Source: Albibacterium bauzanense (GTDB lineage: Bacteria > Bacteroidota > Bacteroidia > Sphingobacteriales > Sphingobacteriaceae). From it: a stretch of 64,000 nt of DNA. Where the stretch lies: the NCBI RefSeq assembly GCF_004339765.1, contig NZ_SMGO01000002.1, positions 1,028,001 to 1,092,000 on the forward strand, given 5' to 3'. Position 1 is the first letter of the stretch. Each line of letters starts with the position of its first letter. This document shows, piece after piece, positions 1 to 64,000 of this stretch. The notes below the pieces were generated by a model. The model made no database searches. It was not told the DNA's origin and saw only the letters and a program-made list of their open reading frames with translations. Both the position numbers and the translations under genes were made by a program.

Positions 1-109
1 TAACGAAGTGCATTGTACAGATTTAGCTTTGAATATTATGCGAATGGCGATTTATAATGCTGATGAGGTAATAGCAGATGAAGTGTTAAAATTAGCAGAA
101 CAGAATTGA
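1..109 (+). CDS. murG: MurG C-terminus (partial, 5' end outside window)
   Basis: An open frame enters from the left edge and stops with TGA at 107-109, two bases before the murC ATG. The 35 visible residues end in ADEVIADEVLKLAEQ, which resembles the C-terminal helix of MurG, the UDP-GlcNAc:lipid-linked muramyl-pentapeptide transferase that makes lipid II at the inner membrane face. The murG-murC-ftsQ-ftsA-ftsZ order is usual in Bacteroidetes and supports this. The call rests mainly on position, because too little of the protein is visible for catalytic motifs. Confidence 0.6.
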   Translation, partial: NEVHCTDLALNIMRMAIYNADEVIADEVLKLAEQN

Positions 110-111
110 AA

Positions 112-1473
112 ATGAATATCGATCGAATTAAAAATGTTTATCTAATTGGTATTGGTGGTATCGGAATGAGCGGTCTTGCTCGTTATTTTCATCACCTTGG
201 TTATTTGGTGAATGGTTATGATAAGACAGAGACTCCTTTAACAAGCGAGCTAATTGCTGAGGGAATAAGCATTGTGTTTGAGGATTCAGAAAATCTTATT
301 CCTGAGATATTTATTAAAAACATTGATGAAACTCTTGTAATTTATACGCCTGCAGTGCCTGCGGATTCGAAGATTGTTCAGGCTTTCAAGAACTCAGGAC
401 ATGTTCTTCATAAAAGATCGGAAGTTCTGGGCTTTTTAAGCTCTAGTAAATTTACAATTGCAATTGCTGGTACTCATGGTAAAACCACTACTTCTACACT
501 TGTTGCACATATTCTAAAAGACAGCGGTTTTGATTGCTCGGCATTTCTAGGTGGTATTTCTATTAACTATAATTCGAATGTTCTATTTTCTTCAGGCAAT
601 ATTATGGTCGTGGAAGCGGACGAATTTGATCGTTCATTTTTAACGCTCCATCCAGATGTTGCTATTGTGACCTCAATGGACGCTGATCATTTAGATATAT
701 ATGGAGATCACCAACATCTTATTGATTCATTTAAATTATTTATAGATCAAGTTAAAGATGGCGGAACCCGCATAATTTATGATGGCCTGGATCTGCCAGC
801 TACTTCGTTTTATAGCATTGATAAAAGAACAGATATATATGCATCTAATATCCGAATAATTGAAAGTGAATTTCACTTCGATTACCATCATGGGGAAGAG
901 ATTATTAAGGACATTCAATTAGGGATTCCAGGCAGGCATAATGTTAGTAATGCAGTAGCAGCAATAGCAGCAGCGAAGGTGTGTGGAGTGCCTGATGAAG
1001 CAATTAAAAATGCTTTGGCTCGCTTTAGAGGCATAAAACGCCGCTTTCAATATATTGTAAAGAATGAGAATGGTATTTACATTGATGATTATGCCCATCA
1101 TCCAAAAGAGTTAGAGGCATGTTTTGAGGCTGTAAAAAGTATTTATCCAGATCGTACATTGACGGTTTTATTTCAACCTCACTTATTCTCAAGAACACGT
1201 GATTTTGCCGACGATTTTGCTAAGGTATTAAGTTCTGATGGAATTGATAAATTAATTCTATTACCTATATATCCGGCAAGAGAAAAACCTATTGAAGGTG
1301 TTTCATCAGAATGGCTGCTTGATAAAATAGATTTGTCTGATAAGGTTTTATTAACGCCTGAAGGTGCTTTGAAATATATTAAAGAAGAGCGTCCTGAACT
1401 AATTCTAACAGTGGGCGCTGGAGATATTGATCGTTTGGTTAAACCTATAAAAGAAATTTTGACTAATGATTAG
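112..1473 (+). CDS. murC: UDP-N-acetylmuramate--L-alanine ligase
   Basis: MurC adds L-alanine to UDP-MurNAc, the first amino acid of the peptidoglycan stem peptide, in the cytoplasm. The N-terminus has the Mur ligase nucleotide-binding loop (IGIGGIGMSGLARY), then the ATP P-loop GTHGKTTT around residue 123. The central domain carries EADEFDRSF, and the C-terminal domain has DDYAHHPKEL. Length (453 aa) is normal. I prefer ATG 112 to the in-frame TTG at 106 because it avoids overlap with the upstream stop and gives the usual short N-terminus. It lies in the dcw cluster, and ftsQ starts inside its last codons. Confidence 0.95.
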   Translation: MNIDRIKNVYLIGIGGIGMSGLARYFHHLGYLVNGYDKTETPLTSELIAEGISIVFEDSENLIPEIFIKNIDETLVIYTPAVPADSKIVQAFKNSGHVLHKRSEVLGFLSSSKFTIAIAGTHGKTTTSTLVAHILKDSGFDCSAFLGGISINYNSNVLFSSGNIMVVEADEFDRSFLTLHPDVAIVTSMDADHLDIYGDHQHLIDSFKLFIDQVKDGGTRIIYDGLDLPATSFYSIDKRTDIYASNIRIIESEFHFDYHHGEEIIKDIQLGIPGRHNVSNAVAAIAAAKVCGVPDEAIKNALARFRGIKRRFQYIVKNENGIYIDDYAHHPKELEACFEAVKSIYPDRTLTVLFQPHLFSRTRDFADDFAKVLSSDGIDKLILLPIYPAREKPIEGVSSEWLLDKIDLSDKVLLTPEGALKYIKEERPELILTVGAGDIDRLVKPIKEILTND

Positions 1474-2275
1474 CTGGATAAAAAATATAAGGTGGAGAAG
1501 GGTATTTCTCAGCATTTTATGGTTGGGTTGCTTAAGCGGTTTGATTTTTTTGATGAGCTTTATATCTATTAAGAGTAATAGTTTGGTTTGTAATGACTTG
1601 CGCGTTCTGATTCCTGGGGAGCAGTCTTTTGTTATTCGTGAAGATATTGATCAGTTATTAATGAAGAAACATGGTGAAATTGTAGGTAGAACATTGACAT
1701 CGCTACCTATTCATGAAATTGAGCAAGATTTACAAGCAATACCGTTCATTGAACAGGCTATGGTGAATGTTGATATGAATGGGATGATGACTGTTAATAT
1801 TAAACAAAGAATAGCTGCTTTGCGTGTTATTAATGCACAAGGTGAAGATTTTTATATAGATGAAAATGCAGTGAAGTTCCCATTGTCTAAACACTACGCA
1901 CCTAATGTTTTGGTAGCTAATGGCCATATAGAAGAGAGGTTTGGAGCAAATACTGATAGCGTTCAAACTGCTTTGTTAATGGAATTATTTGAAACAGCTG
2001 AGTTTATTCAAAGCGATTCTCTTTGGAATGATCAGATAGAACAGCTATATGTGAATGCAAATAGGGAGATAGAGATGGTTCCGCGGATTGGAGGACAGCA
2101 GATCATCTTGGGAAATGCAGATTCGTTACAAACTAAGTTCAATAAATTATTATTGTTCTATAAACATATAGCACCGACCGTTGGTTGGGATGTTTATAAA
2201 ACAGTGAATCTGAGCTTCGCGAATCAGCTAGTATGTACTAAAAAAGAAAATTTACTTAATAACAGTATTAATTAA
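1466..2275 (+). CDS. ftsQ: Cell division protein FtsQ
   Basis: FtsQ is a bitopic inner-membrane protein of the divisome that links early and late division proteins. The 269-residue product has a short basic cytoplasmic N-terminus (WIKNIRWRR), one membrane helix at about residues 13-33, and a periplasmic POTRA-like part (FVIREDIDQLL; PFIEQAMVNVDMNGMMTVNIKQR). Sequence conservation in the family is low, so the identification leans on topology and on its place between murC and ftsA. The start overlaps the end of murC by 8 bp, which suggests translational coupling. Confidence 0.9.
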   Translation: MISWIKNIRWRRVFLSILWLGCLSGLIFLMSFISIKSNSLVCNDLRVLIPGEQSFVIREDIDQLLMKKHGEIVGRTLTSLPIHEIEQDLQAIPFIEQAMVNVDMNGMMTVNIKQRIAALRVINAQGEDFYIDENAVKFPLSKHYAPNVLVANGHIEERFGANTDSVQTALLMELFETAEFIQSDSLWNDQIEQLYVNANREIEMVPRIGGQQIILGNADSLQTKFNKLLLFYKHIAPTVGWDVYKTVNLSFANQLVCTKKENLLNNSIN

Positions 2276-2282
2276 TAGGGAT

Positions 2283-3626
2283 ATGGAAAAAAGAATTACA
2301 ACCAATAATGAAACACCAATTGTTGTAGGACTTGATATTGGCACTACAAAAATCTGTGTTACGGTTGGCAGACGTAGTGGAACCAATAAGATTGAAGTTT
2401 TAGGTGTTGGTTATGCCGAATCTTCAGGAGTTAATAGGGGCATGGTTGCTAATATTCAAAAGACGGTTTCCAGCATTACACAGGCCGTTGAAGCGGCTAG
2501 TGTTCAATCGAATGTGAATATAAATATTGTTCATGTTGGAATTGCCGGTCAGCATATCAAAAGCTTGCAGCATCGCGGGATATTGACCAGAAAGGATGAT
2601 ACTGAAATAAACCGCAAAGACATTGAGCAGCTTGTTGAAGACATGTATAAATTAGTATTACCTCCAGGTGAAGAAATTATCCATGTTTTACCTCAAGAGT
2701 TTACGATTGACAATGAGCCAGGAATTAAAGATCCTATTGGTATGGCAGGTAGAAGGATGGAAGCCAATTTTCATATCATATCTGGTCATGTAAGTGCTGT
2801 AAAGAATATTCAGAAATGTGTTGCTAAAGCCAATCTTGAAGCTCAAGAACTTATATTAGAACCTCTTGCATCGTCAGAGGCTGTTTTGGATGAAGCAGAG
2901 AAAGATGCTGGTGTGGTGCTCGTTGATATTGGTGGCGGTACAACAGATGTAGCGATCTTCCATGAAGGAATTATTCGGCATACTGCAGTAATTCCTTTAG
3001 GTGGGAATATTGTAACAGAAGATGTTAAACAAGGCTGTTCTGTTCTAAGAAACCAAGCAGAGCTTTTAAAGATCAGATTTGGATCAGCTCTGGCTGATGA
3101 AAATCGCGATAATGAGATTATAAGTGTTCCTGGTTTAAGAGGAAGAGATCATAAAGAAATTTCAGTAAAGAATCTTGCTTACATTATTCAAGCAAGAATG
3201 GAAGAGATCATCGAGCATGTTTACTATGAAATTAAATCGTCTGGGTATGAACGTAAATTAATTGGAGGAATCGTAATCACTGGTGGCGGTGCACAATTAA
3301 AACACTTGGTTCAACTGGTTGAATATGTAACGGGATTGGATTGCCGTATAGGTTTTCCAAATGAGCATTTGGCCAAAAATGAAGAATTACCAAAGAAGGT
3401 TTTTGATGAACTAAAGAGCCCGCTTTATGCTACTGGAATTGGATTGTTAATTAAAGGGATTGAAGCTGCAGAATACAATGCAGATTCAAAAGAAAAACCT
3501 GGTAAATTGGATGTGGTGGGTATATCTGAAAGGGGACGTTCTCGTTTCGGTTTTTTAGATCGTATAGTTAAATTTATCAGTGATGATAGCAATGTAAACG
3601 TGGATGATAAGGAGTATACCAAGTAA
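2283..3626 (+). CDS. ftsA: Cell division protein FtsA
   Basis: FtsA is an actin-fold ATPase that anchors FtsZ polymers to the inner membrane. The sequence shows the phosphate-1 motif VGLDIGTTKICVTVG (about 15-29), the phosphate-2 motif VDIGGGTTDVAIF (about 218-230) and the adenosine motif IVITGGGAQLK. The end carries a likely amphipathic membrane-targeting helix (FGFLDRIVKFISD) and a short acidic tail. Length 447 aa is normal for Bacteroidetes. It starts 7 bp after ftsQ and is followed, after a repeat-containing gap, by ftsZ. Confidence 0.96.
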   Translation: MEKRITTNNETPIVVGLDIGTTKICVTVGRRSGTNKIEVLGVGYAESSGVNRGMVANIQKTVSSITQAVEAASVQSNVNINIVHVGIAGQHIKSLQHRGILTRKDDTEINRKDIEQLVEDMYKLVLPPGEEIIHVLPQEFTIDNEPGIKDPIGMAGRRMEANFHIISGHVSAVKNIQKCVAKANLEAQELILEPLASSEAVLDEAEKDAGVVLVDIGGGTTDVAIFHEGIIRHTAVIPLGGNIVTEDVKQGCSVLRNQAELLKIRFGSALADENRDNEIISVPGLRGRDHKEISVKNLAYIIQARMEEIIEHVYYEIKSSGYERKLIGGIVITGGGAQLKHLVQLVEYVTGLDCRIGFPNEHLAKNEELPKKVFDELKSPLYATGIGLLIKGIEAAEYNADSKEKPGKLDVVGISERGRSRFGFLDRIVKFISDDSNVNVDDKEYTK

Positions 3627-3686
3627 TTTTCCACATTTGCCAATTTTTCCACAGTTTGAACATTTGTGGAAAACATTTGTGGAAAA
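3627..3686. repeat. Four TTTTCCACA motifs (DnaA-box-like) in the ftsA-ftsZ gap
   Basis: TTTTCCACA occurs at 3627-3635 and 3645-3653, and its reverse complement TGTGGAAAA at 3665-3673 and 3678-3686. The last two lie in an exact 13-bp tandem repeat (CATTTGTGGAAAA twice, 3661-3686). The middle pair forms an inverted repeat with an 11-nt spacer. The first copy starts right after the ftsA stop codon. The motif differs from the standard DnaA box TTATCCACA at one position. Binding of DnaA, MraZ or another regulator is inference; the middle pair could also fold as a hairpin in the mRNA. Confidence 0.75.
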
Positions 3687-3763
3687 ACCTTATTATTACA
3701 TTAGAATAATTGAATAAAATAATAATATTTATATCGCTCAGCAAGAGTTAAATAAGGATTGAT

Positions 3764-5449
3764 ATGGCAGAATTAAAATTCGAAATGATCAAAGAGCAAT
3801 CATCGATTATAAAAGTAATTGGTGTTGGAGGTGGAGGTGGTAACGCTGTTAACCATATGTATAAGCAAGGAATTAGTGGTGTGGATTTCATAATCTGTAA
3901 TACAGATGCGCAAGCTCTTGAGTTAAGTCCGATACCTAATAAAGTTCAATTAGGTACCAGTTTAACAGAAGGTATGGGTGCTGGTTCTGATCCTGATGTG
4001 GGTGAAAACTCTGCTATAGAAAGTATTGAAGATATTAAGCGCATGCTGGGCGTTAATACTAAGATGTTGTTTATTACTGCTGGAATGGGTGGTGGTACAG
4101 GAACAGGAGCGAGTCCGGTTTTAGCGAAGGCTGCAAGAGAGTTGGGTATTTTAACAGTTGCGATTGTTACCACTCCTTTTACTTTTGAAGGTAAGAGAAG
4201 ACGTTTGCAAGCTGAAGAAGGTTTATCCGAATTGAAGAAATATGTTGATTCGTATCTGGTTATTTCAAATGATCGTTTGAGAGAGATTTTTGGTAACTTA
4301 ACAATGGGTGCTGCATTTGCAAAGGCCGATGATATTTTAACAACAGCAGCCAAGGGTATTGCTGAAATTATTACAATACCTGGTTATGTGAATGTTGATT
4401 TTAAAGATGTTAAAACTGTAATGAATGATAGTGGAGTAGCTATCATGGGTAGTGATAAAGCTGAGGGCGAGGATCGTGCGCAGAAAGCCGTTGAGGGAGC
4501 TTTGGCTTCACCTTTATTAAAAGATAATGAGATAGAAGGTGCTCGTTATATTTTATTGAATATTACTTCTGGTAAGAAAGAAGTAACAATGGATGAAGTG
4601 ACTATTATTACCGATTATATTCAAAGCCAGGCAGGAATGACTGCTGATCTTATTTGGGGTAATTGTGTGGACGAGTCGTTGGAAGATCATTTGTCTGTAA
4701 CAATTATTGCAACAGGGTTTCAGACTTCAGAGGATCGGATAAAAGAAAAAGAAAATCAGCGTGTTGAGATTCCTTTTGAGGAAACACCTTTAGTTCGTCC
4801 GGTTAATCAAATGAATCCAGTATCTCAGCTGCAAGAAATAAAAGATCAGAAGAATGTAGAGGTTGAAACAACGGCTGAGAAACAGGAAACTGTAAAGGTT
4901 CAACCTATTGATCTGTTTAGCACGTTTTCAAAAAAATCAAATAATCCAAAAGCTGAGTATGAAGCTAAGGAACCAATAGTTCGTCATACTCTGATTGAGG
5001 AAGAAGAAGTAGTAGAGGAAGAGGAGTTAAATGTTAAAGATGAGTATGTTTTAAAGGAAAGTGAATCAGAGTTTCACTTTAAACTTACTGATGAATATGC
5101 TTCGGAAGAAAGAGTAATATTTGACAAACAAGATGATTCATATTCTGGTGCATCGCCTGATGTGCCTGTTTCTAACCCTGATGCTAATCGTACCGAAGAG
5201 TCTGTAGAAGAACAGTTGAGAAAAGCAAAAGAGCGTATTTTGCGCCTTAGGGATTTGGGTATTAAGCTTAGGTCTGCAAGTGGTTTACAAGAGATTGAAA
5301 GCGAACCTGCCTTTCGTCGTAAACAAATGTCATTGGATAATGTAGTGCATTCGTCAGAATCACATGTTTCAAGATTTACACTTTCAAAAGATGATGAAGA
5401 GGGTGGCATAAGACCTAATAATAGTTTCTTACATGACAATGTAGATTAG
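3764..5449 (+). CDS. ftsZ: Cell division protein FtsZ
   Basis: FtsZ is the tubulin-like GTPase that forms the division ring. The GTP-binding core is clear: VGGGGGNAVNHM (about 21-32), NTDAQAL, and the tubulin signature GGGTGTGA (109-116). The core ends near residue 325. It is followed by a long acidic, low-complexity linker (about 330-510). The tail has a PAFRRKQ peptide, the likely site that binds FtsA, then the ending RPNNSFLHDNVD that I recognise from Bacteroidetes FtsZ. At 561 aa it is much longer than proteobacterial FtsZ, because of the linker. Confidence 0.97.
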   Translation: MAELKFEMIKEQSSIIKVIGVGGGGGNAVNHMYKQGISGVDFIICNTDAQALELSPIPNKVQLGTSLTEGMGAGSDPDVGENSAIESIEDIKRMLGVNTKMLFITAGMGGGTGTGASPVLAKAARELGILTVAIVTTPFTFEGKRRRLQAEEGLSELKKYVDSYLVISNDRLREIFGNLTMGAAFAKADDILTTAAKGIAEIITIPGYVNVDFKDVKTVMNDSGVAIMGSDKAEGEDRAQKAVEGALASPLLKDNEIEGARYILLNITSGKKEVTMDEVTIITDYIQSQAGMTADLIWGNCVDESLEDHLSVTIIATGFQTSEDRIKEKENQRVEIPFEETPLVRPVNQMNPVSQLQEIKDQKNVEVETTAEKQETVKVQPIDLFSTFSKKSNNPKAEYEAKEPIVRHTLIEEEEVVEEEELNVKDEYVLKESESEFHFKLTDEYASEERVIFDKQDDSYSGASPDVPVSNPDANRTEESVEEQLRKAKERILRLRDLGIKLRSASGLQEIESEPAFRRKQMSLDNVVHSSESHVSRFTLSKDDEEGGIRPNNSFLHDNVD

Positions 5450-5513
5450 TAAAGTCTTTCTAATAAATAGAAGTATGCCCATTGGGACTGTCTAGTCTTA
5501 TGATTAAAAATCA

Positions 5514-5521
5514 TATATTTG
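5514..5521 (+). promoter_or_regulatory. Candidate -7 box TATATTTG of the SPT-like gene
   Basis: TATATTTG matches the Bacteroidetes -7 consensus TAnnTTTG and lies 40 bp before the TTG start of the aminotransferase gene. No good TTTG -33 element is seen at the usual spacing, so this is tentative. If real, the gene is transcribed separately from ftsZ. Confidence 0.45.
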
Positions 5522-5561
5522 TGAATCTATTAATATTGTTTTAACAAAAAATAACTATACT

Positions 5562-6803
5562 TTGGATTTATTTGAAAAGATATCGAACAACCTTGGGCCT
5601 CTTGGTCAACATCATAAATGGTCTCATGGGTATTTCTCTTTTCCAAAACTAGAAGGTGAGATTGGGCCTCATATGAAATTTAGAGGGAAAGAGCATTTAG
5701 TGTGGAGTTTGAATAATTATTTGGGATTGGCCAATCATCCCGAGGTTCGTGAGGCAGATATACAAGGATCTGTAGATTATGGGTTAGCTTACCCGATGGG
5801 AGCAAGAATGATGTCAGGGAACTCCAATCATCATGAGGCATTAGAGCAAGATTTAGCAGCCTTTGTAGATAAAGAAGATGCTTTTTTATTAAATTATGGT
5901 TATCAGGGCATGGTGTCAATTATTGATGCCTTAGTGGACCGTAATGATGTGATAGTTTATGATGCCGAATCGCATGCTTGTATAATTGATGGAGTACGTT
6001 TACATATGGGTAAGCGTTTTGTTTATCAACATAATGATATAGAGAGTTGTCGCAAGCAATTAGCACGCGCAACTAAACTTATTGAGCAAACCGGAGGTTC
6101 AATATTATTAATTACCGAGGGAGTTTTTGGAATGTCGGGCGCGCAAGGTAAATTAAAAGAATTAGGAGAGTTAAAGAAAGAATTCCCATTCCGTATGCTG
6201 GTAGATGATGCTCATGGTTTTGGAACAATGGGAGAAACTGGTGCCGGAACGCATGAGGCTCAGAATTGTAAAGATACTGTTGATATATACTTCGGCACTT
6301 TTGCGAAGTCAATGGCTGGGATTGGTGCTTTTGTAGCTTCGACAGAGGAGATTGTTACTTTCCTTCGTTACAACATGCGTTCTCAAACATTTGCAAAATC
6401 TTTACCGATGCCGATGGTTATCGGTCTTAGAAAAAGGCTTGAGCTATTGAAAAACCATCCGGAATTTCGTGAGAGGTTATGGAATATCGCAACTACATTA
6501 CAAAAAGGATTGAGAGACAGAGGTTTTGATATAGGTACAACAGATACGGTTATTACACCTGTTTTTCTAAAAGGCGATTTGACAGAGGCTACATCTCTGA
6601 CAATGGACTTAAGAGAAAATTACGGTATATTTTGTTCAATTGTAGTTTACCCTGTAATTCCTAAAGGACTAATAGAGCTTAGATTAATACCGACAGCTAT
6701 GCATTCTTTAGAAGACGTTCAGCGTACTCTTGAAGCTTATACTGAAATTGGTAAAAAGCTAAAAGAAGGGTACTATAAGCAACAGAACCTTGTCCATATC
6801 TAA
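5562..6803 (+). CDS. Alpha-oxoamine synthase, serine palmitoyltransferase-like
   Basis: This is a PLP-dependent enzyme of the 8-amino-7-oxononanoate synthase / KBL / SPT family, which condenses an acyl-CoA with an amino acid. Visible features are the N-terminal substrate region NNYLGLANHPEV, GNSNHHEALE, the cofactor region DDAHGFGTMGETGAG and the PLP-lysine motif FGTFAKSMAGIGAFV (Lys about 250). Bacteroidetes make sphingolipids with such an enzyme, and the 413-aa length and N-terminal sequence fit SPT better than BioF or KBL; the substrate remains an inference. No biotin genes are nearby. The start is TTG; the next ATG would remove about 36 residues. Confidence 0.75.
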   Translation: MDLFEKISNNLGPLGQHHKWSHGYFSFPKLEGEIGPHMKFRGKEHLVWSLNNYLGLANHPEVREADIQGSVDYGLAYPMGARMMSGNSNHHEALEQDLAAFVDKEDAFLLNYGYQGMVSIIDALVDRNDVIVYDAESHACIIDGVRLHMGKRFVYQHNDIESCRKQLARATKLIEQTGGSILLITEGVFGMSGAQGKLKELGELKKEFPFRMLVDDAHGFGTMGETGAGTHEAQNCKDTVDIYFGTFAKSMAGIGAFVASTEEIVTFLRYNMRSQTFAKSLPMPMVIGLRKRLELLKNHPEFRERLWNIATTLQKGLRDRGFDIGTTDTVITPVFLKGDLTEATSLTMDLRENYGIFCSIVVYPVIPKGLIELRLIPTAMHSLEDVQRTLEAYTEIGKKLKEGYYKQQNLVHI

Positions 6804-6864
6804 TTCCAATCTTCTACATAAAAGGGGTTTTTAAGGTTTGTAGTATTTGTTTTTTCGCTCTATT

Positions 6865-6879
6865 TGCATTATAAATGCA
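6865..6879. repeat. Small palindrome upstream of the mini-histone gene
   Basis: TGCATT-ATA-AATGCA is a perfect inverted repeat with 6-bp arms in the 186-bp gap before the histone-like gene. It could be an operator. In an AT-rich gap a match of this size can also arise by chance. Confidence 0.3.
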
Positions 6880-6989
6880 CTTATTAATGTATTTTATAGC
6901 ATATTTAGTTTTTTTTTTCGAAAAAAGATTCTACTTTTAGATTAATATTCATATTAACTTAATTTACAAATTAAAAGGAGTAATTAATT

Positions 6990-7181
6990 ATGGCAACTAT
7001 CGAAAAATTCAATGAATTAAAAAGCCTATTAGAAGGTCTAGAATCTGACGCAGATAAATTCTTTAATAAAGGAAATAGCGCTGCAGGTACACGTGTAAGA
7101 AAAGGTCTTCAAGAACTGAAGAATCTTTCTCAAGATCTTCGTTTGAAAATCCAAGAGTCGAAAAACGCTGGTTCTAAATAG
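6990..7181 (+). CDS. Histone H1-like (Hc1-type) small protein
   Basis: This 63-residue protein is predicted to be helical and resembles the N-terminal part of the chlamydial histone H1-like protein Hc1: FNELKSLLEGLESDADKFF, then GNSAAGTRVRKGLQELKNL. Such short proteins are common in Bacteroidetes and are annotated as histone H1. It lacks the long Lys/Ala-rich tail of true Hc1, so strong DNA condensation is not certain. An AAAAGGAG sequence at 6973-6980, 9 bp before the ATG, is a good Shine-Dalgarno site, which is unusual in this phylum and suggests high expression. Confidence 0.8.
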   Translation: MATIEKFNELKSLLEGLESDADKFFNKGNSAAGTRVRKGLQELKNLSQDLRLKIQESKNAGSK

Positions 7182-7184
7182 GAA

Positions 7185-7237
7185 ACTAAATAAAAAAAGA
7201 GATTGACCTCCAAAGCCAATCTCTTTTTTTATTTAGT
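7185..7237. terminator. Bidirectional terminator between the mini-histone and dapA
   Basis: A perfect 21-bp stem (7185-7205 with 7217-7237) encloses an 11-nt loop. The inner part is AGAGATTG/CAATCTCT and the outer part has matching A and T tracts, so each strand ends in a U run. It lies between convergent genes and should stop transcription from both. Confidence 0.93.
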
Positions 7238-7248
7238 TTAAAATATTT

Positions 7249-8124
7249 CTAGAGATTTTTTAATTCTCTAATTATATTATTCCTAGTTTCATCACTTACT
7301 GAAGTTAGAGGTAACCTAGTTTTTTCACCACAAATACCCAGCTGTTTTAGAATTGCTTTAACTCCTGCAGGATTCCCTTCAATAAAGCATAGATCTATTA
7401 TCTTTGAAAGCATGGTATGTATTTTACGTGCTTCCTCAAAGTTGTTTTCATTACACATTTTGGCTAAACGACTAACTTGGGTAGGGAGGGCATTTGCCAA
7501 CACTGATATTACTCCTGATGCACCAAGTGCAGCCATTGGTAGTAAAAGCGCATCATCCCCTGAGATTAAAAAGAAGCCAGCAGGTGTATCTCTTATTATT
7601 GTACTATATTGATGGAAGTTTCCAGAAGCTTCTTTTATACCAATAATATTCTTAAAAGTATTTGCTAATCGAACGGTTGTTTCAGCTTGTATATTACTGC
7701 CTGTTCTGGCAGGAACATTATACAGTATTATTGGAAGAGGTGATGCTTCTGCTATAGCTTTATAATGTTGAAATAAACCTTCTTGTGTAGGTCGATTGTA
7801 ATAAGGGCTTACTGATAGAATTGCCGAATATCCGGTTAGGTCAAAATAGTCGAATTCATCCAGAATATCTTTGGTGTTGTTTCCTCCAATTCCTGCAATT
7901 AATGGAACCCTACCATTCACTTTTTCGGCTATAGTTTTAAATATCTCTTGCTTTTCCTTTTTGTTCAGTGTTGCTGTTTCACCAGTTGTACCGAGAACAA
8001 CAATATAGTCTATTCCTCCTGTTATTTGATATTCGATCAATTTGTCTAATGATGGAATATCAAGGGTGTCATCTTCATTAAATGGAGTGATCAAGGCAAC
8101 TCCAGAGCCAGTAAGAGCTTTCAT
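7249..8124 (-). CDS. dapA: 4-hydroxy-tetrahydrodipicolinate synthase
   Basis: DapA condenses pyruvate with aspartate semialdehyde, the first step towards diaminopimelate and lysine. The TIM-barrel signature residues are present: the GTTGE loop at 45-49, Tyr135 in YNVPARTG, and the Schiff-base Lys164 in GIKEASG. Length (291 aa) is standard. Diaminopimelate feeds the peptidoglycan pathway of the nearby mur genes. ligA lies 37 bp upstream on the same strand and may be co-transcribed. Confidence 0.96.
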   Translation of the reverse strand: MKALTGSGVALITPFNEDDTLDIPSLDKLIEYQITGGIDYIVVLGTTGETATLNKKEKQEIFKTIAEKVNGRVPLIAGIGGNNTKDILDEFDYFDLTGYSAILSVSPYYNRPTQEGLFQHYKAIAEASPLPIILYNVPARTGSNIQAETTVRLANTFKNIIGIKEASGNFHQYSTIIRDTPAGFFLISGDDALLLPMAALGASGVISVLANALPTQVSRLAKMCNENNFEEARKIHTMLSKIIDLCFIEGNPAGVKAILKQLGICGEKTRLPLTSVSDETRNNIIRELKNL

Positions 8125-8161
8125 TAACTTCTTTTTATTCTTTTATTTTTTACAAATATGG

Positions 8162-10198
<2,037 letters not shown>

Positions 10199-10206
10199 TC
10201 AGAGAA

Positions 10207-11421
10207 TTAATTAAGGTCTAGACTAGCAGTATTTATTGTTTTATTTTTTGGAATAAATAGTAAAATCAAATAACTCACAATTGCACAAGCAGCCATTATT
10301 GAAACCATAGGTATATTTGTTCTATTATGAGCAATACTTACTAATACAGATGCAATTGCTCCAATAGAAAGCTGAATAGTACCTAATAATGCCGAGGCGC
10401 TTCCAGCAGATTTAGAAAATGGATTAAGAGCTAAAGCCGATGTGTTTGGAAATACGAAACCCTGACAAGCTAGGAAGCAGAAAATAAGAATAATAATTCC
10501 ATATAATGTTAAAGAGTTACTGAGTGCTAGAATTAGCATCAGAGATCCTGCAATAGCTTGAGCCATTAAAGCGTATTTAGAAATACTTTCACTGCTAAAT
10601 CTTTTTAACATTAGGGTATTTAACTGACTTGTTGTAATTAAACCTGCTGCTAATAGCGCAAAGACCCATCCATATTGTTTTTCATTCAAGCCGTATATCT
10701 CCATCATAACAAATGGAGATCCTGAAAGATAAGCATATAATCCTGATGATGCTGTTCCCCCTGCTATAGCATATATGAGGAATTGAGGGTTTTTAAGAAC
10801 TTTCCAAAAGCCTTTCATAATTGGAGCAGGCAATAAAGAAATAGTTGTGTTAGGTTTGCTTTTTGGAAGTACAAAGATAACACCTAATAAAATTAAGATC
10901 GTCAATACTGTAAGAAAAACAAAAATATAATGCCAACCCCATATTTCAATGATATATCCTCCTATTGTAGGAGCTAATATTGGTGAGATACCAATTACTA
11001 ACATCAGCATAGAAAAAATCTTTGCAGTTTCGGTTGGTGGAAAATAATCACGAACCATTGCCCTTGAGGCAACCATTCCGGCGCAGCTACCTAAGGCTTG
11101 AACGAAGCGAAGAAAAATAAGTCCATCTGCTGATTGTATAAAAACACAACCTATAGAAGCTCCAATATAAATTAACAACCCAATAAGTAAAGGAGACTTT
11201 CTTCCGAACCGATCTAGTAGGGGACCATAAATCATTTGACCACCAGCAATTCCTATGAAGAAACTAGTTAAGGACAATTGAATATGCTCAATATTTGTTT
11301 GTAGATCTAATGCTATTGCTTTGAAGCCAGGAAGGTACATGTCAATAGAAAATGGTCCAATTGCTGATAATAGACCAAGCATTAATATAATTAAAAACTT
11401 ATTATTTTTAGTTTGAGTCAT
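10207..11421 (-). CDS. Bcr/CflA-type multidrug efflux MFS transporter
   Basis: This is a 12-helix major facilitator protein. The N-terminal segment SAIGPFSIDMYLPGF is typical of the Bcr/CflA drug-proton antiporters (bicyclomycin or chloramphenicol type), and the loop after helix 2 has YGPLLDRFGRKSPLL, the motif A region. Substrates cannot be predicted. I chose the ATG at 11421 (404 aa); an in-frame TTG at 11445 would add eight residues and overlap the stop of the upstream peptidase gene. The tight spacing suggests co-transcription with that gene. Confidence 0.88.
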   Translation of the reverse strand: MTQTKNNKFLIILMLGLLSAIGPFSIDMYLPGFKAIALDLQTNIEHIQLSLTSFFIGIAGGQMIYGPLLDRFGRKSPLLIGLLIYIGASIGCVFIQSADGLIFLRFVQALGSCAGMVASRAMVRDYFPPTETAKIFSMLMLVIGISPILAPTIGGYIIEIWGWHYIFVFLTVLTILILLGVIFVLPKSKPNTTISLLPAPIMKGFWKVLKNPQFLIYAIAGGTASSGLYAYLSGSPFVMMEIYGLNEKQYGWVFALLAAGLITTSQLNTLMLKRFSSESISKYALMAQAIAGSLMLILALSNSLTLYGIIILIFCFLACQGFVFPNTSALALNPFSKSAGSASALLGTIQLSIGAIASVLVSIAHNRTNIPMVSIMAACAIVSYLILLFIPKNKTINTASLDLN

Positions 11422-11441
11422 TGACAATTTTTTTCGAAAGA

Positions 11442-13157
11442 TCAACTTAGCTTATCAAGTTCTAGTTTAACGAAATCTACAAGTTCTTTTACATACTCTT
11501 TGTTAAACTTAAATGTGATGCCGGCGGTTTCATATATTTCTGGAATAGTTTTAGTATAACCGAGCTTCAGGGCACTTAAGTAGTTATTTAAACCCTTTTC
11601 TGGATTTTCGATATAGTTTTTCCATATGGCGATGGCTCCCAATTGGGCCATTCCATACTCTATATAGTAAAAAGGCACTTCAAAAATATGCAGTTGTTTT
11701 TGCCATAAATTCTTGAGTGCAGCTGGATGTTTATCCCAATCAGCAAAACTATGTCCGAACCGTATAAATATCTTTTCCCACTCTTGCTCTCTTTCTAAAT
11801 CAGTATGGTTTGGATGAGTGTAGATCCAATGTTGAAATTGATCTATTGTAGCAACCCATGGTAGTGTTTTCAACACATCAATAAGCTGATCACGTTTGGC
11901 GCGTTTTAAATCTTCTTCATTGTTAAAGAAAACATTCCAGTGTGACATAGAAATTAGTTCCATAGACATTGAAGCCAGTTCTGCTACTTCACTAGGTAGA
12001 TGTTTAAAATCGTTCAGTTCTAAGTCTGCTGATATAAATGTATGTAAAGCATGACCCCCTTCATGTACCATTGTGGTAAGGTCGCGAAAAGTATTAGCAG
12101 AATTCATGAAAATAAAAGGAGCCCCACTTTCTGACAATGGGTAGTTGTATCCACCTGGAGCTTTCCCCTTCCGACTTTCTAAATCGAACAAATTATTGGC
12201 CTTCATTATTTTAATACGCTCGCCGATATAACTATCAAGCTTATAAAAACATTGCTGAGTTTTTTGTATTAAATCTTCCCCATCATTAAAAGGTTTTAAA
12301 GGAGTTTGTCCTGAAGGATCAACATCCATATCCCATGGTTCTAGATTCTTTAGTCCAAGTTTTTCTTTTCTTCTCTTTGCTTCTATGGCCAGGACAGGCA
12401 CTACCGTTTTTTCAATAGCATCATGAAACTGGTAACAATCTTCTGGAGAATAATCGAAACGACCCATTGCTTCAAACATATAGTCTCTGAAATTAGTAAA
12501 ACCAGCGTTATTCGCAACTTGATGTCTTAGACTTCTTAATTTATTAAATAACTTATTAAGGTCTGCTTTATCCTCCAGTCTTCGAGTAGTAATTGCATTC
12601 CATGTTGTTTCTCGGATGGACCTATCAATACTTTTTAAAAAAACAGCTGCTTGTTCTAATGTGTATTCTTTTTCATTCAACAATACAGACATAGAACCTG
12701 TAATTGATTGATATTTTTGTTGTTCTAGCTGAATCTCAGTTTGGAGACGAATGTTTTCTTCTCTAAAAAGGTCAAGAGATTTTTGGACACTGCGTAAGTA
12801 AATAGAATATTTCTTAGAATCGAGTTCTTTAACAAAAGGAGAATCGACCAATTTTTTATTTAATTGATTATTGATGGGAGCTATTTTAGGTTCAATTTCA
12901 GTTGCGAAATATTGGAAATCAAGAAGAAGTTTCTCATCGGTGGTATTGCAGGTCATTCTAATATAACGCCAAGCGGCATCTTCTTCCAAAATTGCTTCTA
13001 GTTCGCTACGGTTTAGCATCCATTCTTCAAGTTCTTTTAATGAATTGATAGGTCTATTTAGTAGATCAAGAAATAGAGGATGTAACTCTTCCCAAATAAT
13101 TTGAAGACCTTGTGGTACAAAATGTCTTTTCTTTTTATTTAGTGTCAATTTTTTCAT
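11442..13157 (-). CDS. M3 family oligoendopeptidase (PepF-like)
   Basis: This is a zinc metallopeptidase of the thimet oligopeptidase / PepF family, predicted to be cytoplasmic and to cut short peptides. The zinc motif VHEGGHALH falls at about residues 364-372, with the third ligand expected in the helix with SEVAELASMSME. There is no signal peptide. Length 571 aa matches PepF-like members. It is followed 21 bp later by the MFS transporter and preceded 10 bp upstream by the UbiA-type gene, so the three form one minus-strand unit. Confidence 0.92.
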   Translation of the reverse strand: MKKLTLNKKKRHFVPQGLQIIWEELHPLFLDLLNRPINSLKELEEWMLNRSELEAILEEDAAWRYIRMTCNTTDEKLLLDFQYFATEIEPKIAPINNQLNKKLVDSPFVKELDSKKYSIYLRSVQKSLDLFREENIRLQTEIQLEQQKYQSITGSMSVLLNEKEYTLEQAAVFLKSIDRSIRETTWNAITTRRLEDKADLNKLFNKLRSLRHQVANNAGFTNFRDYMFEAMGRFDYSPEDCYQFHDAIEKTVVPVLAIEAKRRKEKLGLKNLEPWDMDVDPSGQTPLKPFNDGEDLIQKTQQCFYKLDSYIGERIKIMKANNLFDLESRKGKAPGGYNYPLSESGAPFIFMNSANTFRDLTTMVHEGGHALHTFISADLELNDFKHLPSEVAELASMSMELISMSHWNVFFNNEEDLKRAKRDQLIDVLKTLPWVATIDQFQHWIYTHPNHTDLEREQEWEKIFIRFGHSFADWDKHPAALKNLWQKQLHIFEVPFYYIEYGMAQLGAIAIWKNYIENPEKGLNNYLSALKLGYTKTIPEIYETAGITFKFNKEYVKELVDFVKLELDKLS

Positions 13158-13167
13158 TCTTTATTAT

Positions 13168-14016
13168 TTAAAACCAGATATCTAATAAGAAAAACAGAGC
13201 GAAAATAACGGATGCTATTCCGTTGGTTGTCATAAAAGCTTTATTCACTCGTCTTAGATCTGTAGGACTGATAATTATATGTTGATAAATCAATAGCAAA
13301 ATATAAAACAATACACCTATATAATATAACCATCCTAGATCTAAATAGAATATAGGTAATGTGATAAAAATCGCTGATAGAATATGAAAGATTTCAGATA
13401 TATGCAAAGCGTTTTTCGTTCCAAAGAAAGCAGGTATAGAATTTAATTCGTGATCCTTGTCAAACTCTTCGTCTTGTAAAGCATATATAATATCGAAGCC
13501 ACTAACCCAAAAAATAACCGCTAAAGAATAGAAGACAGGTACAATGTTGAATGTTCCTGTTACAGCAAGATAAGCGCCTAAAGGAGCCAAGCCTAAACCA
13601 ATTCCTAAGACAATATGGCATAAAGCTGTGAATTTCTTGGTGTAACTGTAACCTAAAACAACAGCTAAGGCTATTGGAGATAAATAGAAACAAAGAGGAT
13701 TAATAAACCATGTAGTAGCTATAAATAATGCGCAGTTCAGAAGAGTGAACGTCAGGGCTTGAGATGCTGAAATTTTTCCAGCAGGAATATCCCGCATCGC
13801 TGTTCGTGGATTCATTGCATCGATATCACGATCGAGGTATCGATTAAAAGCCATTGCAGCATTTCGTGCAAAAACCATACAGCAAAGCATTAGAATAAAG
13901 AGTAGTAAGGTAAAGTTTGCGTCGGTAGTATAGATAGCTAAAAAGAAACCAATTATAGCAAAGGGAAGTGCAAAAATACTATGAGCAAAAAGAACCAATG
14001 AAAAATACTTTTTCAT
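13168..14016 (-). CDS. UbiA-family polyprenyltransferase (MqnP-like)
   Basis: This integral membrane prenyltransferase attaches a polyprenyl chain to an aromatic acid in quinone synthesis. The first Asp-rich motif [15 protein letters not shown] lies at about residues 58-72. The second is degenerate: [17 protein letters not shown] near 174-190. Several membrane helices are evident, and 282 aa is normal. In Bacteroidetes such proteins are often named 4-hydroxybenzoate prenyltransferase, but these organisms make menaquinone, so a role in the futalosine route (MqnP) is more likely. menG/ubiE is close by in the opposite direction. Confidence 0.85.
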
Positions 14017-14041
14017 ATATTAAACGAAGACAATGTTTCAA

Positions 14042-14644
14042 CTAGGATTGGAAATTCTTATTAATATCATTAATAGCAATTAATATCTCAGGACAGCCCA
14101 AATGTGTTTCTGCAGATGAAAGAAATACTTCTGGTACCTCCTCAAACCACTCTAATAGAGCTTTTTTAAATTTAGCGATGTTTTGAGTAGACCTTAAATT
14201 CGACTGTTTATCTGCTTTCGTGAAAATTAGTAAAAAAGGAATGCCATTTTCTCCAAGCCATTGACAAAATTCTAAATCTATTTTCTGTGGTTCATGCCGA
14301 CTATCAATTAGCACAAATAGACATTGCAGGTTTTCACGTACACGTAAGTATTTGCGAATGAACTTTTCCCATTCATCTCGATTGGAACGAGAGGTTTTTG
14401 CATATCCATATCCAGGTAGATCAACTAAATACCACTCATTGTTAATTATAAAATGATTTATTAATTGAGTTTTTCCGGGCGTTTGAGAGGTTTTTGCTAA
14501 ATTCTTCTTGTTAGTAAGTGCATTTATAAGCGAGGATTTACCAACATTTGAACGGCCGATAAAAGCGTATTCAGGTAAATTAAGTTCAGGTAATTTGTCG
14601 GTTCTTGTATTACTACATAGAAATTCAGCGCTTTTAACATTCAT
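14042..14644 (-). CDS. engB: Ribosome biogenesis GTP-binding protein YihA/EngB
   Basis: EngB (YsxC) is a TRAFAC GTPase needed for assembly of the large ribosomal subunit and linked to division. G1 is [10 protein letters not shown] (about 31-40), G3 is DLPGYG, and G4 is TKAD. The 200-aa length is standard. A TAACTTTG box at 14656-14649 lies only 4 nt before the start codon, so the mRNA may be leaderless. The gene opens the minus-strand block and is divergent from ubiE/menG. Confidence 0.96.
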
Positions 14645-14648
14645 ATTG

Positions 14649-14656
14649 CAAAGTTA
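14649..14656 (-). promoter_or_regulatory. -7 box TAACTTTG abutting the engB start
   Basis: On the minus strand the order is TAACTTTG-CAAT-ATG. The box fits the Bacteroidetes -7 consensus, and transcription would start at or next to the engB start codon. No convincing -33 TTTG is seen. Confidence 0.5.
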
Positions 14657-14739
14657 AAACATTAATGCGAGAAATTGAATGTTCATTCGGTCGTATGAAA
14701 TCAAGCTTTTGTTTATAGGTTTTTGTGGATTCAGCTTTG

Positions 14740-14747
14740 TATATTTG
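14740..14747 (+). promoter_or_regulatory. -7 box TATATTTG upstream of ubiE/menG
   Basis: TATATTTG fits TAnnTTTG and ends 9 bp before the ATG at 14757, giving a very short leader. TTTG copies lie at 14722-14725 and 14708-14711, but neither is at the usual 19-21 bp spacing, so confidence is moderate. Confidence 0.5.
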
Positions 14748-14756
14748 CATTGAGCA

Positions 14757-15488
14757 ATGTCAAGAATTATTACACCGTACGAACAAGAAGATATAGGCAA
14801 GAAGCAACAGGTTGCTGATATGTTTAATAATATCTCAAAGAAATACGATTTTTTGAATCGTGTTTTATCTTTTGGAATTGATAAGATATGGAGAAGAAAA
14901 GCCATCTCTACTTTGAAAACGTTGAGGCCTCAGCTTTTGTTAGATGTAGCTACAGGTACAGGCGATTTTGCTTTAGAAGCAATTCGAATTTTAAAACCAA
15001 AAAAGGTTATCGGTATTGATATTTCGGAAGGTATGTTAACTATTGCGAAAGACAAAATATTAGATCGTAAATTGTCAGATTGTTTCGAAGTTCAATTAGG
15101 AGATTCTGAAAAACTGGCTTTCTCAAATGATACTTTTGATGCCGTTACAGTAGCTTTTGGGGTTCGTAATTTTGAAAATTTGCAACAAGGATTAGATGAT
15201 ATCTGTCGGGTTATTCGTCCAGGTGGGCAAGTGGTTATTTTAGAGTTTTCTAAGCCAAGGAGATTCCCTATAAAGCAATTGTATACATTCTATTCTAAAA
15301 ATATTTTGCCACAAGTAGGGAAGTTGTTTTCTAAAGATAATAGGGCTTATTCTTACCTTCCTGAATCAATCGCTCAATTCCCTGATGGTGATGATTTCAC
15401 TGATTTATTATTAAATGCCGGATTTAAGCAGGTTTCATGCAAACCGCAAACTTTTGGCATATGCACTATATATATTGGAATTAAATAA
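14757..15488 (+). CDS. ubiE: Demethylmenaquinone methyltransferase MenG/UbiE
   Basis: This SAM-dependent C-methyltransferase performs the last step of menaquinone synthesis. The SAM-binding motif is LLDVATGTGDFALEA (about 61-75), and the UbiE signature regions FNNISKKYDFLNRVLSFGID and VAFGVRNFENLQQGL are present. Length 243 aa is normal. Bacteroidetes lack ubiquinone, so the menaquinone role is the natural reading. It faces the UbiA-type gene 0.7 kb away on the other strand. Confidence 0.95.
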   Translation: MSRIITPYEQEDIGKKQQVADMFNNISKKYDFLNRVLSFGIDKIWRRKAISTLKTLRPQLLLDVATGTGDFALEAIRILKPKKVIGIDISEGMLTIAKDKILDRKLSDCFEVQLGDSEKLAFSNDTFDAVTVAFGVRNFENLQQGLDDICRVIRPGGQVVILEFSKPRRFPIKQLYTFYSKNILPQVGKLFSKDNRAYSYLPESIAQFPDGDDFTDLLLNAGFKQVSCKPQTFGICTIYIGIK

Positions 15489-15545
15489 GATCTTTAACAT
15501 TCCTACTAAGGAGGTTATTTGATCTCAACGAATACATAATCAGTT

Positions 15546-16310
15546 ATGGCAAAGATAGCAATGATTACAGGAGCCAGCGCCGGTATTGGAGAGGCCTGCG
15601 CAGAAATTTTCGCTAAGAATGGTTATAATCTCATTTTATCTGCAAGGCGGTATGGTCGTCTTGAAAAACTATCTAAACGGTTATCGAATGATTATGGCAT
15701 CCTTATACAGATAATGGAAGTTGATGTTCAGGATAAAGAGGATGTGATTAATAATTGGGATAAATTGCCGGAAGAGTGGAGACATGTCGATGTCCTGATT
15801 AATAATGCTGGTTTGAGCCTTGGGCTAGAACCTATTTATAATGGTGAAATAGATGATTGGGATAAAATGATTGATACCAACATAAAAGGTTTATTATATG
15901 TTAGCAGAATGGTAATTCCAGGGATGAAAGAAAATAAATTTGGTCATATAATTAACATTGGCTCAATAGCCGGAAAGGAAGTATATCCTAATGGCAATGT
16001 TTATTGTGCGACAAAGCATGCTGTAGATGCTTTAAGTAAATCAATGAGAATTGATTTATTGCCCTATTCTGTGAAAGTAACAGTTTTACATCCCGGTGCA
16101 GTTGAAACAGAATTCTCGGTAGTGCGTTTTAAAGGAGATGCAGGTCGGGCAAAAAAGGTTTATGAAGGATTTGACCCACTTTTAGCAAATGATATTGCCG
16201 ATGCTGCATGGTATGCTGTTTCGCGACCACAGCATGTAAATATCAATGAAATGTTAATTATGCCGACAAGTCAGGCAAATAGTGTTTTTTTTAATAAGGA
16301 ATCTAATTAA
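15546..16310 (+). CDS. Short-chain dehydrogenase (YdfG-like)
   Basis: This is a classical SDR oxidoreductase with the cofactor motif TGASAGIG near residue 8, NNAG near residue 88, the active-site Ser in the NIGSIAG region and the catalytic YCATK motif near 155. The overall pattern is close to the NADP-dependent 3-hydroxy acid / serine dehydrogenase group (YdfG), but the substrate cannot be told from sequence. It is followed by the YqeY gene after 52 bp. Confidence 0.87.
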   Translation: MAKIAMITGASAGIGEACAEIFAKNGYNLILSARRYGRLEKLSKRLSNDYGILIQIMEVDVQDKEDVINNWDKLPEEWRHVDVLINNAGLSLGLEPIYNGEIDDWDKMIDTNIKGLLYVSRMVIPGMKENKFGHIINIGSIAGKEVYPNGNVYCATKHAVDALSKSMRIDLLPYSVKVTVLHPGAVETEFSVVRFKGDAGRAKKVYEGFDPLLANDIADAAWYAVSRPQHVNINEMLIMPTSQANSVFFNKESN

Positions 16311-16362
16311 GAGTTTGCAGTAAAATATTAGTAGAATAGAATTTTTAATAATTTAGTTTTAT

Positions 16363-16812
16363 ATGGCACTAAAGAATCAAATTGACCAAGATATAAAGGC
16401 AGCTATGTTGGCAAAAGACCAAGCACGTTTAAGAGGTCTTCGTGCTATAAAATCGGCAATTTTAATGGCTGAAACAGAAAAGAATGCTGGTGTTTTTAAT
16501 GAAGAATCAGAGATAAAAGTTTTACAACGTCTTATTAAGCAACGAAAAGAATCAGCAGAGATCTATCAGCAGCAGAATCGTCCAGATTTATATGCAATTG
16601 AGAAAGAAGAGCAGGATGTTATTGAGAGCTATTTGCCGAAGCAGTTAGATAGAGATGAAATCAGAAAAATCATTCTTTCAATTATTGAAGAAAATGGTTT
16701 TACCAGTATAAAAGATATGGGTAAAGTTATGGGTATGTCGAATAAAATACTTGCTGGAAAAGCAGATGGAAAAACTATCTCAGAAATAGTTAAAGAAGTA
16801 TTGGCACCTTAA
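16363..16812 (+). CDS. GatB/YqeY domain protein
   Basis: This 149-residue protein of the YqeY family resembles the tail domain of the amidotransferase subunit GatB; its function is poorly known, with possible tRNA-related roles. Typical features are the N-terminal DIKAAMLAKDQARLRGLRAIKSA and the C-terminal GKVMGMSNKILAGKADGKTISEIV. In many Bacteroidetes this gene sits close to ftsZ; here it lies about 11 kb away. Confidence 0.9.
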   Translation: MALKNQIDQDIKAAMLAKDQARLRGLRAIKSAILMAETEKNAGVFNEESEIKVLQRLIKQRKESAEIYQQQNRPDLYAIEKEEQDVIESYLPKQLDRDEIRKIILSIIEENGFTSIKDMGKVMGMSNKILAGKADGKTISEIVKEVLAP

Positions 16813-16912
16813 TAAACAATAATAAATTTAACCTAATTTTATTACATTTAGAAAAAATTGGGCAAGCATTAAATGTAGTCTAAAGGAAATAACAAATAGT
16901 TAAAGATACTCT

Positions 16913-17671
16913 ATGGATTTTACCATAAAAGAAGATAAAGGTTTTAAATACGTTGATGAAGGGGAAGGAGAAGTAATTGTATTGCTTCACGGGTTAATGG
17001 GCGCATTAAGTAATTGGGAATATGTAGTTAATCAATTTAAGGATAATTATCGGGTAATTATTCCCATGTTACCGATTTATGAAATGCCCATTCTAACTAC
17101 CGGTGTAAAAAGCCTGTCAAAATTCTTGAAGAAATTTGTGACTCACATGCAGCTTAAGGATTTTATTATTGTTGGTAACTCTTTAGGAGGGCACGTAGGA
17201 TTGATGTATGTTGCATCCAATCAGTCAAATGTTAAAGCATTAGTATTGGCAGGAAGTTCTGGTTTATATGAAAATGCATTTGGCGGGTCTTTTCCTAAAA
17301 GAGGTAATTATGAGTATATAAAAGAAAAGGTTCAGTTTACTTTTTATGATCCAGCGACAGCTAGTGAAGAGCTTGTCGATGAAGTTTTTGCTACGGTAAA
17401 CAATAGAGAGAGAGTGATTCGTATTTTGGCAAATGCTAAATCGGCCATTCGTCATAACATGGCTAAAGACCTTCCAAAGATAAAAATACCTGTTTGTATA
17501 ATATGGGGAAAACAAGATAAGGTAACACCGCCAGATGTGGCAGAGCAATTTAATGCATTGTTGCCTAATGCAGAATTACATTGGATTGATAAATGTGGGC
17601 ATGCTCCTATGATGGAGCAGCCGGTAGAGTTTAATATTGTATTAAAGGAATATTTAAGTAAATTAAACTAA
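16913..17671 (+). CDS. Alpha/beta hydrolase
   Basis: This cytoplasmic alpha/beta-fold hydrolase has an oxyanion region HGLMGALSNW (about 25-34), the nucleophile elbow GNSLGGH (Ser near 84), an acid in WGKQDKVTP and the catalytic His in GHAPMMEQP. It has no signal peptide. Related proteins include esterases and C-C hydrolases such as MhpC, but the substrate is unknown. It is followed after 38 bp by the CBS-domain gene. Confidence 0.87.
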   Translation: MDFTIKEDKGFKYVDEGEGEVIVLLHGLMGALSNWEYVVNQFKDNYRVIIPMLPIYEMPILTTGVKSLSKFLKKFVTHMQLKDFIIVGNSLGGHVGLMYVASNQSNVKALVLAGSSGLYENAFGGSFPKRGNYEYIKEKVQFTFYDPATASEELVDEVFATVNNRERVIRILANAKSAIRHNMAKDLPKIKIPVCIIWGKQDKVTPPDVAEQFNALLPNAELHWIDKCGHAPMMEQPVEFNIVLKEYLSKLN

Positions 17672-17709
17672 AAGCAATATTAATCGTTTAATCTATAAAG
17701 AAAACAACG

Positions 17710-18372
17710 GTGACTGCAAAAGAAATAGTATCAAATTCTATCTACCCTGCTAAGACTTCCGATAGCTTGCGGGCATTGTTGAGCCGTATGCAAGAATATC
17801 GGGTTGAACATTTACCGCTTATTCGTTATAATCAATTAGTTGGCTTAATACACGAAGATGATGTTATTGCAGCTATTGATAGAAAGGATGACTCTAAACT
17901 TAAGGACCTTCCTCATGAGTTGATTTATATATATGAAAATCAACATATCTATGATGTAGTACGACTGTTCTACATTCATCAACTTGATATATTACCAGTT
18001 ATTGACGAAAAACAGTATTATGTAGGGTGTATTACTATACATGACGTCCTCAATGAGGTTGCAATGATTACCACGTCAGATGAACCAGGTGGAATTATTA
18101 TTCTCGAAGTAAATAATCGTGATAATTCTTTATCACAAATTGCTCAGATTGTTGAATCAGACAATGCTCAGATTATGAGTTCCTATGCACGATCTTTCCC
18201 TGACTCAACAAGGATGGAAATTACTTTGAAGCTCAATAGAACAGATATTGCATCTATTGTAGCATCATTTCTAAGATATGATTATGAAGTGAAAGCTACC
18301 TTCAACGATGTTCGGGTTTATGACACTTCTCGTGATAGGTATGAACAGCTTCTTAATTATTTAAATATGTAA
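17710..18372 (+). CDS. CBS-domain protein
   Basis: The N-terminal half contains two CBS motifs (residues about 1-60 and 70-125), which usually bind adenosine nucleotides. The C-terminal half, starting near GGIIILEVNNRDNSL, looks like an ACT-like regulatory domain. The layout recalls AcuB, but the ligand and partner are unknown. The start is GTG. The CBS protein directly before nadK is a recurrent Bacteroidetes arrangement (recalled, not checked), which suggests a link to adenylate or NAD status. Confidence 0.8.
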   Translation: MTAKEIVSNSIYPAKTSDSLRALLSRMQEYRVEHLPLIRYNQLVGLIHEDDVIAAIDRKDDSKLKDLPHELIYIYENQHIYDVVRLFYIHQLDILPVIDEKQYYVGCITIHDVLNEVAMITTSDEPGGIIILEVNNRDNSLSQIAQIVESDNAQIMSSYARSFPDSTRMEITLKLNRTDIASIVASFLRYDYEVKATFNDVRVYDTSRDRYEQLLNYLNM

Positions 18373-18425
18373 CTTAGCCGTCTATAAACAGATAGCTTTG
18401 TAATGCCAAGACCCTTAAGAATAGA

Positions 18426-19307
18426 ATGAAAGTTGCAATTTACGGTATAGAGTTTCAAAAAGTAGTAATTCCATATGTTGAACAGCTCTTTAAGTTATTG
18501 AAGAGTAGGAATGTTGAGATCTGGGTATTTAAAGAGTTTGATTCTTTTCTATCCACCTTTATGGAGTGTGGTTCACGTAATACTTATAAAGATAGGTTTG
18601 ATTTGCCTCATGATATTGATTTTATGCTGAGTCTTGGAGGAGATGGAACGATGCTTTCTGCTGTTTCAATCTTACGCGATTCAGAAATTCCAATAACCGG
18701 GATAAACTTAGGCAGATTAGGTTTTTTGGCGAGCATAAATAAAAACCATATTGAACAAGCTTTAGAACTATTATTGAATCGAGAATATAGTATTGAAAAA
18801 AGAACTCTTTTATCTGTTGAGGCAGATGGTATGGAATTGTTTAATGGCGATAGGTTTGCTTTGAATGATGTTACCGTTCTTAAAAGAGATTCATCAGCTA
18901 TGATCACTGTCAATGTTTATCTAAACGGAGAGATTTTAAATGCTTATTGGGCAGATGGGATGATATTTGCGACTCCTACAGGATCAACTGCCTATTCATT
19001 AAGTTGTGGCGGACCAATCATTCTGCCAGGCTCTGGAAATTTTGTTATAACACCTGTTTCTCCGCATAATTTAAATGTAAGACCACTGGTAATCTCTGAT
19101 AAGGATGAGTTAACTATTGAGATTGAAAGTCGAAGTGAAACCTATCTATTATCATGTGACTCACGAACATGTGATCTAAAGACAAGTGTGAAGCTTAAAA
19201 TAACGAAAGCTAATTTTAATATTAATCTTATCAGATTGAAAGATGAGAGCTTTTTTTCTACCCTTCGTCAAAAGTTATTGTGGGGATTAGATACAAGAAA
19301 CTATTAA
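18426..19307 (+). CDS. nadK: NAD kinase
   Basis: NadK phosphorylates NAD+ to NADP+. The catalytic GGDGT motif is present in LSLGGDGTMLSAV (about 68-80), with the NE/D-type region FALNDVTVLKRDSS and the glycine-rich segment TPTGSTAYSLSCGGPII (about 181-197). The length of 293 aa is normal. It stands between the CBS gene and uppS. Confidence 0.96.
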   Translation: MKVAIYGIEFQKVVIPYVEQLFKLLKSRNVEIWVFKEFDSFLSTFMECGSRNTYKDRFDLPHDIDFMLSLGGDGTMLSAVSILRDSEIPITGINLGRLGFLASINKNHIEQALELLLNREYSIEKRTLLSVEADGMELFNGDRFALNDVTVLKRDSSAMITVNVYLNGEILNAYWADGMIFATPTGSTAYSLSCGGPIILPGSGNFVITPVSPHNLNVRPLVISDKDELTIEIESRSETYLLSCDSRTCDLKTSVKLKITKANFNINLIRLKDESFFSTLRQKLLWGLDTRNY

Positions 19308-19463
19308 ATCTTCAGAAATTTATAACATTCTGCTTACCTTTGGCTCTTAATTTCAATTTAAGTATTAAAGATTTATTGCTTTTTTTGGAAAAATATTTTA
19401 ATAAAAAGCTCTTCAGGGTAAGATTTTTATTTTTATATGCATAAATAGGTAATTACATTATAA

Positions 19464-20204
19464 ATGGAACTAAAAGAACAGATAGACCTGAATAAGTTAC
19501 CGAAACATGTTGCCATTATTATGGATGGGAATGGCCGATGGGCGAAAGAAAGAGGAAAATTAAGAGTATTTGGACATAGTAAAGGTGTAGATTCTGTTCG
19601 TCAGGTTGTTGAAGCAGCAGTTGAGGTCGGTATTCCATATCTTACCTTGTATGCATTTTCAACAGAGAATTGGAACCGTCCGAAGCTTGAGGTTGTAGCA
19701 TTAATGGAAATTTTAGTTTCGGCAATTAATAAAGAAACTAAAACGTTAATGAAGAATGGGGTGAAATTAAATGCAATAGGAGATTTAAAACATTTACCTG
19801 AATCTTGTTATAAACAATTATCAAAAGCAATTGATCTTACATCCAAAAACACAAGTTGTACTTTAACTCTTGCATTGAGCTATAGTTCCAGGCAAGAAAT
19901 TACAGAAGCTACTAAAAAGATTGTTAAGCAAGTATGTGATGGGACGTTAAGTATTGATCAGATTGATCAGGATGTTTTTTCTAATAATTTGGAAACTGTA
20001 GATATACCAGATCCAGAATTAATGATTAGAACAAGTGGAGAACAACGAATAAGTAATTTCCTGCTATGGCAACTTGCTTATTCTGAATTATATTTTGTTG
20101 ATAAATTATGGCCTGATTTTAACAAAAATGATTTCTACGAGTCTATAATAGCGTATCAGAAGAGGGAAAGAAGGTTCGGACTTACAAGTGAGCAGGTATC
20201 CTAA
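19464..20204 (+). CDS. uppS: Isoprenyl transferase (undecaprenyl diphosphate synthase)
   Basis: UppS makes the C55 cis-polyprenyl diphosphate that carries peptidoglycan and polysaccharide precursors. The active-site motif is AIIMDGNGRWAKERG (about 17-31), followed by GHSKGVDSVRQVV and YLTLYAFSTENWNRP; the C-terminus has DPELMIRTSGEQRISNFLLWQ. Length 246 aa is typical. The uppS-bamA-ompH order is the usual envelope cluster of Bacteroidetes. Confidence 0.96.
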   Translation: MELKEQIDLNKLPKHVAIIMDGNGRWAKERGKLRVFGHSKGVDSVRQVVEAAVEVGIPYLTLYAFSTENWNRPKLEVVALMEILVSAINKETKTLMKNGVKLNAIGDLKHLPESCYKQLSKAIDLTSKNTSCTLTLALSYSSRQEITEATKKIVKQVCDGTLSIDQIDQDVFSNNLETVDIPDPELMIRTSGEQRISNFLLWQLAYSELYFVDKLWPDFNKNDFYESIIAYQKRERRFGLTSEQVS

Positions 20205-20321
20205 AAAAGATATAGCTTGAAAAATGCGATATTGTGGATTATTTCTACTTTTTTTGCAAAATAATATTTTAACAAAAATTAACAACTGTTTGCGCTACTT
20301 TAGCAGCGTTAAATTATATCA

Positions 20322-22886
20322 ATGAAGCAACTACTTTTTATATTTTGTTTGATGTTACTGGGAAGCGGTGTTTCTTTAGGTCAGATCCAGTCCGGAAATA
20401 TTAATAATACAAATTCGTTAACTCAAGATGATGGGTTCAGTTATATAAGACCGCAAGAATATATTATCGGTGGTGTTGAAGTAAGTGGGACTCAGTATTT
20501 AGATAATGATGTTTTAATTACGATATCTAAATTGAGTGTCGGCAATCGTATCGAAGTACCTGGTGAAGCAATTTCTAACGCAATAAAAAACCTTTGGCTT
20601 CAAGGTTTATTTGATGATGTGGCTATCAATGTGAAATCTGTTAAAGGAGATTCGATTTTCTTTGATATAGCGGTGGTTGAGCGGCCTCGTTTAACACGAA
20701 TTGATATAACAGGTTTAAATAAGTCTCAGATTAAAGATATCCAAGAACGTGTTAATGGAAATTCTGGTAAAATATTGAATGAAAATTTATTGAGTACAAC
20801 CAAAAATACGATTGAAAGATACCTTGCTGAAAAGGGGTACCTTTATCCTGAAATTAAAATGTCTCAGGTGAAGGACACTACTGAAGTAAATAATCAGATC
20901 CTAGTAGTGGATGTCGATCGTAATAGTAAAGTAAAAGTAAACCGAATCAATATTGATGGAAACAGTGTTTTTTCTGATAGTAAGCTTCGGAAGTTTATGA
21001 AGAAGATCAAGCAGCGTACATGGTGGAGAGTTTGGGGGTCTGGTAAGTTTAATAATAAAAAATACGATGAAGCAAAGGTTAATCTAATTACCAAGGTTCA
21101 TGAAGAAGGATACCGCGATGCTGAAATTTTATCAGATACAGTACGTAAAGTGAGTAATAAACGAGTAGATATTGATATTAAATTATATGAAGGTCCGAGA
21201 TATTATTACGGAAATATTAGTTGGTCTGGAAATGCAAAATATAGTGATACAGTTCTAAACACAGTGCTGGGAATTAAGAAGGGGGATGTTTTTAGTGAGG
21301 ATAAATTGATGGTGAAGCTTTATGGACCATCTCGTTCCGGAGCAGATGTTTCATCTCTTTATTTGAATGATGGATATCTAACATTCAGTGTTGACCCTGT
21401 TCAGACCAAAATTTACGGAGATACCATTGATATGGAGCTTCGTATGTATGAAGGACCACAGTATACGGTTAGTAAGGTGAGTGTTAAAGGAAATGATGTA
21501 ACGAATGACCGTGTAATTTTAAGAGAAATAGCTAATAAGCCAGGTCAGAAATTCTCTAAAGATCTGGTAATGCGTACAGTACAGACCATTGCACAATTAG
21601 GTAATTTTGATGAAACGAAAACCAATCCTGTTCCAATTCCAAATCAACTTGAAGGAACTGTGGATATGGAATATAATGTGGTTGAGAAGCCTTCTGATCA
21701 AATTGAACTTTCTGGAGGTTTTGGTGGAAACCGGATCATCGGTACTTTAGGATTAACATTTAATAATTTCTCTACCAGGAAATTGTTTGATAAAGGTGCC
21801 TGGAAACCATTACCAAGAGGAGACGGACAGAAATTGAGCCTTCGGGGTCAAACAAATGGTAAACAATATCAGTCATATAGCTTCTCATTCTCAGAGCCAT
21901 GGTTAGGGGGTAAAAAACCTATCTATTTTGGTATAAGTGCATTTACTTCATCATCATCTTATGGATATAATCCATGGACAGGGAAGCAAACTGTTCCTGA
22001 TGAGGAAATGCAGCGTATTAGAATGAATGGATTTACAATAAGCTTAGGTAAGCGATTAAACTGGCCGGATAATTATTTTAGACTAAATTATGCAGCGAAT
22101 GTTCAACAATATAAGCTTCAGAACTGGAGAGGATATTTATTTGAAACAGGAACTTCTTATAACTTTAACTTAACACAAGAAATAAGCCGGAACTCATTGG
22201 ATGCCTTAATTTATCCAACTTCAGGAACGAACATTAAGTTTACAATTCAGGCTACTCCACCTTATTCTTTATTTAATAATACAAATTATTTAACTGCATC
22301 TGATAAGGAACGCTATAAATTTACAGAGTATCATAAATGGAAATTTGATTCTCAGTGGTTTCAACGAATTGCTGGTAAGCTGGTATTGAAGGCACAGGCA
22401 CAATTCGGGTTCTTAGGAACTTATAGCAGTGCAACTGGCCAACCTGCATTTGAGCGGTTTAAATTAGGAGGAGATGGAATGCAAGGTTTTGATTTTATTC
22501 AAGGTTCTGAAATCATTGCCATGCGTGGTTATGCAAATGGATACATTATTCCTGAAGGATCAGATCCTGGAGTTGCGCAAAATTCGGGAAGCCCAATTTA
22601 TACTAAATATCAGTTAGAACTTCGCTATCCAATTATGGTAACTGATCAAGCTACTGCTTTTGGTCTGGTATTTGGAGAAGCAGGTAATACTTGGAATAAT
22701 TTTAAAGATTTTAATCCTTTCCAGGTTCGTCGTACTTTAGGTGTTGGTGCACGTGTATATTTACCTATTTTTGGTATGTTAGGTATAGATTACGGATATG
22801 GGTTTGATGCAATTCCTGGAGTAGCAGAGAGTCAGTGGAGACAGAATGTTACTTTTAGTATTCAACAAAATATAGGAGGATTTTAA
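20322..22886 (+). CDS. bamA: Outer membrane protein assembly factor BamA
   Basis: BamA inserts beta-barrel proteins into the outer membrane. It has a signal peptide (about 1-20, ending GVSLGQ), a run of POTRA domains (about 45-460) and a 16-strand barrel. The loop-6 region contains the RGY motif (IIAMRGYANGYI), the Bacteroidetes form of VRGF. The protein ends in Phe, as barrel proteins do. It is full length at 854 aa. It is followed by ompH/skp, its periplasmic chaperone. Confidence 0.96.
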   Translation: MKQLLFIFCLMLLGSGVSLGQIQSGNINNTNSLTQDDGFSYIRPQEYIIGGVEVSGTQYLDNDVLITISKLSVGNRIEVPGEAISNAIKNLWLQGLFDDVAINVKSVKGDSIFFDIAVVERPRLTRIDITGLNKSQIKDIQERVNGNSGKILNENLLSTTKNTIERYLAEKGYLYPEIKMSQVKDTTEVNNQILVVDVDRNSKVKVNRINIDGNSVFSDSKLRKFMKKIKQRTWWRVWGSGKFNNKKYDEAKVNLITKVHEEGYRDAEILSDTVRKVSNKRVDIDIKLYEGPRYYYGNISWSGNAKYSDTVLNTVLGIKKGDVFSEDKLMVKLYGPSRSGADVSSLYLNDGYLTFSVDPVQTKIYGDTIDMELRMYEGPQYTVSKVSVKGNDVTNDRVILREIANKPGQKFSKDLVMRTVQTIAQLGNFDETKTNPVPIPNQLEGTVDMEYNVVEKPSDQIELSGGFGGNRIIGTLGLTFNNFSTRKLFDKGAWKPLPRGDGQKLSLRGQTNGKQYQSYSFSFSEPWLGGKKPIYFGISAFTSSSSYGYNPWTGKQTVPDEEMQRIRMNGFTISLGKRLNWPDNYFRLNYAANVQQYKLQNWRGYLFETGTSYNFNLTQEISRNSLDALIYPTSGTNIKFTIQATPPYSLFNNTNYLTASDKERYKFTEYHKWKFDSQWFQRIAGKLVLKAQAQFGFLGTYSSATGQPAFERFKLGGDGMQGFDFIQGSEIIAMRGYANGYIIPEGSDPGVAQNSGSPIYTKYQLELRYPIMVTDQATAFGLVFGEAGNTWNNFKDFNPFQVRRTLGVGARVYLPIFGMLGIDYGYGFDAIPGVAESQWRQNVTFSIQQNIGGF

Positions 22887-22892
22887 ATAATC

Positions 22893-22921
22893 AAGACTTA
22901 CCTTTGTATGAAGGTAATCTT
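22893..22921 (+). terminator. Weak hairpin between bamA and ompH
   Basis: AAGACTTACCTT (22893-22904) can pair with AAGGTAATCTT (22911-22921) apart from one bulged base. No strong U run follows directly. It could reduce readthrough or protect an mRNA end; this is tentative. Confidence 0.35.
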
Positions 22922-23001
22922 AAGTATCTTTCAAATCGAAACAATTTTAACAAACGAGATATAAACTAGAATAAATAATAATAAAAAAAGAACAATTTAA
23001 A

Positions 23002-23535
23002 ATGAAAAATTTAATAAAAGCAATCGCTATAGTTGCCGTGATCTTCTTCTCTGCTGGAGTTGCTAATGCTCAACAGAAATTGGGACATATTAATTCCGGT
23101 GAGATTCTACAGGCAATGCCTGAAGTAAAAACGGCTGATGCAGCCTTTGAAGCATTTCGTCAAACAAAACTAAGTGAATTAGAAGCGATGGATAAAGAGC
23201 GTCAAGGAAAAATCACTACATTTCAAGAGAAGTATAAAACACTTACTGAAGCAAATCAAGCTGCACTTGGTCCAGAACTTGAAGCATTAAATCAAGAAAT
23301 TCAGGATATAGAGCAGAGAATTAATGATTTAGATCAGAAAGCTCAAACAGACCTTACACAAAAGAGAGAAGAACTTTACAAACCTATTTTAGATAAGGCT
23401 GGAAATGCAATCAAGGCTGTTGCTAAAGAGCAAGGTTTTGCTTACGTTTTTGATACACAAAATCAAGCAATAGTTTATTTTGATGGTGGACAGGATATCA
23501 CAGCTTTAGTTAAAACTAAATTAGGTATACAATAA
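23002..23535 (+). CDS. Periplasmic OmpH/Skp-family chaperone
   Basis: Skp-like proteins hold unfolded outer membrane proteins in the periplasm before delivery to BamA. This 177-aa protein has a signal peptide cut after ANAQ (about residue 24) and a long charged coiled coil (about 45-125: EQRINDLDQKAQTDLTQKRE region), then a short beta-rich C-terminus. Its place right after bamA supports the role. Many Bacteroidetes carry two tandem copies; only one is present here. Confidence 0.92.
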   Translation: MKNLIKAIAIVAVIFFSAGVANAQQKLGHINSGEILQAMPEVKTADAAFEAFRQTKLSELEAMDKERQGKITTFQEKYKTLTEANQAALGPELEALNQEIQDIEQRINDLDQKAQTDLTQKREELYKPILDKAGNAIKAVAKEQGFAYVFDTQNQAIVYFDGGQDITALVKTKLGIQ

Positions 23536-23547
23536 ACCAAATCTAAG

Positions 23548-23599
23548 GGACATTGTAGAAGACATAAGGGCAAAGCTTTATAAAGCCACAACAATGTCC
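23548..23599 (+). terminator. Terminator-like hairpin after ompH
   Basis: Nine-bp arms GGACATTGT (23548-23556) and ACAATGTCC (23591-23599) are followed by TTTT. A second palindrome, GCTTTATAAAGC (23575-23586), lies in the loop, so the RNA may fold into a branched structure. Confidence 0.7.
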
Positions 23600-23651
23600 T
23601 TTTAAGATACATGAATAATCTTTATTGTTTTATAAGGCAGTTGAGTAAAAC

Positions 23652-23704
23652 ATTCACTAACAAAAAAAGCGAATCAATTAGATTCGCTTTTTTTGTTAGT
23701 GAAT
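23652..23704. terminator. Strong terminator with a perfect 24-bp stem
   Basis: The arms 23652-23675 and 23681-23704 pair perfectly around a 5-nt loop (AATTA). The GC-rich core GCGAATC/GATTCGC is flanked by A7 and T7. It is symmetric, so it can stop transcription on both strands, though both neighbouring genes are on the plus strand. It insulates purF from the envelope cluster. Confidence 0.93.
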
Positions 23705-23757
23705 TAATATTATTGATGACAAATGAAATAATACTTTAAATGGCGTTAAGAATTACG

Positions 23758-23765
23758 TAATTTTG
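23758..23765 (+). promoter_or_regulatory. -7 box TAATTTTG of the purF-like gene
   Basis: TAATTTTG fits TAnnTTTG and ends 16 bp before the ATG. A TTTA at 23735-23738 lies 19 bp upstream and could serve as an imperfect -33 element. Confidence 0.5.
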
Positions 23766-23781
23766 TAATTCATTTTCAGCT

Positions 23782-25692
23782 ATGAGTGATTCAATCAAAC
23801 ACGAGTGTGGTATAGCACTTATCCGTTTATTAAAACCCCTATCATTTTATCAAGAAAAATATGGCACATCCTTATATGGATTGGATAAGCTGTATTTACT
23901 TATGGAGAAACAACATAATAGAGGGCAGGATGGTGCCGGTATTGCTACCATAAAGCTTGATATAAAACCAGGACACCGATATATTAGTAGATATCGTGCA
24001 TTAGGTAAGAATGCAATTTCGGAGATTTTTGCACATGTTCAGGAGAAGTTTGCTAATCTTCAGAAAACTAACCCAGAGAAACTTTCTGATAGTGTTTGGT
24101 TAAAGGAAAATGTTAGTTTTACCGGAGAGGTATTGATGGGGCATTTGCGCTATTCTACACAGAGTAATAATAGTCTTGAAAACTGCCATCCTTTTCTTCG
24201 TCAGAATAACTGGAAGACTAGAAATCTTGTTATATCGGGGAATTTTAACATGACCAATGTTGATGAATTATTGGAACAATTGTTTGAGTTAGGTCAACAT
24301 CCGAAAGAACAAGTTGATACAGTAACTGTATTAGAGAAGATAGGGCACTTTTTGGATACAGAAAATGATGTTCTGTTTGATCAATTTAAAAGAGAAGGTT
24401 ATACAAATGTTGAAATAAGTGAGTTGATTGCTAAAAATCTGGATGTGGCTAAAATTCTTCGACGTTCAGCAAAGACCTGGGACGGTGGGTATGCAATAAA
24501 TGGAATTTTTGGTCATGGAGATGCTTTCGTTATGCGTGACCCTGCAGGTATTCGCCCAGCATTTTATTATCAAGATGACGAAATTGTTGTTGTTACATCT
24601 GAACGACCAGCAATTCAAACAGCATTTAATGTTTCAATTGACGATGTTAAGGAAATAGATCCTGGACACGCCTTGATTATTAAGAAAAATGGAACAGTAT
24701 CTGTCGAACAATTTATTACTCCTACAGTAAAGAAAGCTTGTTCTTTTGAACGAATATATTTTTCTCGTGGAAGCGATGCATCAATTTATCAGGAAAGAAA
24801 AATGCTTGGACAGTTACTATGTAAACCTGTTTTGAAGAAAGTAGATTATGATATAGAAAATACTGTTTTTGCCTTTATCCCGAACACTGCAGAGATTGCT
24901 TTTCAAGGTTTGCATGACGGAATTAATAGTTATGTGAGAGAACTGCAAGGGAATAGTCTTCTACACCGGGCAGATAAGATCTCTGATGAGGAGATGAGTA
25001 AGACTCTTAACATTGTTCCTCGTTTTGAGAAGCTAATTATCAAGGACGCTAAGCTGCGTACATTTATTACACAAGACGCAGATAGGCAAGATATGGTTGC
25101 CCATGTTTACGATACTACGTATGGTGTTGTTAAACCAAAGGTTGATACCATTGTTGCAGTTGATGATTCCATTGTAAGGGGAACTACTTTAAAGCAGAGT
25201 GTTCTTAAAATTTTGGACCGTCTTGAGCCTAAAAAGATTATTATAGTTTCTTCTGCTCCTCAAATCAGATATCCTGATTGTTATGGGATTGATATGTCAC
25301 GTATGGGAGAGTTTGTAGCATTTGAAGCAGCAATTTCATTATTGCGCCAGAGAAATATGCATTCTATTATAGACGATGTATATCATAAATGTTTGCTTTC
25401 TCAGGAAATGGATAAAGAGAAGGTTATAAACTATGTGAAGGAAATTTATGAACCTTTTACCTATGATGAAATATCTAAGGAAATTGCTAGAATAATTACA
25501 CCTTCAGATATTAATGCTGACGTAGATGTAATATATCAAACGCTTGAAGATTTACATATAGCCTGTCCGGATCATCTAGGTGATTGGTATTTCTCTGGCG
25601 ACTATCCAACACCTGGAGGGAATAAAGTGGTTAATAAAGCATATATGAATTGGATGGAAGGTAAAAATGCAAGAGCATATTTTTCTGCTTAA
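23782..25692 (+). CDS. purF: Amidophosphoribosyltransferase (long PurF type)
   Basis: PurF starts de novo purine synthesis by transferring glutamine-derived ammonia to PRPP. The N-terminal glutaminase has Cys9 in HECGIAL, preceded by an 8-residue leader that could be a propeptide, plus the RGQDGAGIAT and GHLRYSTQ motifs. The C-terminal half has the PRPP loop VDDSIVRGTT (about 463-472). At 636 aa it is much longer than the usual 470-510 aa, with inserts in the glutaminase part and an extended C-terminus. Bacteroidetes commonly carry this long form, sometimes with a second PurF, so a division of labour is possible. Confidence 0.85.
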   Translation: MSDSIKHECGIALIRLLKPLSFYQEKYGTSLYGLDKLYLLMEKQHNRGQDGAGIATIKLDIKPGHRYISRYRALGKNAISEIFAHVQEKFANLQKTNPEKLSDSVWLKENVSFTGEVLMGHLRYSTQSNNSLENCHPFLRQNNWKTRNLVISGNFNMTNVDELLEQLFELGQHPKEQVDTVTVLEKIGHFLDTENDVLFDQFKREGYTNVEISELIAKNLDVAKILRRSAKTWDGGYAINGIFGHGDAFVMRDPAGIRPAFYYQDDEIVVVTSERPAIQTAFNVSIDDVKEIDPGHALIIKKNGTVSVEQFITPTVKKACSFERIYFSRGSDASIYQERKMLGQLLCKPVLKKVDYDIENTVFAFIPNTAEIAFQGLHDGINSYVRELQGNSLLHRADKISDEEMSKTLNIVPRFEKLIIKDAKLRTFITQDADRQDMVAHVYDTTYGVVKPKVDTIVAVDDSIVRGTTLKQSVLKILDRLEPKKIIIVSSAPQIRYPDCYGIDMSRMGEFVAFEAAISLLRQRNMHSIIDDVYHKCLLSQEMDKEKVINYVKEIYEPFTYDEISKEIARIITPSDINADVDVIYQTLEDLHIACPDHLGDWYFSGDYPTPGGNKVVNKAYMNWMEGKNARAYFSA

Positions 25693-25704
25693 AGTTAACC
25701 GATT

Positions 25705-26160
25705 TTGAATTTGAGAAAGCCAAGTTTTGATGACATCTTTATGAACCTTGCAGAGGAACTTGCACTAAAATCTCATTGTGTAAGAGCCCAAGTAGGTGCA
25801 GTTCTGTCCAAGGATACCAGGATCATTTCGATTGGTTATAATGGTCCACCTGCAGGAACTCATAATTGCGATGAAGAGTGGCCAGGTGTTGGATGTGATA
25901 GAGATAGTAAAGGAAGTTGTTCGCTTGCATTGCATGCAGAGCAGAATGCGATTTTATATGCCGTAAAGAATGGTGCAGACTTGCAGCAGGCCACTTTGTA
26001 TACAACACTTTCTCCGTGTTTACCTTGTGCACGGTTAATTTTCTCAGCAGGAATTGTACAGGTTTTCTATAGAAACTCTTATGCAGAATATAAGGGTTTG
26101 GCGGAAGATGAAGGTATTGATTTTTTAAATCGCTTTGGAGTAGAGACAATACGTTTTTAA
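25705..26160 (+). CDS. Deoxycytidylate (dCMP) deaminase family protein
   Basis: This zinc-dependent deaminase converts dCMP to dUMP, the precursor of dTMP. The zinc site is formed by His and Glu in LHAEQNAI and by two cysteines in SPCLPC. An insert with further Cys residues (GTHNCDEEWPGVGCD) is typical of dCMP deaminases. The start is TTG at 25705 or the next TTG at 25711; the first ATG would cut off the conserved KPSFDDIF segment. It follows purF by 12 bp and is probably co-transcribed: two nucleotide-pathway genes together. Confidence 0.9.
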   Translation: MNLRKPSFDDIFMNLAEELALKSHCVRAQVGAVLSKDTRIISIGYNGPPAGTHNCDEEWPGVGCDRDSKGSCSLALHAEQNAILYAVKNGADLQQATLYTTLSPCLPCARLIFSAGIVQVFYRNSYAEYKGLAEDEGIDFLNRFGVETIRF

Positions 26161-26191
26161 ATAGGTATTATTGGTGAAAAGGTAATAATCT

Positions 26192-28030
26192 ATGGGATAT
26201 AAAAGTTTAGCGCATTGTGTAGAGGATTTAGAAAGGAATGGACATTTAATCCGAGTAAAGGAAGAGGTTGATCCTTACCTCGAAATGGCGGCCATCCATA
26301 TGCGTGTTTATGATCAGCAGGGCCCTGCATTGCTTTTTGAAAATGTTAAGGGTAGCCAGTTTCCCGCAGTTTCTAATTTGTTTGGCACTTTAGAGCGGTC
26401 GCATTTTATGTTTCGCGACACATTAGAGAATGTAAAGAGATTAGTAAGTCTTCGCTCAGATCCTTTTAATGCTATTAAGAAACCTATTCAGTCGTTTAGG
26501 GCTGCCTGTGCCGGGGTTGCTGCTATTCCTATTAAATCTCGATCAAGTACTCCTATAGACTACGCTAAGATTCAAATTAGCAGTTTACCTCAAATAGTAA
26601 ATTGGCCTATGGATGGAGGAGCTTTTGTTACCATGCCTCAAGTATATACAGAGGATATTGATAATCCAGGCCCAATGAAAGCCAATCTAGGGATGTATAG
26701 AATTCAACTTAATGGAAATGATTATATACAAGATCAAGAGATTGGGCTACATTATCAATTACATCGAGGTATTGGTATTCATCAAACTAAAGCCAATGAA
26801 TTAGGGAAGCCATTAAAAGTGAGTATTTTTGTAGGAGGTCCACCTTCTCATGCATTGGCTGCAGTAATGCCTTTGCCGGAAGGTTTGTCTGAACTTACTT
26901 TTGCTGGAGTTCTAGGAAATCGACATTTCCGTTATTTTTATGATAAAGAAGGTTTTTGTATTTCAGCAGATGCAGATTTTGTAATAACAGGGACCGTTTA
27001 TCCAAATGAGAATAAGCCTGAGGGGCCATTTGGAGACCATCTAGGCTATTATAGTTTGGTTCATCCTTTTCCATTAATGCGTGTTCATAACGTTTATCAT
27101 CGTAAAGATCCTATTTGGTCTTTTACGGTTGTAGGCCGACCACCACAAGAAGATACAAGTTTCGGTGCCTTAATACATGATATTACAGGCTCGGCAATGT
27201 CAAACGAAATTAACGGTTTACATGCTGTAAATGCTGTAGATGCAGCAGGAGTTCATCCTTTATTATTGGCTATTGGAAGCGAGCGTTATACTCCTTATCT
27301 GAAATTAAAACGCCCTCAAGAGATTTTGACGATAGCAAACCAAATATTAGGTACGAACCAATTAAGCCTGGCTAAGTATCTTTTTATTTCAGCGTATGAA
27401 GATCAACCAGATCTTGACATTTATGATGTTCCAAAATTCTTTCAACATATACTAGAACGTTTGGATCCAAGCCGTGATTTACATTTTCATACTCAAACAT
27501 CCATTGATACTCTTGATTATTCAGGAGAAGACATTAATTCAGGATCGAAAGTGGTTTTTGCTGCAGCTGGAGATAAACTACGAGAACTTATTACCGATAA
27601 ACCTTTAGACTTTCCAGAGTTAAGAGGGTTCATAAATTCTAAGTTCGTAATGCCGGGAATTATTGCAGTTGAAACGATAGCATTTAAAGATTATGAGACA
27701 GATGGTAGGATAATTAATGAATATGCAGCTGTATTAGAGAATTATAATTTAACCGGTATTGGTTTAATTGTATTGTGCGATGATGCTTTCTTTGCCTCTG
27801 AAAGCTTGAATAATTTTTTATGGGTAACGTTTACTCGCAGTAACCCTTCACATGATATATATGGAGTAGGAAGCTTTATATCTCATAAACACTGGGGGTG
27901 TAAGGGGCCAATTATTATTGATGCTCGCAAAAAGCCTCACCACGCTCCTGAATTAGTGAAGGATGAAGCAGTAGAGAATAGAATCAACCGTTTGGGAATT
28001 AAAGGAAAATCTTTGTACGGTATAATCTAA
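26192..28030 (+). CDS. UbiD-family decarboxylase (MqnL-like?)
   Basis: This is a prenylated-FMN-dependent aromatic or acrylic acid decarboxylase. Family features include the N-terminal DLERNGHLIRVKEEVDP, GGAFVTMPQVYTEDIDNPG, and GPFGDHLGYYS with the expected catalytic Glu/Asp region near residues 278-288. The large size (612 aa) suits the menaquinone (futalosine route) decarboxylase branch as well as UbiD. No UbiX flavin prenyltransferase is seen in this window; one is expected elsewhere. Substrate assignment is inference. Confidence 0.85.
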   Translation: MGYKSLAHCVEDLERNGHLIRVKEEVDPYLEMAAIHMRVYDQQGPALLFENVKGSQFPAVSNLFGTLERSHFMFRDTLENVKRLVSLRSDPFNAIKKPIQSFRAACAGVAAIPIKSRSSTPIDYAKIQISSLPQIVNWPMDGGAFVTMPQVYTEDIDNPGPMKANLGMYRIQLNGNDYIQDQEIGLHYQLHRGIGIHQTKANELGKPLKVSIFVGGPPSHALAAVMPLPEGLSELTFAGVLGNRHFRYFYDKEGFCISADADFVITGTVYPNENKPEGPFGDHLGYYSLVHPFPLMRVHNVYHRKDPIWSFTVVGRPPQEDTSFGALIHDITGSAMSNEINGLHAVNAVDAAGVHPLLLAIGSERYTPYLKLKRPQEILTIANQILGTNQLSLAKYLFISAYEDQPDLDIYDVPKFFQHILERLDPSRDLHFHTQTSIDTLDYSGEDINSGSKVVFAAAGDKLRELITDKPLDFPELRGFINSKFVMPGIIAVETIAFKDYETDGRIINEYAAVLENYNLTGIGLIVLCDDAFFASESLNNFLWVTFTRSNPSHDIYGVGSFISHKHWGCKGPIIIDARKKPHHAPELVKDEAVENRINRLGIKGKSLYGII

Positions 28031-28107
28031 AAAAATATTTCTTATTATTATTTGGACTCATTATAGATAATGCATATCTTCGCATGTCTTAAGAGTGGAA
28101 GTACAAT

Positions 28108-28473
28108 ATGTGTAGAAATTTTAATTGTTTAGATGAGTTATATAGAACAGAATTCGGAGCTGTTTATCAATGTAATTTAAAAAACTGTTATTGGTTGGAG
28201 TTTGCGGGTGAGTGGTATTCCTTGAATGTTTCTGATTTTTTATTTTTTAAGAAGGAAGTTGATTCTATCGATATTGTATCTATGCTGGTAGATTCCTCTA
28301 GACATTCAGATGTAGTTGTTTTACAGTCGTATAGAGCAAGACGCTGTTTTGTATTAAACGCAGTTGAAATATTACAACTCAAAGACCTGCTAAGCGCTGC
28401 TCGCTTTATGATTGAATTAAACAGTGTAATTCAAGAGTGCTTAAGCTATTCTCCATCCACTTCAGTAAAATAG
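28108..28473 (+). CDS. Conserved hypothetical protein, Cys-containing (possibly DUF6686)
   Basis: This 121-residue soluble protein has Cys2, Cys7, Cys22 and Cys27 near the N-terminus (CRNFNC and CNLKNC, each CX4C), then a mixed alpha/beta body with YRARRCFVLN. I believe similar proteins occur in other Bacteroidetes (perhaps DUF6686), but I cannot confirm the family. The four cysteines could bind zinc or iron. It lies 137 bp upstream of ferritin on the same strand, which suggests, but does not show, a link to iron. Confidence 0.6.
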   Translation: MCRNFNCLDELYRTEFGAVYQCNLKNCYWLEFAGEWYSLNVSDFLFFKKEVDSIDIVSMLVDSSRHSDVVVLQSYRARRCFVLNAVEILQLKDLLSAARFMIELNSVIQECLSYSPSTSVK

Positions 28474-28561
28474 GTTAAGGCAATTTTCTTGTATCCTCTC
28501 TTCTATTAATTTAGATTGAATTTGTATTGTAGATTCTCAAACAATGTAATCCTATAATTGT

Positions 28562-28569
28562 TATTTTTG
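28562..28569 (+). promoter_or_regulatory. -7 box TATTTTTG of the ferritin gene
   Basis: TATTTTTG fits TAnnTTTG, 41 bp before the ferritin ATG. Transcription would start near 28573, directly in front of the palindrome at 28575-28592. No clear -33 TTTG is seen at standard spacing. Confidence 0.45.
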
Positions 28570-28574
28570 AAGTG

Positions 28575-28592
28575 TATCACGGAATTGTGATA
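28575..28592. promoter_or_regulatory. Palindrome, possible operator of the ferritin gene
   Basis: TATCAC-GGAATT-GTGATA is a perfect inverted repeat with 6-bp arms. It sits at about +2 to +20 relative to the transcription start predicted from the -7 box, a classic place for a repressor site. It is not a standard Fur box. The binding protein is unknown. Confidence 0.5.
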
Positions 28593-28610
28593 AGATAAAT
28601 ATATAGGATC

Positions 28611-29138
28611 ATGAAAGACTTACTTCGCTTAAAAACTTCTTTGAAAGAAGAAATCGAGAATATTTTAAATGAGCAAATCAAGGTAGAAGCTCATTCCTCT
28701 TCAATATACTTAGCCATGTCTTCTTGGTGTGATGATCAAGGATTGGATTATAGCGCTCAATTTTTTGAAAAACAGGCAGCAGAAGAACGTGTACATATGA
28801 TGAAATTTTTTAAATATGTAAATGATCGTGGTGGCCGTGCAATATCACCTGAGATAAAAAACATTCCTAAGGATTTTGAATCTTTCCGTGCGGTGTTTGA
28901 AATGGCTTTAGAACAAGAAATGCATGTAACACAACAAATCAATAACATTGCTGATAAATGCATGAAAAGTAAAGATTTTGTTACTTTTCAATTTTTGCAA
29001 TGGTTCCTGGAAGAACAAATTGAAGAAGAATATGTTGCTAGAAGAATTCTAGAAATATTCGATGTAGTTGGAGAAGAAGGAACTGGTCGTTGGGAGATCG
29101 ATAAACATGTTCAGAAGGTATCGTATTCTGGCGAATAG
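28611..29138 (+). CDS. ftnA: Ferritin
   Basis: This is a non-haem ferritin of the bacterial FtnA type that oxidises Fe(II) and stores iron in a 24-mer cage. The four-helix bundle starts near EEIENILNEQIKVEAHSS. The ferroxidase ligands are visible as Glu in KVEAHSS, EERVH (ExxH) and Glu/Gln in ALEQEMHV and WFLEEQIEEE. Length 175 aa is normal. It stands alone with its own promoter and terminator. Confidence 0.95.
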   Translation: MKDLLRLKTSLKEEIENILNEQIKVEAHSSSIYLAMSSWCDDQGLDYSAQFFEKQAAEERVHMMKFFKYVNDRGGRAISPEIKNIPKDFESFRAVFEMALEQEMHVTQQINNIADKCMKSKDFVTFQFLQWFLEEQIEEEYVARRILEIFDVVGEEGTGRWEIDKHVQKVSYSGE

Positions 29139-29153
29139 TTTTAATAAAAACTA

Positions 29154-29197
29154 AATAAAATAGGGTTATCATTGTAAAATGGTAACCCTATTTTATT
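29154..29197 (+). terminator. Terminator after ferritin
   Basis: A 20-bp stem (29154-29173 with 29178-29197, one G-U pair) encloses a 4-nt loop and ends in TTTTATT. A and T tracts flank a GGGTTA/TAACCC core. Confidence 0.9.
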
Positions 29198-29301
29198 GTA
29201 TTAACTCGGAGAAAGTTCTATATTTCGGTAAATATACTTTATATTCTTCTTGGGAGTTGATTAAGAATTTAAAAGGAAAGTAACCTTATATATCATCTTT
29301 T

Positions 29302-31989
29302 ATGCGGTTAATTCTGGTCTTTACACTAATTTCTATTTCGTTTCTGGCTAAAGGCCAGCAAACGGCGGATATTCGTGGAGTAGTTCAGGATTCTGCAGGT
29401 GTAGGCTTGGCTGGGGTTAATGTTAGATTGATCTCTAAAACGGATAGTTTATTGACTTCTACAAGTAATACAGGCCGATTTGTTTTCCGAAATGTTAAAT
29501 CTTCGGAGTTCCGTCTTAACGCTAGTTTATTAGGATATCAGGTGCATGATGACTATTATAAATTAGATGTAGATAACCAACTTCTTATCGTTATGGAACC
29601 TCAAAAGAATGTTCTTGATGAGGTTGTTGTTTTTGGAGTCCCAGTTGTTATAAAAGAGGATACGATTCAATATAATGCTGCTGCTTTTAAAGTGGCTAAG
29701 GGGGCGCTTCTGGAAGAATTATTAAAGAGGTTACCCGGAATAGAAGTTGATAGATCAGGCGCTGTGAGAGCTCAGGGAAGTCTGATTTCCAGAGTAAAGG
29801 TAAATGGAAAAGATTTCTTTGGCGGAGATGTTTTGACAGCAACCAGGAATTTGCCTGCTGAAATTGTTGAAAATATTCAAGTTATAGATGATTATGGCGA
29901 ACAGTCGAATTTTACAGGGATGCGAAAGTCTTCTTCAGAAAAGATTATTAATATTTCAATAAAAGAAGATAGAAATCAAGGAATGTTTGGCCAGTTAACT
30001 ACTGGTGTTGGAACCGATTATCGATATTTGGCAAGTGCTTCTGCAAATAGTTTCAGTGATGATCGTCAGTTATCAGTACTCGGTTCTATAAATAATACAA
30101 ACTCTAGTTTATTTAGCTTCGGAGATGTTACCGGCGGTGGCCGAGAAAGTAATCCATCAGACCTTAGTAGTATAATAGAATTAGATGATGGTATTAATCG
30201 AACTAACTCCTTTGGATTTAATTTTAGAAATGATTTAAATGAGACGGTTAGTACTTATGGAGGTTATATTTATACTAATCGAAAAAATAATACAGAAGGA
30301 TCAACCAATTTAACCAGTGTTTTTCAGAATAATACGATTAATAGTGAGGAAAATAGGAATACAGATACAGAAAATGGCCGACATAGTCTTATCTGGAATT
30401 TTGAGTCTAATGCTAGTGGCAGGACCTATTTTAAAATAAGCCCTACTTTATCTTATTATTCTACCAACGGTCTTTCCTCAAGTGTGAGCACAATAAATAA
30501 CAGATATTTAAGTACGCATCGTTCATTAAATTCGGAAAATAATGTCTTTTCTCCTGATGGAGATATTAGTTTTATATTGAACCATAGATTTAAGAAAGCG
30601 GGTCGGAAGTTTAGTATAAACATTCAGAGTAGTATTTCAGGAAATGAAAAGAAAGATCGGATTAATGAATATCGTACAAACACAGATTCTAGTCTATTTG
30701 AACCCTTGGAAAAAACCGAGCAACTTCAGCAGCTTTTATTAAATGATCAGAATTCAGGGAATATTCATGTTCTTGGTTCTTATGTAGAACCAATTAATAA
30801 GAATAGCTTTATCGAACTGAATTATGAGCATAATTATGTTTCGAATAAGAATAAACACGAAACCTTTAATACTGGAAATTTACAGTCTAATTCATTAGAA
30901 GTTGATTCTACTTATATGAAGTATGCTTATCAATTTCAAAGCGATCAGATTGGGTTTAACTATCAATATAATGATGAGCAAACAAGTTATACAGTCGGAT
31001 TTGGTTTACAACCCACTAATATTGTTGGATATACATTAAATCGTGATATCTCTACAAATAAGAAATTCATTAATTTTATTCCAAGTGCCCGCTTTTCTTA
31101 TAAGGTTAATAAATTTAGTAATTTCTCAATTACCTATATGGGAAGGAACAACCAACCTGATTTTTCACAGATTCAGCCTATTCGGGATCTCTCAAACGTT
31201 CAGAATTTAATTATTGGTAATCCAGATCTTGAAAGTGAATTTGTAAATAATGTAAGTTTTCAGTTTAGAAACTTTAACCTTAAATCTGGTAATACTTTCT
31301 TTAGTAACTTATCATTTCAGAACATTAAAAATAAAATTGTAACTAATCGGGTTTCTGTTAGTAATAGTACCCGTCAGGAAACTAGTTTCTTAAACACATC
31401 AGGCTATTTCGATGCAAATGCATACTATCTTTATTCATTATCTATGATAGAGCAGGTATTCAATATTAATGTAAGTGGCTCAGCAAATTATAGTAATAAT
31501 ATATCCTTCATTAATTTCAGAAAAAATAGCGGTCGTTATTTGGTCTATACACAGTCAGCTGATGTCTCATATAATTTAGGGGATTGGTTAGATCTAGGAT
31601 TAAGAAGTTCGTTTACATTAAATCAAACTAGGAATACATTATCCTCAATGATAGATAACGATGCCTATACCTGGACATTTGGTTTGGGGGGTAAAACATA
31701 TTTTAAAGAATGGTCTCTTAGTTTTGATATATCTCAACGTATAAACAATGGATTTAGTGACTTTATTAGTGCAAACCCAACGTTATTAAATGTTTATATA
31801 GAGCATTCATTTTTGAAAAATAAGAGAGGAACCTTTCGTATTCAAGGTTATGATCTTTTCAATGAAAATACAGGTGTTACTCATGAAGTTTTGGGAAATG
31901 ATATTTACCAAACTCGTAATAATCGCTTAGGGCGCTATTTCCTTGCTTCATTTAATTTTAGGATACAGAAATTTCCAGATATGAAATGA
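29302..31989 (+). CDS. Outer membrane beta-barrel protein (TonB-receptor-like)
   Basis: The protein has a signal peptide (about 1-18, cut near KGQQ), a carboxypeptidase-regulatory-like domain (about 20-100, TADIRGVVQDSAGVGLAGVNV), a plug-like region (LLKRLPGIEVDRSGAV ... NGKDFFGGDV, about 135-220) and a long Asn/Ser-rich barrel to the C-terminus. It matches the OMP_b-brl_3 group of TonB-dependent-receptor relatives. No SusD partner or TonB gene is next to it, so a glycan-uptake role is not supported; the ligand is unknown. Its stop codon overlaps the start of the next gene. Confidence 0.82.
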   Translation: MRLILVFTLISISFLAKGQQTADIRGVVQDSAGVGLAGVNVRLISKTDSLLTSTSNTGRFVFRNVKSSEFRLNASLLGYQVHDDYYKLDVDNQLLIVMEPQKNVLDEVVVFGVPVVIKEDTIQYNAAAFKVAKGALLEELLKRLPGIEVDRSGAVRAQGSLISRVKVNGKDFFGGDVLTATRNLPAEIVENIQVIDDYGEQSNFTGMRKSSSEKIINISIKEDRNQGMFGQLTTGVGTDYRYLASASANSFSDDRQLSVLGSINNTNSSLFSFGDVTGGGRESNPSDLSSIIELDDGINRTNSFGFNFRNDLNETVSTYGGYIYTNRKNNTEGSTNLTSVFQNNTINSEENRNTDTENGRHSLIWNFESNASGRTYFKISPTLSYYSTNGLSSSVSTINNRYLSTHRSLNSENNVFSPDGDISFILNHRFKKAGRKFSINIQSSISGNEKKDRINEYRTNTDSSLFEPLEKTEQLQQLLLNDQNSGNIHVLGSYVEPINKNSFIELNYEHNYVSNKNKHETFNTGNLQSNSLEVDSTYMKYAYQFQSDQIGFNYQYNDEQTSYTVGFGLQPTNIVGYTLNRDISTNKKFINFIPSARFSYKVNKFSNFSITYMGRNNQPDFSQIQPIRDLSNVQNLIIGNPDLESEFVNNVSFQFRNFNLKSGNTFFSNLSFQNIKNKIVTNRVSVSNSTRQETSFLNTSGYFDANAYYLYSLSMIEQVFNINVSGSANYSNNISFINFRKNSGRYLVYTQSADVSYNLGDWLDLGLRSSFTLNQTRNTLSSMIDNDAYTWTFGLGGKTYFKEWSLSFDISQRINNGFSDFISANPTLLNVYIEHSFLKNKRGTFRIQGYDLFNENTGVTHEVLGNDIYQTRNNRLGRYFLASFNFRIQKFPDMK

Positions 31990-32957
31990 TAAGAGCGATC
32001 ATATATAACGAGCCTGGCAATGCCGAGGTATTGAGAATCGTAGAACGAGAAAAACCGCGATGCGATAGTAATGAGGTTCTGATAAAGGTGTTTGCTTCGG
32101 GTATTAATAAGCCGGATATTTTTCAGCGTAAAGGAAATTATAATGCACCTGATGGGATAGTTCAGAATATCCTTGGATTGGAAGTGTCTGGCATTATTGA
32201 AGAATGTGGAATTGAAGTAACCAGATGGAAAATAGGGGACCAGGTATGTGCATTATTAGCAGGTGGTGGTTACTCAAGTTATGTTGTTGTAGATGAGAGA
32301 CATTGTTTACCTAAGCCATTGAATTTAACTTTTACAGAGGCTGCTACATTGCCAGAAGTGATTTTTACAGTGTGGCATAACGTTTTTCAACGTGGGAAGC
32401 TGTTACCTGATGATAGTATTCTTATTCATGGGGGAAGTGGTGGAATAGGAGTTGCAGCTATTCAGCTTGCTCGTATTTTTGATCATCCGGTTTATGTAAC
32501 TGCTGGTAATGATGATAAGTGTCAGAAATGTATTGATTTAGGCGCATCGATTGCTATTAATTATAATACAGAAGATTTTGAAGTAGTATTGGGATCTAAT
32601 AAGGTTGATGTAATTCTGGATATTATAGGGGGTTCTTACTTTGAAAAAAATATAAATATACTGAAGCCTGATGGTAGATTAATTTATATTAATGCAATTA
32701 AAGGAGCAAACGTTCATCTCAATATTGGAAAGATCATGAAGGAACGGTTAACAATCTCTGGAAGTACATTAAGAAATAGAAATGCTCAATTTAAAGCTGA
32801 TCTTGCTCGCGAAATTGAGATCAATGTTTGGCCAAAGATCATTGCAGGCTTATATAAACCTATTGTTTATAAGTCTTTTCCCTATAAAGATGTAATTATG
32901 GCGCATCAATTAATGGAGAGTGGAACTCATTTTGGAAAAATTGTTTTAGATTGGTGA
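31986..32957 (+). CDS. NAD(P)H:quinone oxidoreductase, zinc-free MDR family
   Basis: This medium-chain reductase is like PIG3/QOR. The N-terminal GroES-like domain has FASGINKPDIFQRKGNY, and the NADPH-binding Rossmann motif is IHGGSGGIGVAAIQLA (about 140-155). The zinc-ligand pattern of true alcohol dehydrogenases is absent, which fits a quinone or enone reductase. It overlaps the upstream barrel gene by 4 bp (ATGA), so translation is probably coupled, although no functional link is obvious. Confidence 0.88.
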   Translation: MIRAIIYNEPGNAEVLRIVEREKPRCDSNEVLIKVFASGINKPDIFQRKGNYNAPDGIVQNILGLEVSGIIEECGIEVTRWKIGDQVCALLAGGGYSSYVVVDERHCLPKPLNLTFTEAATLPEVIFTVWHNVFQRGKLLPDDSILIHGGSGGIGVAAIQLARIFDHPVYVTAGNDDKCQKCIDLGASIAINYNTEDFEVVLGSNKVDVILDIIGGSYFEKNINILKPDGRLIYINAIKGANVHLNIGKIMKERLTISGSTLRNRNAQFKADLAREIEINVWPKIIAGLYKPIVYKSFPYKDVIMAHQLMESGTHFGKIVLDW

Positions 32958-33009
32958 GATTACCTTTAATTCCATAAATCTAGTTGCCATAAAATTCAAT
33001 ATGATTTCC

Positions 33010-33017
33010 TAACTTTG
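33010..33017 (+). promoter_or_regulatory. -7 box TAACTTTG abutting the guaA start
   Basis: TAACTTTG-GGGCC-ATG: only 5 nt separate the box from the guaA start codon, so the transcript should be nearly leaderless. A TTG at 32984-32986 lies 23 bp upstream and may be the -33 element. Confidence 0.6.
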
Positions 33018-33022
33018 GGGCC

Positions 33023-34573
33023 ATGCAAGAAAAGATTATTATCCTTGATTTTGGCTCCCAATACACACAATTAATTGCAAGGCGAGTTAGAGAATTGAGT
33101 GTTTATTGTGAGATTCATCCTTACAATAATCCACCGAAAATTGACTCATCAGTTAAAGGTGTTATTTTATCTGGAAGTCCCTTTTCCGTTCATCAGGAAG
33201 ATGCACCAGTTTTTGATTATTCGACAATATATAAACACCTGCCTTTATTAGGCGTTTGTTATGGTGCACAATATTTAGCTCAACACCTTGGTGGTGAGGT
33301 TAAAGCATCGAATGTTAGGGAATACGGAAGAGCTAATCTTCAGTTTGTGGACGATAGTAATCTTTTATTGAAGAATATATCGCCTAATTCTCAAGTTTGG
33401 ATGTCACATGGAGATACTATCTCGATGGTACCTGATAACTTTAAGATAATTGCCAGCACTGATCATGTGAAAGTGGCAGCCTATCAAATAAATGATACTC
33501 AAACCTATGGTATTCAATTTCATCCAGAGGTAACTCATAGCATTGAAGGGAAAACTGTAATAGAAAATTTCCTGATTGGTATTTGTGGATGTCAGCAAGA
33601 TTGGACTGCCGATATCTTTGTTGAAACTAGTATAAAAAACCTTCGTGAACAATTAGGAGACGATCATGTTATATTAGCACTTTCAGGAGGCGTTGATTCT
33701 TCTGTAGCTGCAATTTTATTACATCATGCAATTGGAAAGCATCTTCATTGTATCTTCGTTGATAATGGATTGTTGAGAAAGGGTGAATTTGAGCAAGTTC
33801 TTGATTCTTATAAGCATATGGGCTTAAATATAAAGGGGATAGATGCTAAGACTAAGTTTTATAAGCAATTAGAAGGGGTAAAAGATCCTGAAAGGAAACG
33901 TAAAATTATCGGTGGCGGATTTATTGAAGTATTTGATGATGCTGCACACGAGATAAGTAAAGAGTTACCTGAGGGAGTAGAAGTTAAGTGGTTAGGGCAG
34001 GGAACAATTTATCCGGATGTTATTGAATCTATTTCAGTAAACGGCCCTTCAGCCACTATCAAATCTCATCATAATGTTGGCGGTTTACCTGATTTTATGA
34101 AATTAAAGGTTGTAGAACCTTTGAGGTCTTTATTTAAAGATGAAGTTCGTAGAGTTGGAAAGGCATTAGAAATGGATCCGATTATCTTGGGTAGACATCC
34201 TTTTCCTGGTCCTGGATTAGGAATTCGTATATTAGGAGATGTAACTGCTGATAAAGTGAGGATTTTGCAAGAGGCGGATGCTATTTTCATACGTAATTTA
34301 CGAGATGCAGGTTGGTATGATCAGGTTTGGCAAGCTGGTGCAATATTTCTTCCTGTACAATCAGTAGGGGTAATGGGAGATGAGAGAACTTATGAGCATG
34401 TTATTTGTTTACGTGCTGTAGGGTCGATGGATGGAATGACTGCAGATTGGATTCATTTACCTTATGATTTATTATCAAAGATATCTAACGAAATTATTAA
34501 TCATGTTAAAGGAATCAATAGGGTTGTATACGACATTAGTTCAAAACCGCCAGCAACGATTGAGTGGGAGTAG
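33023..34573 (+). CDS. guaA: GMP synthase (glutamine-hydrolysing)
   Basis: GuaA converts XMP to GMP using ATP and glutamine. The class I glutaminase domain has the nucleophile motif [10 protein letters not shown] (Cys near 78) and the FHPEVTHS His/Glu pair (about 171-178). The ATP pyrophosphatase domain has the PP-loop [11 protein letters not shown] (about 217-227). The C-terminal dimerisation domain contains [14 protein letters not shown], and the protein ends in KPPATIEWE. It is full length at 516 aa. A lipoprotein gene overlaps its 3' end. Confidence 0.97.
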
Positions 34574-35768
34574 GTTAGTTGGATTGTTAATACTACTTGT
34601 TTTTATAAGTAGTTGTTCTATATTAAAACCTAGACCTTCTGTTCCGGTTACTCCACCTGATGAAAAACCTGTTGAGTCAGAACTTCCTGAAGAAGATATT
34701 GCAAAACCAATAAATGAGGGGGTAAATTCCATTGTATTGTTGCTGCCATTTGAATTGGAGAAGATTAAATCTGAACCTACGCGGGCTGATATTAAACATG
34801 TGGAAGTACCACTTGACTTTTATCAGGGTTTCAAAATAGCTTTGGATAATTTGGTTCAGGAAGGATATAACTTTAAATTAACAGTACTGGACACGCGAGA
34901 CAACATTGCGCAAAATGCTCGATTAGCAGTTACCCCTGAAGTTCAATCTGCAGATTTAATAGTTGGACCTATTTTTCCAAAAGAAATTTCTGCATTTGCT
35001 AGTGCCAGCAAACTAACATATAGCCTTCAGGTTTCTCCTCTTGCAGCTTCAAGACCATCTCAATTTAATATTCCTAATTTGGTGAGTTTAGTTGCACCAA
35101 TAGATCTTCATAGCCAGGGTCTTGCAGGTTATTTAGAAGACGTTAAAAAGTCAAGTGATCATATCATTATTATTAATAAGTTAGATGATGATAGTAATGG
35201 ATTTTTAAACCCATTAAAACAGAGTTTAACAGAAAGAGGGATTAGCTTTTCAGAAATTACTGATATTGATCAGATCACAGATAAATTTAGCTCTGCTGGA
35301 AAGAATCTTGTTGTATTAGGATCATTAGATAGATATGTGGTAAATTCAATACTTTCCAGGTTGGTTGAGATACAAGCTGAGTTAGGCATCTCTATTGAGC
35401 TATTCGGTCATCCTAATTGGAGTAGAGCATCTTTTGACGATTTCAATCTGAACACCCTTAAAACTAAAATTACTACTTCATTTTATGTAAGCCCTGATAA
35501 ATCTAATGTGCGCGACTTTGAAAGAAAGTATTTGGAGGAATTTAAGATAAAACCCTCTGAGTATGCATATAAAGGGTTTGATACAGGTTATTTCTTTGGT
35601 TCTCTTTTAGGAAAATATGGTGTTAACTATCCTCAGTATTTAATTTCTGAAGAGTATAGCGGTTTGCAAACTAATTACAGATTCGAGAAGAATTCTAAGT
35701 GGGGGTATGTTAATTCTTATATACGTATACTCCAGTTTGATGGGTCGCAGTATACTCCTGTTAATTAG
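34560..35768 (+). CDS. Lipoprotein with a periplasmic-binding-protein type 1 fold
   Basis: From the TTG at 34560 the product starts [15 protein letters not shown] followed by the lipobox ISSC, a good lipoprotein signal; upstream in-frame ATGs (34464, 34503) lie inside guaA and would give an unusually long N-region. After a Pro-rich spacer comes a type 1 binding-protein fold: [39 protein letters not shown]. It resembles amino-acid-binding proteins and the LpoA-like group. Related Bacteroidetes proteins next to guaA often carry LysM repeats (recalled, not checked); none is seen here. Its role is unknown. Confidence 0.78.
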
Positions 35769-35794
35769 TTTTTATTTTCCTAGAATATAATTAT

Positions 35795-36961
35795 ATGATT
35801 AATGAGAAGCGGTTGGAGCAACAGCTCCGTACCTTTGAAAGAATTCTTCTAAGCTATAAGTTTGAAGAGCCACTGTCGAGATTTTTGACTAGCTATTATA
35901 AGCAAAATCGACAAATGGGTTCAAATGATAGACGAGTAGCGAGTAGATTGCTTTATAATTATTTTCGACTCGGAAAAGGGCTTCAAGATTTATCTATACT
36001 TACACGTTTAGCGATCTCAGAATTTCTTTGTACAAGTTCATCTGATTTTATAGCTTTAATAGAACCTAAATTAATACCTTATATTGAAGAAAGCTTAGAT
36101 AAGAAGCTTAGTTACTTAGAAAAGGAGTATAAGTTTTCTATAAATACTGTGTTTCCTCTCATAGATAAGGTTTCGAATATGATTGATCTGGATAGGTTTA
36201 TATTAGGTCATTTTAAACAACCTGATCTGTTTATCCGTATTCATTCTGGTCAAGAAGAGACAGTTAAAAGAGCTCTTAAAGAAAATGGTATTGATTATAA
36301 TGAAATATCAAAAAACTCTTTAAGCTTTGTTAATGGGAGTCAACTGGATAAGATAAAATCAATCCAAGGTAAATATGAGGTTCAAGATCTAAGCTCTCAA
36401 AAAACAGGGAATCTTTTTAAAGCTGTAGATAGTGAGAGTTGGTGGGATGCTTGTGCTGGCTCCGGAGGTAAATCTATTTTATTAAAACAGTTACATTCTG
36501 GGGTTAAATTGCTTGTTTCCGATTCGCGAAATACAATATTAAGAAACCTGGATAGTCGCTTAGCAAATTCGAATATAACTGAGTACAGAAGAAAAATCAT
36601 CGACTTAACGAAAAATCCTGTATCGGTGCTTAGCAACGAATTGTTTGATGGAATTATATTAGATATTCCATGTTCCGGATCTGGAACATGGGGTCGTTCA
36701 CCAGAAGGAATGACATCTTTCTCTGAAGAAAAATTAAAATATTATTCAGACTTACAAAGACAGATAATTGAAAATGTAATTAAACATATTCGACCAGGTA
36801 AACCGTTAATTTATATTACTTGTTCAATATATAAACAAGAAAATGAGGATCAAGTCGCCTTTCTTGAGACTAAGGGTTTCAAATTAGAAGAAATGACTTA
36901 TTTTGAAGGCACGGCTGATCGCGCTGATACACTCTTTGCTGCCCGACTAGTTGCTATTTAA
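35795..36961 (+). CDS. RsmB/NOP-family rRNA (cytosine-C5) methyltransferase
   Basis: This SAM-dependent RNA methyltransferase carries the SAM-binding region WWDACAGSGGKSILL (about 212-226). Two cysteines mark 5-methylcytosine enzymes: one in DIPCSGSGTWGRSPEG (near 292) and one in YITCSIYKQENE (near 342). The N-terminal half contains an NusB-like helical part. 388 aa is normal for the Bacteroidetes version. The exact target base is not known. Its 3' end overlaps the convergent marC gene by 4 bp. Confidence 0.9.
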   Translation: MINEKRLEQQLRTFERILLSYKFEEPLSRFLTSYYKQNRQMGSNDRRVASRLLYNYFRLGKGLQDLSILTRLAISEFLCTSSSDFIALIEPKLIPYIEESLDKKLSYLEKEYKFSINTVFPLIDKVSNMIDLDRFILGHFKQPDLFIRIHSGQEETVKRALKENGIDYNEISKNSLSFVNGSQLDKIKSIQGKYEVQDLSSQKTGNLFKAVDSESWWDACAGSGGKSILLKQLHSGVKLLVSDSRNTILRNLDSRLANSNITEYRRKIIDLTKNPVSVLSNELFDGIILDIPCSGSGTWGRSPEGMTSFSEEKLKYYSDLQRQIIENVIKHIRPGKPLIYITCSIYKQENEDQVAFLETKGFKLEEMTYFEGTADRADTLFAARLVAI

Positions 36962-37530
36962 AGCCCGGTATTTGAACGAAATAGCTTAATAGCTATAGCT
37001 AGTAGAATAATACCGAAAGCTTTTCTTAATACACTTAAGCCAGTTTTACCAAGCATCTTCTCTAGCCGGTATGTATTCTTTAGTACTAAATAAACCACCA
37101 TGAAATTCAGAAAGATTCCTATGATAATATTTTGGGTTTCGAATTCTGTTTTTAATGAAAGAAGCGTAGTAAGTGAACCTGCACCTGCTATTAATGGAAA
37201 TGCAAGAGGTATAATAGATGCAGTTTCGTAGCTGTCATCTTTAAAGACAGTAATCCCCAGAATCATTTCCATCGCAATAAAGAAGATTACCAAAGAACCT
37301 GCAATTGCGAATGATGCTACATCTACTCCAATAATATTTAGAAGCTGTTCTCCGATAAACAAGAAAGCCAGCATTATTCCCAACGCAACAAGGCATGTTT
37401 TCTCAGATTGGATTTTACCAACCTTTTGTCTAAGGTCAATGATAATTGGAATGGACCCTAGTATATCAATGATGGCAAATAATATCATTGATACTGAAAG
37501 AATTTCTTTGAAATTGAAATACGTACTCAT
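36958..37530 (-). CDS. MarC-family integral membrane protein
   Basis: This 190-residue protein has about six predicted membrane helices and the family segment FAIIDILGSIPIIIDL near the N-terminus, with AFPLIAGAGSLTTLL in the middle. MarC/UPF0056 proteins have no firmly known function; the historical tie to multiple antibiotic resistance was not upheld. It follows the permease gene by 17 bp on the same strand. Confidence 0.88.
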   Translation of the reverse strand: MSTYFNFKEILSVSMILFAIIDILGSIPIIIDLRQKVGKIQSEKTCLVALGIMLAFLFIGEQLLNIIGVDVASFAIAGSLVIFFIAMEMILGITVFKDDSYETASIIPLAFPLIAGAGSLTTLLSLKTEFETQNIIIGIFLNFMVVYLVLKNTYRLEKMLGKTGLSVLRKAFGIILLAIAIKLFRSNTGL

Positions 37531-37547
37531 GCTTTCGATTAGATTCT

Positions 37548-39056
37548 TTATTCTTGTTTGGCTTTAGTTTCGGCTCGAATAATACTATGTTTTTTACCAT
37601 ATAATAAATAGATAATAATACCTATTATCATCCATATAGCTAGTCTTTCCCAGCTTTCCACTGGCAATGACGCCATTAAAATAACACATACTATTATACC
37701 TAATATTGGTACGAAAGGAACCCATGGAGTTCTAAATGGTCGATGAATGTTTGGCTCTGTTTTTCGTAGGACCATAATTCCGATACATACTAGCGTAAAT
37801 GCAAATAATGCACCAATACTTACCATATGACCTAAGTCTAGAATTGGAACGAAGCCAGCAAAAAGACTAACGAAAACCATAAATATTAAGTTGGTCTTCC
37901 AAGGAGTTTGTTTTTTTGATAAATCAGAGAACATCTTCGGTAATAAGCCATCTTTACTCATACTGTAAAATACCCTGCTTTGTCCTAATAACATTACCAG
38001 AATTACTGAAGTATAGCCAGCCAAAATTGCTATCATCATAAATTGATTTAAGAAAGTATAACCTGTTACTGCAAATGCTGTTGTAACAGGTTTAGCATTA
38101 TTCTCAAATTCTGTATAGTTTGCTAATCCTGTCATAACGTAGGAAAACAAAAAATACAATATGGTACATATTAATAGTGAACCAATAATCCCAATAGGCA
38201 TATCCTTCTGAGGGTTTTTAGCTTCTTGTGCTGCAGTACTTACCGCATCAAAACCGATAAATGCAAAGAAAACCACACCGGCACCCCTTAATATACCTGT
38301 TATACCATACTGTCCAAAGTATCCTTCATTGAAAAAATCAAACAAACCTATTTTGCCAGATTTTAATAACTCTTCTCCTTCATTGACAGGGATAAAAGGA
38401 GTATGATTAGCAGGATTCATAAATGACCAGCCCAGGCTGATAAAGATTAGAACAACAGCTACTTTTACTACAACAAGAACGTTGTTTACAAAAGAAGACT
38501 CTGCCGTTCCTCGTATTAATAACAAGGATAACAGACATACAATAATAATAGCAGGTAAGTTAACAATACCAGTTTCTATACTACCACCTGTTGTTTGGTA
38601 AGTTTCCCAAGGGCCATGGAGAAATTGCTGAGGTATATGGAGACCGTATTCGGATAGGAATTGGTTTAAATATTGAGACCAGCTCACTGCTACTGTTGCT
38701 GCTCCCAGGGCATACTCCAATACGAGATCCCAACCGATAATCCAAGCCATCCATTCACCCATAGTAGCGTAGGAATAAGTATAAGCACTTCCTGCTACGG
38801 GAATCATCGAAGCAAATTCGGCATAGCAAAGACCTGCTAGAGCACAAACAATTGCAGCAACAACGAAGGATAGAGTCACTGCTGGTCCGGTATTCTCAGC
38901 TGCTACTATTCCTGTAAGTGAAAATAGTCCAGCACCGATTATGACTCCTACACCTAAAGCAACTAAATGGTAGCTGGTTAACGTCCTTTTCAGTGTTCCT
39001 GTTCCAATCTCATTCGATTCAGCAATTAATTTCGATATTGATTTTTTGAAGAGCAT
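37548..39056 (-). CDS. APC-family amino acid permease
   Basis: This is an inner-membrane amino acid transporter with about 12-14 helices, of the cationic-amino-acid/YfnA-like type. The first helix has the substrate-binding break VGVIIGAGLFSLTG, and GSAYTYSYATMGEWMAWIIGW follows in helix 3. The region FFAFIGFDAVSTAAQEAKNPQKDMP is characteristic. I use the ATG at 39056 (502 aa); an upstream in-frame TTG at 39080 would add eight residues. The substrate is not predictable in detail. Confidence 0.9.
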   Translation of the reverse strand: MLFKKSISKLIAESNEIGTGTLKRTLTSYHLVALGVGVIIGAGLFSLTGIVAAENTGPAVTLSFVVAAIVCALAGLCYAEFASMIPVAGSAYTYSYATMGEWMAWIIGWDLVLEYALGAATVAVSWSQYLNQFLSEYGLHIPQQFLHGPWETYQTTGGSIETGIVNLPAIIIVCLLSLLLIRGTAESSFVNNVLVVVKVAVVLIFISLGWSFMNPANHTPFIPVNEGEELLKSGKIGLFDFFNEGYFGQYGITGILRGAGVVFFAFIGFDAVSTAAQEAKNPQKDMPIGIIGSLLICTILYFLFSYVMTGLANYTEFENNAKPVTTAFAVTGYTFLNQFMMIAILAGYTSVILVMLLGQSRVFYSMSKDGLLPKMFSDLSKKQTPWKTNLIFMVFVSLFAGFVPILDLGHMVSIGALFAFTLVCIGIMVLRKTEPNIHRPFRTPWVPFVPILGIIVCVILMASLPVESWERLAIWMIIGIIIYLLYGKKHSIIRAETKAKQE

Positions 39057-39135
39057 GTTGTTATTTTTAACAATAAACAATATAGGATACTTAGTTCGGT
39101 ATTACATCAAACGTACAAATTTCTAGTTAAAATAA

Positions 39136-39170
39136 TAAGAGCGGCCTAAATATTTATTAGGTCGCTCTTA
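39136..39170 (-). terminator. Terminator after hppA
   Basis: Fourteen-bp arms (39136-39149 and 39157-39170, one G-U pair) surround a 7-nt loop. On the minus strand the stem is followed by TTATTATTTT. It separates hppA from the permease gene. Confidence 0.8.
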
Positions 39171-39196
39171 CATTGGGTTTATAATTGGTAAAAAAC

Positions 39197-41398
39197 TTAG
39201 TATCTGACTATCTTCGATTCCTGATTGTCTACAATGATTATTTTCTGTGTATCTTGTTTTATATTTTTTGCCTCCAGATTAGTTCCTACATTGATATGAG
39301 GAGCTATGATTAAAGATACGATTGACATTAATTTAATCAAAATATTCATTGAAGGTCCTGAAGTATCTTTAAAAGGGTCTCCTACGGTATCGCCGGTAAC
39401 AGATGCTTTATGTGGTTCTGAATTTTTATAGTGCATAACACCATCAATTTCAACGCCCTTTTCAAAAGATTTTTTAGCATTGTCCCAAGCTCCACCGGCA
39501 TTACTTTGAAACATACCCATTAATACACCAGAAACGGTTACGCCCGCTAATAAGCCTCCAAGAACCTCCGGGCCAAATGTAAAACCTACAATTAATGGAA
39601 CTAATAACGCTATTGCACCTGGCAACATCATTTCTCTAATAGACGCTTTAGTTGAAATAGCTACACATTTTTCATACTCTGGTTTTGCTTTATATTCCAT
39701 AATACCCGGAATTTCCCGGAATTGACGTCTAACTTCTTTTACCATATCCATTGCAGCCCGGCCAACAGCAGAAATACAAAGAGAAGAGAATATAAAAGGG
39801 ATCATTGCACCAACAAATAATCCTGCAAGTACATCTGCATTATAGATATCAATTTTGTCTATTCCTGCTAATCCTACAAAGGCGGCGAATAAGGCAAGTG
39901 AAGTTAAGGCTGCAGAAGCAATAGCAAAACCTTTTCCTGTTGCTGCTGTAGTATTTCCTACAGCATCCAGATTATCAGTACGATTTCTTACTTCTTCAGG
40001 TAATTGACTCATTTCAGCAATACCACCTGCATTATCAGCAACAGGTCCGAAAGCATCAATAGCTAATTGCATAGCGGTAGTTGCCATCATTCCTGCAGCG
40101 GCTATAGCAACGCCATAAAAACCTGCAAAATGATACGAACCATAAATACCACCTGCTAAAACCAAAATCGGTAATACGGTTGATTCCATTCCTACTGAAA
40201 GGCCGCCAATAATATTAGTTGCGTGACCAGTAGAAGATTGTTTAATGATCGATAATACAGGTCTCTTTCCCATAGAGGTATAGTATTCTGTAATAATACT
40301 CATTAAGGCACCCACAATCAAACCTACTATAATAGCCATGAAAACATCTGTACTTGTAAACTCATAGCCTCTTAATATCATATTATCTGGCATGATCCAT
40401 TTAACAGCGAAGAAAGAAGCTATTGCTGTTAATATGATAGATGACCAGTTCCCTAAATTCAGAGCATTCTGAACGCTATCTGTTTCTTCTTTTATCCGAA
40501 CCAAGGATGTTGAAATAATTGAAAAAAGAAGACCTAAGCCGGCAATAACCATAGGAAGTAAGATGGGAGCAATGCCACCAAAGTTGTCAATAGAGTTAAT
40601 TTCACGACCTAATACCATTGTGGCAAGCAAGGTAGCAACGAAAGATCCGAATAAATCGGCGCCCATTCCTGCAACATCACCTACGTTGTCACCAACATTA
40701 TCTGCAATAGTTGCAGGGTTTCTAACATCATCTTCTGGAATCCCAGCCTCAACTTTACCCACTAAATCTGCTCCAACGTCTGCTGCTTTAGTATATATAC
40801 CTCCACCTACACGTGCAAATAGAGCTATTGACTCTGCACCTAATGAAAATCCGGCTAAAACTTCTAAAGCTTTCTGCATAGCAAGGCCATTTACTTCCCC
40901 GCCTGTATTGATAACATATACCTGATAGAAAACAATAAATAATCCCCCAAGGCCCAGAATCGCTAATCCTACTACACCAATACCCATTACACTTCCTGCA
41001 GTGAATGATACTTTTAGTGCTTTTGCTAAACTTGTACGTGCAGCTTGTGTTGTACGCACATTAGCTTTCGTTGCTATATTCATACCAATGTAACCAGCCA
41101 AGGCTGAAGTAAAGGCACCGATAATAAATGATACTGCTATTACCCAACTCGAGCTTTCTATCAAAGTGCCAGAATAAGCAAGTAATACAGCGGCTATAAC
41201 TACAAAGTATGAGAGTACTTTCCATTCTGCTTTTAAGAAAGCCATTGCTCCGTCAGCTATGTAACCAGCGAGAGTTTTCATGTTTTCATCTCCAGCATCC
41301 TGTTTAATTACCCAAGCACTTTTGGAAATCATTATCGCTATGCCAATAAGGCCGATAAGGGGGATAAGATAAATAAGGTTGTTCTGTAAAAGTTCCAT
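39197..41398 (-). CDS. hppA: Membrane-bound ion-translocating pyrophosphatase
   Basis: This pump with about 16 helices hydrolyses pyrophosphate and moves H+ and/or Na+ across the inner membrane. The substrate motif [11 protein letters not shown] (about 208-218) and [19 protein letters not shown] are present, as is [19 protein letters not shown] near the C-terminus. In [18 protein letters not shown] an Ala occupies the place where K+-independent enzymes have Lys, so it should be K+-dependent. H+ versus Na+ specificity was not resolved. It ends in an extra polar tail of about 30 residues. ATG 41398 is preferred over TTG 41401. Confidence 0.95.
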
Positions 41399-41448
41399 CA
41401 ATCGATTATTGTTTAGAGTAAATATTGTAGGATAAATTATTGTTTATG

Positions 41449-41464
41449 AATTCCATAAGGAATT
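41449..41464. repeat. Palindrome at the predicted hppA transcription start
   Basis: AATTCC-ATAA-GGAATT is a perfect inverted repeat just downstream of the hppA -7 box, at about +1 to +16 of its leader. It may be an operator or a 5' hairpin. Confidence 0.4.
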
Positions 41465-41467
41465 AGT

Positions 41468-41498
41468 CAAAAGTAGCACGGTTATTCTAATTATCAAA
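41468..41498 (-). promoter_or_regulatory. Promoter of hppA
   Basis: On the minus strand TTTG (41498-41495) is followed after 19 bp by TACTTTTG (41475-41468). This is an excellent match to the Bacteroidetes sigma-ABfr consensus TTTG-N19-21-TAnnTTTG. The leader is about 65 nt. The promoter lies in the 315-bp hppA-rpsL gap, which otherwise holds only the rpsL promoter and the palindrome at 41449-41464. Confidence 0.8.
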
Positions 41499-41637
41499 TT
41501 TATTTTAAACTAAATATTATTAAATCCTATTTGCTATTAGATTGACCTTTAAAAGGTAAGGAACTTAAATAGATTATTCATAGAATTTGAGTTTCTTTCG
41601 TATCTATGATAATATATTGATTATATTTTATTTAATG

Positions 41638-41669
41638 CTTGATATATAAAGGGATTTGATATATCTTTG
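41638..41669 (+). promoter_or_regulatory. Promoter of the str operon
   Basis: CTTG (41638-41641) and TATCTTTG (41662-41669) are separated by 20 bp, close to the Bacteroidetes consensus. The predicted start near 41673 gives a leader of about 40 nt before rpsL. Confidence 0.8.
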
Positions 41670-41713
41670 CAGTCCTAAAAAAGTATAGAATTAACAAAAC
41701 TAAAAAACACTAA

Positions 41714-42130
41714 ATGCCTACTATTCAACAATTAGTAAGAAAAGGTAGAGTAGCTTTGGTTGACAAGAGTAAGTCGCCAGCCTTGGACAGTTGTCCGCAG
41801 CGAAGAGGTGTATGTACACGTGTGTACACCACTACCCCAAAAAAGCCTAACTCGGCAATGCGTAAAGTTGCACGTGTACGTTTAACAAATGGAAAAGAAG
41901 TGAATGCTTACATTCCAGGAGAAGGACATAACTTGCAAGAACACTCCATCGTATTAATACGTGGTGGTCGTGTAAAAGATTTACCAGGAGTAAGATATCA
42001 TATTATCCGCGGTGCATTGGATACTTCCGGAGTAGCAGGTCGTAATCAACGTCGTTCAAAATATGGAACGAAACGTCCAAAACCAGGACAAGCAGCTGCA
42101 GCACCAGCTAAGGGAAAAGGAAAGAAATAA
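41714..42130 (+). CDS. rpsL: 30S ribosomal protein S12
   Basis: S12 sits at the decoding centre of the small subunit. Conserved segments include [36 protein letters not shown] and [13 protein letters not shown]. The two lysines whose mutation gives streptomycin resistance (in KKPNSA and GRVKDLPG) are both wild type. The C-terminus has a Pro/Ala/Lys extension (138 aa versus 124 in E. coli), common in this phylum. First gene of the str operon. Confidence 0.98.
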
Positions 42131-42152
42131 TTAAATTAGGAGATATTAAAAA

Positions 42153-42620
42153 ATGAGAAAGTCAAAACCAAAAAAACGAATCATTTTGCCTGATCCGAAG
42201 TTTAATGATGCTCAGGTAACCCGTTTTGTAAATAACATGATGTATGACGGTAAGAAATCTATCGCTTACTCAATATTTTATGATGCTGTACAGTTAGTTG
42301 AAGAGAAAACTAGTGAGAATGGCCTAGAAGCTTGGAAAAAAGCTCTAAATAATGTAATGCCTGCAGTCGAAGTTAAATCTCGTCGTGTTGGGGGAGCTAA
42401 CTTTCAAGTTCCTACTGAAGTACGTCCAGAACGTAAAATTGCTTTAGGTATGAAATGGTTAATCTCTTATGCACGTAAACGCGGTGAGAAAACTATGCAT
42501 GAAAAATTAGCAGGTGAAATTATTTCAGCTTCAAAAGGTGAAGGTGCAGCTGTGAAAAAGAAAGAAGATGTTCATAAGATGGCAGAAGCTAATAAAGCAT
42601 TCTCTCACTTCAGATTCTAA
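42153..42620 (+). CDS. rpsG: 30S ribosomal protein S7
   Basis: S7 nucleates assembly of the small-subunit head. The sequence shows [40 protein letters not shown] and [21 protein letters not shown]. It is 155 aa, the usual length. An AGGAG sequence in the 22-bp gap after rpsL can act as ribosome-binding site. A hairpin follows the gene before fusA. Confidence 0.98.
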
Positions 42621-42642
42621 GATTAATACCATGTCTGATATA

Positions 42643-42691
42643 ATTACACCGATAGTTTTTCTTTTGAGAATGGCTATCGGTGTAATATTTT
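42643..42691 (+). terminator. Hairpin with T run between rpsG and fusA
   Basis: A perfect 13-bp stem, ATTACACCGATAG (42643-42655) with CTATCGGTGTAAT (42674-42686), has an 18-nt loop and is followed by ATTTTT. It has the form of an intrinsic terminator or attenuator inside the operon. It may lower fusA/rpsJ transcription or act as a site for an RNA-binding regulator. Confidence 0.75.
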
Positions 42692-42719
42692 TGACGAAAA
42701 ACGATATAATATATAAATA

Positions 42720-44834
42720 ATGTCAAGAGACTTAAAATATACTAGAAATATTGGTATCGCTGCCCACATCGATGCCGGTAAAACCACAACTACGGAACGT
42801 ATTCTGTATTATTCAGGAACGAACCATAAATTGGGTGAAACCCACGAAGGATCAGCGACAACCGATTGGATGGCGCAAGAGCAAGAGCGAGGTATTACTA
42901 TTACCTCAGCAGCAGTAACCGTTGATTGGAAATACAGGAATAACTTATATCATATTAATATTATAGATACTCCTGGACACGTTGACTTTACTGTTGAAGT
43001 GAATCGTTCTCTTCGGGTATTAGATGGATTAGTGTTCTTATTTTCAGCCGTAGATGGTGTTGAGCCACAATCTGAAACTAACTGGAGACTTGCGAACAAC
43101 TATAAAGTTCCTCGTATTGGTTTCGTTAACAAAATGGACCGTTCAGGAGCTGATTTTCTTAAAGTTGTAGGACAAGTAAGAGAAATGCTTGGAAGTCACG
43201 CTGTTCCTCTTCAATTACCTATTGGTTCTGAAGAAACCTTTAAAGGTGTAGTTGACTTAATAAACCACCGAGGTATTGTATGGAATGAGGAAGATAAAGG
43301 AATGACCTTTACTGAAGTGCCTATTCCTGATGATATGTTGGAGGAAGCTGCGCTTTGGAGAGAAAAGTTATTAGAAGCAGTAGCTGATTATGATGATACA
43401 TTGATGGAGAAATTCTTCGATGATCCGGAATCAATAACTGAGCGCGAAATTTTAGATGCTCTTCGTAAAGCAACTTTAGATGCTAAAATCGTACCGATGG
43501 TTTGTGGTTCATCTTTCAAAAATAAAGGTGTTCAAACCATGTTAGATTACGTGATGGAATTACTTCCTTCACCTTTAGATGTTGAAGGTATTACTGGAAT
43601 TAATCCTAAAACAGAAGAAGAAATAGTTCGTCAACCAGATATTAAGGAACCATTTGCTGCATTGGCTTTTAAAATTGCAACTGACCCATTTGTTGGACGT
43701 CTTTGCTTTATCCGTGTTTACTCTGGAAACTTAGAAGCTGGATCATATGTTTATAATGCCCGTTCTGAAAACAAAGAACGTATTTCTCGTATTTTCCAAA
43801 TGCATGCTAATAAGCAAAATCCTATTCCAAATGTTGGAGCTGGAGATATTGCTGCGGTTGTAGGTTTTAAAGACATTAAAACAGGTGATACCCTTTGTGA
43901 TGAAAAGAATCCTATTATTTTAGAATCAATGGATTTCCCAGATCCGGTAATTGGTTTAGCAATTGAACCAAAAACACAGGCTGACGTTGATAAACTAGGT
44001 ATGGCTTTAGCGAAATTAGCTGAAGAGGATCCAACTTTCCAAGTGAAGAGTGATGAGGAGACTGGACAAACAGTAATCTCAGGAATGGGAGAGTTACATC
44101 TTGATGTATTGATTGATCGTTTGAAACGTGAATTTAAGGTTGAGATTAATCAAGGTGCTCCACAGGTTGCTTTTAAAGAAGCTATAACTGGCACAACTCA
44201 ACATCGTGAAACTTATAAGAAACAAACTGGTGGTCGTGGTAAATTTGCTGATATCCAGGTTATAATTTCTCCGGTTGATGCTGACTTTGAAAAAGGTGGT
44301 CTTCAATTTGTGAATGAAATTACTGGTGGTTCTATTCCCCGTGAATTTATTCCTTCAGTACAAAAAGGCTTTGAAGCTTCGATGAATAATGGTGTTTTGG
44401 CTGGTTATCCTATAAGTGATATGAAGGTTCGTTTGATTGATGGATCTTTCCATGCTGTCGATTCAGATGCATTATCATTTGAAATTGCTGGTCGGTCAGC
44501 TTTCCGTGCAGCATTGCCAAAATGTTCACCTGTATTAATGGAGCCGATTATGAAAATTGAGGTTCTTACACCAGAAGAAAACATGGGTGATGTTATGGGT
44601 GACTTAAATCGTCGCCGCGGCCAATTACAAGGTATGGATACTCGTAATGGTGTTCAAGTAATTAAAGCTTTAGTTCCTCTTTCAGAAATGTTTGGTTATG
44701 TAACTCAATTGCGTACTATCACTTCTGGTCGTGCAACTTCTACAATGGAGTTTGATCATTACGAACCAGCTCCAAGAAACGTTCAGGATGATATTGTTGC
44801 TAAAGCAAAAGGAAAAGTTAGCGCTTCCGAATAA
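42720..44834 (+). CDS. fusA: Elongation factor G
   Basis: EF-G drives translocation of tRNA and mRNA on the ribosome using GTP. G1 is [19 protein letters not shown] (about 16-34), G3 is [12 protein letters not shown], and G4 is NKMDRSGAD. Domains II-V follow, including [18 protein letters not shown] and [18 protein letters not shown]. The length of 704 aa and str-operon position point to the main, canonical EF-G. Confidence 0.98.
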
Positions 44835-44892
44835 TTAAATTAACCATCGACTATTAAAAATAGCTCTAATAGCCGACTAAATAAATAACAAA

Positions 44893-45198
44893 ATGAGCCA
44901 AAGAATTAGAATTAAATTAAAATCGTACGATTACAACCTAGTTGATAAATCGGCTGAAAAAATTGTAAAAACTGTAAAGCCTACAGGAGCAGTTGTTAGT
45001 GGACCTATTCCATTGCCAACAGAGAAAAAGATCTATACAGTTTTGCGTTCCCCGCACGTAAACAAGAAAGCGCGCGAGCAATTTCAACTATGTGCTTACA
45101 AACGTTTATTAGACATTTATAGTTCGAATTCTAAAACTGTTGATGCTTTAATGAAACTTGAATTGCCTAGCGGTGTTGAAGTAGAAATTAAAGTATAA
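44893..45198 (+). CDS. rpsJ: 30S ribosomal protein S10
   Basis: S10 is a small-subunit head protein that also acts in antitermination as NusE. The sequence [22 protein letters not shown], then [28 protein letters not shown], is diagnostic. 101 aa is normal. It normally leads directly into rplC and the rest of the S10 operon; here a terminator and mgtE follow instead. Confidence 0.98.
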
Positions 45199-45218
45199 CT
45201 ACAGAAAGTTATTAATTG

Positions 45219-45255
45219 AAAAGGCCAATTGTGTAAAGCATATTGGCCTTTTTTG
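45219..45255 (+). terminator. Terminator after rpsJ
   Basis: An 11-bp stem AAAAGGCCAAT (45219-45229) with ATTGGCCTTTT (45242-45252), a 12-nt loop, and a T run. It closes the str operon after rpsJ. Confidence 0.9.
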
Positions 45256-45364
45256 TTGGTTATTATTGCGAAAAAACTCTTCTCATTTTTCGTTCTTCTA
45301 TTATAAAAAACCGACTTTTGTAATTATCCCATCATATTTTATGTAAAGCTCAAAATTACTTCAT

Positions 45365-46744
45365 ATGGATGAAATGAAAGTGTTGACAGATCAAATCGAA
45401 TTGTTGATTGCCGAAGGAGACCCTGTTAAACTTAATGAATATTTAGACAATCTAAACATTTCTGAAGTTGAGGGTTTAATTGATGAACTTCCTGAATACG
45501 CAGACACATTTATTTCAACGTTAAGTATTAATCGTGCAGTCAATGTTTTTAGAATCCTTGACTTTCCTACTCAGGAAAGAATTGTTAAAAAATTATCTGG
45601 CCCTAAGCTTGCTGAATTAATTAATGAGCTGCCTCCAGATGATAGAACATCCTTCTTTAGTGAGTTACATGGAGATGCGGTAAAAAAGATGATCATCCTA
45701 CTTCCTCCGGCAGACCGAAAAGAAGCTCTTTCTTTATTAGGTTATCCCGAAGAAAGTGTTGGAAGGTTGATGACTCCTGATTATATCACAGTAAAGGAAC
45801 ATTGGAGTGTAGGAAGAGTATTAGAGCATATTAGAAAGTATGGTAAAAATTCGGAAACGATTGATGTTCTTTATGTAATCGATTCTAATGGAATCTTGTT
45901 AGATGATATTAGAATACGTGAAATCTTATTGGTTAAGCCCGATGTTCTTATTAGAGATTTAATGGATAGTCGATTAATTTCTCTTAAAGCTAATGACCCA
46001 CAAGAGGATGCGATAAATGTTTTCCGAATGAACAACCGAGTTGCATTGCCTGTAACTGATGATCAACAGATTATGTTAGGTATTGTAACAGTCGATGATA
46101 TTTTATGGGTAGCTAACGAAGAGTATACTGAAGATATGCAGCGTATAGGGGGTACTGAAGCGTTAGATGAACCTTATATGGATATGTCAATTATAAACCT
46201 GGTTAGAAAGCGAGCAGGTTGGTTAGTTCTTTTATTTTTAGGTCAATTATTTACTGCCTCTGTCATGGGGCATTTTGAAGCCCAGTTGGCTGGTGCATTA
46301 ATACTAGCGATTTTTATCCCCTTAATTATGTCAAGTGGAGGAAATAGTGGTTCTCAGGCTTCAACATTGATTATACAGGCTATGGCATTAGGTGAAGTTT
46401 CACTTGGAGATTGGTGGCGTGTAATGAAACGAGAGATACTATCAGGTTTATTATTAGGAATAATATTAGGTGTTTTAGGATATCTAAGGTTATATGTTCA
46501 ACATGTAGCATTTGGCGATTTAGGAGAACATTGGAATTTAATCGCACTTGTTGTTGGTTTGTCACTTTTGGGAATCGTAACATGGGGTTCATTAATGGGG
46601 TCAATGCTGCCTTTTATCTTAAGAAGGTTTGGTGCTGACCCTGCAACATCTTCTACCCCTTTTGTTGCAACTTTAGTTGACGTTACCGGATTAATCATTT
46701 ATTTTTCAGTAGCAACGTATATTCTTAACGGGACATTATTCTAG
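45365..46744 (+). CDS. mgtE: Magnesium transporter MgtE
   Basis: MgtE is a dimeric Mg2+ channel with a cytoplasmic gate. The N-terminal superhelical domain (about 1-130, with ELPPDDRTSFFSEL and LLGYPEESVGRLM) is followed by two CBS domains (about 135-255, DVLIRDLMDSRLISL) and five membrane helices from about 275. The pore region has IPLIMSSGGNSGSQASTL and the final helix PFVATLVDVTGLIIYF, both typical. Full length at 459 aa. Confidence 0.95.
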   Translation: MDEMKVLTDQIELLIAEGDPVKLNEYLDNLNISEVEGLIDELPEYADTFISTLSINRAVNVFRILDFPTQERIVKKLSGPKLAELINELPPDDRTSFFSELHGDAVKKMIILLPPADRKEALSLLGYPEESVGRLMTPDYITVKEHWSVGRVLEHIRKYGKNSETIDVLYVIDSNGILLDDIRIREILLVKPDVLIRDLMDSRLISLKANDPQEDAINVFRMNNRVALPVTDDQQIMLGIVTVDDILWVANEEYTEDMQRIGGTEALDEPYMDMSIINLVRKRAGWLVLLFLGQLFTASVMGHFEAQLAGALILAIFIPLIMSSGGNSGSQASTLIIQAMALGEVSLGDWWRVMKREILSGLLLGIILGVLGYLRLYVQHVAFGDLGEHWNLIALVVGLSLLGIVTWGSLMGSMLPFILRRFGADPATSSTPFVATLVDVTGLIIYFSVATYILNGTLF

Positions 46745-46797
46745 GTTTACTTGTTAAGTTGAGTTGTAAACATTAAATTTTCTTTAATCAGATTTAT

Positions 46798-47805
46798 ATG
46801 GAAACAGAAAAGCGAAGGATTGCAGTTATTGGAGGTGGAAGCTGGGCTACTGCAATTATTAAGATGCTGAATGATAATGTATTGCCAAAAGATGTATTCT
46901 GGTGGATGAGGAATGAAGAAACTGTCCGGATTATCCAGAAAGATCAACGTAACCCGAACTATTTAAGCGCTATAAAGCTTAATCTGGAAGTCAACAATAT
47001 TAGTACAGATATTCATTATGTTCTTAAGAATGCAGATGTTATTATATTGTGCGTTCCTGCAGCTTTTTTAAGAGATGCACTTGTTGGAATAACAAAGGAG
47101 CAATTAGCAGACAAGATCATTATTTCGGCGATCAAAGGAATCGTTCCTGATAACAATCAGATAATCGGAGAATTCTTGCAGGTTAATTACAAAGTATCTG
47201 TGAATAATATTGCTGTGATAAGTGGACCTTGTCATGCAGAGGAGGTTTCCCAAGAAAAGTTATCGTATTTAACCATTGCTTCTCAGTCGCTTGAGGTAGC
47301 AGAGTTTGTGGCTTTTTATTTAAATACTAATTATATTAAAACAAACATCTCTGATGATATCTATGGAACAGAGTATGGCGCAGTTTTAAAGAATATTTAT
47401 GCTATAGCTAGCGGAATCTGCCATGGAATAGGATATGGGGATAATTTCCAAGCTGTTTTAATATCAAATGCTATTCGAGAAATGGCTCGTTTCCTGTCGG
47501 TAGTTCATCCTATTAATAGAGATATTAAGGAGTCGGCCTATTTGGGAGATTTGTTGGTAACAGCCTATTCTCAATTTAGCAGAAATCGTACTTTCGGAAA
47601 TATGGTTGCCAAAGGATATACGGTTAAGTCGGCACAATTAGAAATGAATATGATAGCAGAAGGTTATTATGCTAGTAATTGCATTCATCAAATTAACAAA
47701 AAGTATAAGGTAGATCTTCCCATATGCAGGGCCGTTTATTCTATCTTATATGAAAAGCATTCAGCCCTTTTAGAAATCAAATTATTATCAGAATTATTGA
47801 CATAA
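46798..47805 (+). CDS. gpsA: Glycerol-3-phosphate dehydrogenase (NAD(P)+)
   Basis: GpsA reduces dihydroxyacetone phosphate to glycerol-3-phosphate for phospholipid synthesis. The Rossmann motif is VIGGGSWATAIIKML (about 10-24), then SAIKGI near 115, and the catalytic-lysine region AVLKNIYAIASGICHGIGYGDN (about 198-219). Length 335 aa is normal. The ggt gene starts 1 bp after its stop codon, so the two are probably co-transcribed. Confidence 0.95.
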   Translation: METEKRRIAVIGGGSWATAIIKMLNDNVLPKDVFWWMRNEETVRIIQKDQRNPNYLSAIKLNLEVNNISTDIHYVLKNADVIILCVPAAFLRDALVGITKEQLADKIIISAIKGIVPDNNQIIGEFLQVNYKVSVNNIAVISGPCHAEEVSQEKLSYLTIASQSLEVAEFVAFYLNTNYIKTNISDDIYGTEYGAVLKNIYAIASGICHGIGYGDNFQAVLISNAIREMARFLSVVHPINRDIKESAYLGDLLVTAYSQFSRNRTFGNMVAKGYTVKSAQLEMNMIAEGYYASNCIHQINKKYKVDLPICRAVYSILYEKHSALLEIKLLSELLT

Positions 47806-47806
47806 T

Positions 47807-49552
47807 ATGAAGCATTCTCTGCCTATACTATCTACTGTTAAATCAACAATCCTGATTTCTTTAATATTAATGAGTACTTCATGTACTCTTTTTAAGAAGT
47901 CTGGAACTATCGCCGTTAGACCAGTATCTGAAAAATCGTCTGCAATTTATCAGAATGGTTTAGTTGTTTCAGCTAATTCAATCGCTTCTGAAGTAGGGTT
48001 ACAGGTAATGAAAAAAGGCGGAAATGCTATTGATGCAGCGGTAGCTGTACAGTTTGCTTTAGCTGTTGTTTATCCTGGAGCAGGAAATATAGGAGGAGGA
48101 GGTTTTATGGTATATCGCTCTGCGAAGGGTGAGACTGCTACATTGGATTTTAGAGAAACAGCTCCTCTAAACGCAACCAAAGATATGTACCTGGATATGT
48201 ATGGTCAGCCGATAGCTGACCTTTCATTACAAGGACGATTGGCATCAGGTGTACCCGGCTCTGTAGATGGTATGGTAAAAGCTCATGAAAGATATGGTAG
48301 GTTAGTATGGAAAGAACTGATACAGCCTGCAATCGATCTGGCGCGAAATGGATTTCCAGTTACTGCTGCTCAAGCAAGGGAACTTAATTCAAAGGCTGCA
48401 AGTTTTTTAGAATATAATCCTGAAGGAGTTTCCTTCACTAGTAAAGCTTCTTGGAAGGCTGGAGATGTTTTGATTCAAGAGGATCTTGCCAAAACATTAG
48501 AATTAATTCGTGATAAAGGTCGTGCAGGTTTCTATGATGGAGAAATCGCTTCAAAAATAGTTGCTGAAATGAAGCGAGGTAATGGAGTAATCAGCCTAGA
48601 AGACCTCAAAAATTATGAAGCGAAATGGAGAACGCCTGTATTAGGAACCTATCGTGATTATAATGTTATTTCTATGCCTCCTCCTTCAAGCGGAGGGATA
48701 GCATTAATTCAGTTATTAAAAAGTGTAGAGGAGTTTCCATTAGAGAAATGGGGTTTTCAGCGTGATTCTTCTGTTCAGGTTATGATCGAAGCGGAAAGAA
48801 GAGTTTATGCAGATCGTTCCACTCATTTAGGAGATCCTGACTTCTATCAGGTTCCGCAAAACGAATTGCTAAATCCAAAATATAATGCGATTCGTATGAG
48901 CGATATGAATTTCGATAGAGCAACACCTAGCAATTCTATAAAAGCAGGAGATGCTGGTAATAATAGGGAAAGTGAAGAAACAACGCATTTTTCAATTGTT
49001 GATAAAGAAGGGAATGCCGTTTCATTAACAACAACGTTGAATGGTTCATACGGTTCTTTAGTAGTTGTTAACGGTGCAGGATTTCTATTGAACAATGAAA
49101 TGGATGACTTTTCTGTAAAACCAGGTACTCCAAATATGTACGGATTGGTTGGAGGAGCTGCTAATAGTATAGAACCAGGAAAGAGAATGTTGAGTTCGAT
49201 GACTCCAACTATTTTAGAGAAAAATGGCAAGCTTTTTATGGTTTTAGGTTCGCCCGGAGGATCGACTATTATAACCACGGTTTTTCAAACAATTTTAAAT
49301 GTAATTGATTGGGATATGAATATGCAGGAAGCTGTTAACAGTCCGCGCTTTCACCATCAATGGCTTCCAGATGAAGTTGCTGTTGAGAAAGAATCATTTA
49401 CACTTGAATTGCGTAATAAATTAAAAAATAAAGGATATTCTATAGTAGATCGAGGTGCCATTGGAAGAGTAGATGCAATCCTTGTTTCTCCAACAGGTGA
49501 GTTAACAGCAGGAGCAGATCCCCGAGGTGACGATACAGCATCAGGTTATTAA
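47807..49552 (+). CDS. ggt: Gamma-glutamyltransferase (lipoprotein)
   Basis: GGT cleaves glutathione and other gamma-glutamyl compounds and transfers the glutamyl group; it is made as a proenzyme that cuts itself. The predicted nucleophile is Thr392, first residue of TTHFSIVDKEGNAVSLT. GSPGGSTIITTV forms part of the glutamate site. The N-terminus (about 1-26) is a lipoprotein signal ending LMSTSC, so the enzyme should be membrane-anchored in the periplasm. Full length at 581 aa. Confidence 0.94.
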   Translation: MKHSLPILSTVKSTILISLILMSTSCTLFKKSGTIAVRPVSEKSSAIYQNGLVVSANSIASEVGLQVMKKGGNAIDAAVAVQFALAVVYPGAGNIGGGGFMVYRSAKGETATLDFRETAPLNATKDMYLDMYGQPIADLSLQGRLASGVPGSVDGMVKAHERYGRLVWKELIQPAIDLARNGFPVTAAQARELNSKAASFLEYNPEGVSFTSKASWKAGDVLIQEDLAKTLELIRDKGRAGFYDGEIASKIVAEMKRGNGVISLEDLKNYEAKWRTPVLGTYRDYNVISMPPPSSGGIALIQLLKSVEEFPLEKWGFQRDSSVQVMIEAERRVYADRSTHLGDPDFYQVPQNELLNPKYNAIRMSDMNFDRATPSNSIKAGDAGNNRESEETTHFSIVDKEGNAVSLTTTLNGSYGSLVVVNGAGFLLNNEMDDFSVKPGTPNMYGLVGGAANSIEPGKRMLSSMTPTILEKNGKLFMVLGSPGGSTIITTVFQTILNVIDWDMNMQEAVNSPRFHHQWLPDEVAVEKESFTLELRNKLKNKGYSIVDRGAIGRVDAILVSPTGELTAGADPRGDDTASGY

Positions 49553-49564
49553 TTGATTTTAGAT

Positions 49565-49607
49565 ATAACAAAAAAGGGATCTCAATTTGAGATCCCTTTT
49601 TTGTTAT
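49565..49607. terminator. Bidirectional terminator between ggt and the DEAD-box helicase
   Basis: A stem of about 20 bp: AACAAAAAAGGGATCTCAA (49567-49585) pairs with 49587-49605, extended by two pairs, with a tight loop. A and T tracts on both sides serve both convergent genes. Confidence 0.92.
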
Positions 49608-49619
49608 TGTATGTTTAGT

Positions 49620-51488
49620 CTACCAACGTTTCTTTGATTCGCTTTTGCTTCTTCCTGAGAAGTCACGAAATCCTGAATCTTGTTTTTCACGAGGGCGACG
49701 GCTGCTGCTATCATTTGAACCAGAACCACCTCTGTATCCACCGTTGCCTCCACTACCATTGCCACCTCCAGTACGAGGTCTTGAATGATGCGAAGAGCTG
49801 CTACGATTACGACTGCCATTGCTGCTACCGCCACTTCTACCACCAGATTCTCTTTGTCTGGCTCCTGCATTTTCAATTCGAACTTCACGTCCGTTGAACT
49901 CTACAGTTTTAAATCCGGCATACACTTTTTCAACTAAGTCATTTTCTACTTCAAAGAAAGAGAAAACACCCTTTAAATCAATTTTTCCAATTGATTTTCC
50001 GCTAATTTGAGTGCTGTTGCAAATAAAGCCTAGAAGATCACCTCTGTTGAATTCATCAACTGAACCAACATTTATGAATAACCTTGTAAATCCAGCCTCA
50101 GTTTCGTCACGTCTAGAACGATCAGGTCTTCCATTACGTTCATTAACATTGATATTGTTTGTATCTACGTTTAAGTCTTTCGAATTTTTATAGTATTCTA
50201 AAAAGCGATTAAACTCAACAGAAGCAAATTTCTTAATCAATTCCTCTTTGCTTAATTCACCGAACTCTTGCATAATGCGTGGCATATAAGGAGCAATTTG
50301 TTCCTCATTTACTGTAACGTTATGAAGTTTGTTGATCATTCCGAATAATTGTTTTTCAACAACATCGAAACCACTAGGAACTTCAGCTTTTACAAACTTT
50401 TTACCCAATGTGCGTTCTATCTGACGAATCTTACCTAACTCTTTCACGTTAATGATAGAAATAGAAACTCCAGATTTTCCTGCACGGGCAGTACGTCCGC
50501 TACGGTGAGTATAGCTTTCAAGCTCATCAGGTAAAGAGTAGTTAATTACGTGTGTTACGTCTTTAACATCGATTCCACGTGAAGCTACATCCGTTGCTAT
50601 TAATAACTGAATGCTTTTATCACGATATTGCTTCATAACTTTATCGCGTTGTTGTTGCGATAAATCACCGTGTAAAGCATTGGCATTATAACCATCTTTA
50701 ATCAGTGCTTCAGCGATATCTTGTGTTTCAATTTTTGTACGACAGAAAACAATCCCAAATATTCCAGGAGTGAAATCAATAATACGTTTAAAAGTTGCAA
50801 ATTTATCTGATGCGCGAACAACATAGTATTCGTGATTAATGTTTGCATTACCAGTATTTTCAGTACCCATGGTTAATTCCACAGGATCAGTCATATACTG
50901 TTTTGCTATTCTGCGCACTTCACGTGGCATGGTTGCAGAAAATAACCATGTTTTTTTGCTTTCGGGCGTGGTAGACAGGATATTATTAATATCCTCCTGA
51001 AAGCCCATGTTTAGCATTTCATCGGCCTCATCTAGCACAACGTATTTGATATGCGAAAAATCAATGGCATTACGGCCAAGGATATCAAGCATTCTTCCAG
51101 GTGTTGCAACAACAATTTGCACACCACGACGAATTTGACGTAGTTGATCGCTAATGCTTGCGCCGCCATAAACAGCAACAACATTAACATTGTTCAGATT
51201 CTTTGCGTATTTTTTCAAATCATTAGAGATCTGAAGACACAATTCACGTGTTGGGCATAATATTACTGCCTGTGGGTGTTTTTCTGAAAAGTCGAGTAAT
51301 TCTAACAAAGGCAAGCCAAAGGCTGCTGTTTTACCGGTTCCGGTTTGGGCTAATCCGACAAAGTCGTTGCTGCCTGCAAGTAAGACGGGAACGGACTGTT
51401 CCTGAATGGGAGTAGGTTTTTCAAAACCTAATTCTGTTAAGGCATTAACAATATCATGACGGATCCCCAGTTCAATAAATGGGTTCAT
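49620..51488 (-). CDS. DEAD-box RNA helicase with Gly/Ser/Arg-rich tail
   Basis: This ATP-dependent RNA helicase is of the DeaD/CsdA type. The motifs are complete: Q motif TPIQEQS, I AQTGTGKTA, II DEAD, III SAT, VI HRSGRTARAG. An accessory domain covers about 380-470, then a DbpA-like RNA-binding domain (about 480-550, TRLFINVGSVDEFNRGDL). The last 70 residues are a Gly/Ser/Arg-rich low-complexity tail, likely to bind RNA non-specifically. Such proteins act in ribosome assembly, RNA decay and cold response. A -7 box lies 40 bp upstream. Confidence 0.93.
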   Translation of the reverse strand: MNPFIELGIRHDIVNALTELGFEKPTPIQEQSVPVLLAGSNDFVGLAQTGTGKTAAFGLPLLELLDFSEKHPQAVILCPTRELCLQISNDLKKYAKNLNNVNVVAVYGGASISDQLRQIRRGVQIVVATPGRMLDILGRNAIDFSHIKYVVLDEADEMLNMGFQEDINNILSTTPESKKTWLFSATMPREVRRIAKQYMTDPVELTMGTENTGNANINHEYYVVRASDKFATFKRIIDFTPGIFGIVFCRTKIETQDIAEALIKDGYNANALHGDLSQQQRDKVMKQYRDKSIQLLIATDVASRGIDVKDVTHVINYSLPDELESYTHRSGRTARAGKSGVSISIINVKELGKIRQIERTLGKKFVKAEVPSGFDVVEKQLFGMINKLHNVTVNEEQIAPYMPRIMQEFGELSKEELIKKFASVEFNRFLEYYKNSKDLNVDTNNINVNERNGRPDRSRRDETEAGFTRLFINVGSVDEFNRGDLLGFICNSTQISGKSIGKIDLKGVFSFFEVENDLVEKVYAGFKTVEFNGREVRIENAGARQRESGGRSGGSSNGSRNRSSSSHHSRPRTGGGNGSGGNGGYRGGSGSNDSSSRRPREKQDSGFRDFSGRSKSESKKRW

Positions 51489-51528
51489 GATGTAATAAAT
51501 ACGATAGGCCTAATTGCCTAAGGCGGCG

Positions 51529-51536
51529 CAAAGATA
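51529..51536 (-). promoter_or_regulatory. -7 box TATCTTTG of the DEAD-box helicase gene
   Basis: On the minus strand TATCTTTG lies 40 bp before the ATG and fits TAnnTTTG. The predicted leader is about 36-38 nt. No clear -33 TTTG. Confidence 0.55.
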
Positions 51537-51596
51537 AGGTTAATTTTTTATAATTAAATATTAATTATATTTTTATTTATTTGCTTGTCACTCAGG

Positions 51597-52073
51597 CTAT
51601 CCACGTAGTCTATCTACAGATTTGATTAGTTTTTCATCATTGCGTATTCCTTTTGCGGCTAAAAAAAGAAAAACTATATCCAATGGAGCTAAAAGAGCAC
51701 CTATTCCAATGTTCTCTAATGCTAAAGTTTTATTTAGTTCTAAAACAGCATTGTTAGAAGAAATATAGAACCAAATAGCTAAAAGAATTACAAGAAAAAT
51801 ATTCAGATAGGTTATCTGAAGTTGTTTTTTTCGGTTTTTATAATTGAAAATGGTTGCAAGTGGTACTAAAGCTAATACTACGGTTACAATAGTTTGTAAA
51901 ATAAACGATTTTACTTGTACAACGCCCTCTGAAACACCTTGATAGATTCCGGTAATTTTTATTCCCATTGCTGTTCCGAAATTATCGAAATATTGCAAAT
52001 AGGGAAATAAGAATAATAAAAAAAGTGTTAAGCTGGCAAGTAATAGCCAAACTGTTTGAATTCGTTGTATCAT
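51597..52073 (-). CDS. DUF4293 family membrane protein
   Basis: This 158-residue protein has four predicted membrane helices (about 7-27, 50-70, 78-100, 118-138) and the N-terminal MIQRIQTVWLLLASL typical of DUF4293, a Bacteroidetes family of unknown function. The loop YKNRKKQLQITYLNIF is basic and probably cytoplasmic. It is divergent from truA. Confidence 0.85.
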   Translation of the reverse strand: MIQRIQTVWLLLASLTLFLLFLFPYLQYFDNFGTAMGIKITGIYQGVSEGVVQVKSFILQTIVTVVLALVPLATIFNYKNRKKQLQITYLNIFLVILLAIWFYISSNNAVLELNKTLALENIGIGALLAPLDIVFLFLAAKGIRNDEKLIKSVDRLRG

Positions 52074-52090
52074 CCTATATTAATTTTTAA

Positions 52091-52098
52091 CAAATATA
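52091..52098 (-). promoter_or_regulatory. -7 box TATATTTG of the DUF4293 gene
   Basis: On the minus strand TATATTTG is 17 bp before the ATG. It lies only 19 bp from the truA -7 box on the other strand, where the truA -33 element would be expected, so the two promoters probably overlap. Confidence 0.6.
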
Positions 52099-52117
52099 CA
52101 TAAATCCCCTAATTCCT

Positions 52118-52125
52118 TATCTTTG
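52118..52125 (+). promoter_or_regulatory. -7 box TATCTTTG abutting the truA start
   Basis: TATCTTTG-CTTTA-GTG: the box ends 5 nt before the GTG start of truA, so the mRNA would be nearly leaderless. Confidence 0.6.
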
Positions 52126-52130
52126 CTTTA

Positions 52131-52913
52131 GTGGGAAATGCAATTCAACGATATTTTATCGAATTAATATTTAATGGCACTGGTTATCATGGCTGGCAAA
52201 TACAGACTAATGCAATCACTGTTCAGTCTGTGGTTGATGATGCTTTAAGTATGATCTTGCGGCAAGAAATCAGAACGCTTGGTTGTGGCCGCACTGATAC
52301 AGGAGTCCATGCTAAACAACTTTATGCACATTTCGACTGTCCTCAAGCAAATGTAGAAAGGCAGTCAGCTACCATCGTAAAGAGTTTAAATGCGGTTCTG
52401 CCTAATGATATTGCTGTTAAGAGAATATTTCAGGTTCCGAATGACTTTCATGCTCGCTTCAGTGCTATATCAAGAAGTTACGAGTATTATATACATTTTG
52501 AAAAAGACCCCTTTCTTGATGGGCTGTCTTGGCAATTGAGAGATAAGCCAGATATTATTGAGATGAATAAAGCTGCAAAAATCATGATGGAGTACCAAGA
52601 TTTTAGTTGCTTTAGTAAAACACATACTCAGGTTCTTACCAATAACTGCGAGATCTATAACGCAGAATGGAAATGGATTAATGATGGTCGCCTGGTATTT
52701 AACATTTCTGCTAATCGCTTTTTGCGAAACATGGTGCGTGCCATTGTGGGTACATTAATTGAAATTGGTAATGGAAGGAATGCAGTAGAATCCATTCGTT
52801 CCATCATAGAGAGTAAAGATCGTTCAGTGGCAGGAACATCTGTTCCTGCTTGTGGCTTATATTTAAGTGAAGTTGTATACCCTGATTTAAAAATGAAATA
52901 TGAGCCAAAATAA
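52131..52913 (+). CDS. truA: tRNA pseudouridine(38-40) synthase
   Basis: TruA makes pseudouridine in the anticodon stem-loop of tRNAs. The catalytic Asp lies in GCGRTDTGVHAKQLYAHFD (about 47-65); RRYEY-like SRSYEYYIHF and ANRFLRNMVRAIVGTLIEIG follow. Length 260 aa is normal. The start is GTG; no in-frame ATG is near. The next gene begins inside its last 14 bp. Confidence 0.95.
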   Translation: MGNAIQRYFIELIFNGTGYHGWQIQTNAITVQSVVDDALSMILRQEIRTLGCGRTDTGVHAKQLYAHFDCPQANVERQSATIVKSLNAVLPNDIAVKRIFQVPNDFHARFSAISRSYEYYIHFEKDPFLDGLSWQLRDKPDIIEMNKAAKIMMEYQDFSCFSKTHTQVLTNNCEIYNAEWKWINDGRLVFNISANRFLRNMVRAIVGTLIEIGNGRNAVESIRSIIESKDRSVAGTSVPACGLYLSEVVYPDLKMKYEPK

Positions 52914-54663
52914 ATCATCAGATAGTTCATACGATATACAATTATTGCGAAGGGTATTGGTTTATATGAAACCATATCGTAGAGCTTTTGTATGGTCAAT
53001 TATTCTAACCATAACAATGGCCGCAACAGCACCATTAATGCCGGTGCTTATTGAGTACACACTTGATAATTATATCTTAAAAGGAGATACAAGTGGCTTG
53101 AGTATGATGGCATTGTTGATGCTGGTCTTTTTAGTGTTAGACACTGTGGTCCGTTATTTTCAAACCTTATATACAAACATTTTAGGGCAATCTGTAATTC
53201 GTGATTTAAGAAGCGATGTGTTTGACCATATTACTCACTTGCGTTTAAAATACTTCGATAGAACACCCATTGGTCGACTTATTACCCGAACTGTTTCAGA
53301 TCTGGAAACCATATCTGATATCTTTTCACAAGGAATTATTCAAATCGTTGGAGATATCCTGCAATTGGTAGTCATTATGGGCGTCATGTTCTATACAGAT
53401 TGGCGTTTAACATTAATCGTGCTTTCTTTGATGCCAATAATGTTAATTGCTACTTATTTCTTCAAAAGAGCAATGAGGTCTTCTTTTCAAGATGTACGTA
53501 CTTGGGTATCCCGTCTCAATACCTTTCTTCAAGAGCATATTTCAGGAGTTAGTGTTATTCAATATTTTGCTCGTGAGAAGCAAGAATACAATAAATTTAT
53601 TGGCATCAATGCTCAGCATCGAAATGCACACATTCGCTCCAATTGGTATTTCTCTATCTTTTATCCGGTTATAGAAATTATCATGGCAATTGCATTAGGA
53701 CTTGTGGTTTGGTATGGTAGCAGGTCAGCATTAGAAGGGCATACAACCTTGGGTGTTGTGGTCGCTTTTATCATGTATATTAATATGATATTTAGGCCAT
53801 TACGAGAACTTGTTGATAAGTTTAATACCTTGCAAATGGGGATAATTGGTGCTGAACGGATATTCTCTGTATTGGATACTGATGAAAAGACCCAAAACAA
53901 CGGTACTTTAAAGCCTGCAAAATTAGATGGAAAGATAGATTTTGAAAATGTTTGGTTTGCGTATGATGATGAAAATTGGGTATTGAAAAATATTTCTTTT
54001 ACATTGGAGGCCGGACAAACTTTAGCACTCGTAGGAGCTACCGGAGCAGGTAAATCGTCTATAATTAATCTTCTGAGTAGATTTTATGAAATTAATAAAG
54101 GAGTCATAAAAATCGATGGAGTGGATGTCCGTGAGTTTGATTTGAATTACCTGCGCAAAAGCATTGCAGTAGTTCATCAAGATGTATTCTTGTTTTCAGA
54201 TAGTATTACCAATAATATTAATTTATTAGATACTGAGATTACAATCGAACAGATAGAATCGGCAGCTAAATCAGTAGGTGCTGATACCTTTGTTGATCAA
54301 TTACCTGGCAGATATGATTATCAGGTACAAGAAAGAGGAGCTACCCTTTCTTCCGGACAGGCTCAGATGATCTCTTTTATTAGAGCCTTGGTACACGAAC
54401 CTAAAATTCTTGTTCTCGATGAAGCAACCTCTTCTGTTGATACGGAGACTGAAGAACTAATACAAAAGGCGATTGAAAAATTAATGGAAAATCGGAGTGC
54501 CATCGTAATTGCCCACAGACTTTCAACGATTCAAAAGGCCGATAAAATAATTGTGCTTGATAAGGGTGAGATAAAAGAGATAGGCAGTCATCAAGAGCTA
54601 TTAAAGATGAACGGCTACTATAAACGGCTATACGATCTCCAATTCAACTCAGTAGGTATTTAA
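52900..54663 (+). CDS. ABC exporter, ATPase-permease fusion (MsbA-like)
   Basis: This is a half-size type IV ABC exporter: six membrane helices (about 30-320) fused to an ATPase domain (about 345-585). The Walker A is GATGAGKSS, the Q-loop VHQDVFLF, the signature LSSGQAQ (a variant of LSGGQ), Walker B ILVLDEATSS and the H-loop AHRLST. It should work as a dimer. Lipid or drug export is plausible, as in MsbA/LmrA, but the substrate is unknown. It overlaps truA by 14 bp. Confidence 0.92.
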   Translation: MSQNKSSDSSYDIQLLRRVLVYMKPYRRAFVWSIILTITMAATAPLMPVLIEYTLDNYILKGDTSGLSMMALLMLVFLVLDTVVRYFQTLYTNILGQSVIRDLRSDVFDHITHLRLKYFDRTPIGRLITRTVSDLETISDIFSQGIIQIVGDILQLVVIMGVMFYTDWRLTLIVLSLMPIMLIATYFFKRAMRSSFQDVRTWVSRLNTFLQEHISGVSVIQYFAREKQEYNKFIGINAQHRNAHIRSNWYFSIFYPVIEIIMAIALGLVVWYGSRSALEGHTTLGVVVAFIMYINMIFRPLRELVDKFNTLQMGIIGAERIFSVLDTDEKTQNNGTLKPAKLDGKIDFENVWFAYDDENWVLKNISFTLEAGQTLALVGATGAGKSSIINLLSRFYEINKGVIKIDGVDVREFDLNYLRKSIAVVHQDVFLFSDSITNNINLLDTEITIEQIESAAKSVGADTFVDQLPGRYDYQVQERGATLSSGQAQMISFIRALVHEPKILVLDEATSSVDTETEELIQKAIEKLMENRSAIVIAHRLSTIQKADKIIVLDKGEIKEIGSHQELLKMNGYYKRLYDLQFNSVGI

Positions 54664-54700
54664 AAGGTTTTCTTAGAAATCGATAATCCTTTAGATTATA

Positions 54701-54732
54701 TTTGATACTCTCTGTGCTATTCGTTACTTTTG
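54701..54732 (+). promoter_or_regulatory. Promoter of sucD
   Basis: TTTG (54701-54704) and TACTTTTG (54725-54732) are 20 bp apart, a perfect fit to the Bacteroidetes consensus. The predicted leader is about 16 nt. Confidence 0.85.
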
Positions 54733-54751
54733 CGGAACAAAAAAATAGCCC

Positions 54752-55633
54752 ATGAGTGTACTTGTAAACAAAGATTCAAAAGTTATCGTTCAAGGTTTTA
54801 CCGGCAACGAAGGCACCTATCATGCATCACAAATGATTGAGTATGGAACTCAGGTTGTAGGTGGTGTAACACCTGGAAAAGGTGGTCAAACACATTTAGA
54901 TCGACCTGTATTCAATACTGTTCAAGATGCTGTTGATAAAACAGGAGCCAATGTATCCATTATATTCGTTCCCCCTGCTTTTGCTGCCGATGCAATTATG
55001 GAAGCTGCAAGCGCAGGTATAGCAGTAATTGTTTGTATTACAGAGGGCATCCCAACAAAGGATATGATTCAAGTAAAATCATACTTAAGTGATAAAAATT
55101 CTCGCCTGATCGGACCAAACTGCCCGGGAGTTATAACTGCTGATGAAGCTAAGATTGGTATTATGCCAGGCTTTATATTCAGAAAAGGAAAAGTTGGTGT
55201 AGTTTCTAAATCAGGAACTTTAACATATGAAGCCGTTGATCAAACCGTAAAAGCTGGATTAGGTATTAGCACAGCTATAGGAATTGGTGGCGATCCAATC
55301 ATAGGTACTACTACAAAAGAAGCTGTAGAACTGCTTATGAACGATCCTGAAACCGAAGGTATTATTATGATCGGTGAAATTGGTGGAGGCATGGAAGCCG
55401 AAGCTGCTAAATGGATTCAAGCAAATGGAACAAAACCAGTTGTAGGATTTATTGCCGGCCAAACAGCTCCTGCCGGACGTCGTATGGGACATGCCGGTGC
55501 AATCGTAGGAGGTGCTGATGATACAGCAGCAGCAAAAATGAAAATCATGCGTGAGTGTGGTATTCGCGTTGTTGAATCTCCTGCAGAAATTGGAAAGGCA
55601 ATGGCTGAAGAACTAAGCAAACTTGTGAAATAA
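54752..55633 (+). CDS. sucD: Succinyl-CoA ligase (ADP-forming), alpha subunit
   Basis: SucD is the CoA-binding, phosphohistidine-carrying subunit of the TCA-cycle enzyme that makes ATP or GTP from succinyl-CoA. The CoA-binding domain begins [18 protein letters not shown] (about 12-29), PNCPGVI follows near 125, and the active-site His is in [13 protein letters not shown] (near 249). Length 293 aa is normal. The beta subunit gene (sucC) is not adjacent; in many bacteria it is, in Bacteroidetes often not. Confidence 0.96.
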
Positions 55634-55653
55634 GTTACAATATTTTTACAATA

Positions 55654-55689
55654 AAAAATGCCTGATGAATAATAACGTCAGGCATTTTT
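55654..55689 (+). terminator. Terminator after sucD
   Basis: A 14-bp stem (55654-55667 with 55676-55689, one G-U pair) with core TGCCTGA and an 8-nt loop ends in TTTTT. Confidence 0.92.
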
Positions 55690-55725
55690 CGTACATTGTA
55701 TAGTCATTTCTTTAAAGCTAATAAA

Positions 55726-56238
55726 ATGAAACGTTTAATTCAATTAGGTTTAGTAGGCATAAGTTTCTTCTTTATTATCAGTGCATGTGGCTATACAAAT
55801 GCCAAGGTTGCGCCAAGTGAAGAAACGAGTGAAAGTTTAACAACATATAATACTACGAAAATGGATACTACCCATTACAATAAATTAACAGCAGAAGAAA
55901 AATATGTAATTCTTCAAAAAGGTACAGAACGCCCTTTTACAGGTGATCTATTAGAAAATACTGCTAAAGGAACTTATACATGTAAACAGTGTAATGCACC
56001 ATTATATAGATCCGAAGACAAATTTGAAAGTGAATGCGGATGGCCAAGTTTTGACGATGAAATAGCAGGTGCAGTAACACATATACCTGATGCAGATGGT
56101 GTACGTACTGAGATTGTATGTACAAAATGCGGCGGTCATCTAGGGCACGTATTTATTGGAGAGCATTTTACCGATAAAAATACACGCCATTGTGTAAATT
56201 CAGTTTCTATGAACTTTGTACCCGATGCAGTTATGTAA
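55726..56238 (+). CDS. msrB: Peptide-methionine (R)-S-oxide reductase, lipoprotein form
   Basis: MsrB reduces methionine-R-sulfoxide in oxidised proteins. From ATG 55726 (170 aa) the first 20 residues form a lipoprotein signal with IISAC, lipidated Cys21, so the enzyme should sit in the cell envelope. Zinc cysteines are C86/C89 (CKQC) and C132/C135 (CTKC); the catalytic Cys156 is in RHCVNSVSMNF. Cys104 in ECGWPSFD may be the resolving Cys. The upstream in-frame start at 55696 would spoil the signal peptide. How it is re-reduced outside the cytoplasm is not visible here. Confidence 0.92.
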   Translation: MKRLIQLGLVGISFFFIISACGYTNAKVAPSEETSESLTTYNTTKMDTTHYNKLTAEEKYVILQKGTERPFTGDLLENTAKGTYTCKQCNAPLYRSEDKFESECGWPSFDDEIAGAVTHIPDADGVRTEIVCTKCGGHLGHVFIGEHFTDKNTRHCVNSVSMNFVPDAVM

Positions 56239-56254
56239 AATACATTTTACATAA
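56231..56254 (+). repeat. Inverted repeat over the msrB stop codon
   Basis: TTATGTAAAAT-AC-ATTTTACATAA: 11-bp arms with a 2-nt centre, spanning the msrB TAA. It could form a 3'-end hairpin in front of the stronger terminator at 56277. Confidence 0.5.
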
Positions 56255-56276
56255 AGACATACATCTTATCTATTTT

Positions 56277-56327
56277 AAAGAATTCCGTACTTTTAGAAAT
56301 CTATAAAGTACGGAATTCTTTTTTTTA
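56277..56327 (+). terminator. Terminator after msrB
   Basis: A perfect 17-bp stem (56277-56293 with 56305-56321), core GAATTCCGTAC, an 11-nt loop, followed by a run of T. Confidence 0.92.
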
Positions 56328-56366
56328 ACGTTTTGTTTTAATATAAATGGATTAAATAATTTTGTT

Positions 56367-58487
56367 TTGAGAAATACACTCCTCTGTTTTATAATAAGTC
56401 TCTTCGTCATTAATAGCTCTTTTGCTCAAGAAAAACTAACATCATTCGTTAATCCATTAATTGGAACCGATGGACAAGGGTACACCTTTCCCGGAGCAGC
56501 AGTGCCTTTCGGGATGGTACAGTTAAGTCCAGATAATGGACAAGCTACCGGCTCTCCAAGCGGTTATCGTTATAATAGTACTGAAATTGTTGGATTCAGC
56601 CATATGCATTTAAGCGGTTCTAATATCAGTGATTGGCTTGATGTCTCTGTGATGCCTTTAATTAATCCATTAAAAGATCAAGATACTACTTTTAAAGCGG
56701 CAAGCTTTTCTCATCAAAATGAACAAGCTTCACCTGGCTATTATGCAGTCGAATTGGATAATGGGATTCAGGTAGAATTAACAGCAACAGAGCGTGTCGG
56801 TTATCATCGTTATACTTTCCCAGCACAGTCTGATCCTTCTATCCGTTTCGACCTGGCCTTTCATCAAGAACCTGATATACCAACCGAAACACTCATTAAA
56901 AAAGTGAACGATTCAACACTTGTTGGTTATCGCTACTCCAAGGGTTGGGCAAATACGCAACGGGTGTATTTTGCGGCAAAAACCTCTGAACCTGTAAAGG
57001 AGTTTTTCCTAAAGAGTGAAATAAATGTAGAGGTAGGTACCATCAATATTGGATTAGAGTCAAAAGAAGAAGGAGAAGGAGTTGTTTCCCAGCTAATCTT
57101 CGATCATGCCGACATGCCAAAAACTATTGAATTAAAGGTGGCACTTTCTATGACCAGTATGGATAAAGCGTTGCTTGCTTTAAATGAAATACCCGGATGG
57201 AATTTCGACGCAATAAAAGATCAGGCAGATTTAAAATGGGAGAGAGAACTTGAAAAAGTAAAAATAACAAGTAGTAATCCGCAGTTAAAACACATTTTTT
57301 ATACAGCTTTCTATCATACTGCGCTTGCTCCAACTTTGTATTCAGATGCAGATGGTGAGTACAAAAATGCTAAGGATGAAACTCATCGCATGGCAAACGG
57401 AGAAATGAGATATACATCTTTTCCACTAGAAGATACTTATAGTGCTTTAAATCCATTGTTTACAATCACGCAGCCAACACGCTATACTGCTATGTTAAAT
57501 AGCCTCCTGGCCTTCTATAATGAAAACGGATCTTTGCCTGTTTGGGATTTGAGTACAGCAGAAGTTGATACAACTGGAATCTTTCCTGCCATACCAATAT
57601 TAAGTGATGCAATCCTTAAAGATTGGCCAGGCATAAATGCAGAAAAAGCTTATTCTGCTATGCGAGAAAGTGCATTTCAAGAAAGAGACACTCTTAAATT
57701 TGCTCTACAATATGCTTATTATGATTGGTGCATAGCAACTGTTGCAAAGAAATTAGGAAAACTAAATGATTATGCAATTTTCTCTGAAAGGGCATTAGCC
57801 TATAAGAACGGAAATGCATGGCGAAATTCATTCTTTGTACCTCACGATATCCGCGGACTTGAATCCCTTTATGCAAAAGGAGCTCTGGAGTCTAAACTTG
57901 ATTCTTTGTTCTCAATTAGTTCTCCAACAGAAATCCAGGGTAAAGCTGTTTATTATACTCCTTTTATTTATAGTTATTTGGGTAAACCCTGGAAAACTCA
58001 GAATCAAGTGCGTCAGCTTTTTGATTCAATATATCAGGATAAGCCAGATGGCTATTTAAATAGTTTAAGTTCGGCGCAGACCAATGCCTGGGCAATCTGG
58101 AATGCTATAGGACTTTATCCTGCCAATCCGGTTGGTGGAGATTATATGATTGGAAGTCCTTTAGTAGATGCAGCTACGTTACAATTAAAGGGAGGTGCAA
58201 AACTACAGATCGAAGTAATAAACAATAGTGCTGTAAACAAATATGTGCAATCTGTTAAGTTGAATGGCGTGATCTATAAGAAGAGTTATTTTTCTCATAA
58301 AGATCTTCTAAACGGTGGTAAAATAACATTTCAAATGGGTGCAGAGGCTAATCTTGAATGGGGATCGAATGAATCATGGTTACCAGTTTCTACTTCCCAA
58401 ACGGCGAATATTAATTCTTCTGAAGATGCTGACAAGAAAGATATTTTCACCGGTATTTCAGAGTTCTTTAAAAACCTTTTCAAGTAA
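56367..58487 (+). CDS. GH92 family glycosidase (alpha-mannosidase type)
   Basis: This is a secreted exo-alpha-mannosidase of glycoside hydrolase family 92, a calcium-dependent family that trims mannose from N-glycans and mannans. Family motifs are VNPLIGTDGQGYTFPGAAVPFGM (read from about 26 to 48), GYRYNSTEIVGFSHMHLSG and HTALAPTLYSDADGEYK. A signal peptide covers about 1-20, cut after SFAQ; the start is TTG. Length 706 aa is typical. There is no SusC/SusD pair nearby, so it is not in a classic polysaccharide-utilisation locus. Confidence 0.9.
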   Translation: MRNTLLCFIISLFVINSSFAQEKLTSFVNPLIGTDGQGYTFPGAAVPFGMVQLSPDNGQATGSPSGYRYNSTEIVGFSHMHLSGSNISDWLDVSVMPLINPLKDQDTTFKAASFSHQNEQASPGYYAVELDNGIQVELTATERVGYHRYTFPAQSDPSIRFDLAFHQEPDIPTETLIKKVNDSTLVGYRYSKGWANTQRVYFAAKTSEPVKEFFLKSEINVEVGTINIGLESKEEGEGVVSQLIFDHADMPKTIELKVALSMTSMDKALLALNEIPGWNFDAIKDQADLKWERELEKVKITSSNPQLKHIFYTAFYHTALAPTLYSDADGEYKNAKDETHRMANGEMRYTSFPLEDTYSALNPLFTITQPTRYTAMLNSLLAFYNENGSLPVWDLSTAEVDTTGIFPAIPILSDAILKDWPGINAEKAYSAMRESAFQERDTLKFALQYAYYDWCIATVAKKLGKLNDYAIFSERALAYKNGNAWRNSFFVPHDIRGLESLYAKGALESKLDSLFSISSPTEIQGKAVYYTPFIYSYLGKPWKTQNQVRQLFDSIYQDKPDGYLNSLSSAQTNAWAIWNAIGLYPANPVGGDYMIGSPLVDAATLQLKGGAKLQIEVINNSAVNKYVQSVKLNGVIYKKSYFSHKDLLNGGKITFQMGAEANLEWGSNESWLPVSTSQTANINSSEDADKKDIFTGISEFFKNLFK

Positions 58488-58537
58488 AAGTTTTCATTAT
58501 TTGCTAAGAAAGTAAAGCAACTGTTGTAGAGAAAGAA

Positions 58538-58996
58538 CTAAACGTATGTTAGTAGGGGTAGGTCTTCAATAAACTGATAGGCTTCGTTTTCAAAATCAAC
58601 CTGACAATAATAATGGTTCAATCCATTACTGACAAGCAATAGAGGGATTTTATAAACGAAGTTATAACGTGCAATCTGGTCAAACACGGTTTGTGTTATT
58701 TTTATATCCGGTGCTTTAAATTCAGCAATTAATATTCGCTCACCAGCAGTATTAAATACAATAAGATCTGTTCTTTTCTGCAGATTGTTTAATTTTAGTC
58801 CGCCCTCCGATTGAATCAATCCTTTTGAAACTCCTTTTTGATTAATCAAATGCTGTATCCAATGCTGCCGTACCCATTCTTCTGGAGTAACAAGAAGATA
58901 TTTTTTTCGAAGTTCATCAAAGATATAAACTTTCTCATTTCTCCTCTGAAGCTGGAAAGGGTAGGGTGGCAGATTTAACGGAGTTCCTTTAAACAT
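58538..58996 (-). CDS. HsdR_N-type (PD-(D/E)XK) nuclease-like protein
   Basis: This 152-aa protein matches the N-terminal nuclease domain of type I restriction HsdR subunits. Candidate PD-(D/E)XK residues are Glu64, Asp77 (KRTDLIVF), Glu92 and Lys94 (AEFKAP), with Gln107 and Tyr111 as a QxxxY motif. No helicase domain, HsdM or HsdS is present, so it is not a restriction system. In Bacteroidetes such a gene is often beside holA, as here, which hints at a housekeeping DNA role. Function unknown. Confidence 0.85.
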   Translation of the reverse strand: MFKGTPLNLPPYPFQLQRRNEKVYIFDELRKKYLLVTPEEWVRQHWIQHLINQKGVSKGLIQSEGGLKLNNLQKRTDLIVFNTAGERILIAEFKAPDIKITQTVFDQIARYNFVYKIPLLLVSNGLNHYYCQVDFENEAYQFIEDLPLLTYV

Positions 58997-59000
58997 CTTT

Positions 59001-59008
59001 CAAAAATA
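59001..59008 (-). promoter_or_regulatory. -7 box TATTTTTG abutting the HsdR_N-like start
   Basis: On the minus strand TATTTTTG-AAAG-ATG: 4 nt separate the box from the start codon, the same geometry as engB. A leaderless mRNA is predicted. Confidence 0.5.
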
Positions 59009-59012
59009 TGCT

Positions 59013-59020
59013 TAATTTTG
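59013..59020 (+). promoter_or_regulatory. -7 box TAATTTTG of holA
   Basis: TAATTTTG fits TAnnTTTG and is 43 bp before the holA ATG. It lies 4 bp from the divergent -7 box of the HsdR_N-like gene, so the two promoters overlap. Confidence 0.55.
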
Positions 59021-59063
59021 AAAGATTCCATACATAAGAAATCAACAATCGATTATTTACTAT

Positions 59064-60071
59064 ATGACTTTTCAACAGCTAATAACCGACTTAAAAAATC
59101 GAAAATTCAGTCCCGTTTATCTTTTACATGGTGAAGAGCCTTATTACATTGATGCTGTAAGTAATTATATTGAAAAAAATGCTCTCTCAGAAGCCGAGAA
59201 AGGTTTCAACCAAACCATTCTTTATGGAAAGGAAACAGACTTCATAACCATTGTTAATAATGCCAAAAGATATCCGATGATGGCAGAATACCAAGTGGTT
59301 TTAGTTAAAGAAGCACAGAATTTAGAATGGAATAAAGACAGTGCTGAAATACTCCGGGCTTACTTAGAAAACCCATTGCGTAGCACCATTCTCGTGCTAT
59401 GTTATAAATATGCCAAGTTTGATAAGCGGAAGAAGATCTTTAAGCTAATGGATAAAGGCGTTGTTCTTGAGTCAAACAAGATCTATGATAATAAGGTAGC
59501 AGGTTGGATTACAGATTATACTGAAAGTGCCGGGCGTAAAGTACATCCTGCCGCTGCTTCCTTAATGGCTGAATATTTGGGTACAGACTTGTCAAAATTG
59601 GTTAATGAACTGGATAAGATATTTCTGAACGTTCCCAAAACCCGTGAAATAAACAATGAAGATGTTCAAAATAACATTGGTATTTCAAAAGATTTCAATG
59701 TGTTTGAATTAAACAAAGCATTGGCTTACAAAGATGTATTAAAAGCAAACCAAATCGTAGATTATTTTACTGCCAATCCACGTTCCAACCCTGCCCCGGT
59801 AGTGTTAGGTGCATTAGGTACCTATTTTATAAAGATATTAAAATGTCATTATGCTGAAGATAAAAGTAAGGCAGGAATTTCTAAATTAATAGGAGTCCAT
59901 TCTTTCTTTGTAGATGAATACCTGGTTGCTGGCCGTAATTATAATAAATGGAAAACCTTTCAAATTATCAGTCTCTTGAGAGAGTATGATCTTAAATCAA
60001 AAGGTGTAGATACTGCAAACAACGATATCGGACCCTTATTAAAAGAACTGGTTTATAAAATTCTACATTAA
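59064..60071 (+). CDS. holA: DNA polymerase III, delta subunit
   Basis: HolA is the clamp-loader subunit that opens the beta clamp. The N-terminal RFC-like fold shows YLLHGEEPYYIDAVSNYI (about 19-36) and KRYPMMAEYQVVLVKEAQ, which carries the clamp-binding region. The middle has LGTDLSKLVNELDKI, and ISKDFNVFELNKAL precedes the C-terminal collar domain. Length 335 aa is normal. Confidence 0.94.
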   Translation: MTFQQLITDLKNRKFSPVYLLHGEEPYYIDAVSNYIEKNALSEAEKGFNQTILYGKETDFITIVNNAKRYPMMAEYQVVLVKEAQNLEWNKDSAEILRAYLENPLRSTILVLCYKYAKFDKRKKIFKLMDKGVVLESNKIYDNKVAGWITDYTESAGRKVHPAAASLMAEYLGTDLSKLVNELDKIFLNVPKTREINNEDVQNNIGISKDFNVFELNKALAYKDVLKANQIVDYFTANPRSNPAPVVLGALGTYFIKILKCHYAEDKSKAGISKLIGVHSFFVDEYLVAGRNYNKWKTFQIISLLREYDLKSKGVDTANNDIGPLLKELVYKILH

Positions 60072-60082
60072 ATGTAAATCAA

Positions 60083-61315
60083 TTAATTTAACGTTCCAAA
60101 AAGAAGTCGTGCCTGCGTTCCCCAACCACCAATTAAAGCATCGTCAATACCATCACCATTTAAATCACCAATAGCTATATCCCATCCACGGCCAATTACA
60201 GTATTGGGAATGGCCTTCTCCGTAATATCTTTAAAGAATCCTTTACCATCATTTTCATATGCATGTACCTTTGAAGCATTAAAACCAGGAATCTCAATGG
60301 TGCTAATTAACAGATCCAAATCTCCGTCATCATCAAAATCAATGTAGTTAGATGCATAAGATGAGAATGTGTTCTTCGGCATTCGGGTAGAAGTTTCATC
60401 TTTAAAATTCGCTTTTCCATCATTAATTAAAATCCTCATTTGCGGATCTTTTTCGTAATTCCTTCCATTGCTCGTTAGGTTAGAAAAAACGATATCCTTA
60501 TCGCCATCACCATCTACGTCAAATAGCAGCACAGTACGTGTTTCAAGAGGGATAGGCAAATCTAAACCTTCAGCTTTCTCAGTAAAAACTCCCATTCCAT
60601 TATTAATTAATAAACGGTTTGGAGGTATCTCATTTCCTATTACCATATCTAGATCATTATCTCCATCCAAATCGGCTAAGGCAATACCTTGAGTAGCATC
60701 ATTGACTTTTGGTAAATTTTGTTCCGTAGCATCGATAAAATGACCAGGGTTATTTTTATCATTCAGCCATAAGAAGTTTTGACCTTTTTCACCCGAATTT
60801 CCAATTATAATATCTGGCAAGCCATCCCCATTAACATCTCCTACGTCTAAACCATTGCCTTCACTTTTTGCTAGCAAACGTTCACTTACATCTTGAAAGC
60901 TGCCGTCTCCATTGCCTAAATATAACTCATGGTTCTGATCGTCTTCAGCAACAAAAATAACATCTAAAGTGCCATTATTGTCAAAATCGGCTACTCTCAC
61001 ATGCTCAGTATCATTCTTAACATTACTAAAGGCGTCCTTTTTCCAAGATAGCTTTCCGTTTCCATCATTTAAATAAAGACGATTAACATCTGCTTCCAGG
61101 GCAGAGATAACGTCTAAATCTCCATCATCATCAATGTCAGCAAAAACAGGATTAAGTATATGAGCTTCCGGGTCTATCGGTATATGAGTCTCTGTGACAT
61201 CTCTAAAATAGAGACTGTCAGAGTCTGTATTATTAGTTTGAGAAGAGGAGGTTTTGCATGCTATTAAAAGAGGCAATAGAAATAATACAAAAATAAAAAG
61301 CTGTAGATTTTTCAT
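60083..61315 (-). CDS. FG-GAP/VCBS repeat lipoprotein
   Basis: This is a predicted surface or periplasmic lipoprotein: signal about 1-20 with LLIAC as lipobox, then a short polar spacer. It is followed by about seven FG-GAP/VCBS-type repeats, each with a calcium-binding D-x-D-x-D/N-G core (DIDDDGDLD, DFDNNGTLD, DVNGDGLPD, DLDGDNDLD, DVDGDGDKD, DFDDDGDLD, DLNGDGIDD). Together they should form a beta-propeller that binds calcium. Such proteins bind ligands or cell surfaces; the role here is unknown. Confidence 0.88.
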   Translation of the reverse strand: MKNLQLFIFVLFLLPLLIACKTSSSQTNNTDSDSLYFRDVTETHIPIDPEAHILNPVFADIDDDGDLDVISALEADVNRLYLNDGNGKLSWKKDAFSNVKNDTEHVRVADFDNNGTLDVIFVAEDDQNHELYLGNGDGSFQDVSERLLAKSEGNGLDVGDVNGDGLPDIIIGNSGEKGQNFLWLNDKNNPGHFIDATEQNLPKVNDATQGIALADLDGDNDLDMVIGNEIPPNRLLINNGMGVFTEKAEGLDLPIPLETRTVLLFDVDGDGDKDIVFSNLTSNGRNYEKDPQMRILINDGKANFKDETSTRMPKNTFSSYASNYIDFDDDGDLDLLISTIEIPGFNASKVHAYENDGKGFFKDITEKAIPNTVIGRGWDIAIGDLNGDGIDDALIGGWGTQARLLFGTLN

Positions 61316-61330
61316 ATTGAATAACTATAA

Positions 61331-61346
61331 GTTAATAATTATTAAC
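61331..61346. promoter_or_regulatory. 16-bp perfect palindrome upstream of the FG-GAP gene
   Basis: GTTAATAATTATTAAC is its own reverse complement and lies 16 bp before the start codon of the FG-GAP lipoprotein gene on the minus strand. It could be an operator. AT-richness makes a chance match possible. Confidence 0.4.
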
Positions 61347-61488
61347 AACCTTCATCACTATTTGTTTAACAGCAACATGTACAATTGCACGCCTACAGAG
61401 AAGGCGAAATAATTGAAACTTATTTTTAATTAAAGCGTTGCATTTAGTAAAGAATACAAACGAGGTTTAATTTAAAAAAATAAGAAAC

Positions 61489-62118
61489 ATGGCACCAATA
61501 ACTAAAAAGTCACCCACATCTAAGAAAGTAATGGGATTAGAAGGTTTACAAACTGATTCTAAATCAATGAGCTCAAAGAAAGGGCAAACCAATAGTAAAA
61601 AGTCATCGTCTGATAAAAAAATGAAAGACTCTGAATTCCATAAATTTTTCATAGACGAACTGAAAGATATCTATTGGGCAGAAAAGCATTTATCTAAAGC
61701 ATTACCTAAATTAAAAAAAGCTGCTACTACCGATGAGTTGTCTAAGGCTTTTGAAAAACATACACAAGAGACAGAAACTCACATCGAAACCTTAGAAAAG
61801 GTATTTGAATTATTAGGAGAAAAAGCAACTGCTAAGAAATGTGATGCTATGGAAGGCTTGATTGAAGAAGCAAATTCTATTATTGCTGATACAACCAAGA
61901 GTACCATGCTAAGAGATGCAGCACTTATTTTGGCTGCGCAAAAGGTCGAACATTATGAAATTGCCACTTATGGTACATTGAGAACCTTTTCTGAAAAAAT
62001 GGGGCACCAAGAGGTTACTACATTATTAGACCAAACATTGAAAAATGAGAAGGATACTGACGTTGCTTTAACTAAAATTGCAGTGAAGCATATCAACGAA
62101 AAGGCCTCCGAAGAGTAA
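61489..62118 (+). CDS. DUF892 (YciE/YciF) ferritin-like protein with Lys-rich tail
   Basis: Residues from about 47 to 200 form a ferritin-like four-helix bundle of the YciF/DUF892 family (FFIDELKDIYWAEKHLSKALPKL; HTQETETHIETLEKVF; AQKVEHYEIATYG), with Glu and His positions that could bind a di-iron centre. The first 46 residues are a Ser/Lys-rich tail with twelve Lys and three acidic residues, like the DNA-binding tails of some Dps proteins. The family is induced by stress in enterobacteria. It is followed after 37 bp by a DUF2383 gene. Confidence 0.88.
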   Translation: MAPITKKSPTSKKVMGLEGLQTDSKSMSSKKGQTNSKKSSSDKKMKDSEFHKFFIDELKDIYWAEKHLSKALPKLKKAATTDELSKAFEKHTQETETHIETLEKVFELLGEKATAKKCDAMEGLIEEANSIIADTTKSTMLRDAALILAAQKVEHYEIATYGTLRTFSEKMGHQEVTTLLDQTLKNEKDTDVALTKIAVKHINEKASEE

Positions 62119-62155
62119 TTAATAATTCCATCAACAATACAAAATCATAATTAAC

Positions 62156-62614
62156 ATGTCAACAGCAAGCAATACAGCAGAAGTATTAAATGATCTGATT
62201 CAGATAAATAATGATAGAATTGAAGGATACCAAAAAGCATTAGAAGAATTAGATTCTGTAGATGCTGATTTGAATAATCTTTTCAATAGTTTCATAACTC
62301 AAAGTCAAGAATTGAAATCTGCATTACAAAGTGAAGTATCTTTACTTGGCGAAGAAGTCGATACAGGTACAACCGTATCCGGTAAAATTTACCGTACATG
62401 GATGGATGTAAAATCTGTTTTTACTGGAAAAGATCGCCAAACTGTATTAAACAACTGCGAATTTGGAGAAGATGCAGCCCAGAAGGCTTATAAAGAAGCT
62501 GAAAAGTCCGACGATCTCTTGCCAAATGCGCGAGCTTTAATAACCAGTCAAAAACTAGAATTGAAGTCTTCTCATGATAAGGTGAAAATTTTGCGTGATA
62601 GTGAGAAACTGTAG
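62156..62614 (+). CDS. PA2169-type four-helix-bundle protein (DUF2383)
   Basis: This 152-aa helical protein starts with AEVLNDLIQINNDRIEGYQKALEEL, the PA2169/DUF2383 signature. It has acidic and His-poor helices that may form a ferritin-like bundle; metal binding is not clear. The segment GKIYRTWMDVKSVFTGKDRQTVLNNCEFGED is typical of the family. Its role is unknown, but it often occurs with stress proteins. Probably co-transcribed with the DUF892 gene, with a terminator right after. Confidence 0.87.
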   Translation: MSTASNTAEVLNDLIQINNDRIEGYQKALEELDSVDADLNNLFNSFITQSQELKSALQSEVSLLGEEVDTGTTVSGKIYRTWMDVKSVFTGKDRQTVLNNCEFGEDAAQKAYKEAEKSDDLLPNARALITSQKLELKSSHDKVKILRDSEKL

Positions 62615-62623
62615 GTTCATTTT

Positions 62624-62663
62624 ATAAGACAGATAGAATAGCAATCAATTCTATCTGTCTTAT
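62624..62663. terminator. Terminator after the DUF2383 gene
   Basis: A perfect 16-bp stem (62624-62639 with 62648-62663), core AGACAGATAGAAT, and an 8-nt loop. It lies between convergent genes, so it may act on both strands; the T run is broken (TCTTTTCT). Confidence 0.82.
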
Positions 62664-62707
62664 TCTCTTTTCTAAGCGGAATCTAATGAATAGAAAACGA
62701 GTTAATT

Positions 62708-62905
62708 CTACGACATTCTTTCAAAATTGTATTTGTCCTTTATTTTTTGATTAAAATAAGTACCCTTAGATCTTGATCTTCTCATTCCTTCATAGATATT
62801 AACAGGCACATCAAAGTAGCTGTATTTCAACCCGGAGACAAAACGAATTTCTAACTTCGAGTTCTTTTTGTCATAATTAAAAGAAGCTATTACTGATGAA
62901 GGCAC
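62708..62905 (-). CDS. KTSC domain protein
   Basis: This 65-residue protein consists of a single KTSC domain: SSVIASFNYD, then LEIRFVSGLKYSYFDVP and KGTYFNQKIKDKY. KTSC domains are small beta-rich units found alone or at the end of some lysyl-tRNA synthetases; function unknown. The start is GTG at 62905, which gives the usual N-terminus MPSSVI. It is divergent from the AI-2E family permease. Confidence 0.85.
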   Translation of the reverse strand: MPSSVIASFNYDKKNSKLEIRFVSGLKYSYFDVPVNIYEGMRRSRSKGTYFNQKIKDKYNFERMS

Positions 62906-62980
62906 GATAATTATTATTAGTTTTTACCATTCATATAACACTATGTAAACTTTTTTGTTTATAGAGAAAAAGATCTAAAT

Positions 62981-64000
62981 ATGATTGGAAAACTACAACT
63001 CTCCGTATATGGATTGCTTTTTATCTCTTTAAGTGTTAGTATATTATACATCGCCAGTGCATTTTTAATTCCTTTAACATTAGCAGGTATTTTATCTATG
63101 CTATTTGTTCGTTTATGTGATAAGTTAGAAAAATATGGAATAAGTCGCGCTCTTTCTGCACTCATTGCCGTGATAATATTATTAGCCGTAATCAGTACTA
63201 TTCTTCTTCTTCTTACCTGGCAGCTTAATGATTTAACAAAAAATATTGAAGGAATGAAGCAGCGAGGTATGTCATTCCTTCAAAGTTTAAGAGAATGGAT
63301 CAATGAAACTTTAGGTATATCATCAAAACAGCAAGAACAAATATTAAAAGAACAAGGAAACAGTTCTGGAGAAACAGGGAATATGCTTGCCAGTTTTGCA
63401 ACAAGTATTCTTGGAGCTTTAGTTAATGCCATATTAATCATGGTGTATATCTATCTGTTTTTATATTACCGATCTCGTATTAAAAGGTTTCTATTGAAAC
63501 TTGTTCCGCTTACTCAAGAAGCGAAAGCTAAAAAAATACTTCAACAAGCTACCCATGTTTCTCAACAATATTTAAGCGGATTGGCTGTAATGATCCTTGT
63601 TTTATGGATCATGTACGGCATCGGTTTTACGCTCATGGGTGTAGAAAATGCCCTGTTCTTTGCCATCCTTTGTGGTATATTAGAAATTGTCCCATTTATT
63701 GGCAATATAACCGGCACTTCCATAACTGTTCTTGCTGTTATAGCACAAGGTGGTCAAACAGATCAGATTATTGGAGTTGTTATTGTTTATTTGATTGTTC
63801 AGTTTCTTCAAACCTATCTATTAGAACCATTAATTGTTGGTGAACAGGTCAATATAAATCCACTCTTTACGATTATGGTTTTAGTAGGAGGAGAACTAGT
63901 CTGGGGCATTGCAGGAATGGTACTGGCCATTCCTTTACTAGGCATTGTTAAAATAATCTGTGATAATATTCCTGTTTTAGCGCCTTACGGTTATTTGATA
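62981..64000 (+). CDS. AI-2E family transporter (partial, runs off the right edge)
   Basis: The frame from ATG 62981 is open to the end of the window (340 codons). It shows the PerM/TqsA-type layout: three N-terminal membrane helices (SVSILYIASAFLIPLTLAGIL; LSALIAVIILLAVISTILLLL), a polar loop of about 80 residues, then a helical block with NALFFAILCGILEIVPFIGN and YLLEPLIVGEQVNINPLFTI, both typical. Family members export autoinducer-2 or exchange Na+ for H+; which applies here is unknown. Most of the protein is present, as family members are about 350-380 aa. Confidence 0.88.
   Translation, partial: MIGKLQLSVYGLLFISLSVSILYIASAFLIPLTLAGILSMLFVRLCDKLEKYGISRALSALIAVIILLAVISTILLLLTWQLNDLTKNIEGMKQRGMSFLQSLREWINETLGISSKQQEQILKEQGNSSGETGNMLASFATSILGALVNAILIMVYIYLFLYYRSRIKRFLLKLVPLTQEAKAKKILQQATHVSQQYLSGLAVMILVLWIMYGIGFTLMGVENALFFAILCGILEIVPFIGNITGTSITVLAVIAQGGQTDQIIGVVIVYLIVQFLQTYLLEPLIVGEQVNINPLFTIMVLVGGELVWGIAGMVLAIPLLGIVKIICDNIPVLAPYGYLI

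Follow-up and report, generated by a model that had tools for sequence, protein, structure and literature searches.

How the initiation of chromosome replication is coordinated with division is a long-standing question. The gap between ftsA and ftsZ of Albibacterium bauzanense, in which several copies of one 9-mer lie close together, raises it for a member of the Bacteroidota: what are these copies, which protein would read them, and could they tie transcription of ftsZ to replication?

A cluster of boxes between ftsA and ftsZ

Within the window (i.e., the whole 64-kb stretch of DNA that was analysed and searched), TTTTCCACA occurs at four places only. As the preliminary description had stated, these four exact copies fall within 60 bp directly 3' of the ftsA stop codon, two on each strand, and include an exact 13-bp tandem repeat, CATTTGTGGAAAA, at 3661-3673 and 3674-3686. 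The stop codon occupies 3624-3626, so box 1 begins at the very next base, and boxes 2 and 4 are perfect inverted repeats. Two parts of the locus had been overlooked in that description, namely box 3, which is weak in A. bauzanense and of the AACA type in most relatives, and a conserved TATTATTAC element at 3691-3699. The features are, in order:

2283..3626, plus strand: ftsA, an open reading frame identified from dcw gene order and its sequence
3627..3635, plus strand: DnaA-type box 1, TTTTCCACA; TTTTC[AC]ACA or TTATC[AC]ACA in most relatives, adjoining the ftsA stop codon or a few bases 3' of it
3645..3653, plus strand: DnaA-type box 2, TTTTCCACA
3654..3662, plus strand: degenerate box 3, GTTTGAACA, abutting box 2; close to TTNTNAACA in most relatives, by comparison with which it was recognized
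3665..3673, minus strand: DnaA-type box 4, TTTTCCACA; most relatives have a C after it
3678..3686, minus strand: DnaA-type box 5, TTTTCCACA, forming a 13-bp tandem with box 4; most relatives have TTTTNMACA here
3691..3699, plus strand: TATTATTAC element (TAnnWTTAC), putative ftsZ core-promoter element, 4-5 bp after box 5
3764..5449, plus strand: ftsZ, the presumed target, an open reading frame with homologues in 60 of 60 relatives

This clustering is indeed far beyond chance, since the genome-wide density of TTTTCCACA predicts some 2e-9 such groups (four copies in 60 bp). The genome (3.08 Mb, six contigs) holds 37 copies compared with 60 of the reversed control word, and the motif is thus not common, which removes one objection that the preliminary description had raised against itself. 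Among 28 inspected copies outside the ftsA-ftsZ gap, four were intergenic, including one before mraZ. The sole other cluster of three TTWTNMACA words in 80 bp, found in the ~586 kb of the A. bauzanense genome that were scanned, is loose and made of mixed words. TTATCCACA is absent from the 64-kb window.

Conservation of the array in the Sphingobacteriaceae

Absence of the cluster from the same gap in close relatives would have spoken against a function; comparison of these gaps found it present. At least three TTWTNMACA boxes occur in 25 of 30 family ftsA-ftsZ gaps, which were fetched via FtsZ homology without use of the motif, and in these 30 gaps TTWTNCACA was counted 68 times (1.2 in shuffled sequences) and TTTTC[AC]ACA 70 times (0.5 in shuffled sequences). 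The usual order, read 5' to 3', is TTTTC[AC]ACA beside the ftsA stop codon, ~9 bp, TTTTCCACA, the abutting weak TTNTNAACA, 2 bp, TGTGGAAAAC, 3 bp, TGTKNAAAA, 4-5 bp, and TAnnWTTAC. The boxes vary mainly at positions 3, 5, and 6, giving TTWTNMACA, with the invariance at some other positions partly imposed by the extraction rule, which fixed them.

When 84,980 species genomes were scanned for the core pattern, at least 80 loci matched, and all those listed lie in an ftsA-ftsZ gap with one match each (75 with both genes placed and five with one of the two). The listed matches belong to Pedobacter, Parapedobacter, Olivibacter, Mucilaginibacter, Arcticibacter, Daejeonella, Desertivirga, Sphingobacterium, and metagenome-assembled genomes of the group. 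The strict pattern was present in 59 of 151 sampled family genomes and 13 of 25 genera, and looser forms extend more widely (e.g., boxes 1 and 2 are kept in G005, G029, and G008), while among 198 genomes sampled across the phylum all matches are in the family and none is in another family. The array, whose full layout is five sites in fixed order before TAnnWTTAC, is kept in most genera examined of the Sphingobacteriaceae. Some small-genome members and genera have no array (L056, L058, L059, L182, L184, L186, and L187); several array-less members still have the mraZ box described below, and two (L056 and L182) have lost the array and retained the TAnnWTTAC element as ACGTAATATTACGT. Separately, many Pedobacter-type relatives (L253-L331) carry a single AAAGTG[TC], resembling an MraZ half-site, between box 5 and TAnnWTTAC, which is absent in A. 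bauzanense.

A probable replication origin in the nadA-nadB gap

We newly identify a gap between two genes, which we take to be nadA and nadB, as the probable chromosomal oriC of the family, with a presumed mnmG within ~6 kb (gene names follow from sequence and established knowledge):

C2:419209-419676, A. bauzanense, outside the window: nadA-nadB gap, probable oriC, containing DnaA boxes and a conserved stretch resembling GTTTATTAGTGTGTTAGT; relatives L222-L241

The gap is 0.4-0.6 kb long, AT-rich, and found in 21 family genomes. Compared with shuffled sequences, these gaps are enriched in TTWTNCACA (22 vs 2.6), TTATCCACA (8 vs 0.1), TTTTCCACA (3 vs 0.2), and TTTTCAACA (4 vs 0.7), and their TTWTNMACA sites comprise TTATTAACA (9), TTATCCACA (8), TTTTCAACA (4), TTTTCCACA (3), and others. 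The A. bauzanense gap itself has near matches and no exact TTWTNMACA; the boxes are found in the gaps of its relatives. Cumulative GC skew, computed from sampled stretches of the genomes, reaches its minimum at ~C2:415-420 kb in A. bauzanense and at the corresponding locus of a sister species (G001). The A. bauzanense dnaA gene lies far from this gap, at C2:812 kb. For the Sphingobacteriaceae, a probable oriC and a DnaA-box consensus are thus by-products of this analysis.

DnaA as the probable reader of the boxes

We consider it probable (roughly 75%) that DnaA boxes, four strong and one weak, make up an array over the ftsZ promoter region, with binding by DnaA predicted from sequence comparison. 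DnaA had been proposed as a candidate before, and it is now the best supported one: the box variants match sites at the family oriC and upstream of dnaA, and the same gap carries them in relatives. In the ftsZ gaps, words that fit the DnaA box of this lineage occur in clusters, with the same TTWTNMACA spectrum as in the nadA-nadB gap. Upstream of dnaA in A. bauzanense, G001, and a further relative (G017), TTAT[TCA]AACA stands close to the gene and TGTTAATAA farther up; a box of the same type before dnaA reads TTATNAACA, and the dnaA upstream region of G029 has TTATCCACA. Domain IV of A. bauzanense DnaA can be aligned to its E. coli counterpart in 1J1V, the structure of that domain in complex with a DnaA box, and keeps GGRDHSTV. 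Moreover, TTTTCCACA is an established cyanobacterial DnaA box, with binding by DnaA and footprints in vitro (PMC4674748). Taken together, the spectrum at oriC and upstream of dnaA, the cyanobacterial box, and the domain IV alignment make DnaA the most economical reader, although an A at position 6 (TTWTNAACA) deviates from the classical TTWTNCACA consensus and counts against it.

The mraZ promoter and a possible role of MraZ

The preliminary description had also named an MraZ-like repressor, and the head of the dcw cluster bears on this suggestion:

C2:1017766-1017810, A. bauzanense, outside the window: mraZ promoter with a DnaA-type box and three GTGG-type MraZ repeats; relatives L192-L218

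All 21 family mraZ upstream regions extracted have one TGT[GT]NAWAA box (mostly TGT[GT]GAAAAC) 13-15 bp before a GTGG triplet of 10-bp period, and several other families of the class have the same word at mraZ in the opposite orientation. AAAGTG is the published MraZ repeat unit of Mollicutes, by comparison with which the GTGG triplet would be the MraZ operator. That MraZ, or some unknown dcw regulator, owns the TTTTC[AC]ACA word with DnaA uninvolved is unlikely in our view, even though the word is present at both dcw promoters and the AAAGTG half-site seen in many relatives resembles the Mollicutes repeat. At mraZ the MraZ repeats, GTGG units recurring every 10 bp, stand apart from the DnaA-type box, whereas no direct GTGG/AAAGTG repeats of 10-bp period were found in the ftsZ gap, where the copies are inverted and the period is 13 bp. 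Nor would MraZ account for the occurrence of this word family before dnaA or for its enrichment at oriC. An MraZ-like repressor at the array is hence disfavoured.

Other explanations of the array

Even if DnaA binds, the array might act on replication rather than on ftsZ, as a datA/DARS-like locus for DnaA sequestration or nucleotide exchange. Dense, precisely spaced, and inverted boxes, and the rarity of similar clusters in the stretches of the genome that were sampled, would suit such a locus; we nevertheless judge it improbable, as the array always stands beside the ftsZ start, 4-5 bp from TAnnWTTAC, and its distance from oriC differs strongly (~610 kb in A. bauzanense and ~1.7 Mb in G017).

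Far less probable still is that the array is itself the chromosomal origin, with its boxes next to a trio-like TTATTATTA element, even though the layout fits the loose published pattern for origin unwinding, i.e., a box, a short spacer, and at least three.A. triplets (PMC8287927). No GC-skew switch occurs at ftsZ in A. bauzanense, G001, or G017, and in A. bauzanense the skew is positive on both sides of the gene. The array is not oriC, because the probable oriC lies ~610 kb away at the skew minimum, a place shared with the sister species and holding the conserved nadA-nadB gap with its DnaA boxes near mnmG; TAnnWTTAC also persists where the boxes are lost (L056 and L182). The candidate (boxes plus triplet-like TTATTATTAC) was accordingly ruled out by GC skew and the nadA-nadB origin. 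G017 has its nadA-nadB gap at 11.7 kb and its ftsZ at 1.73 Mb; as its sampled skew turns from minus to plus twice (near 0 and near 1.84 Mb), this genome taken alone is ambiguous. The double switch (stretches L092-L131) suggests a large rearrangement. We also set aside a palindrome of G001, TTATCCACACTTTTGTGTGGATAA at C1:564591, which resembles a terminator hairpin and lies ~90 kb from the skew minimum of that genome; a box cluster in G017 (L112, 5452-5493), TTTTCCACA-N9-TTATACACA-N6-TGTGGAAAA, is related to it.

The processing hairpin entertained in the preliminary description, or an equivalent terminator, is hardly credible despite the perfect inverted repeats of boxes 2 and 4, as changes in the stem across 24 sequences break 15 pairs and compensate two, a terminator-type T-run is missing, and boxes 1 and 5 obey the same word rules.

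Predicted regulation of ftsZ and mraZ

Returning to an array of DnaA boxes, we infer that it probably links transcription of ftsZ (and mraZ) to the initiator cycle. TAnnWTTAC, which lies 4-5 bp from box 5 in relatives, also precedes mraZ as TAnnTTTAC, and persists where the boxes are lost, is read as the putative ftsZ core promoter. It is barely enriched upstream of genes generally, where the enriched form is TAnnTTTG, which makes it a doubtful candidate for a general -7 box. DnaA would bind the inverted box pairs cooperatively and cover the DNA just upstream of this core promoter, so that ftsZ transcription, with start site and timing as predicted here, may track active DnaA, through either its level or its nucleotide state. 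If TAnnWTTAC is the core promoter, DnaA on boxes 4 and 5 would mask its upstream half, the likeliest outcome being repression of the kind seen at E. coli mioC. Because these boxes lie within ~30 bp upstream of the putative -7 element, we lean slightly toward repression relieved around replication initiation over activation, the mode known from Caulobacter, in which DnaA activates ftsZ via a promoter with two DnaA boxes (PMC3193534). mraZ has one similar box ahead of its MraZ repeats, through which the same signal may also reach the start of the dcw cluster.

A more tentative proposal, which we find possible without yet favouring it, is a two-point DnaA circuit on the dcw cluster, made of a box beside the MraZ operator and a cooperative five-site array at which ftsZ would be a direct read-out of active DnaA. 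Under such a circuit, the mraZ box, shared with other families of the class, would be the older part and the ftsZ array derived within the family. If true, this would be a built-in link between replication and division in the Bacteroidota.

Comparison with known systems

Searches of the Bacteroidota/Bacteroidetes literature on DnaA boxes and ftsZ, MraZ and dcw, and oriC and nadB, which covered few subscription papers, found no report. Among systems from other organisms, the cyanobacterial DnaA box is the same 9-mer, TTTTCCACA, bound by DnaA domain IV in vitro (PMC4674748), but it sits at oriC, whereas the Sphingobacteriaceae copies are in a promoter region and in another phylum. The box clusters of oriC and BUS (PMC8287927) likewise have tandem boxes beside an AT-rich triplet stretch; unlike them, the ftsZ array lies off the skew minimum, with the probable oriC elsewhere. 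The E. coli mioC promoter has two repressing DnaA boxes and an MraZ site that overlaps a DnaA box (PMC4446571), and resembles the Sphingobacteriaceae loci both in DnaA-box repression released by initiation, as predicted for ftsZ, and in a DnaA box near an MraZ site, as before mraZ. However, mioC adjoins oriC and is no dcw cluster gene, and the ftsZ array differs on both counts.

The closest parallel is the Caulobacter crescentus ftsZ promoter, where DnaA boxes likewise place a division gene under the initiator (PMC3193534). Caulobacter is an Alphaproteobacterium with two boxes and activation by DnaA, whereas the Sphingobacteriaceae, within the Bacteroidota, have four strong boxes and one weak box in a fixed inverted layout with predicted binding. 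Control of ftsZ through DnaA boxes is already known from Caulobacter; the present case differs in phylum, in the five-site layout and its place, in the conservation of that layout across a family, and in the box shared with mraZ. A fixed five-site array at ftsZ together with a box at mraZ offers a concrete link that is testable by mutation.
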